Source of the DNA: Candidatus Methanophagales archaeon
GTDB lineage: Archaea; Halobacteriota; Syntropharchaeia; Alkanophagales; Methanospirareceae
Reading direction: 5' to 3'
NCBI GenBank assembly: GCA_025966525.1
Contig: JAPDIG010000007.1
Coordinates: 1-40,824, forward strand
DNA length: 40,824 nucleotides
This document shows positions 1 to 40,824 of this stretch, one piece after another. Every line of letters begins with the position of its first letter. Positions within the stretch are counted from its first letter, which is position 1. Made by a program: the position numbers and the translations under genes. A model generated the notes under the pieces. The model had not been told where the DNA came from. It did not search any database and was given only the letters and a program-made list of their open reading frames with translations.

Positions 1-4
1 GGTC

Positions 5-172
5 ATGGTTATACATTGTTATCATAATATAAATATCTCACTACAAAAATTGATGATTAAAATGGTTAAGAACGAAAAAACACCTAATTTTGAAGACTAC
101 ATAGAGCTAAAAACCATAATGAAAAGTAAAAAATCAATAGGTTACTTTTCCATCCGTTGGTATTTAAAATAA
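5..172 (+). CDS. Possible short ORF, perhaps the end of a gene cut by the window edge
   Basis: A frame open from the window start ends with TAA at 170-172. It has ATG codons at 5 and 53, giving 55 or 39 residues. The product is lysine-rich with no recognisable domain. No clear ribosome binding site precedes either ATG, so this may be the tail of a longer gene lying to the left, or chance. I do not recognise it. Confidence 0.2.
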   Translation: MVIHCYHNINISLQKLMIKMVKNEKTPNFEDYIELKTIMKSKKSIGYFSIRWYLK

Positions 173-175
173 GTC

Positions 176-403
176 CTATAAATGCTTTTCTAATATGAAG
201 AGTGTTAAATTTGGGTTACTAATTGCCAAAAGCTCGTTAAACATCATGTAATCGAAGCTACTCCTTGGATCCTTTTCCTCTGCCTCTACCTCTTTTTCTA
301 GCTCATCGAGCATCTCCTTTAACTTCTTTGCTTCTTTTATTTTCTTCTTTAATTTCTCCCTTTTCCTTCTCTCGAAAAATGATAATCTCTTTTCTTCCCC
401 CAT
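176..403 (-). CDS. Small charged coiled-coil protein, unknown function
   Basis: This 75-residue protein is not recognised. The first 45 residues are almost entirely Lys, Glu, Arg and Leu in a heptad-like pattern, which predicts a soluble coiled coil. The last 25 residues are more hydrophobic and end in a short leucine-rich helix (NPNLTLFILEKHL). The start is the ATG at 403, preceded by a purine-rich run (AGAAAGAAAAAAG) that could serve as a weak ribosome binding site. It is divergent from the GlmU-like gene at 483 and shares an 80-bp AT-rich intergenic region with it. Composition resembles its neighbours, so a real but uncharacterised gene is plausible. Confidence 0.5.
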   Translation of the reverse strand: MGEEKRLSFFERRKREKLKKKIKEAKKLKEMLDELEKEVEAEEKDPRSSFDYMMFNELLAISNPNLTLFILEKHL

Positions 404-442
404 CTTTTTTCTTTCTACATTAATTATATCAGCTATGCTCCT

Positions 443-456
443 TTAAATAAATTTTG
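443..456 (+). promoter_or_regulatory. TATA-like box upstream of the first GlmU-like gene
   Basis: The run TTTAAATAAATTTT lies about 27-40 bases before the ATG at 483. That suits an archaeal TATA box serving a nearly leaderless transcript. The assignment is by position and composition only. Confidence 0.35.
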
Positions 457-482
457 ACCACACTATGATATTATGATATAAC

Positions 483-1694
483 ATGAAAGCGGTAATTTTA
501 GTTGCAGGCGAGGGGAAAAGGATGCGACCTCTTACTTACGAAAGACCGAAAGTAATGCTTCCAATAGCAGGAAAGCCAATAATTGAGCATCTGTTAGAGG
601 AGATTAAAGAAGTTGGAATTAACGACTTCGTATTTGTTGTTGGATACCACGATGAAACCATTCGTGATTACTTCGGAAAAGGGGAACGGTGGGATGTTAA
701 TATTCAGTATGTAACACAAAAAACGCAGCTCGGCACTGCCGACGCGCTAAGGAGGACTGAGGGATTGATAGAAGACAAATTTCTTTTGCTGAACGGAGAC
801 ACAATTGTAAGCGCTGCGGATATCGAAAAAATCATAACTGACGATGCTAATATTGCTCTTGGAGTAATAGAAGTAATAAATCCGGAGGATTACGACGTTG
901 TTGAAGTAAAAGGAGAAAAGATAATGAAAATTCATAAAAAGATGAAAGAGCAGCCGTCATACTTGATAAATGCTGGCGTTTGTCTCTTAGATGAAAATAT
1001 TTTCGACGCCATATCACGAACAGATAAATCGAAAAGGGGTGAATTTGAGCTCCCAGATTCTTTACAGATGCTGATAGAAGAAGGTTACGATATCTTTTGG
1101 AAGAAAATCGAGCACTGGATAGACGTTATCTACCCATGGGATTTGTTGGCTGCAAACGAGCTCTTAATTGACAAGATAAACTATGTAAATAGAGGAAAGA
1201 TAGAAGAAAACGTTTGGATAAAAAACAAAGATAAGGTATCCATTGGAGATAACACCTTGATAAAATCCGGCTCTTACATAGAAGGACCTGTCGTGATAGG
1301 TGAAAATTGTGTAATCGGACCGAATAGCTACATACGTGCAAATACGTTTATTGGCGATACCTGCCATATAGGGAATGCAGTTGAGATTACGAACTCCATT
1401 ATTATGAATGACACGAAAATCCTGCCTTATAATCATGTTGGCGATTCTGTTATTGGATGCCGATGCAATTTAGGTGCCGGCACGAAAATAGCAAATCTAA
1501 GGTTTGATGATGCAACGGTAAAGGCAAAAGGAATGGATACCGGGAGAAAAAAGCTTGGTGCAATCATAAGCGATGGAGTAAAGACTGGAATAAACGCGTG
1601 TATTGATGTCGGCACGGTTATCGGAAATAAAACGATTATCGGTCCCGGAGCTTTCGCATCAGGTTATATAAAGGAAAACTCGAGGATATTTTAA
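483..1694 (+). CDS. glmU: Bifunctional sugar-1-P nucleotidylyltransferase / acetyltransferase, GlmU-like (paralog 1)
   Basis: The N-terminal half is a sugar nucleotidyltransferase fold: LVAGEGKRMRPLT followed by RPK near residue 22 is the nucleotide-binding signature, and LLNGDT carries the metal-binding Asp. From about residue 250 the sequence becomes a left-handed beta-helix of hexapeptide repeats (IEGPVVIGENCVIG), as in archaeal GlmU. The family makes UDP-GlcNAc from GlcN-1-P, acetyl-CoA and UTP. At the acetyltransferase loop this copy reads LPYNHVGDS. Aligned by eye with E. coli GlmU, His363 becomes Pro and Tyr366 becomes His, so the acetyltransferase half may be altered. It overlaps the convergent paralog at 1691 by four bases. 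Substrate is inferred from the neighbouring GlmM and GlmS. Confidence 0.8.
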   Translation: MKAVILVAGEGKRMRPLTYERPKVMLPIAGKPIIEHLLEEIKEVGINDFVFVVGYHDETIRDYFGKGERWDVNIQYVTQKTQLGTADALRRTEGLIEDKFLLLNGDTIVSAADIEKIITDDANIALGVIEVINPEDYDVVEVKGEKIMKIHKKMKEQPSYLINAGVCLLDENIFDAISRTDKSKRGEFELPDSLQMLIEEGYDIFWKKIEHWIDVIYPWDLLAANELLIDKINYVNRGKIEENVWIKNKDKVSIGDNTLIKSGSYIEGPVVIGENCVIGPNSYIRANTFIGDTCHIGNAVEITNSIIMNDTKILPYNHVGDSVIGCRCNLGAGTKIANLRFDDATVKAKGMDTGRKKLGAIISDGVKTGINACIDVGTVIGNKTIIGPGAFASGYIKENSRIF

Positions 1695-2995
1695 TAACCT
1701 CTCTTAATTCTTTCCATTCGTTCTTCTTTCTTCTCTTTTACCGTCATTCGTTTCTCCCTGAGCATTTGTTCTCCTTCGAAAAATAAGATTTTATTTGGTT
1801 CTAAATCTTTGGTAACCACCGTGCCTGCACCTATTATTGAATTTGACCCAATTCTTACACCCGGCATGATTGACGAATTGACTCCAACTTTGCAGTTGTT
1901 AGCCATTATGCAGCCTAATTTATCCAATTCTGTATCCACCAGTTCATCCTCCACTTTTATCGAAATATTCTTTTCATCCAATCTGAAATTGGCTGTCACA
2001 GCACCATAACCAAAAGAACACTCATTGCCAATTATGCTATCGCCGATATAATTCGTATGGAACCAGCAGTCATTCCCGATGTATGCGTGCTTGATTTCTG
2101 TGGAATAGCCAACGACACATCTGTCTCCGATGTGAGATCCACGAATCAGCGAGTTGTTCCCGATAACACAGTCTTTACCAATATATGCCGGTCCTTTTAT
2201 CACCACATTTTCAAAAATCTCTGCACCTGCTTCTATGATGACATTTCCCTCTATCTTTGCACTTTCCTGGATTTTTACACCATTTACAATCTGTTTATCT
2301 ATCGTATTCAAAAAATACTCCATCACATTAAAAATGTGCCAGGGATATTTAATTGCTGTCCAAAAACCATCGTATTCAACCACCCTGAAGTCAAAACCAT
2401 CCTTTATCATACGGTCCATCGTTCGCTCATAGACATCGTCTTGCTCACTTTCCGTTTCCTCTAAATATCTGATAAATTCATCTGAATTCCTGTGGAGATG
2501 AACCACGATATTAACCAAATTGCTGGGTTCTTTCCCCTCTCCCGGCTTTTCAACAATCTCTTTTATTTTTTCATTTTCAACAGTGAGGTATCCGCCGGGA
2601 AAGTATTTACATACCTTATAGCCAAGAATAGCCGATTCACCCTCTTTCTTCTTTAAAATCTCCTCATACGCAGAAGGTTCAAAAACATCATTTGGGTTCA
2701 CAATAAGGATTTCCTCTCCTCTGAGCAGGTCTTTCGCTGTGAGCACCGCATCAGCCATACCTTTCGGCGTTTTCTGTACGGCATATTCAGCATCTTCCCC
2801 GCAGAGCTCCTTTAATTTGTCAACATTTGAGGGGTTGCCAACGAAAACGAAATCTTTTTCTTTTAATCCCAGCCCTTTCAAATGATCCATATGATGTAAG
2901 ATTAACTCTTTTCCTATGAATTTGAGCAAAAATTTATCCTCCTCAAGGGGATACATCCGTTTTCCTATTCCGCCACATAAGAACAGTATTTTCAT
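1691..2995 (-). CDS. GlmU-like nucleotidylyltransferase / acetyltransferase (paralog 2), coupled to glmM
   Basis: This 434-residue protein has the same two-domain layout as the genes at 483 and 4744 but a divergent N-terminus: LCGGIGKRMYPLEEDK replaces the usual G-x-G-x-R...PLT...PK signature. The metal-site region reads NPNDVF instead of NGDT. A canonical EKP motif follows. The C-terminal hexapeptide repeats (about 245-410) keep FHTNYIGDSIIG. By eye this preserves both the catalytic His and the Tyr of the GlcN-1-P acetyltransferase, followed by TANFR. The last 30 residues are charged (KEKKEERMERIKR). Its ATG overlaps the TGA of glmM (ATGA), so translation is coupled. I infer that it supplies acetylation, and possibly uridylylation, after GlmM. 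Confidence 0.75.
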   Translation of the reverse strand: MKILFLCGGIGKRMYPLEEDKFLLKFIGKELILHHMDHLKGLGLKEKDFVFVGNPSNVDKLKELCGEDAEYAVQKTPKGMADAVLTAKDLLRGEEILIVNPNDVFEPSAYEEILKKKEGESAILGYKVCKYFPGGYLTVENEKIKEIVEKPGEGKEPSNLVNIVVHLHRNSDEFIRYLEETESEQDDVYERTMDRMIKDGFDFRVVEYDGFWTAIKYPWHIFNVMEYFLNTIDKQIVNGVKIQESAKIEGNVIIEAGAEIFENVVIKGPAYIGKDCVIGNNSLIRGSHIGDRCVVGYSTEIKHAYIGNDCWFHTNYIGDSIIGNECSFGYGAVTANFRLDEKNISIKVEDELVDTELDKLGCIMANNCKVGVNSSIMPGVRIGSNSIIGAGTVVTKDLEPNKILFFEGEQMLREKRMTVKEKKEERMERIKRGY

Positions 2996-4341
2996 GTTAA
3001 CTCCCGTTTAGCTTCATTTACAGCCTGAATAGCCATATCCATTATTTCTTTGAGTTCATCCCTGTCCTCGGACTCAGCGATTACCCTTATCAGCGGTTGA
3101 GTCCCACTGGCTCTTATTAAGACCCACGAGTCCTCAAAATCCAGTCTTAAACCATCCAATGAATTGGTGCGATGAGCAGGAAAAACGTCTAAATGCATAT
3201 GAACTCGTCCCAAGACTTCGTATTTTAGTTTATCGGCGACAGGAACTCCTTTTTTATCGAAATACAGAGTCGGCATTTCATTAATAAACGCACGGATCTC
3301 TTCGACATTCTCAATATTAGCCAATAAGTACATGGCAGCATAAATGCTATCTGGATAGTAGCCCATTTCTGGCATTATGTAGACGCCCACCTGTTCAACG
3401 CCTATCGAAGCTCCTTCCTCCTTTACCCTGTGACCCACGTATCCATCCCCAACTTTACCCCTTATCACCTCGCCGCCCAAATCCTCTATTGCATAATCGA
3501 ATAAACGACCGGTCTCCACTGTTGTTACCACTTTCTTTTTATTTGTTTCTTGTACCCTTAATCTCGAAATAAAAGAAATCGCCTCATTATAGCCAATAAA
3601 CCCTTTTTTATCACAGAAAACAACTCTGTCTGCATCGCCATCAAAACAGATTGCGAGATCAGCATTTTCTTTTCGTAGATAAGAAATTGTCTCTTTTAAT
3701 GTTTCTGCCGTTGGTTCGGGGCTTCTATTTGGGAACAATCCATCGGGTTCGTCATTTAATGGTAGAACATCTATGCCAGCTTTTTTAAAGACCATAGATG
3801 CATAATCCGCAGCGGCACCATTTCCGGGATCAACTACTACTTTGAAATACCTGTTAATTTCTACCCGTTTCAAAAGTTCGTCTGCATGTGCCTTCTTTGC
3901 ATTATAATCGTATCTTAGCGTGCCGATTTTATTCCATGTAGGCATCCTGTATTCATTCCACATTAATGCTTCTTCAATTATTTGTTCATCGTGCACGGTG
4001 TAAGCCATGCCATCACACCAGAGCTTTATTCCATTATATTCAGGAGGATTATGGGATGCTGTTATCAGCACTCCGGTATCGTAATTTTGATCTTTCGTTA
4101 AAAAGGCAAGCACTGGCGTAGGGACAATACCAAGATCAACGACATTTATATTACATGTTAATATACCGGATATAAGTGCGCTTTTTAAGAGGTCTTTCGT
4201 CACTCTGGTGTCTGTTGCTATGGCAATATTTGATTTCTCTGGAAGAGAGGAGGCAATAGCTTTCCCCAAGTTAAAGCAGAATTCGGGGGTTATTCTTTTA
4301 AAGACTTTACCTCTAATCCCGCTTGTTCCAAACAATCTCAT
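2992..4341 (-). CDS. glmM: Phosphoglucosamine mutase (GlmM/ManB family)
   Basis: This is an alpha-D-phosphohexomutase that interconverts GlcN-6-P and GlcN-1-P. It starts with MRLFGTSGIRG, has the phosphoserine loop TASHNP (Ser96), the metal loop DGDADR near residue 240 and the C-terminal phosphate-binding RASGTQP. Its 449 residues are the usual length. It is the first gene of a two-gene minus-strand unit with the GlmU-like gene at 1691 and is divergent from the small ORF at 4423. GlmS is encoded nearby at 5984, which favours glucosamine as substrate. Phosphomannomutase activity, common in archaeal relatives, cannot be excluded from sequence. Confidence 0.85.
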   Translation of the reverse strand: MRLFGTSGIRGKVFKRITPEFCFNLGKAIASSLPEKSNIAIATDTRVTKDLLKSALISGILTCNINVVDLGIVPTPVLAFLTKDQNYDTGVLITASHNPPEYNGIKLWCDGMAYTVHDEQIIEEALMWNEYRMPTWNKIGTLRYDYNAKKAHADELLKRVEINRYFKVVVDPGNGAAADYASMVFKKAGIDVLPLNDEPDGLFPNRSPEPTAETLKETISYLRKENADLAICFDGDADRVVFCDKKGFIGYNEAISFISRLRVQETNKKKVVTTVETGRLFDYAIEDLGGEVIRGKVGDGYVGHRVKEEGASIGVEQVGVYIMPEMGYYPDSIYAAMYLLANIENVEEIRAFINEMPTLYFDKKGVPVADKLKYEVLGRVHMHLDVFPAHRTNSLDGLRLDFEDSWVLIRASGTQPLIRVIAESEDRDELKEIMDMAIQAVNEAKRELT

Positions 4342-4383
4342 AAGTTAATTACCTCTTCTTATAATAGATTAATTCTTCTTTGA

Positions 4384-4400
4384 AGATATATATTTATATT
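4384..4400. promoter_or_regulatory. AT-rich divergent promoter between glmM and the small membrane ORF
   Basis: The stretch around AGATATATATTTATATT contains TATA-like boxes on both strands. It lies 43-59 bases upstream of the glmM start and 23-39 bases upstream of the small ORF at 4423. It is probably the shared control region for both directions. Confidence 0.4.
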
Positions 4401-4422
4401 TGAAAGGACATAATAAATATAC

Positions 4423-4599
4423 ATGGAGATTGAATATTACATACTTATCGGTATTGGTATCGGAATTATTGCGAATGTCATTTTTGAATTTTTAGGTTAC
4501 GGTATGAATAAAGTAACAGGGGAAATTTCGATATCCCCGCTTAGAGAATTTTGGAAAACGTTCCTCAGGGAAGGGGGAATTATTGTAAATATAAGTTGA
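4423..4599 (+). CDS. Small single-span membrane protein (58 aa), not in the ORF track
   Basis: An uninterrupted ATG-to-TGA frame gives MEIEYYILIGIGIGIIANV and so on, 58 residues. Residues 6-25 form one strongly hydrophobic segment rich in Ile and Gly. A short mixed tail follows (SPLREFWKTFLREGG). A TATA-like box lies about 25-35 bases upstream and AAAGGA sits roughly 15 bases before the ATG. No family is recognised. It lies between divergent glmM and the third GlmU-like gene, on the strand of the latter. A role in the envelope would fit the neighbourhood but is only a guess. It falls just below the apparent 60-aa cut-off of the ORF track. Confidence 0.5.
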   Translation: MEIEYYILIGIGIGIIANVIFEFLGYGMNKVTGEISISPLREFWKTFLREGGIIVNIS

Positions 4600-4656
4600 A
4601 TTTACATATGGCGAGGTTTATTATAAAAAAAAGTTGAGAATGTCAAGATAATAGTA

Positions 4657-4740
4657 ATGAAAGAGAACAAAAATTGGAAGAAGAAAAATCGGTGTTTCGT
4701 AGGATATAGCGTAAAAACGAGAATATATCCGGGGGGATAA
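4657..4740 (+). CDS. Possible 27-aa leader ORF before the third GlmU-like gene
   Basis: An ATG at 4657 opens a 27-codon frame ending TAA at 4738-4740, three bases before the ATG at 4744. The last codons (CCG GGG GGA) overlap the G-rich ribosome binding site of the next gene. A TATA-like stretch at 4617-4630 would put this frame in the transcript leader. There is no sign of conservation to judge from, so it may be chance. Confidence 0.18.
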   Translation: MKENKNWKKKNRCFVGYSVKTRIYPGG

Positions 4741-4743
4741 GAA

Positions 4744-5931
4744 ATGGCATTTAAACAAGCGGTTGTGCTTGCTGCGGGAGAAGGAGAAAGGTTGAGACCG
4801 TTTACAGCTTCAAAGCCAAAGGTAATGATAAAGGTAGCGAATAAGCCGGTTCTGCAGTATGTAGTAGAAGCATTGGAAAGAAACGGAATAAGGCGGATTA
4901 TACTTGTCGTAGGCTACAAAAAAGAGAAGATAATGGATTATTTTGAAGACGGGAAGGCTTTAGGCGTGAAAATAGAGTATGTAGTTCAGAAACACCTGCT
5001 TGGAACCGGGGATGCACTGAAGCAAGCAGAGAATAAAACAGATGCGAGATTTCTTGTTTTGCCTGGCGATAACGTAATTGAGGCAGATACCATTTCGGAT
5101 TCTGGTCTTTTGGATATAGAACAAAATGGAAATGCGATATTGATAAAAGCGCATAAGGATGTGAGCAAATATGGTGTTGTAACGGTGAAAAACGGAATGG
5201 TCGTGGATATTATAGAGAAACCAAGCAAAGAGATAAGCAATCTGGTCAATACCGGAATATATGCCTTTGAGAAGGGAATATTTGGATTTATTGATGGAGA
5301 GCTGACATCGGGATTAAGAAGCATGATCCGTGCAGTGAATCGTATAAAGGCATGTGAAACGCACGGAGCCTGGTTGGATGCTGTTTATCCCTGGGACATC
5401 CTGAGTTTGAATGCCATAGTTCTGAGGGAGAACCCTGCAAAGTTGGAGGGAAAAATTGAACGTGGTGTGACAATAGATAAGCGAGTGTCAATAGGTAAAG
5501 ATTCGGTGATAAGGGGAAATTCATATGTGAAAGGACCGGTTATAATAGGAGAGAACTGCGAGATTGGTCCTAATGCATGTGTTTTCCCTTCCACGAGCAT
5601 AGGAAATAATGTTACAATTGGTGCATTTACAGAGATTAAGAACTCGGTGTTAACAGACGGTGTGAAAATTGGCTCTTTCTCCTCTATTCAAGATTCTATT
5701 TTTGATAGTGGGACGTATGCTGAGGGAGGACTCATAGCACGAAGCGAAGAGGCGGATATAGAAATCGGTGGTGAGTATCACCGCGTGAAAGTTGGAACGA
5801 TGGTAGGAGAATATTGTGAGATAGGTAGCAATGTAATCGCTTATCCGGGAACGATAATTGGAAATCGTTGTAGGATAAAATCAATGAAAGAACTGAGAGG
5901 GAAAATACCAGACGGTAGTTGGGTAGTGTAA
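4744..5931 (+). CDS. GlmU-like sugar-1-P nucleotidylyltransferase (paralog 3), acetyltransferase motif degenerate
   Basis: The N-terminal half is a canonical sugar nucleotidyltransferase (LAAGEGERLRPFT, KPK, LPGDN, EKP). Hexapeptide beta-helix repeats start near residue 245 (VKGPVVIIGENCEIG-like). At the position of the GlmU acetyltransferase loop it reads FSSIQDSIFDSGTY. By eye this lacks the catalytic His, the Tyr and the Gly-Asp context found in paralog 2, and the later Asn is Ser. I therefore expect nucleotidyltransfer only, or another acceptor. The ATG is preceded by GGGGGGATAAGAA, a strong site. The gene ends 52 bases before glmS on the same strand, suggesting joint transcription. It could act on glucose-1-P or GlcNAc-1-P; sequence does not decide. 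Confidence 0.75.
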   Translation: MAFKQAVVLAAGEGERLRPFTASKPKVMIKVANKPVLQYVVEALERNGIRRIILVVGYKKEKIMDYFEDGKALGVKIEYVVQKHLLGTGDALKQAENKTDARFLVLPGDNVIEADTISDSGLLDIEQNGNAILIKAHKDVSKYGVVTVKNGMVVDIIEKPSKEISNLVNTGIYAFEKGIFGFIDGELTSGLRSMIRAVNRIKACETHGAWLDAVYPWDILSLNAIVLRENPAKLEGKIERGVTIDKRVSIGKDSVIRGNSYVKGPVIIGENCEIGPNACVFPSTSIGNNVTIGAFTEIKNSVLTDGVKIGSFSSIQDSIFDSGTYAEGGLIARSEEADIEIGGEYHRVKVGTMVGEYCEIGSNVIAYPGTIIGNRCRIKSMKELRGKIPDGSWVV

Positions 5932-5954
5932 GGGGAGACAATAGGCAAGTAGGC

Positions 5955-5971
5955 AATAGCCATTGGCTATT
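5955..5971. repeat. Perfect inverted repeat just upstream of glmS
   Basis: AATAGCCA-T-TGGCTATT is a perfect 8-bp inverted repeat around one base, ending 12 bases before the glmS ATG. In RNA it would fold as a 7-bp stem with an ATT loop. It could be an operator or a small leader hairpin. It may also be chance in AT-rich DNA. Confidence 0.3.
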
Positions 5972-5983
5972 TACTAATAAAAA

Positions 5984-7834
5984 ATGTGTGGAATTGTGGG
6001 GTATGTAGGAGAACGAGAAGCGCTGCCAATCATCTTAGACTCGTTGAAAAGGATTGAATACAGAGGATATGATTCCTGTGGTGTGTTTGTGTTGGAAGAT
6101 GGCGAGCCGAAGCTACATAAAGATGCGGGAACCATTGACCATTTGAAAAAGAACTTATCAGAATCTGAGTACAAGGGTAAAGTAGCAATTGGGCACACGA
6201 GATGGGCAACACATGGAGCACCATCGAAAAAAAATGCGCATCCTCATCTCGACGGCAAAGGCGAAATTGCCGTCGTCCATAATGGTATAATCGAGAACTA
6301 CCAATTAATAAAAGAGGAGCTTTTGAGCCTGGGATGCAAGTTCGTATCAGAGACAGATACGGAAGTCATACCGCATCTGATAAACCTTTCTTTAAAAAAG
6401 AAAGCTTTACTAAAGAAAGTTAGTTCAGAAAAGTTTGATTGGCAACTAAAGGAAGCGGTAAGGGAAGCCTTAGCTTGTTTGAATGGGTCTTATGCAATAA
6501 TAGTCGCAGCAAAGGGTTTTGACGGGTTGATAGCAGCGAGAAAGGAATCTCCGCTCATTATAGGTGTTGGAGACCGTGAAAATTTTATCGCTTCTGACGT
6601 ACCGGCAGTGCTTGAACAAACGAACAGAGTAATTTATTTGGAGGAGGGAGACCTCGCAGTTGTAAAAAAGGAATCAATTTACATAGAGAACGGTGGTGCA
6701 GAAGTAAGGAGGGAAGGAAGATTAATACCCTGGACGATAGAGGACGCCGAGAAAGGAGGATACGAGCATTTCATGCTGAAAGAAATTCATGAGGAGCCAA
6801 GGGCAATTATGGATACGCTTAGAGGTCACATAGCCGAGGATGGGATAAATCTGGGGATTGATTTTAAGATCGAAGGTGGTGCGAAAGGCAGAAGCATTTT
6901 GATGGTTGCATGTGGAACGTCCTATTATGCAACTCTGTGTGGGAAACAGATAATAGAGAATTTAGCAAAGGTGCCTGTTCAAGTAGAGCTTGCATCAGAG
7001 TTCAATTACTCTGATTTTGTGCTGGATGGCACGAATATAATAGCAATGGCAATTACACAATCTGGGGAGACCGCGGATACATTGATGGCGCTGAAAAAAG
7101 CGAAGAGATACGGTAGTAAAACAGTGGCACTAACAAATGTCGTAGGGAGTTCGGCTACGAGAATTGCGGACGAAACGATATACATGGGTGCGGGTCCGGA
7201 GATAGGCGTTGCAGCGACAAAGAGCTTTGTTGCACAACTCGTCATTTTTTATCTGCTGGGTTTGTCCCTCGCGAAGATGCCAGAGAGTGAGTTTGTGGGA
7301 TATTTAGAGGAGCTAAAGAGAATGCCGCAAATAGCTCAAATAGTGCTTGACGAAGCAAATGGGGACATACAAAAGCATGCCAGGTATTTTTCCAAATACG
7401 AGCATGCGTTCTTCATTGGAAGGGGAGTAAATCTGCCTATTGCCCTGGAGGGAGCGTTAAAACTGAAGGAAATATCGTATATCCATGCAGAGGGATACGC
7501 CGCAGGAGAACTCAAACACGGACCTTTTGCACTGCTTACCGAAGATACACCCGTAGTTGTGATTCTGACCCATGATAATGTTTATGAGAAGACTTTGGGG
7601 AACGTGAAGGAGATAAAGGCAAGAGGGGCACCGGTGATTGCGATAGCAGAAGAAGGGGACGAGGAAGTGGAGAAATATGTGGATGCGGTGATAAGAGTTC
7701 CGGGGACAAGTGCAATATTCTCCCCAATCCCCAATACTGTTGCTCTTCACTTACTCGCGTACTGGACGGCAAAAGAGCGGGGATGTGAAATTGACAAGCC
7801 GAGGAATCTGGCAAAGAGCGTGACGGTGGAGTGA
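5984..7834 (+). CDS. glmS: Glutamine-fructose-6-phosphate aminotransferase (isomerizing)
   Basis: This enzyme makes GlcN-6-P from fructose-6-P and glutamine, the first step toward UDP-GlcNAc. The start MCGIVGYVG exposes the catalytic Cys after Met removal. The glutaminase domain (about 1-240) has HTRWATHG. Two SIS domains follow, with CGTSYYA and TQSGETADT. The C-terminal isomerase motifs EGYAAGELKHGP and PRNLAKSVTVE are intact. At 616 residues it is full length. Only 52 bases separate it from the upstream GlmU-like gene, which is too short for a glmS ribozyme; an 8-bp inverted repeat lies in that gap. Together with GlmM and the GlmU-like proteins it completes a UDP-GlcNAc route. Confidence 0.93.
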   Translation: MCGIVGYVGEREALPIILDSLKRIEYRGYDSCGVFVLEDGEPKLHKDAGTIDHLKKNLSESEYKGKVAIGHTRWATHGAPSKKNAHPHLDGKGEIAVVHNGIIENYQLIKEELLSLGCKFVSETDTEVIPHLINLSLKKKALLKKVSSEKFDWQLKEAVREALACLNGSYAIIVAAKGFDGLIAARKESPLIIGVGDRENFIASDVPAVLEQTNRVIYLEEGDLAVVKKESIYIENGGAEVRREGRLIPWTIEDAEKGGYEHFMLKEIHEEPRAIMDTLRGHIAEDGINLGIDFKIEGGAKGRSILMVACGTSYYATLCGKQIIENLAKVPVQVELASEFNYSDFVLDGTNIIAMAITQSGETADTLMALKKAKRYGSKTVALTNVVGSSATRIADETIYMGAGPEIGVAATKSFVAQLVIFYLLGLSLAKMPESEFVGYLEELKRMPQIAQIVLDEANGDIQKHARYFSKYEHAFFIGRGVNLPIALEGALKLKEISYIHAEGYAAGELKHGPFALLTEDTPVVVILTHDNVYEKTLGNVKEIKARGAPVIAIAEEGDEEVEKYVDAVIRVPGTSAIFSPIPNTVALHLLAYWTAKERGCEIDKPRNLAKSVTVE

Positions 7835-7844
7835 AATCTCCAAC

Positions 7845-8395
7845 AACCTTTCGTATCATAAGCTTCAGATGGCTCCTGGGAGGAGAGAGGTCTATGGGAA
7901 GTTCTTCCGGAGTTTCGTATAGAAGCTAAAGTTTTCGCTTACACTTATACATGCACATATAAGTTCTAACAGCTTTTTCTAGAGTTGAAAACGTAGGTAC
8001 ACCACTTTTGTAGAAAAGTCTCCTCGCTTGCCCATCCACACGGTTAGGAGTGGTATAAGTTTCTTTTCCACTATCTTTAGCACCTTTTTAGCTAAATCGG
8101 TTGATTGTGCAGATCACTATAATCCCATCAACATTCGGGCCGGATAGGCATGCCCTTATAGCCTTTCGACATCAGCATCTCCCAGTATGTCTAATGGGTT
8201 CCCCCTGCTCCAGCAGAGGAATTCCTCCAGGGTGAGTTTCAGCTCTTCCGAAAGTTCCGCCATTTCCCCACCGTTATCGATAACGGAATCCGCAGCCATG
8301 ACGCCAGGGCACCGGCATTAGAGATGATGGCTAAGCGTGGTCCGGCTGGAAGATATTTCGAATACGCTCTTTGGATTAAGCATGCATTCTATTCG
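7845..8395 (-). pseudogene. Decayed ADP-forming acyl-CoA synthetase (ACD) fragment
   Basis: The apparently empty 650-bp gap holds a degraded gene read on the minus strand in shifting frames. In order it gives RLAIISNAG, then PGVMAADSVIDNGG, then EMAELSEELKLTLEEFL, GNPLDILGDADVER, NVDGIIVICT, KKLIPLLTVWMGKRG, SGVPTFSTLEKAVRTYM and LLYETPEELP. These match, in correct order, the succinyl-CoA-ligase-like core of archaeal acetate-CoA ligase (ADP-forming). At least four frameshifts and an in-frame stop break it. The N-terminal CoA-binding part and any C-terminal ATP-grasp part are missing. The limits are approximate. The family makes ATP from acyl-CoA, ADP and phosphate; this copy cannot be functional. 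Confidence 0.75.
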
Positions 8396-8487
8396 ATACA
8401 TTTACAGCCCAGCTACTATTAAATATGAATACATATATCAAAATATGAAGTAATAAAGAGATTTTTTTAGGGAAAAAGGGATAAAAA

Positions 8488-10347
8488 GTGGCAGGCGAGG
8501 CAAGATTTTTGGGAACATGGGCTAAACAGACGTTCTATTACGCAATCGCAGGTATTTTAGTTGCTCTTGCAATCGCAGGCTTCTTTTTAGCTTTGAATTT
8601 CTTCTCTCCTTTGTTTTTAGAGCTACTCGGTGGTTACTATCCGCCGACACCAGAAAATGAACCTCATTTCTTCGCTTTCACCCCCCTCTTAGGGGATGCC
8701 TTCACCAATCCGCTATTGTTGGTTCTATTAGCCCTTATTCCAGCATTTGGCGGTCTGATATGCGGATTAGTAAAATTTAAACTTCTTCCGGTTGAAAAAC
8801 CAGAACTACACGAGACTGATGTGTTCATAGACGGGTTCCACAATGAGAAGGGAGTAATAAAAGGCAAGACCGGCTTGATGCGAGGAGTATATTCGGTGCT
8901 GACGATTGGCTCAGGCGGAAGTGCGGGGAGAGAGGGACCGAGTGCAATGCTGGGTGCGACAGTGGGTTCGGTTTTCAGCAGATTTTTAAAATTAGACGTG
9001 AGAGAAAGAAGGAAGATTGTATCAGCGGCAGCAGGAGCAGGAATAGCAGCGATTTTTAAATCGCCACTTGGTGGCGCATTCTTTGGTATTGAAACTTTAT
9101 ACAAGCGAGATATGGAAATAGAGGCGCTGGTTCCTGCGATAATTTGTTCTATCACAGCGTATATCGTCTCCTGTTATTTCTTAGGACTGGGGCACCTTTA
9201 TGAAATAGGAGAATATGACACGGCAGCCCTTTTAAAACCTTTTTCTTTGCTTCTATTTCTGGCTCTTGGATTAGCATGTGTTCCCTTTGTTATTGCATTT
9301 GCCAAACTGCTGGAGATAATAAGGTCTTTTTTCTTCGGAAGACTGAAGATTCCTGACTACCTCAAACCAGGAATAGGCGGATTTATGATTGGTATCCTTT
9401 TCCTCATTGGTTATCTCATTGTTAATCCACATCATGGGGTAGAAAGGGGGATAGGAATAGCGAGCGGAATATTTGGTGGGGGGTATGGATTTATACAGTT
9501 AACATTTTACGGCAAGCTTACATTGAGCGTTTTAGTATTCATCGCAGTTGCGAAAATCATAGCGACTGCTTTAACCTTAGGGTCAGGAGGTAGTGGTGGC
9601 TCGTTTCTACCCTCTTTAACCATGGGTGCGGCGTTAGGAGGAGCAATAGGACAGGCACTCAGCTATTTCTTCCCAGAAACGGTAGGGAACCCGTGGGTAT
9701 ATTCACTTATCGGCGCAGCGGCTTTCTTTGGTGCCGCGGCTAATGCACCACTCACTGCGCTTTTCATCGTTTGTGAAATCTCAGGTTCTTATACACTGTT
9801 TGTTCCCACTTTACTTGCTATAATCCCTGCTTATTCCCTGGTAGGTAGATGGACGATTTATCCAGGTCAATATGAATTAAGGAAGGAGTCGCCAGCCCAT
9901 AGGAGAGAATTCATGATAGATATACTGGAGGGGATAAAAGTGAAAGATGCATATACGAAGGATGTGCTCGTTATTCCAGCAGATAAGACGGTGAAAGAGG
10001 GACTCCATTTTGCAGAGAGAACAGGGCACATAACTTACCCGGTGGTTGATAAAGAAGGGAAGATGGTGGGAATAACGACCATAGTGGATTTAGAAAAACA
10101 AAGAGAGATAGGCGCGGATTATAGGAGAATAAGGCTGATATGCACGAAGGATGTGATAGTAGCATATCCAGAGGAGTTTTTGGAAGATGTGCTGCATAAG
10201 ATGGACACTTACAATATAGGGCGATTGCCAGTGGTAAAAGGGGGAAGTGAAGAAGGCGAGAAAGAATTGTTAGGAATAATAAGCAGGTCGGATATAATAA
10301 GGGAGCACTGCCGCAGATGGTCGCGTATTAAGATGGAGTCTTCATAA
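8488..10347 (+). CDS. ClC-family chloride channel/transporter with C-terminal CBS pair
   Basis: This 619-residue protein has about a dozen hydrophobic segments up to residue ~455, then two CBS domains (about 485-615), which in this family bind adenine nucleotides. ClC signatures are present: GSGGSAGREGP (gating Glu149), GGSFLP, and SGSYTLFVP with the central Tyr. At the internal proton-glutamate position it reads FGIETLY. By eye the proton Glu of E. coli ClC becomes Thr. The start is GTG with GGGAAAAAGGG upstream. It overlaps the convergent DUF116 gene by six bases. It moves anions across the cell membrane; whether it is a channel or a Cl-/H+ exchanger is unclear. Confidence 0.9.
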   Translation: MAGEARFLGTWAKQTFYYAIAGILVALAIAGFFLALNFFSPLFLELLGGYYPPTPENEPHFFAFTPLLGDAFTNPLLLVLLALIPAFGGLICGLVKFKLLPVEKPELHETDVFIDGFHNEKGVIKGKTGLMRGVYSVLTIGSGGSAGREGPSAMLGATVGSVFSRFLKLDVRERRKIVSAAAGAGIAAIFKSPLGGAFFGIETLYKRDMEIEALVPAIICSITAYIVSCYFLGLGHLYEIGEYDTAALLKPFSLLLFLALGLACVPFVIAFAKLLEIIRSFFFGRLKIPDYLKPGIGGFMIGILFLIGYLIVNPHHGVERGIGIASGIFGGGYGFIQLTFYGKLTLSVLVFIAVAKIIATALTLGSGGSGGSFLPSLTMGAALGGAIGQALSYFFPETVGNPWVYSLIGAAAFFGAAANAPLTALFIVCEISGSYTLFVPTLLAIIPAYSLVGRWTIYPGQYELRKESPAHRREFMIDILEGIKVKDAYTKDVLVIPADKTVKEGLHFAERTGHITYPVVDKEGKMVGITTIVDLEKQREIGADYRRIRLICTKDVIVAYPEEFLEDVLHKMDTYNIGRLPVVKGGSEEGEKELLGIISRSDIIREHCRRWSRIKMESS

Positions 10348-11742
10348 AAGTAGATAATCCGGTCTATAAACTATATTTCTCATCACATCTCCCCAATCCA
10401 CTTCCGTCATCACGCACCCGGTCTTTGAAAGCACCACGCCTATCATTGGAACCCCTTTGGATGTAACATATCTCATTGTTTCGTAAAGGTCATGCTGACA
10501 GGCAATGCCCATCGCAGCCCGAGGCTGTTTATCCCTTACAGCGCGCTTGACAAACTCGCCACCAGGTGCAATGCAAATTTCTACACCGTGTTCGTCACAC
10601 ATCTTTTTAATCTCTGCAATACCGCATCTACCACACTCTGCACAGATTATACCTTCTCGCGGCGATGTCTTCGCAGGACATTCGAGGTTGCGAAGGCACT
10701 GAGGCAGGAACAACAACCTCTTATTCATCGGTGCCTTTCCATACGCATCTTTATATATCGAATTCATCAGCGCAATGCCTATTTCATCTATGATTACTGG
10801 ATTTATATGGAAGTATCCAAGGAATAGCTTGGAGGGTTGGTAAAAGAGGTTGAGTACAAAGAGCGTGAATCTTGGGAATAGGTCTCGTTTATAAATGGCT
10901 AGGCCCACAGCAGTTAAAATTAGCGCTACCAACGCCACAGCAAAGATTACAAAAATTTCGCCCACTAATACATACACCGAGTCAGGGATAAGGGAATAGG
11001 GAATAGCCAAATAGGGAAATAGAGAACTGATATTAGCTTGTCTATTGCCCACGTGGATATTAGATAATAATTTATTTATTATTTCTTCACGGTCAACAGT
11101 AGTATTGACGCATCCGGGAGTAATTAAAGGTACGCCTTGCGCTATCACACCCATGAGCTTCGCGTTTAACATCCCTTCATGCAGGTTTGGGTAGCAAGCA
11201 ACGCCTACCACCGCTTTTGCTTTTGGTCTGCTGTACATGAGGATACGCCCTGTGAACGTCCCACCTGGCGATATGTACATCCTGATGCCAAGTTCTTTAC
11301 AAATAGCACTTAGTTCTGCAATCATGCATTTACCGCATTCCATGCAATGAATACCATCTACCGGGTTCAGTTTAGCCGGGCATTCCGTGCTTCGGATGCA
11401 CTGCGGCAGGAGTAGAACACGCTCTTCCATGCTCGTAGCAGCGAAATCAGGATAGTTAAGTGCGTTTCTTATCTCTACTGATACACGGTCTATCAGACTC
11501 GGGTCAACACGAAAGAAGGAAAGCAACCTCCGTAACGGTTCGTAAAGCAGAGTTATTATGAACAGCACGAAATTAGGTAATAATATTCTTTTGGTATGTA
11601 ACGTAAAGGAGCAAAAGAGGAGCGCTAATACTAAGAGAACCACAAATGCTAATGCTAAAATTATTATCACCTTCCCTATTGCTTCGAGCACCAAACTTTC
11701 TTTGAGAAAGAAAGCGTGAGCAAATGGACTGAAGAAAGTCAT
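10342..11742 (-). CDS. Tandem-duplicated DUF116 membrane protein
   Basis: The 466-residue protein is two DUF116 units fused head to tail. Each begins with two hydrophobic segments, then has LPQC-x3-4-CPA, a GI-C-x2-CG-x-C cysteine cluster and a PGG...VGIAC-like end (first unit about 20-230, second about 260-466). The Cys sets (LPQCIRSTECPAK with CMECGKC, and LPQCLRNLECPAK with CAECGRC) suggest metal or Fe-S binding on the cytoplasmic side. The function of DUF116 is unknown. The linker (GNRQANISSLFPYLAIP) is encoded by short GGGAATAG-like microrepeats. It overlaps the convergent ClC gene. The start is the ATG at 11742, close to an upstream AT-rich box. Confidence 0.8.
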   Translation of the reverse strand: MTFFSPFAHAFFLKESLVLEAIGKVIIILALAFVVLLVLALLFCSFTLHTKRILLPNFVLFIITLLYEPLRRLLSFFRVDPSLIDRVSVEIRNALNYPDFAATSMEERVLLLPQCIRSTECPAKLNPVDGIHCMECGKCMIAELSAICKELGIRMYISPGGTFTGRILMYSRPKAKAVVGVACYPNLHEGMLNAKLMGVIAQGVPLITPGCVNTTVDREEIINKLLSNIHVGNRQANISSLFPYLAIPYSLIPDSVYVLVGEIFVIFAVALVALILTAVGLAIYKRDLFPRFTLFVLNLFYQPSKLFLGYFHINPVIIDEIGIALMNSIYKDAYGKAPMNKRLLFLPQCLRNLECPAKTSPREGIICAECGRCGIAEIKKMCDEHGVEICIAPGGEFVKRAVRDKQPRAAMGIACQHDLYETMRYVTSKGVPMIGVVLSKTGCVMTEVDWGDVMRNIVYRPDYLLL

Positions 11743-11772
11743 ATATACTTAAATGTTCCTTTTTGTAAAATA

Positions 11773-11823
11773 CCTTCGGGGATAATACTTAACATATCGA
11801 ATGGATCAGAAGTTCCCCGAAGG
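11773..11823. other. Intergenic stem-loop with 10-bp perfect stem
   Basis: CCTTCGGGGA (11773-11782) pairs perfectly with TCCCCGAAGG (11814-11823) across a 31-base loop. A competing hairpin, TTCCCC-GAA-GGGGAA, overlaps the right arm. The gap (11743-11909) is otherwise without a gene. It lies downstream of the remnant at 11910-12252 and upstream of the DUF116 gene, both on the minus strand. It may be a terminator, a leader structure or part of a small RNA; I see no T-run directly after it. Confidence 0.35.
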
Positions 11824-11909
11824 GGAATTTGGGCGGAGGCCGAAGGCAGGTTGATTCGACCAGAATGGACTTTCCACAAATCCAAAAAATGAAGTCTCTT
11901 TATTGAGTT

Positions 11910-12252
11910 TTATTTCCAATATAAACCTTTAAATTCGGGTATAATTGATTTTTTACACCCCATGCTTTCTTTCACCACCTTTCCATTCAATTCAACGAGT
12001 TTTACGTGTTCAAGCTTCTCCACCAATTTATTCACCGAAAGAGGAATCGTTTTCTTTTTCGCCATTCCGCGGTTTCTAAAGTCCAATTTCCTATATCCGT
12101 GCTTTCCAGTCGTTACCTTCATCGCTTCCCGCCGGGTTTTGGTCAAAGGCGTATATTTCTACATCGGGGAAAGCGGATGAAGTTGCTATGGCTATCCCTA
12201 CAAAGAGAAACACCAGAGCACCGTCAAATATTAACACAATCTTTTTATCCAT
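11910..12252 (-). pseudogene. Frameshifted secreted lamin-tail-like (LTD) protein
   Basis: An ATG at 12252 starts a signal-peptide-like MDKKIVLIFDGALVFLFVG and then VEIYAFDQNPAGSDEGNDW. That is the opening strand of archaeal and bacterial lamin-tail domains, which continue with a 'WV-x-LYNP' strand. That strand is missing here. The next frame gives DIGNWTLET, the following conserved strand of the same domain. A third frame (the 78-aa ORF) gives LEHVKLVELNGKVVKES, resembling the last strand. Domain pieces in correct order across three frames indicate a small deletion plus frameshifts. The two overlapping ORFs in the track are therefore one broken gene. Intact relatives are exported surface proteins. 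Confidence 0.55.
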
Positions 12253-12344
12253 CCTATCTGATTTTGATGATTCTCGACTTTTAAAACGGCATGAGCGATT
12301 TTTAAAGGAGTGTCGAAGGGTTATCACAATGAACTTGACAAAGG

Positions 12345-12863
12345 TTAAATAAAACACGGGCTAATGAAATCATTGTCTAAAGGTATGTATTTATCGCAAG
12401 CTTTTCTTAATGCAACAGAAGGAGCATCTTTAAAATATGCGTGTTCCACATGTTTACCCCTATCTTTCACGGCATTTACCGCTGCGGCGAAATCTCCATC
12501 GCCACTCACGAGAATTGCAGTATCATACGTGTCATCATAGGCGTATTTTAACATATCAACAGCAAGGAGAATATCAACACCCTTCTCGATAAAAGTATCT
12601 CCGCGAGGTTCAAGTCTTCCTAATTTAAGTTCGAGATAAGGAGTGCGTTCTAATAATGAAAAAAATTTTTGCTGCGATTTATATTTCTCTTCATCAATTT
12701 CTTTTTTGTGAGGGGCATTATAATAATAAATTCGGATAAGTTTACGATTCTCCCCGCAGAGTAAGGTAGCAAATTTATAGAAATCTACTCTTGTTCTTCC
12801 AAGATTAGCTTTAAGGCCATGATAAAAATTACTTCCGTCTATAAAAAGGGCTACCCTTTCCAT
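12345..12863 (-). CDS. NYN-domain (LabA/DUF88-like) putative ribonuclease
   Basis: The protein reads ERVALFIDGSNFYHG at the N-terminus and AILVSGDGDFAAAV near residue 125. These supply the paired acidic residues of the PIN-like NYN fold (D in FIDGSN, D in VDILLAVD, D in GDGDF). Related proteins are metal-dependent RNases or RNA-processing factors; the target is unknown. I prefer the ATG at 12863 (172 aa) over the track's earlier start, because the family begins with this motif and the extra ten residues do not fit. TTATAAT about 20 bases upstream suggests a leaderless or short-leader transcript. It stands alone. Confidence 0.75.
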   Translation of the reverse strand: MERVALFIDGSNFYHGLKANLGRTRVDFYKFATLLCGENRKLIRIYYYNAPHKKEIDEEKYKSQQKFFSLLERTPYLELKLGRLEPRGDTFIEKGVDILLAVDMLKYAYDDTYDTAILVSGDGDFAAAVNAVKDRGKHVEHAYFKDAPSVALRKACDKYIPLDNDFISPCFI

Positions 12864-13022
12864 GGTTATCGCTATATCATTATAACACAACAATGAATAG
12901 AAATGAGAGGTTACTTCGTTTGGTAACCCCTCAGTGATTATATACCTGCCGTTGGTGCGTATTCAATGGCAGGGAGGATATTAGTTAATAATTAAACTTA
13001 GGTATATATATTATTTTCGATT

Positions 13023-13042
13023 TGTTATCCGATAAGATAACA
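13023..13042. repeat. Perfect 7-bp inverted repeat in the intergenic region
   Basis: TGTTATC-CGATAA-GATAACA has perfect arms around six bases. It lies in the 263-bp region between the NYN gene and the purB end. A weaker hairpin (GAGGTTAC / GTAACCCCTC) and an AT-rich TATATATATT box near 13001-13011 lie nearby. It could be an operator, but both flanking genes point so that this region is upstream only of the NYN gene, 160 bases away. Confidence 0.25.
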
Positions 13043-13100
13043 GATGTTTTGAAAAAGACGAATTTTATCTCGGCAAAGTTTCAGAAAGGGAGAAGGAGAA

Positions 13101-13138
13101 AAAAGTTTGAATAGTTTTTTGATTGATCAAACTTTTTC
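13101..13138 (-). terminator. Probable terminator hairpin of purB
   Basis: AAAAAGTTTGA at the end of purB and TCAAACTTTTT downstream form an 11-bp stem that overlaps the purB stop codon. Read on the minus strand, it ends in a short T-run. The structure suits intrinsic termination, though archaeal terminators usually need only T-runs. Confidence 0.45.
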
Positions 13139-14506
13139 TAAAAGTTTGTTCCAATAACTCGCAACCTTCTCCGTCTTCTCCGCCGCTATACCAACATATT
13201 TCTCCGCATCAAAAACCTTCTCCTTCTGCTCATCTGTAAATTTCCGTAAATATGATAATATCTCATCATCTTGCTCGACAACTTCTCGCAACGATTTATT
13301 CTCCGTATACGCCTGAAAACTCTTCCTTCGCACATATTCATGCGCATTCGGATGCCCGTAATAAGAAAGGAGAATGTACATTGGTTCCGCAATGATATTA
13401 TCCTTAGAGATCATAAAATTTTCTCGCATCCGTTCCCTATCCACTACCAACCGCTCGGAAATCCTTCGTAGCCTTCTAATACAGTAATCAAACACCACCA
13501 GCAGCTCCTGCGTATAGCGCTGAGATGCCGAATTCGTAAGGTCGCGTTGGTGTTCAGAAATCTGGTCGAGATACATCGTTACTGCCTGCGGCATGAATCT
13601 TTTCCACAGGCTTTTCACTCCTTCAAAACCAATAGGATTTCGCTTATGCGGCATTGTAGAAGAACCTACCTGCTCCTCCGCTACTTTTTCCATCACCTCA
13701 CCTATCTCACTTCGCTGGAGGTGCCGCATATCATCGCAGAAATTAGCTAGGACTGAGAAACTGCTTATAATCGAATGAACAAAATCAGACATAGGTTCGG
13801 GCGGGACAATCTGCGTGGATATTGTTGCAGGGTTTATAGCGAGCATAGCGAGCACTTCGCACTCAAACTCCTCCGGGTCATCAAAGATTAGAGATGTCGC
13901 ATTATACGCACCAACAGCACCAGAGAATTTACCCACAAGGTTTTCACTCGCTTCCTTCACCTTTAAGATCATTGACCCCCATCGGTTCACGTACTGCGCA
14001 ATCGCGAACCCAAAAGTAATAGGTTCGGCGTGTTGTCCATGCGTCCTCCCTATTTGCAAAGTATCCTTCTCTCTTCGTGCTAAATCTATCCATGTTCGCT
14101 CCAATTCGAGCATATCTGGTATTATTACTTTCATCACGGCGTCTTTATACCTGAGCGCATTTGCTGTATCCACGACATCATAAGAAGTAGCGCCGAGATG
14201 CACGAAAGATTTCGCCTTATCGCTTACCTTGTTCCTTATTACATTAACGAGCGCACGGATGTCATGTTTTGTTCGTTTTTCTTCTTCGTACACTTCTGCT
14301 GCATTTACCCTTGATGCTGCTTCCACTATTTCATCGCATAATTCTTTACTCAGAATGCCCCTATGCTCGAAAACTCGCGCAAGTGCTGCTTCTACTTTCG
14401 CTTTATACTGCACGAAAGCTTCCTCTGATAGATAATCTCTCAATTCACTCACCGCATACCGGTAGTCCGTAGGCGAGAATTCCGAAAAGTCTATCTCTTC
14501 TTTCAT
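13127..14506 (-). CDS. purB: Adenylosuccinate lyase
   Basis: This enzyme cleaves SAICAR and adenylosuccinate in purine synthesis. It belongs to the fumarase/aspartase superfamily. The signature SSTMPHKRNP (about residue 280) carries the catalytic Ser, and THGQHAEP (about 155) carries the catalytic His. At 459 residues it is of normal length. The ATG at 14506 sits 50 bases downstream of fen on the same strand, with AAAAGATAAATAG between as a possible promoter. purD is also in the window at 26810, unlinked. Confidence 0.93.
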   Translation of the reverse strand: MKEEIDFSEFSPTDYRYAVSELRDYLSEEAFVQYKAKVEAALARVFEHRGILSKELCDEIVEAASRVNAAEVYEEEKRTKHDIRALVNVIRNKVSDKAKSFVHLGATSYDVVDTANALRYKDAVMKVIIPDMLELERTWIDLARREKDTLQIGRTHGQHAEPITFGFAIAQYVNRWGSMILKVKEASENLVGKFSGAVGAYNATSLIFDDPEEFECEVLAMLAINPATISTQIVPPEPMSDFVHSIISSFSVLANFCDDMRHLQRSEIGEVMEKVAEEQVGSSTMPHKRNPIGFEGVKSLWKRFMPQAVTMYLDQISEHQRDLTNSASQRYTQELLVVFDYCIRRLRRISERLVVDRERMRENFMISKDNIIAEPMYILLSYYGHPNAHEYVRRKSFQAYTENKSLREVVEQDDEILSYLRKFTDEQKEKVFDAEKYVGIAAEKTEKVASYWNKLLEKV

Positions 14507-14556
14507 TTTCTTTATCCTTCTATTTATCTTTTGTCCAATTCATTTGCATGCATTTT

Positions 14557-15555
14557 TCACAGCCACTGCTCTATTCTTCGCTGCGAAACGTTTATTTTTG
14601 ACTTTAAAATCCTTTCCAGGGCTTTACTCACCCGCTCCTCCGAGAAGTTGTGCTCTTCGCAGAGAAATTCTTTTACTTTCTCTTCATCCGGTGTTTCCCA
14701 GTTTATTTCATAAGATTCATTCACATCAGGCTGCAAGAAGATATTTCGAATGATTTCGTAATTCTCTATTCCCTCTATTTTTTCTATTTTCGCTTCTGCT
14801 ATTACTTTTTCGATGCTACGATGTCTTTTTATCAGCTTCAGTGCACTTTTAACTCCTATCCCTTTTATTCCCGGGTTGAAGTCAGTACCAACTAAAATTG
14901 CAATGTCCACAAGCTCTTCTCTGGTTATCCCGTGTTTCTCTTCGAGTTCTTTTAATTCAATGACTTCTGGTGTCGCCTTTCTTCTCGCGGCGCTAAGATT
15001 TCTTATCATAGTCGGCGCGCCAAAAAGCAAAGAATCGTAATCTTGAGAGGAAACGAGCTCTGCATCTCCTCTTCGAACCATATAAGCAGCTTGTGCTTCC
15101 CCCTCTGAAGCTGCCTGCACGCAAGGAATACCCAGATATGTTAAGAGTCGCTTCGCTTCTTCTACTATCGTCATGTCAATTCTTGCAGATGCCCGAGCAT
15201 ACTTAAACGCTTCTTCTGGAAGCAAGACCTTGGCTTCTTCCCATTTCCTTCTCGCCTCTTTTCTCCGTTCCGATCTGCCCTCGATAACTTTTGCTTTTAA
15301 CTCAGATGGTTTGCCATCAAAAACGAATATCTGCTTTATTCCACACTCCATTAAATTTGTCGTGCGGTATATCAGCCCGGAGAGGTGAGAAGTCGTTCTA
15401 CCCGAAGAATCTTTCAGTGGTGTTCCATCTGGCTGACGAATGATGCTTAAGAACTGGTAAAGCGTGTTATACGCATCTACGGCAACGGTTTTACCTGAAA
15501 GAGCCTCTAAACTCGTTTCTTTTGGCTCTAATATCGCACCAATATTGACCCCCAT
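14557..15555 (-). CDS. fen: Flap endonuclease 1
   Basis: FEN1 removes 5' flaps during Okazaki-fragment maturation and repair. The start MGVNIGAIL is typical, with the first metal-site Asp in VAVDAYNTLYQF. VFDGKP, EGEAQAAYM and SSQDYDSLLFGA hold the other acidic metal ligands. The C-terminal SQRRIEQWL resembles a PCNA-interacting (PIP) box. Its 332 residues match archaeal FEN1. It is divergent from rpl11, with an 78-bp AT-rich promoter region between them. Confidence 0.95.
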   Translation of the reverse strand: MGVNIGAILEPKETSLEALSGKTVAVDAYNTLYQFLSIIRQPDGTPLKDSSGRTTSHLSGLIYRTTNLMECGIKQIFVFDGKPSELKAKVIEGRSERRKEARRKWEEAKVLLPEEAFKYARASARIDMTIVEEAKRLLTYLGIPCVQAASEGEAQAAYMVRRGDAELVSSQDYDSLLFGAPTMIRNLSAARRKATPEVIELKELEEKHGITREELVDIAILVGTDFNPGIKGIGVKSALKLIKRHRSIEKVIAEAKIEKIEGIENYEIIRNIFLQPDVNESYEINWETPDEEKVKEFLCEEHNFSEERVSKALERILKSKINVSQRRIEQWL

Positions 15556-15559
15556 CTTT

Positions 15560-15595
15560 TTCTTCTTTTATTTAAATTTAAAAATAAATTAGCAA
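15560..15595. promoter_or_regulatory. Divergent promoter region between fen and rpl11
   Basis: TTTAAATTTAAAAATAAA-type sequence gives TATA-like boxes for both strands, just upstream of fen and about 45-60 bases before rpl11. A GAGGG site follows before the rpl11 ATG. No L1-operon control structure was identified with confidence. Confidence 0.35.
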
Positions 15596-15633
15596 TGGAA
15601 TAAATAAACAAATGTAACACGAAGAGGGAAAAA

Positions 15634-16104
15634 ATGAATGTCATTGAAGTTTTGATAGAAGGGGGAAAAGCGAGTCCTGGACCTCCTTTGGGTCCTGCTC
15701 TGGGTCCGCTTGGAGTAAATATAAAGGAAGTGGTGGGCAGTGTAAATGCGCTTACAAGGGACTATGCGGGAATGGAAGTCCCAGTAAAGATAACCATTGA
15801 TGCTGCTGGAAAGGTAGATATAACTGTGGGCGTACCTCCGACATCAGCATTGATAAAGAGAGAGTTAGGGATTGAAAAAGCAAAAACAGACACCGCAACC
15901 GATTATGTCGGGGATATATCCTTAAAGCAAATAAGAGAGATAGCGCAAAAGAAGCGCAATGAGATGTTAGCAACTTCGTTAAAAAGCGCCATTAAAGAGG
16001 TAATAGGCACTTGTGTTTCCATGCGTATAAAGGTGGAAGGAAAAGATGCGAAAGAGATTCAGAGAGATATCGAAGAGGGTATGTATAACGAGGTGATAAC
16101 ATGA
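15634..16104 (+). CDS. rpl11: Large ribosomal subunit protein uL11
   Basis: uL11 binds the GTPase-associated region of 23S rRNA at the base of the stalk. GGKASPGPPLGPALGPLGVN is the conserved N-terminal RNA/factor-binding stretch. The C-terminal rRNA-binding domain follows from about residue 70. At 156 residues it is of archaeal length. It is the first gene of the stalk operon, with GAAGAGGG before the ATG, and overlaps rpl1 by four bases (ATGA). Confidence 0.96.
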   Translation: MNVIEVLIEGGKASPGPPLGPALGPLGVNIKEVVGSVNALTRDYAGMEVPVKITIDAAGKVDITVGVPPTSALIKRELGIEKAKTDTATDYVGDISLKQIREIAQKKRNEMLATSLKSAIKEVIGTCVSMRIKVEGKDAKEIQRDIEEGMYNEVIT

Positions 16105-16730
16105 GTATGGAAGCTGAAGAGATAGTAGGAGAAGTCGAGAAGGCATTGAGCTCGAAAGAACGGGGGTTTGTTGAAAGTGTGGATCTCAGCATAAATCTAA
16201 AAAATATAGATTTGAAGCAGCCGAAGAACAGGATAAATGTGGATGTGGTTTTGCCTAATAAGTTCAGGGAGCCGAAGATTGGCGTTTTTGCTTCTGGTGA
16301 GATAGCATTGAAAGCGAAAGAGGCAGGTGCAGAGGTGATAGACCCAGAAGACCTGAAAAGGATGGATAAGAAAAAAGCAAGAGAACTGGTGAAAAAATAC
16401 GACTTCTTCGTTGCCGATGCATCTCTTATGTCTTTAGTGGGTAAAAGCTTGGGTACTATTCTTGGTCCACGTGGTAAGATGCCCGATCCTATTCCTCCGG
16501 GGGCTGACCCGGCACAAATACTGGCGCGGTTGAAGGGGACAGTTAAAGTAAGGTCAAAAACTACGACTTTATGGGTAAATATAGGTCGTAAAGATATGAA
16601 TGCAAAGGATATAGCAGAGAATGCCGTAGCGGTGATAAAAGCAATAGAAGCGCGTTTGGCGCGTGGCTGGCAAAATATAGGTTCTATTTATCTGAAAACA
16701 ACCATGGGACATGCGGTGAAGGTAGTGTAA
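16101..16730 (+). CDS. rpl1: Large ribosomal subunit protein uL1
   Basis: uL1 forms the L1 stalk near the E site and in many archaea also represses its own operon by binding mRNA. The signature LGTILGPRGKMPDPIPPG is present at about residues 115-132. Its 209 residues are usual. It overlaps uL11 at its start, and its stop codon shares a base with the ATG of rpl10, so the three genes are tightly coupled. I did not find a convincing mRNA mimic of the L1 site. Confidence 0.96.
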   Translation: MSMEAEEIVGEVEKALSSKERGFVESVDLSINLKNIDLKQPKNRINVDVVLPNKFREPKIGVFASGEIALKAKEAGAEVIDPEDLKRMDKKKARELVKKYDFFVADASLMSLVGKSLGTILGPRGKMPDPIPPGADPAQILARLKGTVKVRSKTTTLWVNIGRKDMNAKDIAENAVAVIKAIEARLARGWQNIGSIYLKTTMGHAVKVV

Positions 16731-17677
16731 TGAAAGCAAAAAAGAGGGTAAAACGAGCTAAGGAATGGAAGCGCGAGCAAGTCGATGCTATAAAAAATTT
16801 GATAAGTTCCTACAAAACAGTAGGTATAGCAAAAATAAGAGGGCTGGGTTCTAAGCAACTACAACGAATAAGAAAAGAATTCAGGGATAAAGCAAGGTTA
16901 AGAGTATCGCGAAATAGCTTGATTTCTATTTCGTTTAGGAAAAGCGGGATGGATGAGGTGGTGAACTTTGTAGACGACCAGATGGCATTGATATTCACCG
17001 ATTTGGATCCTTTTGAATTGTACAGGGTGATAGAAGAGGGGAAGATACCAGCACCAATAAAGCCCGGTGCGGTTGCTCCACACGATATTGTGATAGAGGA
17101 GGGGCCCACCTCGCTTAAGCCCGGACCGATAGTGGGCGAATTGCAGAATTTGGGCATCCCCGCGGGAATAACAGGGGGAAAGGTGGTGATAAAGCAAAGA
17201 AAAGTAGCAGTACGGGGTGGGGAAAGAGTTTCTCCTGCACTTGCAGAGATGTTAGCAAGGCTCGAAATCCACCCGATAAAGGAGGGTTTGGATTTATGTG
17301 CTGTGTATGACGTTGAAGGAGAAGTGCTATACACGCCTGATGTTCTCCATATAGACCTCTCGAAATACTTTTCGGATGTGAAAGAAGGAGTAAAAGCGGC
17401 TTTTTCGCTTGCCACACGCATAAAGTATGACTATCCTACTCGATATACTATCGGCGATTTGATAAGCGAAGCAAATGTAAAATCGGTGGCGTTGGCATTT
17501 AATATTGCTTATCCAACTTCTGTGACAATAAAGCCGTTGATTCAGAAGGCGTATTCCAATGCACGAAATTTGTCCATAAACGCGTGCATATACGAACGCG
17601 AGACAATGGCTTATTTACTTGCGAAGGCATGTTCGCAGGCACGAAGTCTGGAGGCGTATTTGGGCGAATGGAACTGA
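16730..17677 (+). CDS. rpl10: Large ribosomal subunit protein uL10 (P0), lacking the acidic C-terminal tail
   Basis: uL10 is the base of the ribosomal stalk; it holds uL11 and several bL12/P1 dimers. The N-terminal rRNA-binding domain (about 1-105) and the archaeal insertion domain are normal. From about residue 220 come three helical segments (IGDLISEANVKSVALAF; LIQKAYSNARNLSINA; MAYLLAKACSQARSLEA) expected to bind P1 dimers. The protein then stops at GEWN. The charged hinge and the GxGLF-type factor-recruiting tail seen in most archaeal P0 proteins are absent. The next gene is dapF, overlapping by ten bases, not rpl12. Confidence 0.93.
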   Translation: MKAKKRVKRAKEWKREQVDAIKNLISSYKTVGIAKIRGLGSKQLQRIRKEFRDKARLRVSRNSLISISFRKSGMDEVVNFVDDQMALIFTDLDPFELYRVIEEGKIPAPIKPGAVAPHDIVIEEGPTSLKPGPIVGELQNLGIPAGITGGKVVIKQRKVAVRGGERVSPALAEMLARLEIHPIKEGLDLCAVYDVEGEVLYTPDVLHIDLSKYFSDVKEGVKAAFSLATRIKYDYPTRYTIGDLISEANVKSVALAFNIAYPTSVTIKPLIQKAYSNARNLSINACIYERETMAYLLAKACSQARSLEAYLGEWN

Positions 17678-18519
17678 GATTCACAAAGATGCATGGCTGT
17701 GGTAACGATTTCATTCTGATAGACGATCGAGAAGACCGGATAGGGGAGGAAAAGAAAAGACAAATCGCACGATTTTTATGTCAGAGACGATTCTCAGTTG
17801 GTGCAGATGGTGTTTTGTTCCTGTGTAGACCTACAACGAGTTCGTATGACGTGAGGATGCGAGTTTTCAATGCCGACGGTTCCGAGGCGGAGATGAGTGG
17901 AAACGGGATGAGGTGTTTCGCCAAGTACGTGTACGAAAGAGGGTTAGTGCGAAGTAGGCGAATGAGGGTGGAGACGTTGGGCGGATTGATTGTTCCCGAA
18001 GTAGAAGTGGATGAAAGAGGTCTTATGGTTACTTCTATCAGGGTTTTCATGGGTAAACCCGTTTTTGATAAAATAGATGGGGCGTTTTTTGTGAACGAAG
18101 AAATAGGAGAGATTAAACTAACTTCGGTACGCCTTGGCAATCCTCATGCCGTGGTCATTATTGACTCGTTTAATGGGCTGGATGTGGGTACAGTAGGAAA
18201 AAGCATAGAATCGCATCCAGCTTTTCCTGACAGGACTAATGTGGATTTTGTGAGGGTAGAAGCGAAAAAAATGAATGTGATAACTGTGAGGACGTATGAA
18301 AGAGGAGTGGGAGAGACATTATCCTGCGGAACCGGGTCAACAGCTTCTGTGCTTACATTGAATAAACTTGGATATATAAATCCGCGTGTACCAGTTACAG
18401 TACACACCAAAGGCGGGGATTTGGCGGTAGAGCTAAAAGAAGAAGGAGCATATCTTGTGGGTCCTGCGGAAGTAGTGTATGAGGGAGAGGTATCTGTTCA
18501 AAATTCTGCGGATTTTTGA
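17668..18519 (+). CDS. dapF: Diaminopimelate epimerase, first catalytic Cys replaced by Ser
   Basis: DapF converts LL- to meso-diaminopimelate in lysine synthesis. I start it at the ATG at 17668 (MELRFTKMHGCGNDF, 283 aa), because the track's earlier start runs antiphase through rpl10. FNADGSEAEMSGNGMRC is the first active-site motif; most family members have Cys where Ser77 lies here (codon AGT). The second catalytic Cys is present (ETLSCGTGS, Cys220). The ATG overlaps the last ten bases of rpl10, so it is translated from the stalk operon. It may still act as an epimerase or have shifted chemistry; the fold is clear. Confidence 0.88.
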   Translation: MELRFTKMHGCGNDFILIDDREDRIGEEKKRQIARFLCQRRFSVGADGVLFLCRPTTSSYDVRMRVFNADGSEAEMSGNGMRCFAKYVYERGLVRSRRMRVETLGGLIVPEVEVDERGLMVTSIRVFMGKPVFDKIDGAFFVNEEIGEIKLTSVRLGNPHAVVIIDSFNGLDVGTVGKSIESHPAFPDRTNVDFVRVEAKKMNVITVRTYERGVGETLSCGTGSTASVLTLNKLGYINPRVPVTVHTKGGDLAVELKEEGAYLVGPAEVVYEGEVSVQNSADF

Positions 18520-19019
18520 GTTGTCAATTTCAATAGAATCGAACACTTATTACACAGCCTATCCGGCTTCATCCTCGCTTCGTATAATGAATTAGAGAAT
18601 TGCATAACGCAATAGTTAGTGCAATGCGGTAGCCCAAAAACATGCCCGAGCTCGTGAATGGCTTCCTTTTTTATCAAATCGAGCGAATCGAGCCTGTGAA
18701 TCGAGAGAACCGCCGCTCTACCGGGTTGTGCTACTCCAAACACAAAATTCATTCCCTTCACATATATATCATCGCTTACAATCCATAAACATAACGAAGA
18801 CTCTGTTGCTGTCGATATGCCTCTGTCTTTAATAAGATAACTCAGGAGAATAGAAGCATCATATTGCCCTCTATTCGCGTTGTAGGCACCTTTTACTGCT
18901 ATCGCCTCAAAATGAATCGCTTCGGTTGTTTCTATCCGGAAAACATCTTCAACTGCTTCTTTCACCGGTAGCACCACATCTTCGCTATTTTCATCGTGAA
19001 ATATCCTGAGCTTCTTCAT
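18498..19019 (-). CDS. amzA: Archaemetzincin metalloprotease
   Basis: The zinc site HELGHVFGLPHC, followed by CVMQFSNS and the two-Cys element CNKC, is the archaemetzincin signature: a metzincin protease with an extra structural zinc site. AQPGRAAVLSIHRL precedes it, as in relatives. Substrates of the family are not established. I choose the ATG at 19019 (173 aa); the track's start is an upstream TTG. It overlaps the convergent dapF by 22 bases. A TATATATAAA box lies about 20-30 bases upstream. Confidence 0.9.
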   Translation of the reverse strand: MKKLRIFHDENSEDVVLPVKEAVEDVFRIETTEAIHFEAIAVKGAYNANRGQYDASILLSYLIKDRGISTATESSLCLWIVSDDIYVKGMNFVFGVAQPGRAAVLSIHRLDSLDLIKKEAIHELGHVFGLPHCTNYCVMQFSNSLYEARMKPDRLCNKCSILLKLTTQKSAEF

Positions 19020-19036
19020 GCCGTGCTTCCACAACC

Positions 19037-19060
19037 TTTATATATATTGTTTCCTATAAA
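19037..19060. promoter_or_regulatory. Divergent TATA boxes between amzA and the DUF1614-like gene
   Basis: TTTATATATATT serves the minus-strand amzA about 20 bases upstream, and CCTATAAAACG lies 10-20 bases before the plus-strand ATG at 19072. The spacing implies short-leader or leaderless transcripts. The call is positional. Confidence 0.4.
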
Positions 19061-19071
19061 ACGTTGAAGGC

Positions 19072-19761
19072 ATGAGAAAAATAGTGAACAAGCCAGATTT
19101 GAAGATGTTTGTGTTCTATGGACTGCTTCTTATACCAACTTTCTTTTTGTGCTACGAGGAGCGAAACCTAACTTTCTTCTTTGTCATCACAGCGATGCTT
19201 TTGACAAGTGTAATTGAGGTTCCAATCTACAAGCTTAGAACAAAAAAGCCGGAATACAGCGAACTCGAAGCCCGGTGTATCGGTGAATTTTATGGAGTGC
19301 AAATAGTAGAGGAAATGCAGGGAGACCGCGAAAGAACATATAAAACAAGAGTAACGTTGAACATGGGTGGTTTTATTATACCCCTCTTTTTCGCCTTTTA
19401 TCTGCTGCTGAGCTATACCACACTCATGTTAGAAATAGCGATGTCCATCTTGCTAATGACTGTCTTTTCCTACATACTTTCAGAGGTGAAAGCAGGTGTA
19501 GGTATAGTAATTCCAAGCTATGTGGGTATCTTTGCTATTCCTCTTGGGCTTATACTCGCACCAGAATCCGGGAATACCGCAATAGCCGGGTTAATATTTG
19601 TATTGGCAATTTTTGGCATTCTACTTGGGATACTGATAACGTTGGCAACACTGCCAAAAGAAGAAGTAGGCAGTGCTTTCTTTAATCTCGGTGGAATTGG
19701 CAGTTTCCATTCCATATACCTCATCTCCCTTTTGGCTTTGTTTATCGGAACAGTAGCATAA
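19072..19761 (+). CDS. DUF1614-like multi-pass membrane protein
   Basis: This 229-residue protein has about seven hydrophobic segments. Two come at the N-terminus, followed by a charged loop (TKKPEYSELEARC...GDRERTYKTR). Then comes the stretch RVTLNMGGFIIPLFFAFYLL, which resembles the conserved motif of DUF1614 membrane proteins. GIGSFHSIYLISLLALF ends it. Function is unknown. It starts at an ATG 53 bases from divergent amzA and is followed six bases later by the amino-acid-kinase gene, probably in one transcript. Confidence 0.65.
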   Translation: MRKIVNKPDLKMFVFYGLLLIPTFFLCYEERNLTFFFVITAMLLTSVIEVPIYKLRTKKPEYSELEARCIGEFYGVQIVEEMQGDRERTYKTRVTLNMGGFIIPLFFAFYLLLSYTTLMLEIAMSILLMTVFSYILSEVKAGVGIVIPSYVGIFAIPLGLILAPESGNTAIAGLIFVLAIFGILLGILITLATLPKEEVGSAFFNLGGIGSFHSIYLISLLALFIGTVA

Positions 19762-19767
19762 CAGAGA

Positions 19768-20448
19768 ATGCAAAGTGCAAAACGCAAAAGTAAAGTGATA
19801 ATAAAATTGGGTGGCAGTCTAATAGAAAAAGGCAGAGACATCATACGATTTCTTAGAGAGTATGTAGACGAGAAAGAGAAAGCTCCAACCATAATATTAA
19901 TCCCCGGCGGGGGACCCTTTGCAGAAGTCGTAAGAAACGTATCAGCAGATATGTCAATATCAGAGGAGACTGCGCACTGGATGGCTGTTCTCGCGATGCA
20001 CCAGTACGGGCTTTTATTAGCAAATGGTGAAATCGGGATTGCTTTAGTGGAAAGCATGAAAGAAATAGACGGGGCTGAACCTATACGCATATTACTACCC
20101 TATGAGGTTCTAAAAGCAGATGATTGCCTACCGCATACATGGGATGTCACATCTGACACGATAGCAGCGTTTGTTGCAAATAAAATAGGTGAAAAGACGT
20201 TCATAAAACTAACCGATGTTGATGGGATAATAGACGAAAAAGGGCATCTTATCAAAGAAATCTATGCAAAAGAAATGGTAGAGCTCGAGGAGAAGGGATG
20301 TGTTGACGCAGGGCTCCCAGGATTTTTAATGCAGAACAGAATGAGTTGCACGATTGTAAACGGCAACTTCCCAAATCGAATAATAGCTGCAATTGAAGGA
20401 AAAGAAACACTCTGCACAAAAATACTTGCAATTACAAAAAAGTTTTAG
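19768..20448 (+). CDS. mfnE: Amino-acid-kinase family protein, probably MfnE (methanofuran biosynthesis)
   Basis: The amino-acid-kinase fold is clear: IIKLGGSLIEKG at the N-terminus and ILIPGGGPFAE near residue 50 bind ATP, and IKLTDVDGI lies at about 150. The pattern EETAHWMAVLAMHQYG and LPHTWDVTSDTIAAF fits the MfnE group, which phosphorylates a hydroxymethyl- or aminomethyl-furan phosphate on the way to methanofuran. Isopentenyl-phosphate kinase or uridylate kinase are less likely because these motifs differ. It overlaps the convergent tfb by four bases. Its presence suits an organism with C1 metabolism, in line with HdrBC. Confidence 0.7.
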   Translation: MQSAKRKSKVIIKLGGSLIEKGRDIIRFLREYVDEKEKAPTIILIPGGGPFAEVVRNVSADMSISEETAHWMAVLAMHQYGLLLANGEIGIALVESMKEIDGAEPIRILLPYEVLKADDCLPHTWDVTSDTIAAFVANKIGEKTFIKLTDVDGIIDEKGHLIKEIYAKEMVELEEKGCVDAGLPGFLMQNRMSCTIVNGNFPNRIIAAIEGKETLCTKILAITKKF

Positions 20449-21365
20449 ACAGGAGAAGCCCCGGAAACTTTTTCTCGATGAGGATGCGAGGAAAGAGCGT
20501 CTATATTCAACTTTAAACTCTTCTCCAATTCCTTATACCTATTCCGAATGGTAATCTCAGTTGTACCTGCAACCTTGGCTATCTCCTTCTCTGCTCGATA
20601 CTCGCCCTCATCATTACTTAAAACTGCGGCTATGTATATTGCCGCCGCTGCCGTTCCTATGGGTGCCCACCCTCTGGCTGCTCCCGCCCCTTTATTCCGC
20701 TTTAGTATCTCTATTGCCTTTTCCCTTGTCCCCTCACTTAATCCAAGTTCGGAGCAGAACCGAGGTATGTAGTGCGCTGGGTCCGCAGGTGCAATCTTTA
20801 ACCCAAATTTCCTTAAGAGAAAAATATACGCGCGTCTTATTTTCTTTAGAGGGCTTCTTGACACCTTTGCAATCTCTTTCAGTGTTCGTGGAACACCGTA
20901 TTGTCTACAAATGATATACAGCATTGCAGAGACCAATTCCTCAATACTTCGTCCTTTAATCAAATTTTGCTTCGCTGCTTTTCGGTATAAGACCGAAGTT
21001 GCCTCCTTGATGTCATTCGGCAGTTTAAGCGCACATGCCATTCTATCTATCTCAATAAGTGCGAATGCAAGGGTCTTTTCACTGCTATCCATATTTACCC
21101 AGCGTAATCTTTGTATTCCCGCGGGCAATTTTGGCGTAGGTGTGCTCAGACCTTTATCATGGATTCTATAACTCATACCGGGACCTGTTCTTACCCGTTT
21201 AGAAGCTTGTTCGGAGTCATATGCACGCCATTCCGGGCCGAGGTCCACAATATTCTCTGCTATTACCATCCCGCAGTCGGCGCAATAAAGTTCCGCGTGC
21301 TTAGAATCTGATACTACGTTTTTTGACCCGCATTCGGGACATTTTCTTAGTTGGTTATCCTCCAT
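20445..21365 (-). CDS. tfb: Transcription initiation factor TFB with shortened B-reader/linker
   Basis: TFB bridges TBP-DNA and RNA polymerase. It has a zinc ribbon (CPECG...CADCG, residues 9-32), then GPEWRAYD and IHDKGLST, and two cyclin-like repeats (about 95-290) with the BRE-contacting helix TTEITIRNRYKEL. Between GLST and the first cyclin repeat there are only about 18 residues (PTPKLPAGIQRLRWVNM). Typical archaeal TFBs have nearly 40 there, including DWRNKD-like and RLRKW motifs. This suggests an alternative TFB with changed start-site selection. The ATG at 21365 has an ATATATATTTTT-type box just upstream. Confidence 0.92.
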   Translation of the reverse strand: MEDNQLRKCPECGSKNVVSDSKHAELYCADCGMVIAENIVDLGPEWRAYDSEQASKRVRTGPGMSYRIHDKGLSTPTPKLPAGIQRLRWVNMDSSEKTLAFALIEIDRMACALKLPNDIKEATSVLYRKAAKQNLIKGRSIEELVSAMLYIICRQYGVPRTLKEIAKVSRSPLKKIRRAYIFLLRKFGLKIAPADPAHYIPRFCSELGLSEGTREKAIEILKRNKGAGAARGWAPIGTAAAAIYIAAVLSNDEGEYRAEKEIAKVAGTTEITIRNRYKELEKSLKLNIDALSSHPHREKVSGASPV

Positions 21366-21512
21366 ATTAATATCTATATATATTTTTCATCTATAAAATA
21401 CTTTCCCTTTTTTTGTTTTGGCACCGATACTTTTTTATGAACGCGACATATTTTAAAAAGCGCAGCAAAATTTAGCGAAGGGATATTTAAAATAAATAGG
21501 GGGTGATTGATA

Positions 21513-21833
21513 ATGGTAGAAGAAAAACCGGGTGAATTGAAACAGTTGTTTGTTTACGAACATGATGCAAGTCGGCTGGAACTTTTCATTAGAATCGTTT
21601 ATGGATGGGTTTGCATAGGTATAGTAGTAGCAGTGTATGGCTTCATTGCAGAGATATGCATGCTTATTCAGTGGTTTGTGATATTGATACTTGGACGTAG
21701 AAGCGAAGGGTTAAGCAACTTCATTAAGGGATATCTCGAATATCTTGTGCACGTGATGAGCTATTATTACTTTATGACTGACGATAGACCCGGAATATTG
21801 CCAAAGAGGGTTGAAATATACGAGAAAGAGTGA
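21513..21833 (+). CDS. Small membrane protein, DUF4389-like
   Basis: This 106-residue protein has a soluble start, a long hydrophobic stretch (about 28-60: IVYGWVCIGIVVAVYGF, CMLIQWFVILILG) and an amphipathic end (YLEYLVHVMSYYYFMTDDRPG). The layout and the aromatic C-terminal pattern resemble DUF4389 membrane proteins; function is unknown. The track starts at TTG 21507, but the ATG at 21513 is preceded by GGGGGTGA at good spacing. It ends just before htpX, probably in one transcript. Confidence 0.6.
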   Translation: MVEEKPGELKQLFVYEHDASRLELFIRIVYGWVCIGIVVAVYGFIAEICMLIQWFVILILGRRSEGLSNFIKGYLEYLVHVMSYYYFMTDDRPGILPKRVEIYEKE

Positions 21834-21937
21834 AGGAAGGGTTCACCAATGAACCGGTGAATATCCGTAATAACCTTTTTCTCTTTTCTTCTCTTTTTTA
21901 TATGTTCATATCCAAGAATTGTATATATAGAACTAAA

Positions 21938-22918
21938 ATGAGAACAGCGTGGCTAAAGATAAGGATGGGGCTATGTGTATTGCTCCTGTTTGCAGTGATA
22001 TATGCGCTATTGGTCGTTATAGCTACTTTTGTTGGTGCGGGGACGCCGCTAATTTATGCCTTACTCGCCGTTGTCGTGGTGGCTATTCAGTTCTTTATAG
22101 GTCCGAAGATAGTGGAAAAGACGATGCGTGTTCGGTATGTTTCAGAACGCGAGCAGCCGGAATTGCACCGAATAGTGAGCGAATTAGCGATGAAGGCAGG
22201 GATACCAAAGCCAAGGGTAGGGATTTCAGAGATACCAATACCAAACGCTTTCGCGTTTGGCACCTCTAAAAGGACAGCGCGGGTTTGCATCACGAGGCGA
22301 TTGATGGAGATGTTGAAAAGGGATGAGATAGAAGCAGTTTTGGGGCATGAATTATCGCACATAAAACATCGAGATATGGCGGTTATAACGGCGTTGAGCG
22401 TGATACCGATGATATGCTACTTTATCTATTTCAGCTTCTTCTGGTCCGGCATCTTTGGCGGCGGCGGTAGAAATAGAGAAGGGGCGTTACCAATGATGGC
22501 TATTGCTCTTATTGCCTTCATTGTATATTTCATAAGCAACCTTATTGTACTTTATGCGTCTCGTATAAGAGAATATTATGCAGACGCGGGAAGTGCAGAA
22601 CTCACGAGAAGACCGCATGCACTTGCTTCTGCACTGTATAAAATGATTTATGGTAGTGCAGCAGGTGTGAAGCAGGAAAAGGTAAAAAAGGAAATGGGGA
22701 GCATGCGCGCTTTTTTTGCTACTGACCCTGTAACTGCGAGAAGGGATTTGAGGGATTTGAGTGCAGCAGACTTGAATAGGGATGGAAAGATAGATGAGTA
22801 TGAGTTAAGGGCATTCGCAGAGAGGGCGAGAGTAACGCGTGCTGAAAGACTGATGGAACTTTTTTCCACGCACCCTAATCCGGTGAGCAGGGTTAAGAGG
22901 TTGGGGACGTATCTTTAA
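21938..22918 (+). CDS. htpX: HtpX-like membrane metalloprotease with an EF-hand insert
   Basis: HtpX is a zinc protease that degrades misfolded membrane proteins. Two N-terminal membrane spans (about 12-55) are followed by GHELSHIKH (His137, Glu138, His141). Two more spans follow, then REYYADAGSAEL with the third ligand Glu212. Residues 278-289 read DLNRDGKIDEYE, a textbook EF-hand calcium loop, in the C-terminal soluble part. I take the ATG at 21938 (326 aa). The track's start 108 bases earlier adds an unlikely extension; 21965 is also possible. TTTTTTATATG near 21894 may be its promoter. Confidence 0.9.
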   Translation: MRTAWLKIRMGLCVLLLFAVIYALLVVIATFVGAGTPLIYALLAVVVVAIQFFIGPKIVEKTMRVRYVSEREQPELHRIVSELAMKAGIPKPRVGISEIPIPNAFAFGTSKRTARVCITRRLMEMLKRDEIEAVLGHELSHIKHRDMAVITALSVIPMICYFIYFSFFWSGIFGGGGRNREGALPMMAIALIAFIVYFISNLIVLYASRIREYYADAGSAELTRRPHALASALYKMIYGSAAGVKQEKVKKEMGSMRAFFATDPVTARRDLRDLSAADLNRDGKIDEYELRAFAERARVTRAERLMELFSTHPNPVSRVKRLGTYL

Positions 22919-23020
22919 GGTGCGATAAATTTTATTCACTCATGAAGCAGTAAAATTTTAAACTCTAAGCATCAAATAGATAGGAACTACAAAAATTTAC
23001 GATTTTAAAGGAGATAAAAC

Positions 23021-24154
23021 ATGCTCGAATACGTGATTGTAGGTTTGCTCATTGCAATCCTGCTTGGATTGGCTTTTTTGGGCATTTCGCTGAAGAAGAG
23101 AAAAGAAGCGATAGAGATAGACTCAACAAAGTTAAGTGAAGACATCTCAGCGAAAATAAGGGAAGATGTTTCCAAAGCGGTTCGCGAGACAATAAGCGAA
23201 GTGTCGGAACGTGTGGGCGGTGTTTCAAGCACTCTGAAGTCGGTTGTAGAATTGTTTGAAAAAATAAGAAGAGAACTTCCAAAGGATGTTACAGAGCCAG
23301 TAAACGAGGTCTTGGACCGTGCACTGCGGGATTTAAGGGAATTTGATGGGAATATAGCGGAGATGAGCAATGAATTGCCAAACAAGGTTTTGAAAAGCAT
23401 ACAAACGAGCATTAACGTTAGAAAAGGAAAAGCAGGGGAGCTTGCCACTCTTATGTCCTTCTTGGGCGAATATAAAAGAATTATTCCTTTAGGGCAGCCT
23501 ATTGATTTTATTGGGGTTAGCGATGACTACATTGACTTTATAGAAGTGAAAACAGGGACAGCAGGATTATCACCGATGGAGAGAGAAATAAAGGAAATAA
23601 TAGAGAAAGGAAAGGTGAGATTTATTTTGAGGAAGGAAGATGTGGAAATTATTATGCCGGAGGAAATGGAAGCGCGGAAGTTTAAAACTGAGCATGAGGA
23701 GGAGGTTAAGGGTACAGAATCAGTTATTTTTAAATTGGGTGAATCAAAAGACCCCAAAGTTATTCCACGGCTGATAGAATTCACAAAAAGTAAAGATGGA
23801 AACGAGAGAAGATTATCAGCCTCTGCTCTCGGGAAACTTTCGGTTTTCAAGTCCCAAATATCAGAGGCAGTTCCACCCCTCATAAAATTGCTTGAGGATG
23901 AAAATCCGCAGGTAAGGCAATATTCAGCAAAAGCATTGGGAAAAATAGGGAGAAGGGATGTAATACCTTACCTTAAACAACTCATGAACGACAAAAAAGA
24001 GTATGTGAGGTCAGCGGCAAAATTGGCTATTAGCCAAATAGAAGGCGAAGTTGGGGAATCAAGGGGAGAGATTTACGTATGTCTAAATTGTGGCGAGCCC
24101 ATTAGTGGTAAGTTTGATGTATGTCCATATTGCGGTGACCCATTGATAAAGTAA
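23021..24154 (+). CDS. Membrane-anchored Holliday-resolvase-like nuclease fused to HEAT repeats and zinc ribbon
   Basis: Domains in order: an N-terminal membrane span (3-23); a coiled-coil-like helical stretch (30-130); a nuclease domain (about 133-205) with Glu140 in GKAGELA, Asp162 in PIDFIGV and the ExK of FIEVKTG (175-177); HEAT-like repeats (about 235-345, such as VPPLIKLLEDENPQVRQYSAKALGKIG); and a C-terminal zinc ribbon (Cys354/357/368/371). The nuclease part resembles the archaeal Hjc-related endonuclease family (PD-(D/E)xK). A nuclease on the membrane with a protein-interaction module is unusual; the target is unknown. AAAGGAGAT precedes the ATG. It follows htpX by 102 bases. Confidence 0.8.
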   Translation: MLEYVIVGLLIAILLGLAFLGISLKKRKEAIEIDSTKLSEDISAKIREDVSKAVRETISEVSERVGGVSSTLKSVVELFEKIRRELPKDVTEPVNEVLDRALRDLREFDGNIAEMSNELPNKVLKSIQTSINVRKGKAGELATLMSFLGEYKRIIPLGQPIDFIGVSDDYIDFIEVKTGTAGLSPMEREIKEIIEKGKVRFILRKEDVEIIMPEEMEARKFKTEHEEEVKGTESVIFKLGESKDPKVIPRLIEFTKSKDGNERRLSASALGKLSVFKSQISEAVPPLIKLLEDENPQVRQYSAKALGKIGRRDVIPYLKQLMNDKKEYVRSAAKLAISQIEGEVGESRGEIYVCLNCGEPISGKFDVCPYCGDPLIK

Positions 24155-24193
24155 GGAAGAAGTATGGAGCTGTCTCATATGTGATTTTTTTCA

Positions 24194-24724
24194 CTACTTC
24201 ACACCCTCCACCGCCATCTTTATCATCTCCACTATATACTTCTCACTCCACCTCGAAGAGTTTATCACCAGGTCATAAATAGAAAGGTCATCTAAATTTA
24301 TGCCATAATATCTCTTATACCGCGTATCCTCTGAACGTTCTCTATGTTTCATAGCAGAAAGAGCTTCTTCGTAGGTTATTCCTTCACGAGCTGCAATTCT
24401 CCTCGCCCTTATTTCCGATGGAGCCTTCAACCATATTTTTAAATCCGCAGCGGGAACGAAGAATCCGGATAACCTACCTTCTACAATGACATTCTCCCGT
24501 TTCATTGCCTCTTCTCCCTGTCTTGCATCTACCCGACTATCGAAATCATCGTTATTTTCTGCTATTTTATTAAAATGCTCTAACTGCAATTTCTTCTCCT
24601 TCGCTATTTGTCGAAACATCTCGCCAGCGGAAATTAGTTCTACGGACAAATCCTTAGATAGCAACTTCGCCACTGTTGTTGTTCCACTGCCTGGAAGACC
24701 GCTTATTGTAATTCGCATCTGCAT
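24194..24724 (-). CDS. cmk: Cytidylate kinase, archaeal type
   Basis: This enzyme phosphorylates CMP/dCMP. The P-loop GLPGSGTTT is at the N-terminus, VIVEGRLSGFF near residue 85 is the CMP-site region, and RRIAAREG forms the lid. The length of about 176 residues matches archaeal Cmk. Three ATGs are close together. AAGGG is best spaced for 24724 (MQMRIT), while 24730 and 24718 are alternatives. It is the last gene of a minus-strand run after rtcB, and is convergent with the nuclease-HEAT gene. Confidence 0.9.
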   Translation of the reverse strand: MQMRITISGLPGSGTTTVAKLLSKDLSVELISAGEMFRQIAKEKKLQLEHFNKIAENNDDFDSRVDARQGEEAMKRENVIVEGRLSGFFVPAADLKIWLKAPSEIRARRIAAREGITYEEALSAMKHRERSEDTRYKRYYGINLDDLSIYDLVINSSRWSEKYIVEMIKMAVEGVK

Positions 24725-24764
24725 AAACATCCCTTAAAAAAGAAAGTTTTTAAAAATATTAGCT

Positions 24765-26273
24765 TTACCCCTTTATCACACCAATAGCACTAAAAGCCGC
24801 TACTCTCTTCGCTATCCCCGACACTTCGCAACTCTGTACCACCACTTCAGGGTCTTTATATGCCGCTGCTACTTCTTCTGCCAGCTCGCCGTATTTATCA
24901 AAAGGAATCCCTCTCTTCCTCCTCACGTCTCTCTTACTTCTTTCTCGTGCTTTAACCAATATATTTCGCTTTGCCAGTTCTTCTCTCACTTCAATTCCTC
25001 TGTATTTTCTCATTGCCGCGGTCCTGCTCATCTCTCTTCCGGAGCCATGTGCACAGCTACCAAACGTCTCGTGCTTCGCTACTTCGGTGCCTACGGCTAA
25101 AAAACTGCGTGTGCCCATCGAACCGGGAATCAACACCGGCTGACCAATGCTTCTATAAATGGAAGGCAATCGTTCATCACCCGCAGGGAACGCCCTCGTC
25201 GCTCCTTTCCTGTGCACACATAACTTCTTCCGCTTACCATCCACTACATGTTCCTCCTCTTTCGCTATGTTATGTGCGATGTCATATACCAGCCTTATCC
25301 CCATATCCTCCGCTGGGCATCGAAGCACGTCTTCAAACACTTTTCTTACCCAATGCGTGGCAAGTTGCCTGTTCGCAAAAGCGTAATTCGCACACGAACA
25401 CATCGCTTCAAAATAATCCATGCCCGTGCGGGATTTCAAATAAGCACAAGCCAATTCCCTCTCCAGACTAAGTATTTTCGATAGCTTTGCATCCTTACCC
25501 ATCTCTCGTTCGAATTTTCTCAAGTAGAATGTGCAAACGCCATGCGAGAAACCTCTACCACCAGTATGAATTAAAACAGTTACCTGCCCCTTCTCTTCTA
25601 TCCCAAACGCCTTTGCAAGCTGCGCATCAAAAATATCATCTACCACTTCCAGTTCCAAGAAATGATTTCCAGAGCCGAGCGTGCCAAGCTGGGGTGCACC
25701 CCGCTTCTTTGATTTCTCGTCTATCTTCTCGGGATTCGCAGCTTTTAATCTCCCGCCTTCCTCTGTCCGCTCTATGTCTTCCTCCCAGCCATAACCGTTC
25801 TCAATGCACCATTCCGAACCGCCTATCAGCACTTCATCTAACTGGCTATACGACAACTTTACTTTCCCTGACAGCCCAAGCCCTGCGGGAATATATTCAA
25901 ATAAGCCGTCTAATATCTCTGACAGATGAGGTCTGACATCTTCCTCCTTTAGATTAGTTCGGAGAAGTCTTACTCCACAGTTGATGTCGTAGCCGACACC
26001 CCCGGGCGATATAACGCCTTCCTCGAAGTCCGTAGCCGCTACGCCTCCAATTGGAAAGCCATATCCCTGGTGCCCATCAGGCATAACCATCGAGTATTTC
26101 TCTATACCAGGAAGCGAAGTGACGTTGATTGTTTGCTGCAGCGTGAGGTCACTCTTCATCTTCTCTAACAGCGCTTCAGCAGCATAGATCCTCGCTGGAG
26201 TCCTCATGTAGTCTTTATAATCCTGCGATACTTCCCATACATCTTCCCTTATTTTTTTAAGTGGAATGTCCAT
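24765..26273 (-). CDS. rtcB: RNA-splicing ligase RtcB
   Basis: RtcB joins tRNA exons after intron excision using GTP and Mn2+. MPDGHQGYGFPIGG, GYDINCGVRLLR (metal-binding Asp and Cys), LGSGNHFLE and the guanylylation region SCAHGSGR are present. No intein interrupts it. I start at 26273 (MDIPLKKI, 502 aa): AAGGAGGCG lies nine bases upstream, and the track's 40-residue extension is Gln/Arg-rich and not family-like. An archease gene, often a partner, is not in the window. Prefoldin beta lies 112 bases upstream on the same strand. Confidence 0.95.
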   Translation of the reverse strand: MDIPLKKIREDVWEVSQDYKDYMRTPARIYAAEALLEKMKSDLTLQQTINVTSLPGIEKYSMVMPDGHQGYGFPIGGVAATDFEEGVISPGGVGYDINCGVRLLRTNLKEEDVRPHLSEILDGLFEYIPAGLGLSGKVKLSYSQLDEVLIGGSEWCIENGYGWEEDIERTEEGGRLKAANPEKIDEKSKKRGAPQLGTLGSGNHFLELEVVDDIFDAQLAKAFGIEEKGQVTVLIHTGGRGFSHGVCTFYLRKFEREMGKDAKLSKILSLERELACAYLKSRTGMDYFEAMCSCANYAFANRQLATHWVRKVFEDVLRCPAEDMGIRLVYDIAHNIAKEEEHVVDGKRKKLCVHRKGATRAFPAGDERLPSIYRSIGQPVLIPGSMGTRSFLAVGTEVAKHETFGSCAHGSGREMSRTAAMRKYRGIEVREELAKRNILVKARERSKRDVRRKRGIPFDKYGELAEEVAAAYKDPEVVVQSCEVSGIAKRVAAFSAIGVIKG

Positions 26274-26385
26274 TTTAAAACGCCTCCTTTGTTTTTGCCT
26301 TTTTAATTGCCGATAGGGCAATACGAAGCACAAATAAATTGATTGAGAGAGAAATTGCGATGGTATTATGCCAATTTGAGCTACG

Positions 26386-26757
26386 CTATGCACCCATCGT
26401 CTGCGAAACAGCGCCTAAAGCCTCTCGCAACTGTTGCTGTAGTTGCTGATATTTCTTTTGCACCCTTTCCTCCTGCCTTTCCAGGGTCTTCAGTCGCAAA
26501 TCGTAGGTCTCCTTTCTCTCTGACAGGTCTTCCTTTACCAATTCCTTATCCGCTTTTATCATCAACTCGCCAACGTTCTTGTATATCACCGAATTTTCAT
26601 CAAGCTTTTCTAACTCCTCTAAAGCACTCTCACTGTCTCGAAGCATGGCTTCTACCTGCATCTTCTGCCTCCCCACAGCTTCTATCTGAACTTTAAGCTG
26701 CTGTAACTGAGCAAGCTGATTTTGCACCTGAGGTGGTATTTCGCTACTTCCGCTCAT
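26386..26757 (-). CDS. pfdB: Prefoldin beta subunit
   Basis: Prefoldin beta forms a hexameric chaperone with the alpha subunit and hands unfolded proteins to the thermosome. The protein has two long coiled-coil helices (about 8-45 and 75-115) around a hairpin (SVIYKNVGELMIKADK), which is the beta-subunit pattern. At 123 residues it is of normal length. AGGAGATGATA precedes the ATG. It is divergent from purD with 52 bases between them, so promoters for both must overlap. Confidence 0.92.
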   Translation of the reverse strand: MSGSSEIPPQVQNQLAQLQQLKVQIEAVGRQKMQVEAMLRDSESALEELEKLDENSVIYKNVGELMIKADKELVKEDLSERKETYDLRLKTLERQEERVQKKYQQLQQQLREALGAVSQTMGA

Positions 26758-26809
26758 ATTATCATCTCCTATTTTATTCTTTTTTCTGTGCCTTTATAAA
26801 TATAAATAC

Positions 26810-28219
26810 ATGGGAGAAAGAGTAGGGATATTGGTCATTTCTTATGGGTCGAGAGCGGCTGCGGTGATAGATGCACTTAGCAGAAGTGAAAATTATGATG
26901 CGCGTTTTTATGTTGCAGACAAGCAAAGGAATCCATTTAACGTGAAACATGCCGAGAAGCACGTGGTTATTCCTGATCTGGATGTAGGGAAAATATGCGA
27001 CTTCGTTGAGACGAATAAAAACGAGATTGATTTTGGTATTTGCCTCCCGGAGAAGCCCATAATAGAAGGTGTTAGAGATGTGATCGAGAATAAGACCGGT
27101 GTAGCGATGATATGCCCCACGAAAAAATATGCGATAGAAGGGAGCAAAGCTACGCAGCGTCATCTGCTTGTGGAATGTTGTGCGGAGGCGAATCCGCGAT
27201 TTAAAGTGTTCCACTGTGTGGAATATTCAAATATAAGAGAAGTAAAAAGTGCGGTATGGGAATTTTTAGATGAAATAGGGAATGAAGTGGCGGTGAAACC
27301 TGATAAGCCTGCGGCAGGGAAGGGTGTGGGCGTATGGGGCGACCACTTTGCGAGTAGAGAGCAGTTATTCGAGCATTTTTTGTCCATCTTTGAGGGAGGC
27401 AGCGATGTGCTAATAGAGGAGAAAATGGAGGGTGAAGAATCGAGCTTCCAGGCTTTCTGTGACGGTAAAAGAATCTCAGTCCTCCCGGACACAAGGGATT
27501 ACAAACGCGCGTTTGATGCAGACCTCGGGCAGAATACAGGCGGAATGGGCTCTTACAAGGATAATAAAGATTGGCTGCCTTTTATGGAGAAAAGGGATAG
27601 AGAAGAAGAGGAGAGACTGGTTCAAAAGATATTCAACAAGCTCCGGGGAAAAGTGAGCAACGAAGAGCTGAGAGGGATGCCTTTTTACGTTGCTTTCATA
27701 CATACTGACGAAGGAGCGAAGATATTGGAGATAAACAGCCGACCGGGCGACCCCGAGATACAGAATGTGCTGCCCGTTTTGAAAAATGATTTTGTAGACG
27801 TTTGCTTTCGCATGATAGAAGGAAATCTATCGAGGATAGAATGTGAGGAGAAGGCAACAGTGGTGACATATGCCGTGCCGATGGACTATGGCGGGTACAG
27901 AGTGAAATACAGTGGAGATAAAAGGGTGGATTTGAGTGGCGCGTATGCGCAGCAGGAAAAATATGGCGATGATTTGAGAATCTATCCGGGGTCTATGGAG
28001 TTAAGGGCGGATGATGGATTTACTTATTCGCTCGGTTCAAGAACTGTTTGCATTGTGGGTGTCGGAGAAACGATAGTGGAGGCGAGAAGAATTTCGCTGG
28101 ACGGCATCAGAAATATAGACGGCGCGTTGTGGAACAGAGAGGACATTGGTGCGGAGCATCATATTGAGAGAAGTGTGAGGAGGATGAAAAGAAGAGCAGT
28201 TAGCGATTTGGGGGTTTAG
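26810..28219 (+). CDS. purD: Phosphoribosylamine-glycine ligase
   Basis: PurD makes GAR in purine synthesis using an ATP-grasp fold. The N-terminal domain starts VGILVISYGSRAAAVIDAL, a variant of the usual GxGGREHA start. The ATP-grasp part has VAVKPDKPAAGKGV and LIEEKMEGEESSF, and SRPGDPEIQ is the GARS signature with Pro for the usual Phe. QNTGGMGSY is intact. At 469 residues it is complete. CTTTATAAATATAAA lies almost directly before the ATG, so the transcript is probably leaderless. Confidence 0.92.
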   Translation: MGERVGILVISYGSRAAAVIDALSRSENYDARFYVADKQRNPFNVKHAEKHVVIPDLDVGKICDFVETNKNEIDFGICLPEKPIIEGVRDVIENKTGVAMICPTKKYAIEGSKATQRHLLVECCAEANPRFKVFHCVEYSNIREVKSAVWEFLDEIGNEVAVKPDKPAAGKGVGVWGDHFASREQLFEHFLSIFEGGSDVLIEEKMEGEESSFQAFCDGKRISVLPDTRDYKRAFDADLGQNTGGMGSYKDNKDWLPFMEKRDREEEERLVQKIFNKLRGKVSNEELRGMPFYVAFIHTDEGAKILEINSRPGDPEIQNVLPVLKNDFVDVCFRMIEGNLSRIECEEKATVVTYAVPMDYGGYRVKYSGDKRVDLSGAYAQQEKYGDDLRIYPGSMELRADDGFTYSLGSRTVCIVGVGETIVEARRISLDGIRNIDGALWNREDIGAEHHIERSVRRMKRRAVSDLGV

Positions 28220-28245
28220 AAGTTTAGAGGTTTAGAGGTTTAGAT
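28214..28245 (+). repeat. Four tandem 8-bp repeats across the purD stop
   Basis: GTTTAGAA, GTTTAGAG, GTTTAGAG and GTTTAGAT follow one another with no spacer. The first contains the purD stop codon. The array is short and probably slippage-prone. It sits between convergent purD and the acyl-CoA dehydrogenase. Confidence 0.7.
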
Positions 28246-28251
28246 AACCGA

Positions 28252-29448
28252 CTACTCTTCCTTCTTACTCTTATGCTCCTTATATACCTCTCTCTGCACG
28301 ATAAACCTCATTATCTCGTTCGTGCCTGCGGGAATCATTGACAACCTTGCCATTCTGAACGCCCATTCCGCGGGATATTCGTCACTGAGTCCTCTGCCGC
28401 CCAATATCTGGACAGTGCTATGCGCCACTTCGTAGAACGCCTCGGAAGCGAGCAGTTTTGACATCGCCGATTCCTTCTCCGCATCGAACCCCTTATCAAT
28501 CAGCCTTGCTGTATGATAAACCATCAACTTAGCTGCTTCCAATCTCGTCACTATATCCGCGATTTTGAAACTTATTCCTTCAAAACGGCTTATAGACGTT
28601 CCAAACTGCTCTCGCTCCATAGAATATGCAACCGCAAGCTCAAGCACTGGTCTCGCTTCTCCCACCAGCATCGCTGCGTATAACGCCCTCTCGATGGAAA
28701 GCTCATCAAACATTATCTTCGCGCCCTCATTCTTTCCACCAAGTATATTCTCTTCCGGCACGCTCATCTCATCAAACAGGAGATGAGAATTTACAGTTCC
28801 CGGAAAGCCGCCTAATAATTTGTAGTCCTCCAACACTTCAAACCCTGGCTCCGCCATGCCCGCTTTTGACTCTACTATAAATACACTCATTCCTTCTGCG
28901 GGGTCAACTCTTTGATCCGTTATCGCCCATACTAAAAGAATATCGGCTTTACTTCCGTTTGTTATGTTCCTTTTCTCGCCACTTATCACGTATGTATCAC
29001 CCTTCAGCTCTGCTATCGTCTTGATACGCATCACATCGCTTCCCGCTTCAGGCTCGGTTATAGCAATCGCACCTATATTAGCACCCTTTTTCAGCGCAGG
29101 CAAATATCGCCTCTTTTGCTCCTCGCTACCATATCTTGCAATCGTTGCATAAACGTAAGAAGAAGTGGACTGTATCCATGCAAGAGGAACACATGCTGCA
29201 CCAAGTTCCTCAGCTAATATCGTCTCGTACACCAATTTTCCCTTACCGCCATACTCCGCAGGTAATACCGGAGCTAAGAAACCTTCTTCTCCGAGTTTCT
29301 CGTAAAACTCGCGCGGATAAAAATCCCTTTCGTATATCTCATGCTCTATCTTTTTCGCTTCTGCTTTCACCAAAAATTCTCTTAACTCATCCCGGAACTT
29401 CTTCTCATCCGCAGAGAAAAGAACTTCTTCTTTGTTTCTGTTTTTCAT
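28252..29448 (-). CDS. Acyl-CoA dehydrogenase, isovaleryl/long-chain-type catalytic position
   Basis: This FAD enzyme introduces the alpha-beta double bond of acyl-CoA. ITEPEAGSD (about 130) and the C-terminal QILGGRGLSDEYPAEWAFR are family signatures. At the catalytic-Glu position of medium- and short-chain enzymes (Y-E-G-T) it has IPAGTNEI, so Ala374 replaces Glu. SIERALYAA (Glu253) matches the helix position used by isovaleryl-CoA and long-chain dehydrogenases. I infer a functional base there and a branched or long-chain substrate. It starts 13 bases after the DUF89 gene on the same strand, with GAAAGG before the ATG. No ETF or other beta-oxidation gene is in the window. Confidence 0.9.
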   Translation of the reverse strand: MKNRNKEEVLFSADEKKFRDELREFLVKAEAKKIEHEIYERDFYPREFYEKLGEEGFLAPVLPAEYGGKGKLVYETILAEELGAACVPLAWIQSTSSYVYATIARYGSEEQKRRYLPALKKGANIGAIAITEPEAGSDVMRIKTIAELKGDTYVISGEKRNITNGSKADILLVWAITDQRVDPAEGMSVFIVESKAGMAEPGFEVLEDYKLLGGFPGTVNSHLLFDEMSVPEENILGGKNEGAKIMFDELSIERALYAAMLVGEARPVLELAVAYSMEREQFGTSISRFEGISFKIADIVTRLEAAKLMVYHTARLIDKGFDAEKESAMSKLLASEAFYEVAHSTVQILGGRGLSDEYPAEWAFRMARLSMIPAGTNEIMRFIVQREVYKEHKSKKEE

Positions 29449-29461
29449 CCTTTCGCTTCAC

Positions 29462-30382
29462 CTATACAAGTTTAGCAACAAGTTCTCCCCTTTTTACACC
29501 TATGCTGCTCGCAATTGGCTCGCATTTCGCCCTTAAAATGTATATCAACCTGCCTTTCAACCCCAGCTCAGGCTCAGCTTCAAACTCTGATATCGCCTCG
29601 TAGTTCCCCATCCCCTTTGCTATCACTAAATACCTGTTATCGCTGAACAAATCCATGAATTCCTCCTCAGCTTCTTCTAATGACACACCTATGCAAGAAC
29701 CACTTGGAATTACTTTTAGCATACCTCTATTTTGAATATCTATACCTACACTTGCAATCGCTTCCCGCAGGTCTTCTGTTGTTGCGTCGTTTATAACAGG
29801 GGCGTTCTTCGGCGATACGACCACCTCTTTACCCATTTCTATCAATTTTCCTACCAAAAACGCATCAAAAAATATCTCGCCTGCATTGTCAGTCAAATAT
29901 AAAATCTTCTTTCGCTCCTTTATTGCCGACATTATCGAATCCATGTCCCAATTAAGTTTTTCTTTCAACGTGCGCACGAAATCGCCTTTAAAAATATCGT
30001 CGTCGTATGAATATCCCTTTACACCGTATTCCATTGAATTCGCAGCTGCTGCTATTCGTATCAAAGCTTCTATCGTATTCCCGTTCTTTGCAGCGGCATT
30101 GTAAAATTTATACGCTTCTGGAAGCAAACCTTTCGCAACTTCGTTGCTTCTCCTTTTCACCCCCATGTGAGGGTCTTTCGCTCCGCTTCGCTTTTTTATT
30201 ATCTTCTCCCTTTCAGTGCCAAAAAAAGCAGGCGACTTCCTCTCTTTGTCGAGATGCTCCACGAGAAAAGCAATAAATTCCTTCAGTGCAAAGATTTTCT
30301 CTCTGTCGTCGTTAAGAGCCATATCGCACTCATATTTCGTCCTTTCCACCAGACAAGCGATACACTCGGATTTCGGTTTCAT
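29462..30382 (-). CDS. DUF89 / ARMT1-like metal-dependent phosphatase
   Basis: The DUF89 family includes damage-control phosphatases that remove harmful sugar phosphates. Here KPKSECIACLVERTKYEC is the archaeal N-terminus with a Cys pair, and ILYLTDNAGEIFFDAFL (about residue 170) holds the Asp, Asn and Asp metal ligands. KGMGNYEAISE near the end is also typical. I start at the ATG at 30382 (306 aa). The track's 104-residue extension is antisense to EF-1A and not real. TATATAAAAA lies 10-20 bases upstream. It is followed directly by the acyl-CoA dehydrogenase, an unexplained pairing. Confidence 0.85.
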   Translation of the reverse strand: MKPKSECIACLVERTKYECDMALNDDREKIFALKEFIAFLVEHLDKERKSPAFFGTEREKIIKKRSGAKDPHMGVKRRSNEVAKGLLPEAYKFYNAAAKNGNTIEALIRIAAAANSMEYGVKGYSYDDDIFKGDFVRTLKEKLNWDMDSIMSAIKERKKILYLTDNAGEIFFDAFLVGKLIEMGKEVVVSPKNAPVINDATTEDLREAIASVGIDIQNRGMLKVIPSGSCIGVSLEEAEEEFMDLFSDNRYLVIAKGMGNYEAISEFEAEPELGLKGRLIYILRAKCEPIASSIGVKRGELVAKLV

Positions 30383-30479
30383 CGGCGTTATTTTTATATA
30401 GGAAAAGATAGAAAACAAATAAAATATAATAGATAATATACTTCTAAAATTAGAAGAAAAAATAGGAGAAAGAAGAGAA

Positions 30480-31745
30480 ATGGTAGAGAAAGAGCACATG
30501 AATCTGGCGATGATTGGCCATATAGACCATGGTAAGTCAACGCTGTTGGGCAGGTTACTGACTGAGACAGGGGTGATAGACTCGCATGTGATAGAGGAGT
30601 ACAGGAAAAAGGCGGAAGCAATAGGAAAAGCGACTTTCGAGTATGCCTGGGTGATGGATAGTTTGAAAGATGAGAGAGAGAGGGGCATTACCATAGATGT
30701 TGCACATCAGAGGTTTGATACTAACAAGTATTATTATACGATTGTAGATTGCCCCGGACACAGGGACTTCGTAAAAAACATGATTACTGGCACATCGCAG
30801 GCAGATGCCGCAGTGCTGGTAGTGGATGCTAAGGATGGAATAATGGCACAGACAAAGGAGCACGTATTCTTAGCCAGAACTTTAGGAGTATCCCAGCTAA
30901 TTGTCGCAGTAAACAAGATGGACCGCGTGAATTACGATCAGAAGAGATATGAAGAGTTGAAGAAGGAACTTTTAGACCTTCTTAAGATCGTGGGATACAA
31001 AGAAGAGAACGTCGTGTTTATTCCAGTTTCTGGACTTGAGGGAGATAATGTAACGAAGCGCAGTGATAAACTAAAATGGTTCGATGGACCGACTTTCTTA
31101 GAAGCGCTGGATCTCATGAAAGTACCAGAGAAGCCAATTGAGCTCCCGCTCAGGATACCGGTTCAAGATGTATATACAATAACAGGTGTTGGCACCGTTC
31201 CCGTGGGCAGAGTAGAGACAGGAAGGCTAAAGAAGGGAGATAAGGTCATCTTTAACCCCCCTGCTAAAGTGAGCGAGGTAAAAACGATAGAGATGCACCA
31301 TGAAGAGATTCCTGAAGCAATTCCGGGTGACAACATCGGCTGGAATGTAAGGGGAATAAGCAGGAATGAGATAAGAAGAGGAGATGTTTGTGGTCATGTG
31401 GATAATCCGCCAACGGTTGCTGATGAGTTCACTGCGCAAATAGTTGTACTCCAGCATCCCAGTGCAATTACTGCGGGATACACACCGGTTTTCCATTGCC
31501 ACACTGCTCAAGTGGCATCTACGATAATAGAGATTTCAAAGAAGTTGGACCCGAAGACTGGAGCAACAATAGAAGAGAATCCAGACTACATAAAAGCAGG
31601 GGACGCTGCCATAATAAAGGTAAAGCCGACTAGACCTTTGGTTATCGAGCGTGTGAAGGAAATACCGCACCTGGGGAGGTTTGCAATTCGCGATATGGGT
31701 CAAACCGTTGCAGCAGGAGTGGTGATGGACATAAAAGAGAAGTAA
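30480..31745 (+). CDS. tuf: Elongation factor 1-alpha (aEF1A)
   Basis: aEF1A delivers aminoacyl-tRNA to the ribosome. G1 is [10 protein letters not shown]2 lies in [11 protein letters not shown]3 is DCPGHRD and G4 is NKMD. Domains II and III follow, ending VVMDIKEK. At 421 residues it is of archaeal length. AGGAGAAAGAAGAGAA lies before the ATG. It is divergent from the DUF89 gene and ten bases from rps10 on the same strand, the usual archaeal pairing. Confidence 0.97.
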
Positions 31746-31755
31746 AAACGAGAGA

Positions 31756-32067
31756 ATGGATCAAAAAGCGCGGATAAAACTGTCGAGTACGAATCATAAA
31801 CAGTTGGACGGTATATGCCAGCAGGTGAAGAAGATAGCAGAGACCACAGGTGTCAGAATGTCGGGTCCTATCCCCCTTCCTACAAAGAAGCTCGTAGTTC
31901 CTTGTAGAAAAAGCCCGGATGGGGAAGGTTCTCCTACCTGGGACCATTGGGAAATGCGAATACACAAGCGGTTGATAGACCTGGAAGCGGACGAACGCGC
32001 ACTGCGACAACTTATGCGCATACCTATACCGAAAGATGTGCATATAGAAATTGTATTGAAAGGGTAG
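31756..32067 (+). CDS. rps10: Small ribosomal subunit protein uS10
   Basis: uS10 lies in the 30S head. [37 protein letters not shown] and HKRLIDLEA are the conserved segments. Its 103 residues match archaeal proteins. It follows aEF1A by ten bases and ends before a gene with its own TATA-like box. Confidence 0.97.
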
Positions 32068-32136
32068 GGTGAAAAAATAGAAAAATATAAATATTAGAAT
32101 TTTTAAATTAGTATATATCATAAGAGAGGTGATAAA

Positions 32137-32358
32137 ATGAGTGTTGTACCGGATGAAATAATAAAAGAGAAAGACGAGGAGATAGTGGCACTGATAAAGG
32201 AGATAGACGCTTTAGTAAACGAGCTTAAAAGTACATCGGAAGAGGCGAAGAAAGAAATAATAGAAAAGATAATAGAAAAGGAGAAGGATTTGCGTGCCGT
32301 AAGGCAGAAGAAGGGACAATTTAGAGCAGTGCTACCGCGACTTACAAAGCTCTGGTAG
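32137..32358 (+). CDS. Small helical charged protein, unknown
   Basis: This 73-residue protein is not recognised. It is almost wholly Lys, Glu, Ile and Leu in heptads (about 5-55), predicting a coiled coil. It ends in a basic segment (VRQKKGQFRAVLPRLTKLW) that could touch nucleic acid. Its own promoter is likely (GTATATATC near 32111) with a strong GAGGTGATAAA site before the ATG. The position after aEF1A-uS10 hints at a translation-related role, but that is a guess. Confidence 0.6.
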   Translation: MSVVPDEIIKEKDEEIVALIKEIDALVNELKSTSEEAKKEIIEKIIEKEKDLRAVRQKKGQFRAVLPRLTKLW

Positions 32359-32383
32359 TATCAAATCAAAAAAGAATAAATTT

Positions 32384-32438
32384 TTTACCGCCGAGATCGT
32401 GGAGAGCTTTCTGTATTCTCCGCAGGCTCAGCGGTAAA
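32384..32438. repeat. Imperfect 55-bp intergenic palindrome
   Basis: TTTACCGC (32384-32391) pairs with GCGGTAAA (32431-32438). Inside it GGAGA pairs with TCTCC. It lies between two convergent genes and could act as a bidirectional terminator. Its ACCGC..GAGA..GGAGA composition resembles the GC-rich intergenic repeats found in many prokaryotes, so it may be one copy of a dispersed element. Confidence 0.5.
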
Positions 32439-32444
32439 CACTTC

Positions 32445-33341
32445 CTATTTTAGTAATTTCTCTGGCATCGTAGTCGTTTGTATATCTAACCCGCATTCTT
32501 TTTCACTGAGCCCCAATGCCAGACCGAGGAACTGCGTAGCGAAGAGAATGGGGAAATTAAAGTTCGTACCGAAAGCCTTGTTCATCTCTGCTTGCCCTCG
32601 ATCAAGCTGCAAATGGCAGAATGCACATGGATGAACCATACAGTCACATCCCGCCATTAATGCATTTACCAATTTCTGACGTGTCCATTCTAAAGATTGA
32701 ACTGTATCAGCGGTTCGGTTTCCGCCTCCGGCGCCACAACACATCAATTTATCTTTGTATTCTACCTCCTTCGCTCCTGTTACCTTCACGAGATCCTCTA
32801 AGATGTAAGGGGTTTCTGAAGAGCCATGTCCTCTTACTTCGCGTGGTTTGAGGAAATGGCAGCCGTAATGCACTGCAACATTCACGTCGTTCATTGGTTT
32901 TGTTATTCTCTCCTTCAACTTATCCAGCCCAATAACATCGTGTAGAATCACGATTGAATGGTTCACCTTTGTGGTCCCTTTATATTCCCTACCGAATTCA
33001 TTTAACACCTTGTTTGTCCTCTCTTTTAACTTCGGATGCTCTTTCAGCAAATGGTCGGCTTCCTGAAGTGACCCGTAACAACCATTACACGTCACATATA
33101 TCTCAAGCTCCATCTCTTCCGCAATACTGAGATTTCGCGCTGCAACCGGCAGCCATGTATGCATGTCAAAAGAGCCGAATACACCCGGTGCTGGGCAGCA
33201 AGAAGCACCCACCATCTCCTTCGTCTCTATTCCAAACTCCTTAAATATCCGCTTTGTCGCTGCTTCTATCCCCGGATACCTGTTCGGCGTGATACAACCG
33301 AGGAAATAAGCGTATGTCAAGCCCAAATCTCCATCCGTCAT
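32445..33341 (-). CDS. hdrB: CoB-CoM heterodisulfide reductase subunit B
   Basis: HdrB reduces the CoM-S-S-CoB heterodisulfide at a non-cubane [4Fe-4S] site in the cytosolic HdrABC complex. Both CCG domains are present: LGCITPNRYPG, GASCCPAPG and CNGCYG in the first; HYGCHFLKP, MCCGAGGG and HPCAFCHLQ in the second. At 298 residues it is full length. The start ATG overlaps the hdrC TGA, so the two are coupled. hdrA is not in the window, so the partner must be elsewhere. Confidence 0.93.
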   Translation of the reverse strand: MTDGDLGLTYAYFLGCITPNRYPGIEAATKRIFKEFGIETKEMVGASCCPAPGVFGSFDMHTWLPVAARNLSIAEEMELEIYVTCNGCYGSLQEADHLLKEHPKLKERTNKVLNEFGREYKGTTKVNHSIVILHDVIGLDKLKERITKPMNDVNVAVHYGCHFLKPREVRGHGSSETPYILEDLVKVTGAKEVEYKDKLMCCGAGGGNRTADTVQSLEWTRQKLVNALMAGCDCMVHPCAFCHLQLDRGQAEMNKAFGTNFNFPILFATQFLGLALGLSEKECGLDIQTTTMPEKLLK

Positions 33342-33895
33342 TTCTTACCTCCTTTTTCCATTCCTCTTAAATTCATCGTGTCCCAATCAAAATCAATCAT
33401 CGCATCGTAGTTCGTAGTTCTGAATATCTTTTGCACCTGTTCGAGTTGTTCTTTGTATTTCTGCGTGGTCGGCGGCTGTGATTCGAGACCCACCGCTTCT
33501 CTCAACTTCATCTGGTCGGGACCAATCGGCACTGCGTGACCCGTTTTCAGCACATAAACGCCAATCATCCGGTGTGGAACCGACATGTGCCCCTCCTTCG
33601 CTGCCAGGTTTCTTATTATTCTGATTATATCGGTCGTTTTCACTCCTTTTGGACATCTCTCATAACAGGTGAAACACGTTGAGCAGAACCACAGTTCTGG
33701 TGCATTAAATATCTCCTCACGCAGGTCCAACAGAGCCATCTGAAATAGCTTTCTTGTTCTTAACGCTGTGTTTCTCCCCGAAGGACAGCCACCCGTACAC
33801 TTACCGCATTGCACACACTCCCGGAGTGTTTCCATGTGCTCCTCGCCAAAAACTTCTCCCCCATAAGCAACTATGTCTTCATATAACGTTCCCAT
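33338..33895 (-). CDS. hdrC: CoB-CoM heterodisulfide reductase subunit C
   Basis: HdrC passes electrons between HdrA and HdrB through two [4Fe-4S] clusters. The motifs CVQCGKCTGGCPSG and CSTCFTCYERCPKG are intact. At 185 residues it is normal. The ATG at 33895 follows AAGGAGGTATATTCAA, a strong site, and TCTATAAATAAAA about 45 bases upstream is a likely TATA box. It is the first gene of an hdrCB unit. Confidence 0.94.
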   Translation of the reverse strand: MGTLYEDIVAYGGEVFGEEHMETLRECVQCGKCTGGCPSGRNTALRTRKLFQMALLDLREEIFNAPELWFCSTCFTCYERCPKGVKTTDIIRIIRNLAAKEGHMSVPHRMIGVYVLKTGHAVPIGPDQMKLREAVGLESQPPTTQKYKEQLEQVQKIFRTTNYDAMIDFDWDTMNLRGMEKGGKK

Positions 33896-34000
33896 TTGAA
33901 TATACCTCCTTGTTCACCATAACTTACCTCTTCCTTTTTATTTATAGATGAATTTGACATTTTACGTTATAAATAATTTGCGGTTTTTTCATGCACAAAC

Positions 34001-34017
34001 TTTTTGCTTCGCAAAAA
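34001..34017 (-). terminator. Hairpin downstream of the phosphoesterase gene
   Basis: TTTTTGC-TTC-GCAAAAA is a perfect 7-bp hairpin 12 bases after the stop of the minus-strand phosphoesterase. With T-runs on both sides it probably ends that transcript. Confidence 0.45.
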
Positions 34018-34028
34018 AATGAAACTGG

Positions 34029-34535
34029 TCACAATTCTGCTATCTCTGCCTCTTTCTGCTCTAAATCAAGTATTGCCACCGTTCTTTCCCCCGTGAGGTA
34101 TCCGCAACACTCCCCTGGGTTTATCACCAATGTTTCCGCTTCTTTTTTATTCCCCTTCTTCTCTATCACTGCTTTATGTGTATGTCCATAGATCACCACG
34201 TCATAAGCACCGGATGTGGCTAACGCATCCACTATCTTTGGTTTGTGCGTTACAATTATCCTCTTCGCAACGTACTCAAAATCATAAGGGTCCTCGTATA
34301 TATCTCCCACCCCCTTCTCGTGGTATTTCTCCTTTAGAAGCAGCTTATCACCGTCGTTATTGCCAAATATTCCCACCAGAGGCGCATTTAGCGTTCTGAA
34401 TGGCTTCTCGGTAAATGGTGCAACAAAATCACCAGCGTGAATCAAGATTTCGATTTCTTCTTTGTTAAAAATTTCCACCGCTTTGCTTATCGCATCTAAG
34501 TTATCATGCGTATCTGCTATTATTCCCGCTTTCAT
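34029..34535 (-). CDS. YfcE/MJ0936-like metallophosphoesterase
   Basis: This calcineurin-like phosphodiesterase has the motifs GIIADTHDN, HAGDF, GNNDGD, THK and GHTHKA, which give all the usual metal ligands. Family members such as MJ0936 and YfcE cleave artificial phosphodiesters; the natural substrate is unknown. At 168 residues it is complete. It is divergent from the DUF460 gene with 63 bases between. Confidence 0.88.
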   Translation of the reverse strand: MKAGIIADTHDNLDAISKAVEIFNKEEIEILIHAGDFVAPFTEKPFRTLNAPLVGIFGNNDGDKLLLKEKYHEKGVGDIYEDPYDFEYVAKRIIVTHKPKIVDALATSGAYDVVIYGHTHKAVIEKKGNKKEAETLVINPGECCGYLTGERTVAILDLEQKEAEIAEL

Positions 34536-34598
34536 TTTATCCCTTCCTCGTCTTCACATTACTTTTTTATGACCTAAATATATTAAATAGTATAATAG

Positions 34599-35849
34599 AT
34601 GGCATATTCACCCACAAGACGAAAATATACTGTTGTTGGCATAGACCCCGGCACTACGATAGGAGTAGCCATAATTGACCTCGAAGGAAGACCAATAGAT
34701 GTATTCAGCTCCAAAAATTATTCGTGCTCCGATGTGATAGAAAGGATAATATCGCATGGAAACCCACTGATTGTGGCATCGGATGTTACACCCACGCCTT
34801 CGACGGTAAAAAGGATAAGCCGTATTTTCTCTTCACCAGTTCACGAATTAGACGAATCGCTGTCAACGGAAGAGAAAGTCGCACTAACTAAAGGGGAGGG
34901 GTATGAATATAAAAACGTGCATGAGCGTGACGCATTAGCTGCCTGCATTAATGCATTCAAGCGATATAAGAAGAAATTCTTGCAGGTGCAGCGCAAGACA
35001 CCGGCGACGGTGAACGTGGAAGAAGTGAAAGCACTGGTAGTTAAAGGTGTATCCATAAGTGCGGCTATAAATAGATTAATTCGTGCTGGTGAGGAGAACG
35101 AGGAGAAAAAGAGGATAGTGAAAGAGGAGAAAACGGAAAAGGAAGCGAAAAAGGGCGGTGAGGAAGGAGAGAGCGAAAATCTTCTCAGACTGCGCAGAAT
35201 TATGAAGGGGAAGGACGAGAAAATAGAGCTGATGAAGGAGTTCACGACGGCTCTGAAGACGAAGTTAGAGGAAAAAGAATCAGAAATAAAAAATTTGCGC
35301 TCCAAGCTCGATTCTATGCGGTCAGCGAGAAGGCGAGCGATAGAAGAAGCGGAGGAGATAAGTCGGAGAGAAAAGGAGATAGAAAGGCTGAGAGAGGAAA
35401 TGAAAGCGGTGGAGGCGGAGAATGCAGAATTAAGGAGAATCATAGAAGAGTTAAAGGGAGAAAGAGAAGTAAAGGTGAAAGGAGGGAAAAGGATAAAAGT
35501 GATACGATCTTTCAGTCGAAATGCAATATTGGATACGGACAGGAAATACGGATTGAAAAAGGGGGATATTGTGTTTCTTGAGGACGGCAGTGGAGGGGGA
35601 GCAAGTACAGTGGAATTACTGGCGAATAAAGGCGTTGCCGGGGTAATATATGGCAAGAAGTTATCGCATTTCGCGGCTGATAACTTTTTTGAATTTGATA
35701 TTCCCGCTTTTTCTACCGACGAAATACCGTTGCTTTTAAGAGAAGGCGATTTCGCTTTTGTGGATCAGCAGTTGCTGAGTGAAAAGGCAGAGGAGTGGAA
35801 GAAAAAGAGGAAAAAGAGGAAAGAGAAAATTATTATTTTTGCGCTTTGA
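34599..35849 (+). CDS. DUF460 protein: RNase-H-like domain plus coiled coil
   Basis: An RNase-H-like N-terminus (VVGIDPGTTIGVAII, DVTPTPSTVKRI, HERDALAACINAF; about 10-130) is followed by a long charged coiled coil (about 160-300, rich in Lys/Glu). A C-terminal domain starts at about 305 (KVIRSFSRNAILDTDRKYG). This is the archaeal DUF460 layout; a nuclease role is assumed from fold only. The protein ends in a basic tail (KKKRKKRKEK). The ATG at 34599 lies close behind a TATTAAATAG box, so it is probably leaderless. Confidence 0.85.
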   Translation: MAYSPTRRKYTVVGIDPGTTIGVAIIDLEGRPIDVFSSKNYSCSDVIERIISHGNPLIVASDVTPTPSTVKRISRIFSSPVHELDESLSTEEKVALTKGEGYEYKNVHERDALAACINAFKRYKKKFLQVQRKTPATVNVEEVKALVVKGVSISAAINRLIRAGEENEEKKRIVKEEKTEKEAKKGGEEGESENLLRLRRIMKGKDEKIELMKEFTTALKTKLEEKESEIKNLRSKLDSMRSARRRAIEEAEEISRREKEIERLREEMKAVEAENAELRRIIEELKGEREVKVKGGKRIKVIRSFSRNAILDTDRKYGLKKGDIVFLEDGSGGGASTVELLANKGVAGVIYGKKLSHFAADNFFEFDIPAFSTDEIPLLLREGDFAFVDQQLLSEKAEEWKKKRKKRKEKIIIFAL

Positions 35850-35913
35850 AAAATGAAAGATTATCTCAACTACTTCTCGAATTACAAGGGAAGTAAGCGG
35901 CTACGTGTTTAAT

Positions 35914-36120
35914 TTAATCAATTATTTGCATTGCTCCTGTTGGGCATACCTCTACACACCTCATGCATCGTGTGCATTTCTTATAATCTATTTTAACTGG
36001 CTTTCTCTCCTCTATGGCATTCTCTGGACACTCATCAATACACAGGTAACACATACCGCATCTTCCAATTGCTACCGTATAAACGGACTTATCATACCGA
36101 TATTTCTCAAGCTCTCTCAT
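35914..36120 (-). CDS. 2[4Fe-4S] ferredoxin
   Basis: The 68-residue protein has two full cluster motifs: CGMCYLCIDECP and CTRCMRCVEVCP. The N-terminal 18 residues (RELEKYRYDKSVYTVAI) are longer and more basic than in minimal ferredoxins. It carries electrons at low potential. It stands alone between convergent DUF460 and a divergent lipoprotein gene. The partner is unknown; HdrABC or an oxidoreductase elsewhere is possible. Confidence 0.92.
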   Translation of the reverse strand: MRELEKYRYDKSVYTVAIGRCGMCYLCIDECPENAIEERKPVKIDYKKCTRCMRCVEVCPTGAMQIID

Positions 36121-36262
36121 AATTTCTTACCCTTCTCTCAACCTCCCCCGTGCCTGGTAATTGCGGGATAACGAGCATTGCACGACTGGCGAAAGTCAAG
36201 GTATATCATAGAATAACGGTATATAAAATGAAGAAGTTTTTTATGAAAGGAGGAGAAAAAAA

Positions 36263-37180
36263 TTGGAAAGAAAAGCAATTGCAGGATTAATAGTCGTGGT
36301 TGCAATCGTAACAATTGCGATGCTTGCCGGATGTGTTGAAGAGAAGCAAATGAGTACAGCGGAAATAAAAGAGATGGTTCTTGCTACCGCTGAAAACATA
36401 GATACCTACCAGTTTGGCATGAATATGACACAAAAGACGCTAATAAGCAACGCCACTGATGAGACCGAGATTACGGCGATAAGTAGTGGAAGCGGTACAG
36501 TGGACGAAACAAACAAAAAGATGAAGCTGGAGATGATGACGACGATGGAAATGCCAGAGAAAGCAAAAATGCCCGAGACAAGAGAAGTGAAAATGGACAT
36601 ATATTTCATCAATAACACCCTATACACGAAGATGGACATGGGTATCCCAGAGATGCCAGCAAAATGGACAAAGATGGAAATACCCGAAGAATACTGGGAA
36701 TCGCAGAACCAGATAGACCAGCAAATGGAACTGCTGAACATCTCGAAGGTAGAACTATTAGAGGATGAAAAGGTAAGCGACGTGGATTGCTATGTGCTAG
36801 AACTCACGCCTGACATCGAGAAGTACTGGGAGACTGTGATGAAGCAGGAAGGGCTGGGCGAACTAATGCAAAGCCTGAAACAAAACGTTAGCTTCGATAT
36901 AGGGGAAATGATAAAGGAGATGTCTCTGAAGTACTGGATTGCAAAGGATACGAAGTTCCCGGTGAAGACAGAAACGCAGATAAAAATGGTGATGAGCTCC
37001 GCGGACTTGAACATATCCGAGACAGAGGCGGAATTTACAATGACGATAGACCAGAGAGCCAACATAGTTTTCTACGGTTATAACGAGCCAGTGACGATAG
37101 AATTGCCAAAAGAGGCGGAGAGTGCTGTCGGTTTTCCAATGCTTCCACCGGTGAATCAAACAGCTACCACTGCGGCATAA
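36263..37180 (+). CDS. Secreted lipoprotein, LolA/LppX-like repeat of unknown function
   Basis: A signal peptide (AGLIVVVAIVTIAMLAGC) ends in a lipobox with Cys23, so the protein should be lipid-anchored outside the membrane. The remaining 280 residues alternate strands with 'D-x-Y' and 'KYWIAKDTKFPVKTE' patterns. These resemble LolA/LppX-like half-barrel lipoproteins of archaea that bind lipids. It is Met-rich (many EMPE/KM repeats between residues 85 and 155). The start is TTG at 36263 with AAAGGAGGAG upstream, and GGTATATAAAA at 36219 is a good TATA box. Confidence 0.7.
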   Translation: MERKAIAGLIVVVAIVTIAMLAGCVEEKQMSTAEIKEMVLATAENIDTYQFGMNMTQKTLISNATDETEITAISSGSGTVDETNKKMKLEMMTTMEMPEKAKMPETREVKMDIYFINNTLYTKMDMGIPEMPAKWTKMEIPEEYWESQNQIDQQMELLNISKVELLEDEKVSDVDCYVLELTPDIEKYWETVMKQEGLGELMQSLKQNVSFDIGEMIKEMSLKYWIAKDTKFPVKTETQIKMVMSSADLNISETEAEFTMTIDQRANIVFYGYNEPVTIELPKEAESAVGFPMLPPVNQTATTAA

Positions 37181-37225
37181 GTAAATACAAGATATAAAGA
37201 GGATTTCTTCCTCTTCTTTTATTTT

Positions 37226-37540
37226 TTAAAAATTAAAAAAGAAGAGAGTTTGCTCGAAATTTGCCACTTTTCTCCTCTTTATTTCTATCCCTTCTGCCTT
37301 CAAAAGTTTTATTTTCTTTTCTACTCCTAAACTATAACCCCCAACGTCTCCATCACTTCTCACGACACGATGACAGGGTATAGCGATGGGGTATGGATTT
37401 CTCGCAACTGCCCGGGCAACTGCCCGGGCAGCACGAACTGAGCCGGTTATTTCTCTCGCTATCTCACCATAAGTTGTTACTTTACCTGCGGGTATTCGCT
37501 TTACCAGGTTCAATACCGTGTCCTGAAAATTCTCGCCCAT
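37226..37540 (-). CDS. ogt: Methylated-DNA-[protein]-cysteine S-methyltransferase
   Basis: This repair protein takes O6-alkyl groups from guanine onto an active-site Cys. IPCHRVV is the catalytic motif, VTTYGEIA begins the helix-turn-helix part and RAVARAVARNP holds the arginine finger region. At 104 residues only the C-terminal active domain is present, as in short archaeal and ATL-like forms; the Cys is kept, so it is not an alkyltransferase-like protein. It is divergent from the gene at 37566 with just 25 bases between. Confidence 0.92.
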   Translation of the reverse strand: MGENFQDTVLNLVKRIPAGKVTTYGEIAREITGSVRAARAVARAVARNPYPIAIPCHRVVRSDGDVGGYSLGVEKKIKLLKAEGIEIKRRKVANFEQTLFFFNF

Positions 37541-37565
37541 AGTTTAAGATATAACATTCACTACA

Positions 37566-39344
37566 ATGATAACATCATCATGCAATAATACTATGAGAGA
37601 AAATAGATGTGGTGCTCTGCCCCACGACCCCGCAAGCCCTGTAAGGGCTTATCACACAGCCGTATTCATTGTCATTACAATTACCCTGCTTTCCACCGGA
37701 GCAGCAGCGATGATCTACGAAGTCGTCCTTTTAAGGGAATTTACACTACTTCTCGGCTCTTCTTTTTATTCCGGCTCGATAGTTTTAGCCTCGATAATGG
37801 GCGGTCTCGCAGTTGGAAGCCTTGTCATCGGCAAACTCTCGGATAGAACCAGGAATCCATTCCTCCTGCTCTTCATATTAGAAATGCTTATTGCCCTTAT
37901 TTCTCTTGTTATCGTGCCAGTCACGAGGAGACTCGCACTTTGCGATACATGGATGCTAACCGACGGAATAATTTATACATTCGAATTTATCAATCTCAAA
38001 CCCACTTCATGGCATGTTCTGTTATTTTACAGTTCCTGCATTCTGCTCGTTCCCGCCGTGTTGATGGGTGGAGAACTTCCGGTAGCCATAAACATATTAT
38101 CAAAATACAAAACGGAAAAAATCGGCGAAGTATCCGGATATTCATATTTTTTAGATACCATAGGGGGAATCTTCGGGGCGATTTCTGCCGGGCTCGTAAT
38201 GATTCCGCTGATTGGTGCAATAATGTCAGTCCACACCGGTGGGATCCTGAATACAACAGGAGCCGTGAGTGTGGCACTGTTCCTGATATTCTTTCGTAGT
38301 TCTGATAGCCTTCCAAAGGCACTCTCTTCAAAGAACAAACATCGAAATAATTGCAAGATTTTTTCGGTTATTATAGTTATAATAATGGCTCTTTTTTTCT
38401 CTCTCTTTGCCATGGGGTACTATAAGGCAGAGCAGTTGGAATATACCACGGTTGGTGATTTGTATCGTGGACAGGTTATTCTTGAGCGAACACAGAGCAG
38501 ATACCAGACGATAACAGTAATAGACCATGATATTCTTGGACGTGTTCTGTTCCTCGATGGTAGAGTGCAAATATCGGAGAGTGATGATGAGCCATATTCG
38601 GAGGCGCTGGTATTACCCGCCGCAGTTACTTTACTAAATAACGCACACACAAATAATCTTGACGTCCTCATCATTGGCGGTGGTGACCTCGGCGTCTTAG
38701 AAGTATTAACGAGGTTCTCAGATGACAAAATAGGAAAGATAACACTTGTGGATTTAGACCCTGAAGTAATAGAAATATCAAAGAAATATCTGAGTGGCAT
38801 ACATAATGATTCATGGAAAGACCATAGATATGAGTATGTGGCGAAGGACGGAAGGAAATATGTTGAAGAAGCGATTGAAGGTAATAAAAAGTTCGACCTC
38901 GTTATTTTAGACCTGCCAGACCCCAACAATGATCTTCTCGCAACTTTTTATTCGCTGGAGTTCTATAATGACGTTTATTCTTTGCTGACTGAGGATGGGA
39001 TGATGGCTACACAGGCTACACAGGCAGATTGGGCATTAGGAGCTGACGGATACGTGATAATTGCGAATACCCTGCGACAGTCACGATTTCCGATTGTTCG
39101 AATGTATGTGCAATATATACCAAGTTTTGGGCAATGGGGGTTCGCAATCGCATCTAAACGTTATGATCCACTGCAAATGAGTGACGATGAGATTGCAGAT
39201 GTTATAGCGGCTATCGAAACAAACACATACAGCGAAGAGACACATTTTTCGCTCTTCGTACTCCCTCCATGGCTTCTAAAAGATATGGAGAATACGCAGC
39301 TTATAAATACGATTGATAAACCTGTGATAATTAGAGAGTGCTAA
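37566..39344 (+). CDS. Membrane protein with C-terminal spermidine-synthase-like domain
   Basis: The N-terminal half (about 30-285) has seven or more membrane spans. The C-terminal part (about 290-570) is an aminopropyltransferase-type Rossmann fold: FLDGRVQISESDDEPYSEAL, VLIIGGGDLGVLEVL, VDLDPEVIEISK and VILDLPDPNN. The usual GGGDGG-x-x-RE motif is GGGDLGVLEV here and the YHE region is changed, so classic spermidine synthesis is doubtful. Similar fused membrane proteins are widespread and uncharacterised. The start at 37566 is close to the divergent ogt start; 37593 is an alternative. It is followed 12 bases later by a K+ channel gene. Confidence 0.8.
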   Translation: MITSSCNNTMRENRCGALPHDPASPVRAYHTAVFIVITITLLSTGAAAMIYEVVLLREFTLLLGSSFYSGSIVLASIMGGLAVGSLVIGKLSDRTRNPFLLLFILEMLIALISLVIVPVTRRLALCDTWMLTDGIIYTFEFINLKPTSWHVLLFYSSCILLVPAVLMGGELPVAINILSKYKTEKIGEVSGYSYFLDTIGGIFGAISAGLVMIPLIGAIMSVHTGGILNTTGAVSVALFLIFFRSSDSLPKALSSKNKHRNNCKIFSVIIVIIMALFFSLFAMGYYKAEQLEYTTVGDLYRGQVILERTQSRYQTITVIDHDILGRVLFLDGRVQISESDDEPYSEALVLPAAVTLLNNAHTNNLDVLIIGGGDLGVLEVLTRFSDDKIGKITLVDLDPEVIEISKKYLSGIHNDSWKDHRYEYVAKDGRKYVEEAIEGNKKFDLVILDLPDPNNDLLATFYSLEFYNDVYSLLTEDGMMATQATQADWALGADGYVIIANTLRQSRFPIVRMYVQYIPSFGQWGFAIASKRYDPLQMSDDEIADVIAAIETNTYSEETHFSLFVLPPWLLKDMENTQLINTIDKPVIIREC

Positions 39345-39356
39345 AATTAAAACAAA

Positions 39357-40310
39357 ATGCTAATATGGTTGATAAACAGGATAAGAGCTTTGAAACAGCA
39401 CATAGATAAATTCAGAATACTATCCATGCTCCTCGGTGTGCTCATATTCGGCTCCATAGCTTTTTCATATTTTGAAAAGAAGGGGATATGGGATGCTATC
39501 TACTGGGTAATCGTGACGATTACGACCGTGGGCTATGGTGATTTTTATCCGGAGACAACTGGTGGGCGGATTATATTCGTGCTGGTTGCATTAGGTGGAA
39601 TAGGAACCATTGCGTATGTAGTTGAACAAATCGTATCCTTTTCTACTAAGAGTGCATTAAAAAAATTATTTGGGTCTGGGACAGTGAAGATGAAGAAGCA
39701 TACCGTTATTGTGGGCTGGAATACCAAAGCAGAAGAAGCGATAAAAGAGCTCAGGAATGAAAATGAGGAGTTTTTGGTGCTGGGTAGCGAATTGAATCAA
39801 GCAGAGCTGAATGCGCGGGAAATACCGCATATTAGCGGGGATGCAACAAAGAGCGAGACGCTGGATAGATGCAATATAGGAGATGCAAAGACACTGATGA
39901 TACCACTGGAGAATGATTCTGAGACGATAATGATTGCTCTCGCAGCCAGGAAACAGAATCCGGGTATAAAAATTGTTGCGACATGCGAGGAGCGGGAACA
40001 CGTAGAGATGATGCATGGGGCTGGGATTGACCATATAATATCTTATGCGGAGATAAGCGGGAGATTACTTGCTCATGCGGTTACCGAGCCAGTGGTTGTG
40101 AATTTCATTGTGGATGCTTCGACATCGGTTGAAGGATTTGACCTGAAACAGATAAAAGTGGGCGAGAAAACGAGGTTGGCAGATATATCGCTGAGTGAGA
40201 ATGAAAAGGTGATTGCGTTATACAAAAGGGGAAGGTTTGTTTTCGACTTCACGGCTGATGTTATGCTGGCGGAGGGGGATTATCTGGTGGTAATAGCTTC
40301 TTTATGCTAA
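39357..40310 (+). CDS. TrkA-type potassium channel (two-span pore plus RCK)
   Basis: Two membrane spans (about 20-37 and 70-95) enclose a pore with the filter TTVGYGD (56-62). A cytoplasmic RCK/TrkA-N Rossmann domain follows (HTVIVGWNTKAEEAIKEL, ISGDATKSETL), and a TrkA-C domain ends it (FDLKQIKVGEKTRLADI). The layout is that of MthK-like ligand-gated K+ channels. It is 12 bases after the spermidine-synthase-like gene and is probably cotranscribed, which hints at a cation or polyamine link. No clear ribosome binding site precedes the ATG. Confidence 0.92.
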   Translation: MLIWLINRIRALKQHIDKFRILSMLLGVLIFGSIAFSYFEKKGIWDAIYWVIVTITTVGYGDFYPETTGGRIIFVLVALGGIGTIAYVVEQIVSFSTKSALKKLFGSGTVKMKKHTVIVGWNTKAEEAIKELRNENEEFLVLGSELNQAELNAREIPHISGDATKSETLDRCNIGDAKTLMIPLENDSETIMIALAARKQNPGIKIVATCEEREHVEMMHGAGIDHIISYAEISGRLLAHAVTEPVVVNFIVDASTSVEGFDLKQIKVGEKTRLADISLSENEKVIALYKRGRFVFDFTADVMLAEGDYLVVIASLC

Positions 40311-40455
40311 AAGTTTTCTATCCTGAATTCTTTCGGGGATATTCAAATTTTAGCTTTTAACCACCATAAGACCCATCCACGCCACCCATGTTTGAAAACG
40401 GGGGCATCCACGGGCCATTGGGTTATTCTATTAACATGGATTTTCGCAATCATAA

Positions 40456-40824
40456 TTAACGTAATGCTTTCACATCCAAACGAACTCCAATGCTTTCCCT
40501 AACCAGGAGACATATTTTCCGCCATCCACCCAACCATCCAAAAAAAGGAGCATTGATCAAACAACCTGTGGACCTCTTTTTGCTCAGACACACGATTATC
40601 CTGCTTTCGTAATTATATATCCTGCCCCAGCCCTGAACGAACTCCTTATACCGTGTTTCAGGCTCAGCGCTCTCATAGTCACTTTTGAGTCGATAATTAT
40701 CCATTCCGGCTTTATTCCCAATGGTTTAACCATATCCAAAAATTTTTTGGAAATGTGGTGTCGTATGGAAATCTATGTGGAGTACACTGGGACCCATGTA
40801 TTTCTTCAGTATTTCGGTGTAAAA
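40456..40824 (-). pseudogene. Degenerate DDE transposase fragment at the window edge
   Basis: Read on the minus strand from the window end, one frame gives ILKKYMGPSVLHIDFHTTPHF. This matches the 'VLNIDFH-x-IPH' block around the first catalytic Asp of IS4/IS1634-like transposases. A second frame then gives KPEWIIIDSKVT, like their later 'L-FDSK-TTY' block. Most of the sequence between these blocks is missing, and stops follow. The 82-aa ORF in the track (40456-40704) lies in a third frame and has no clear family match. The element is broken and cut by the window; the 145 bases to the left of it hold nothing I recognise. Confidence 0.45.

Follow-up and report, generated by a model that had tools for sequence, protein, structure and literature searches.

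A predicted membrane-tethered COG4741/PF10107 nuclease from a methane-oxidising archaeon carries a HEAT tail like those of RecQ helicases

Nucleases of the COG4741/PF10107 family, which occurs in many archaea and some bacteria, were described in 2005 as tethered enzymes consisting of an N-terminal membrane helix, a helical linker and a minimal cytosolic PD-(D/E)xK core with the motif E-(V/I)D-E(V/I)K, and were placed with the YraN/Hjc-like nucleases (PMC1189080). Our literature search found neither an assay of a COG4741/PF10107 nuclease nor a role assigned to one. Hjc (PF01870) and YraN belong to the same superfamily and, to our knowledge, have no membrane anchor and no HEAT, HRDC or zinc tail. 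RmuC (PF02646) likewise joins a membrane helix, a long helical region and a PD-(D/E)xK core in one chain (PMC1189080), but belongs to another nuclease subfamily and is without a HEAT or zinc tail. A further architecture is known from the PADLOC model HEAT_CxxC_PDDEXK (PDLC01150), on which we found nothing in the literature; judged by its name it unites HEAT, CxxC and PD-DExK in a single protein, with the HEAT part placed first.

We analysed a 40,824-nt stretch of archaeal DNA (the window) in which a sequence-only reading had picked out one gene, at 23021-24154 (+), as combining a membrane anchor, a nuclease, HEAT repeats and a zinc ribbon in one chain. The window belongs to a Methanophagales (ANME-1) genome, its closest named relative being a Methanophagales MAG. 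The gene is a single intact open reading frame for 377 amino acids, with an ATG start and a Shine-Dalgarno-like GGAG (23010-23013, +) 8 nt 5' of it, and that reading of its make-up holds: the order is membrane helix, helical stalk, PD-(D/E)xK nuclease, HEAT repeats, zinc ribbon, all on the forward strand. The transmembrane helix (residues ~4-24, 23030-23092) coincides with the 19-residue hydropathy maximum of 2.8 at residues 5-23, hydropathy exceeds 1.6 only in windows starting at residues 1-9, and the helix is modelled at pLDDT 92-95. It is followed by KKRK, so that by the positive-inside rule the C-terminus, and with it the rest of the protein, is predicted to lie in the cytosol. The stalk (residues 30-120, 23108-23380) had been called a coiled coil, a term that is only loosely right: the region is strongly amphipathic and helical, but at a hendecad-like period of 3.6-3.7 residues (0/5000 shuffles) and without the 3.5-residue coiled-coil period. 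Behind the nuclease, the HEAT repeats (residues ~236-345, 23726-24055) match HEAT_2 at E 5.5e-19 and, among solved structures, designed alphaReps. The zinc ribbon (residues 350-377, 24068-24151) has an intact CxxC-x10-CxxC pattern (C354/C357/C368/C371) and weak Pfam matches, the best at E 0.001, below cut-off.

The nuclease core (residues 116-212, 23366-23656) matches PF10107 (Endonuc_Holl) with 34.3 bits against a curated cut-off of 23.8 (E 2.6e-8, profile positions 69-155 of 159). Across 28 PF10107 proteins of archaeal genomes, E140, G158, P160, D162 and K177 never vary and E175 hardly does, which bears out the earlier remark that all PD-(D/E)xK residues appear present; the catalytic codons are E140 at 23438-23440, D162 at 23504-23506, E175 at 23543-23545 and K177 at 23549-23551 (+). 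An alignment of the core only, with 42 sequences, retains one G, the E, then G, P, D and K as invariant positions. Structure prediction, named beforehand as the test of a nuclease core, gave helix-strand-strand-strand-helix, the strands and final helix having pLDDT 85-94; the core of the superfamily is alpha-beta-beta-beta-alpha-beta. The best Foldseek matches of this core, VRR_NUC 4qbo (E 1.2) and Hjc 4tkd (E 8.3), are both non-significant, so support for the PD-(D/E)xK fold comes from the motif, the profile and the COG4741 assignment in the literature. A nuclease profile search of solved structures brought no credible match, and neither the Hjc profile PF01870 nor the RmuC profile PF02646 appeared among the 25 best of 33 Pfam families at E up to 1. 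We are highly confident that the protein is both a PF10107 member and laid out as a membrane-anchored cytosolic enzyme. Its membrane-plus-nuclease half is not new; it is a divergent member of the known layout, distinguished from other members by a longer amphipathic stalk and a shorter loop before the PxD motif. Of the domain mix, which had been thought odd, the first half follows the COG4741/PF10107 plan (PMC1189080), and what is new is the HEAT tail, in that RecQ-type tails are shared with a COG4741 nuclease.

PF10107 is present in 53 of 295 genomes of the phylum, but in only 8 of 58 of the class; Methanosarcina acetivorans, taken as a control, also has a PF10107 match. Four genomes were found to hold the subfamily to which the 377-aa protein belongs, as judged by matches over the N-terminal half: that of the protein itself (G000), G042, G046 and G019. 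Only G000 and G042 have the full HEAT and zinc architecture, at one site, and among the COG4741/PF10107 members seen no others have such a tail; all other PF10107 frames listed are of 315 codons or fewer. The two proteins are 377 aa each and 90% identical, all four zinc-ribbon cysteines are kept, and dN/dS between them is 0.20 overall and 0.13-0.29 in every domain (HEAT 0.29), with 0.46 in the linker. Because the ortholog has the same architecture, this identity and low dN/dS, 23021-24154 is, on comparative grounds, a real gene under purifying selection. It lies between an HtpX-like M48 membrane peptidase gene (21830-22918, +) and, by sequence and synteny, a cytidylate kinase-like gene (cmk; 24194-24730, -), which form the left and right edges of the occupied site. 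In ~10 relatives, among them each of the three further genomes from its genus, HtpX and cmk adjoin without the nuclease. The nuclease gene has thus either entered a site that is conserved in other respects or been lost from it. A search of the gene edges for insertion scars found no target duplication and no long or flanking repeat. Elsewhere in the window, at 12345-12893 (-), there is an NYN/LabA-like nuclease gene that matches PADLOC HEC-09 (E 2.9e-21) and NYN (1e-13).

The main clue to function could not be seen in the window itself, and lies in HEAT and HRDC modules that this nuclease subfamily has in common with RecQ. The HEAT module is 66-67% identical to the HEAT tails that RecQ helicases carry in G046 and G027, both related ANME-1 genomes; there a helicase core takes the place of the membrane nuclease and the zinc ribbon after the HEAT repeats is absent. 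Other HEAT domains listed reach at most ~47% identity to it (a degraded RecQ-HEAT copy in G028 left out), and a tree built from 28 HEAT domains unites both nuclease HEATs with both RecQ HEATs in a clade supported at 99/97. In G046 (L071 7311-12348) the gene order is SepF, ZPR1, nuclease, HRDC and RecQ with its HEAT tail, so that the nuclease stands directly upstream of RecQ with an HRDC between them. The G019 nuclease is fused to an HRDC, the only one found in that genome, where the best match to RecQ, a frame of 569 codons, has no room for an HRDC; in the class, 39 of 46 strong HRDC matches fall in RecQ-sized frames. In G009, RecQ is preceded on its own strand, at a distance of ~55 nt, by a short, degraded piece of nuclease stalk. 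Counting against the link, this remnant and the intact case of G046 are the only adjacencies found, and in G000 itself RecQ lies on a different contig and has retained an HRDC. Every tail found on the subfamily is a module also present on RecQ, and the HRDC and HEAT tails are mutually unrelated. Our literature search found nothing on ANME RecQ-nuclease links.

The simplest history would be an ancestral nuclease-HRDC gene beside RecQ-HEAT, in which a later deletion within the nuclease-HRDC-RecQ-HEAT cluster gave the nuclease the HEAT tail of its neighbour. A RecQ-HEAT pseudogene in G028 (L156 about 2700-3700; G028:C21:128715-129666) carries frameshifts and an internal deletion joining its helicase and HEAT parts, so deletions of this kind do occur. 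Direct descent of the nuclease-linked HRDCs from the RecQ HRDC is not borne out by the HRDC tree, which groups those HRDCs together only weakly (74/89), on very long branches. At L071:8207-9274 of G046 the nuclease and HRDC share one frame with a single TAG between them, which may mean that the gene is split, that a nonsense change arose recently or that the stop is read through. The RecQ-HEAT frame of G027 (L074:1308-2717) runs on into an RNase H-like domain, and an RNase HI-like gene is found directly 3' of RecQ in several relatives.

Other PF10107 genes provide a wider context. A HEAT gene stands directly upstream on the same strand at 6 of 50 PF10107 loci (genera g30 and g80 of family f16, identity down to 61%). 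The 24 cmk loci taken from other genomes as controls have none nearby. The six loci are related and count as one or two events. HEAT-repeat genes upstream of ordinary PF10107 nucleases in this other archaeal family include L063:2065-2589 and L060:802-1383. There are also single cases of NurA and HerA directly upstream of a PF10107 gene (G062) and of a DNA ligase upstream of one with Hjc nearby (G263), and an OB-fold is fused to the nuclease in G045 and G023. Most PF10107 loci have no repair gene nearby. Taken together, these contexts point, short of proof, to DNA over RNA, and to recombination or repair over defence. A general RecQ neighbourhood of ordinary PF10107 genes was looked for and not found, the helicase at L110 being of DeaD type and those at L115 and L077 being weak SF2 matches. 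ANME-1 genomes hold a second PF10107 subfamily with a C-terminal OB-fold (L076:6585-7469 and L077:6173-7057), and in its L077 copy a D replaces the E of the ExK motif.

In our best reading, the protein is a predicted DNA nuclease that is tethered to the membrane, is functionally linked to RecQ and bears one of several exchangeable tails that would bind DNA or a partner. To the proposal in its specific form, a nuclease tethered on the inner side of the membrane, with a HEAT/HRDC-type tail and predicted activity in DNA processing linked to RecQ, we give a probability of about 0.42. The N-terminal helix would anchor the protein with the remainder in the cytosol, the amphipathic stalk would space or multimerise the nuclease, and the putative metal-dependent core would cut DNA. 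The HEAT/zinc tail, like the HRDC of sister proteins and the OB-fold of others, may bind DNA or a partner also used by the helicase. The most likely task would be to work, at the membrane or close to it, on DNA unwound by RecQ or on further recombination intermediates that are branched or single-stranded, trimming or resolving them. Among the roles suggested by the sequence-only reading, chromosome handling is thus the best supported. A bolder version has COG4741 and RecQ acting as a tethered nuclease-helicase unit with interchangeable HRDC/HEAT tails, joining unwinding and cutting at the membrane, for example in end resection or in junction resolution during chromosome segregation; this we regard as rather unlikely.

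The main rival holds that this is an ordinary COG4741 nuclease, serving for example general membrane-proximal DNA turnover, whose HEAT/zinc tail was acquired accidentally from the RecQ gene next to it and does no more than bind proteins generically or lend stability. HEAT is a common protein-binding module and may have been captured without any shared function, and PF10107 is widespread without any tail while the HEAT-tailed form was found in just two genomes, at a single site. The linker and HEAT also have the highest dN/dS of all parts, and it would fit a stray capture that no relationship exists between the HRDC and HEAT tails. However, the dN/dS of HEAT is still far under 1, the tails on this subfamily are all modules that RecQ carries, and a HEAT gene is paired with PF10107 in another archaeal family too. 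We consider such a stray tail somewhat unlikely.

Surveillance or uptake, speculated for COG4741 in 2005, would have the nuclease cut foreign DNA at the membrane as it comes in, whether from phage or from the environment. An anchored cytosolic nuclease would suit that task, as would the patchy distribution and a site between HtpX and cmk that is occupied in some genomes and empty in others, and PADLOC does hold a candidate defence protein with HEAT, CxxC and PD-DExK. The 377-aa protein matches that model only over profile positions 14-139 of 288, the HEAT/CxxC half, with the nuclease part unmatched, and RecQ-HEAT tails match almost equally well, so HEAT repeats alone explain the match and we rejected the identity. 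PADLOC gives no match at all for ordinary PF10107 proteins or for the sister nuclease without a tail. The neighbourhood of the gene, which the sequence-only reading had proposed to survey for defence genes, consists of housekeeping genes, which speaks against such a setting. No relative of the protein was found in the viral contigs searched, which also speaks against a viral origin of the nuclease. Surveillance or uptake is therefore improbable, and the defence role raised earlier is little supported. PD-(D/E)xK cores are also capable of effector roles, and a wide range of ligands is bound by zinc ribbons as well as by HEAT repeats; the protein might on that basis be a membrane nuclease that acts on RNA or is triggered by a signal, with its zinc ribbon and HEAT repeats doing the sensing. 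The HRDC and OB-fold tails and the RecQ, NurA-HerA, ligase and Hjc neighbourhoods point instead to DNA, and we hold this last alternative to be very improbable.

The RecQ-linked reading concerns a methane-oxidising archaeon with a predicted membrane-bound DNA-cutting enzyme, from a known but unstudied family, whose tail resembles those of RecQ helicases from related genomes and offers a clue that the two may work together. The fusions and neighbourhoods involving RecQ modules (HEAT, HRDC), together with the HEAT, NurA-HerA and ligase/Hjc neighbours, would provide a first concrete partner for COG4741/PF10107. If true, the link to RecQ would put recombination-type DNA cutting at the archaeal membrane.
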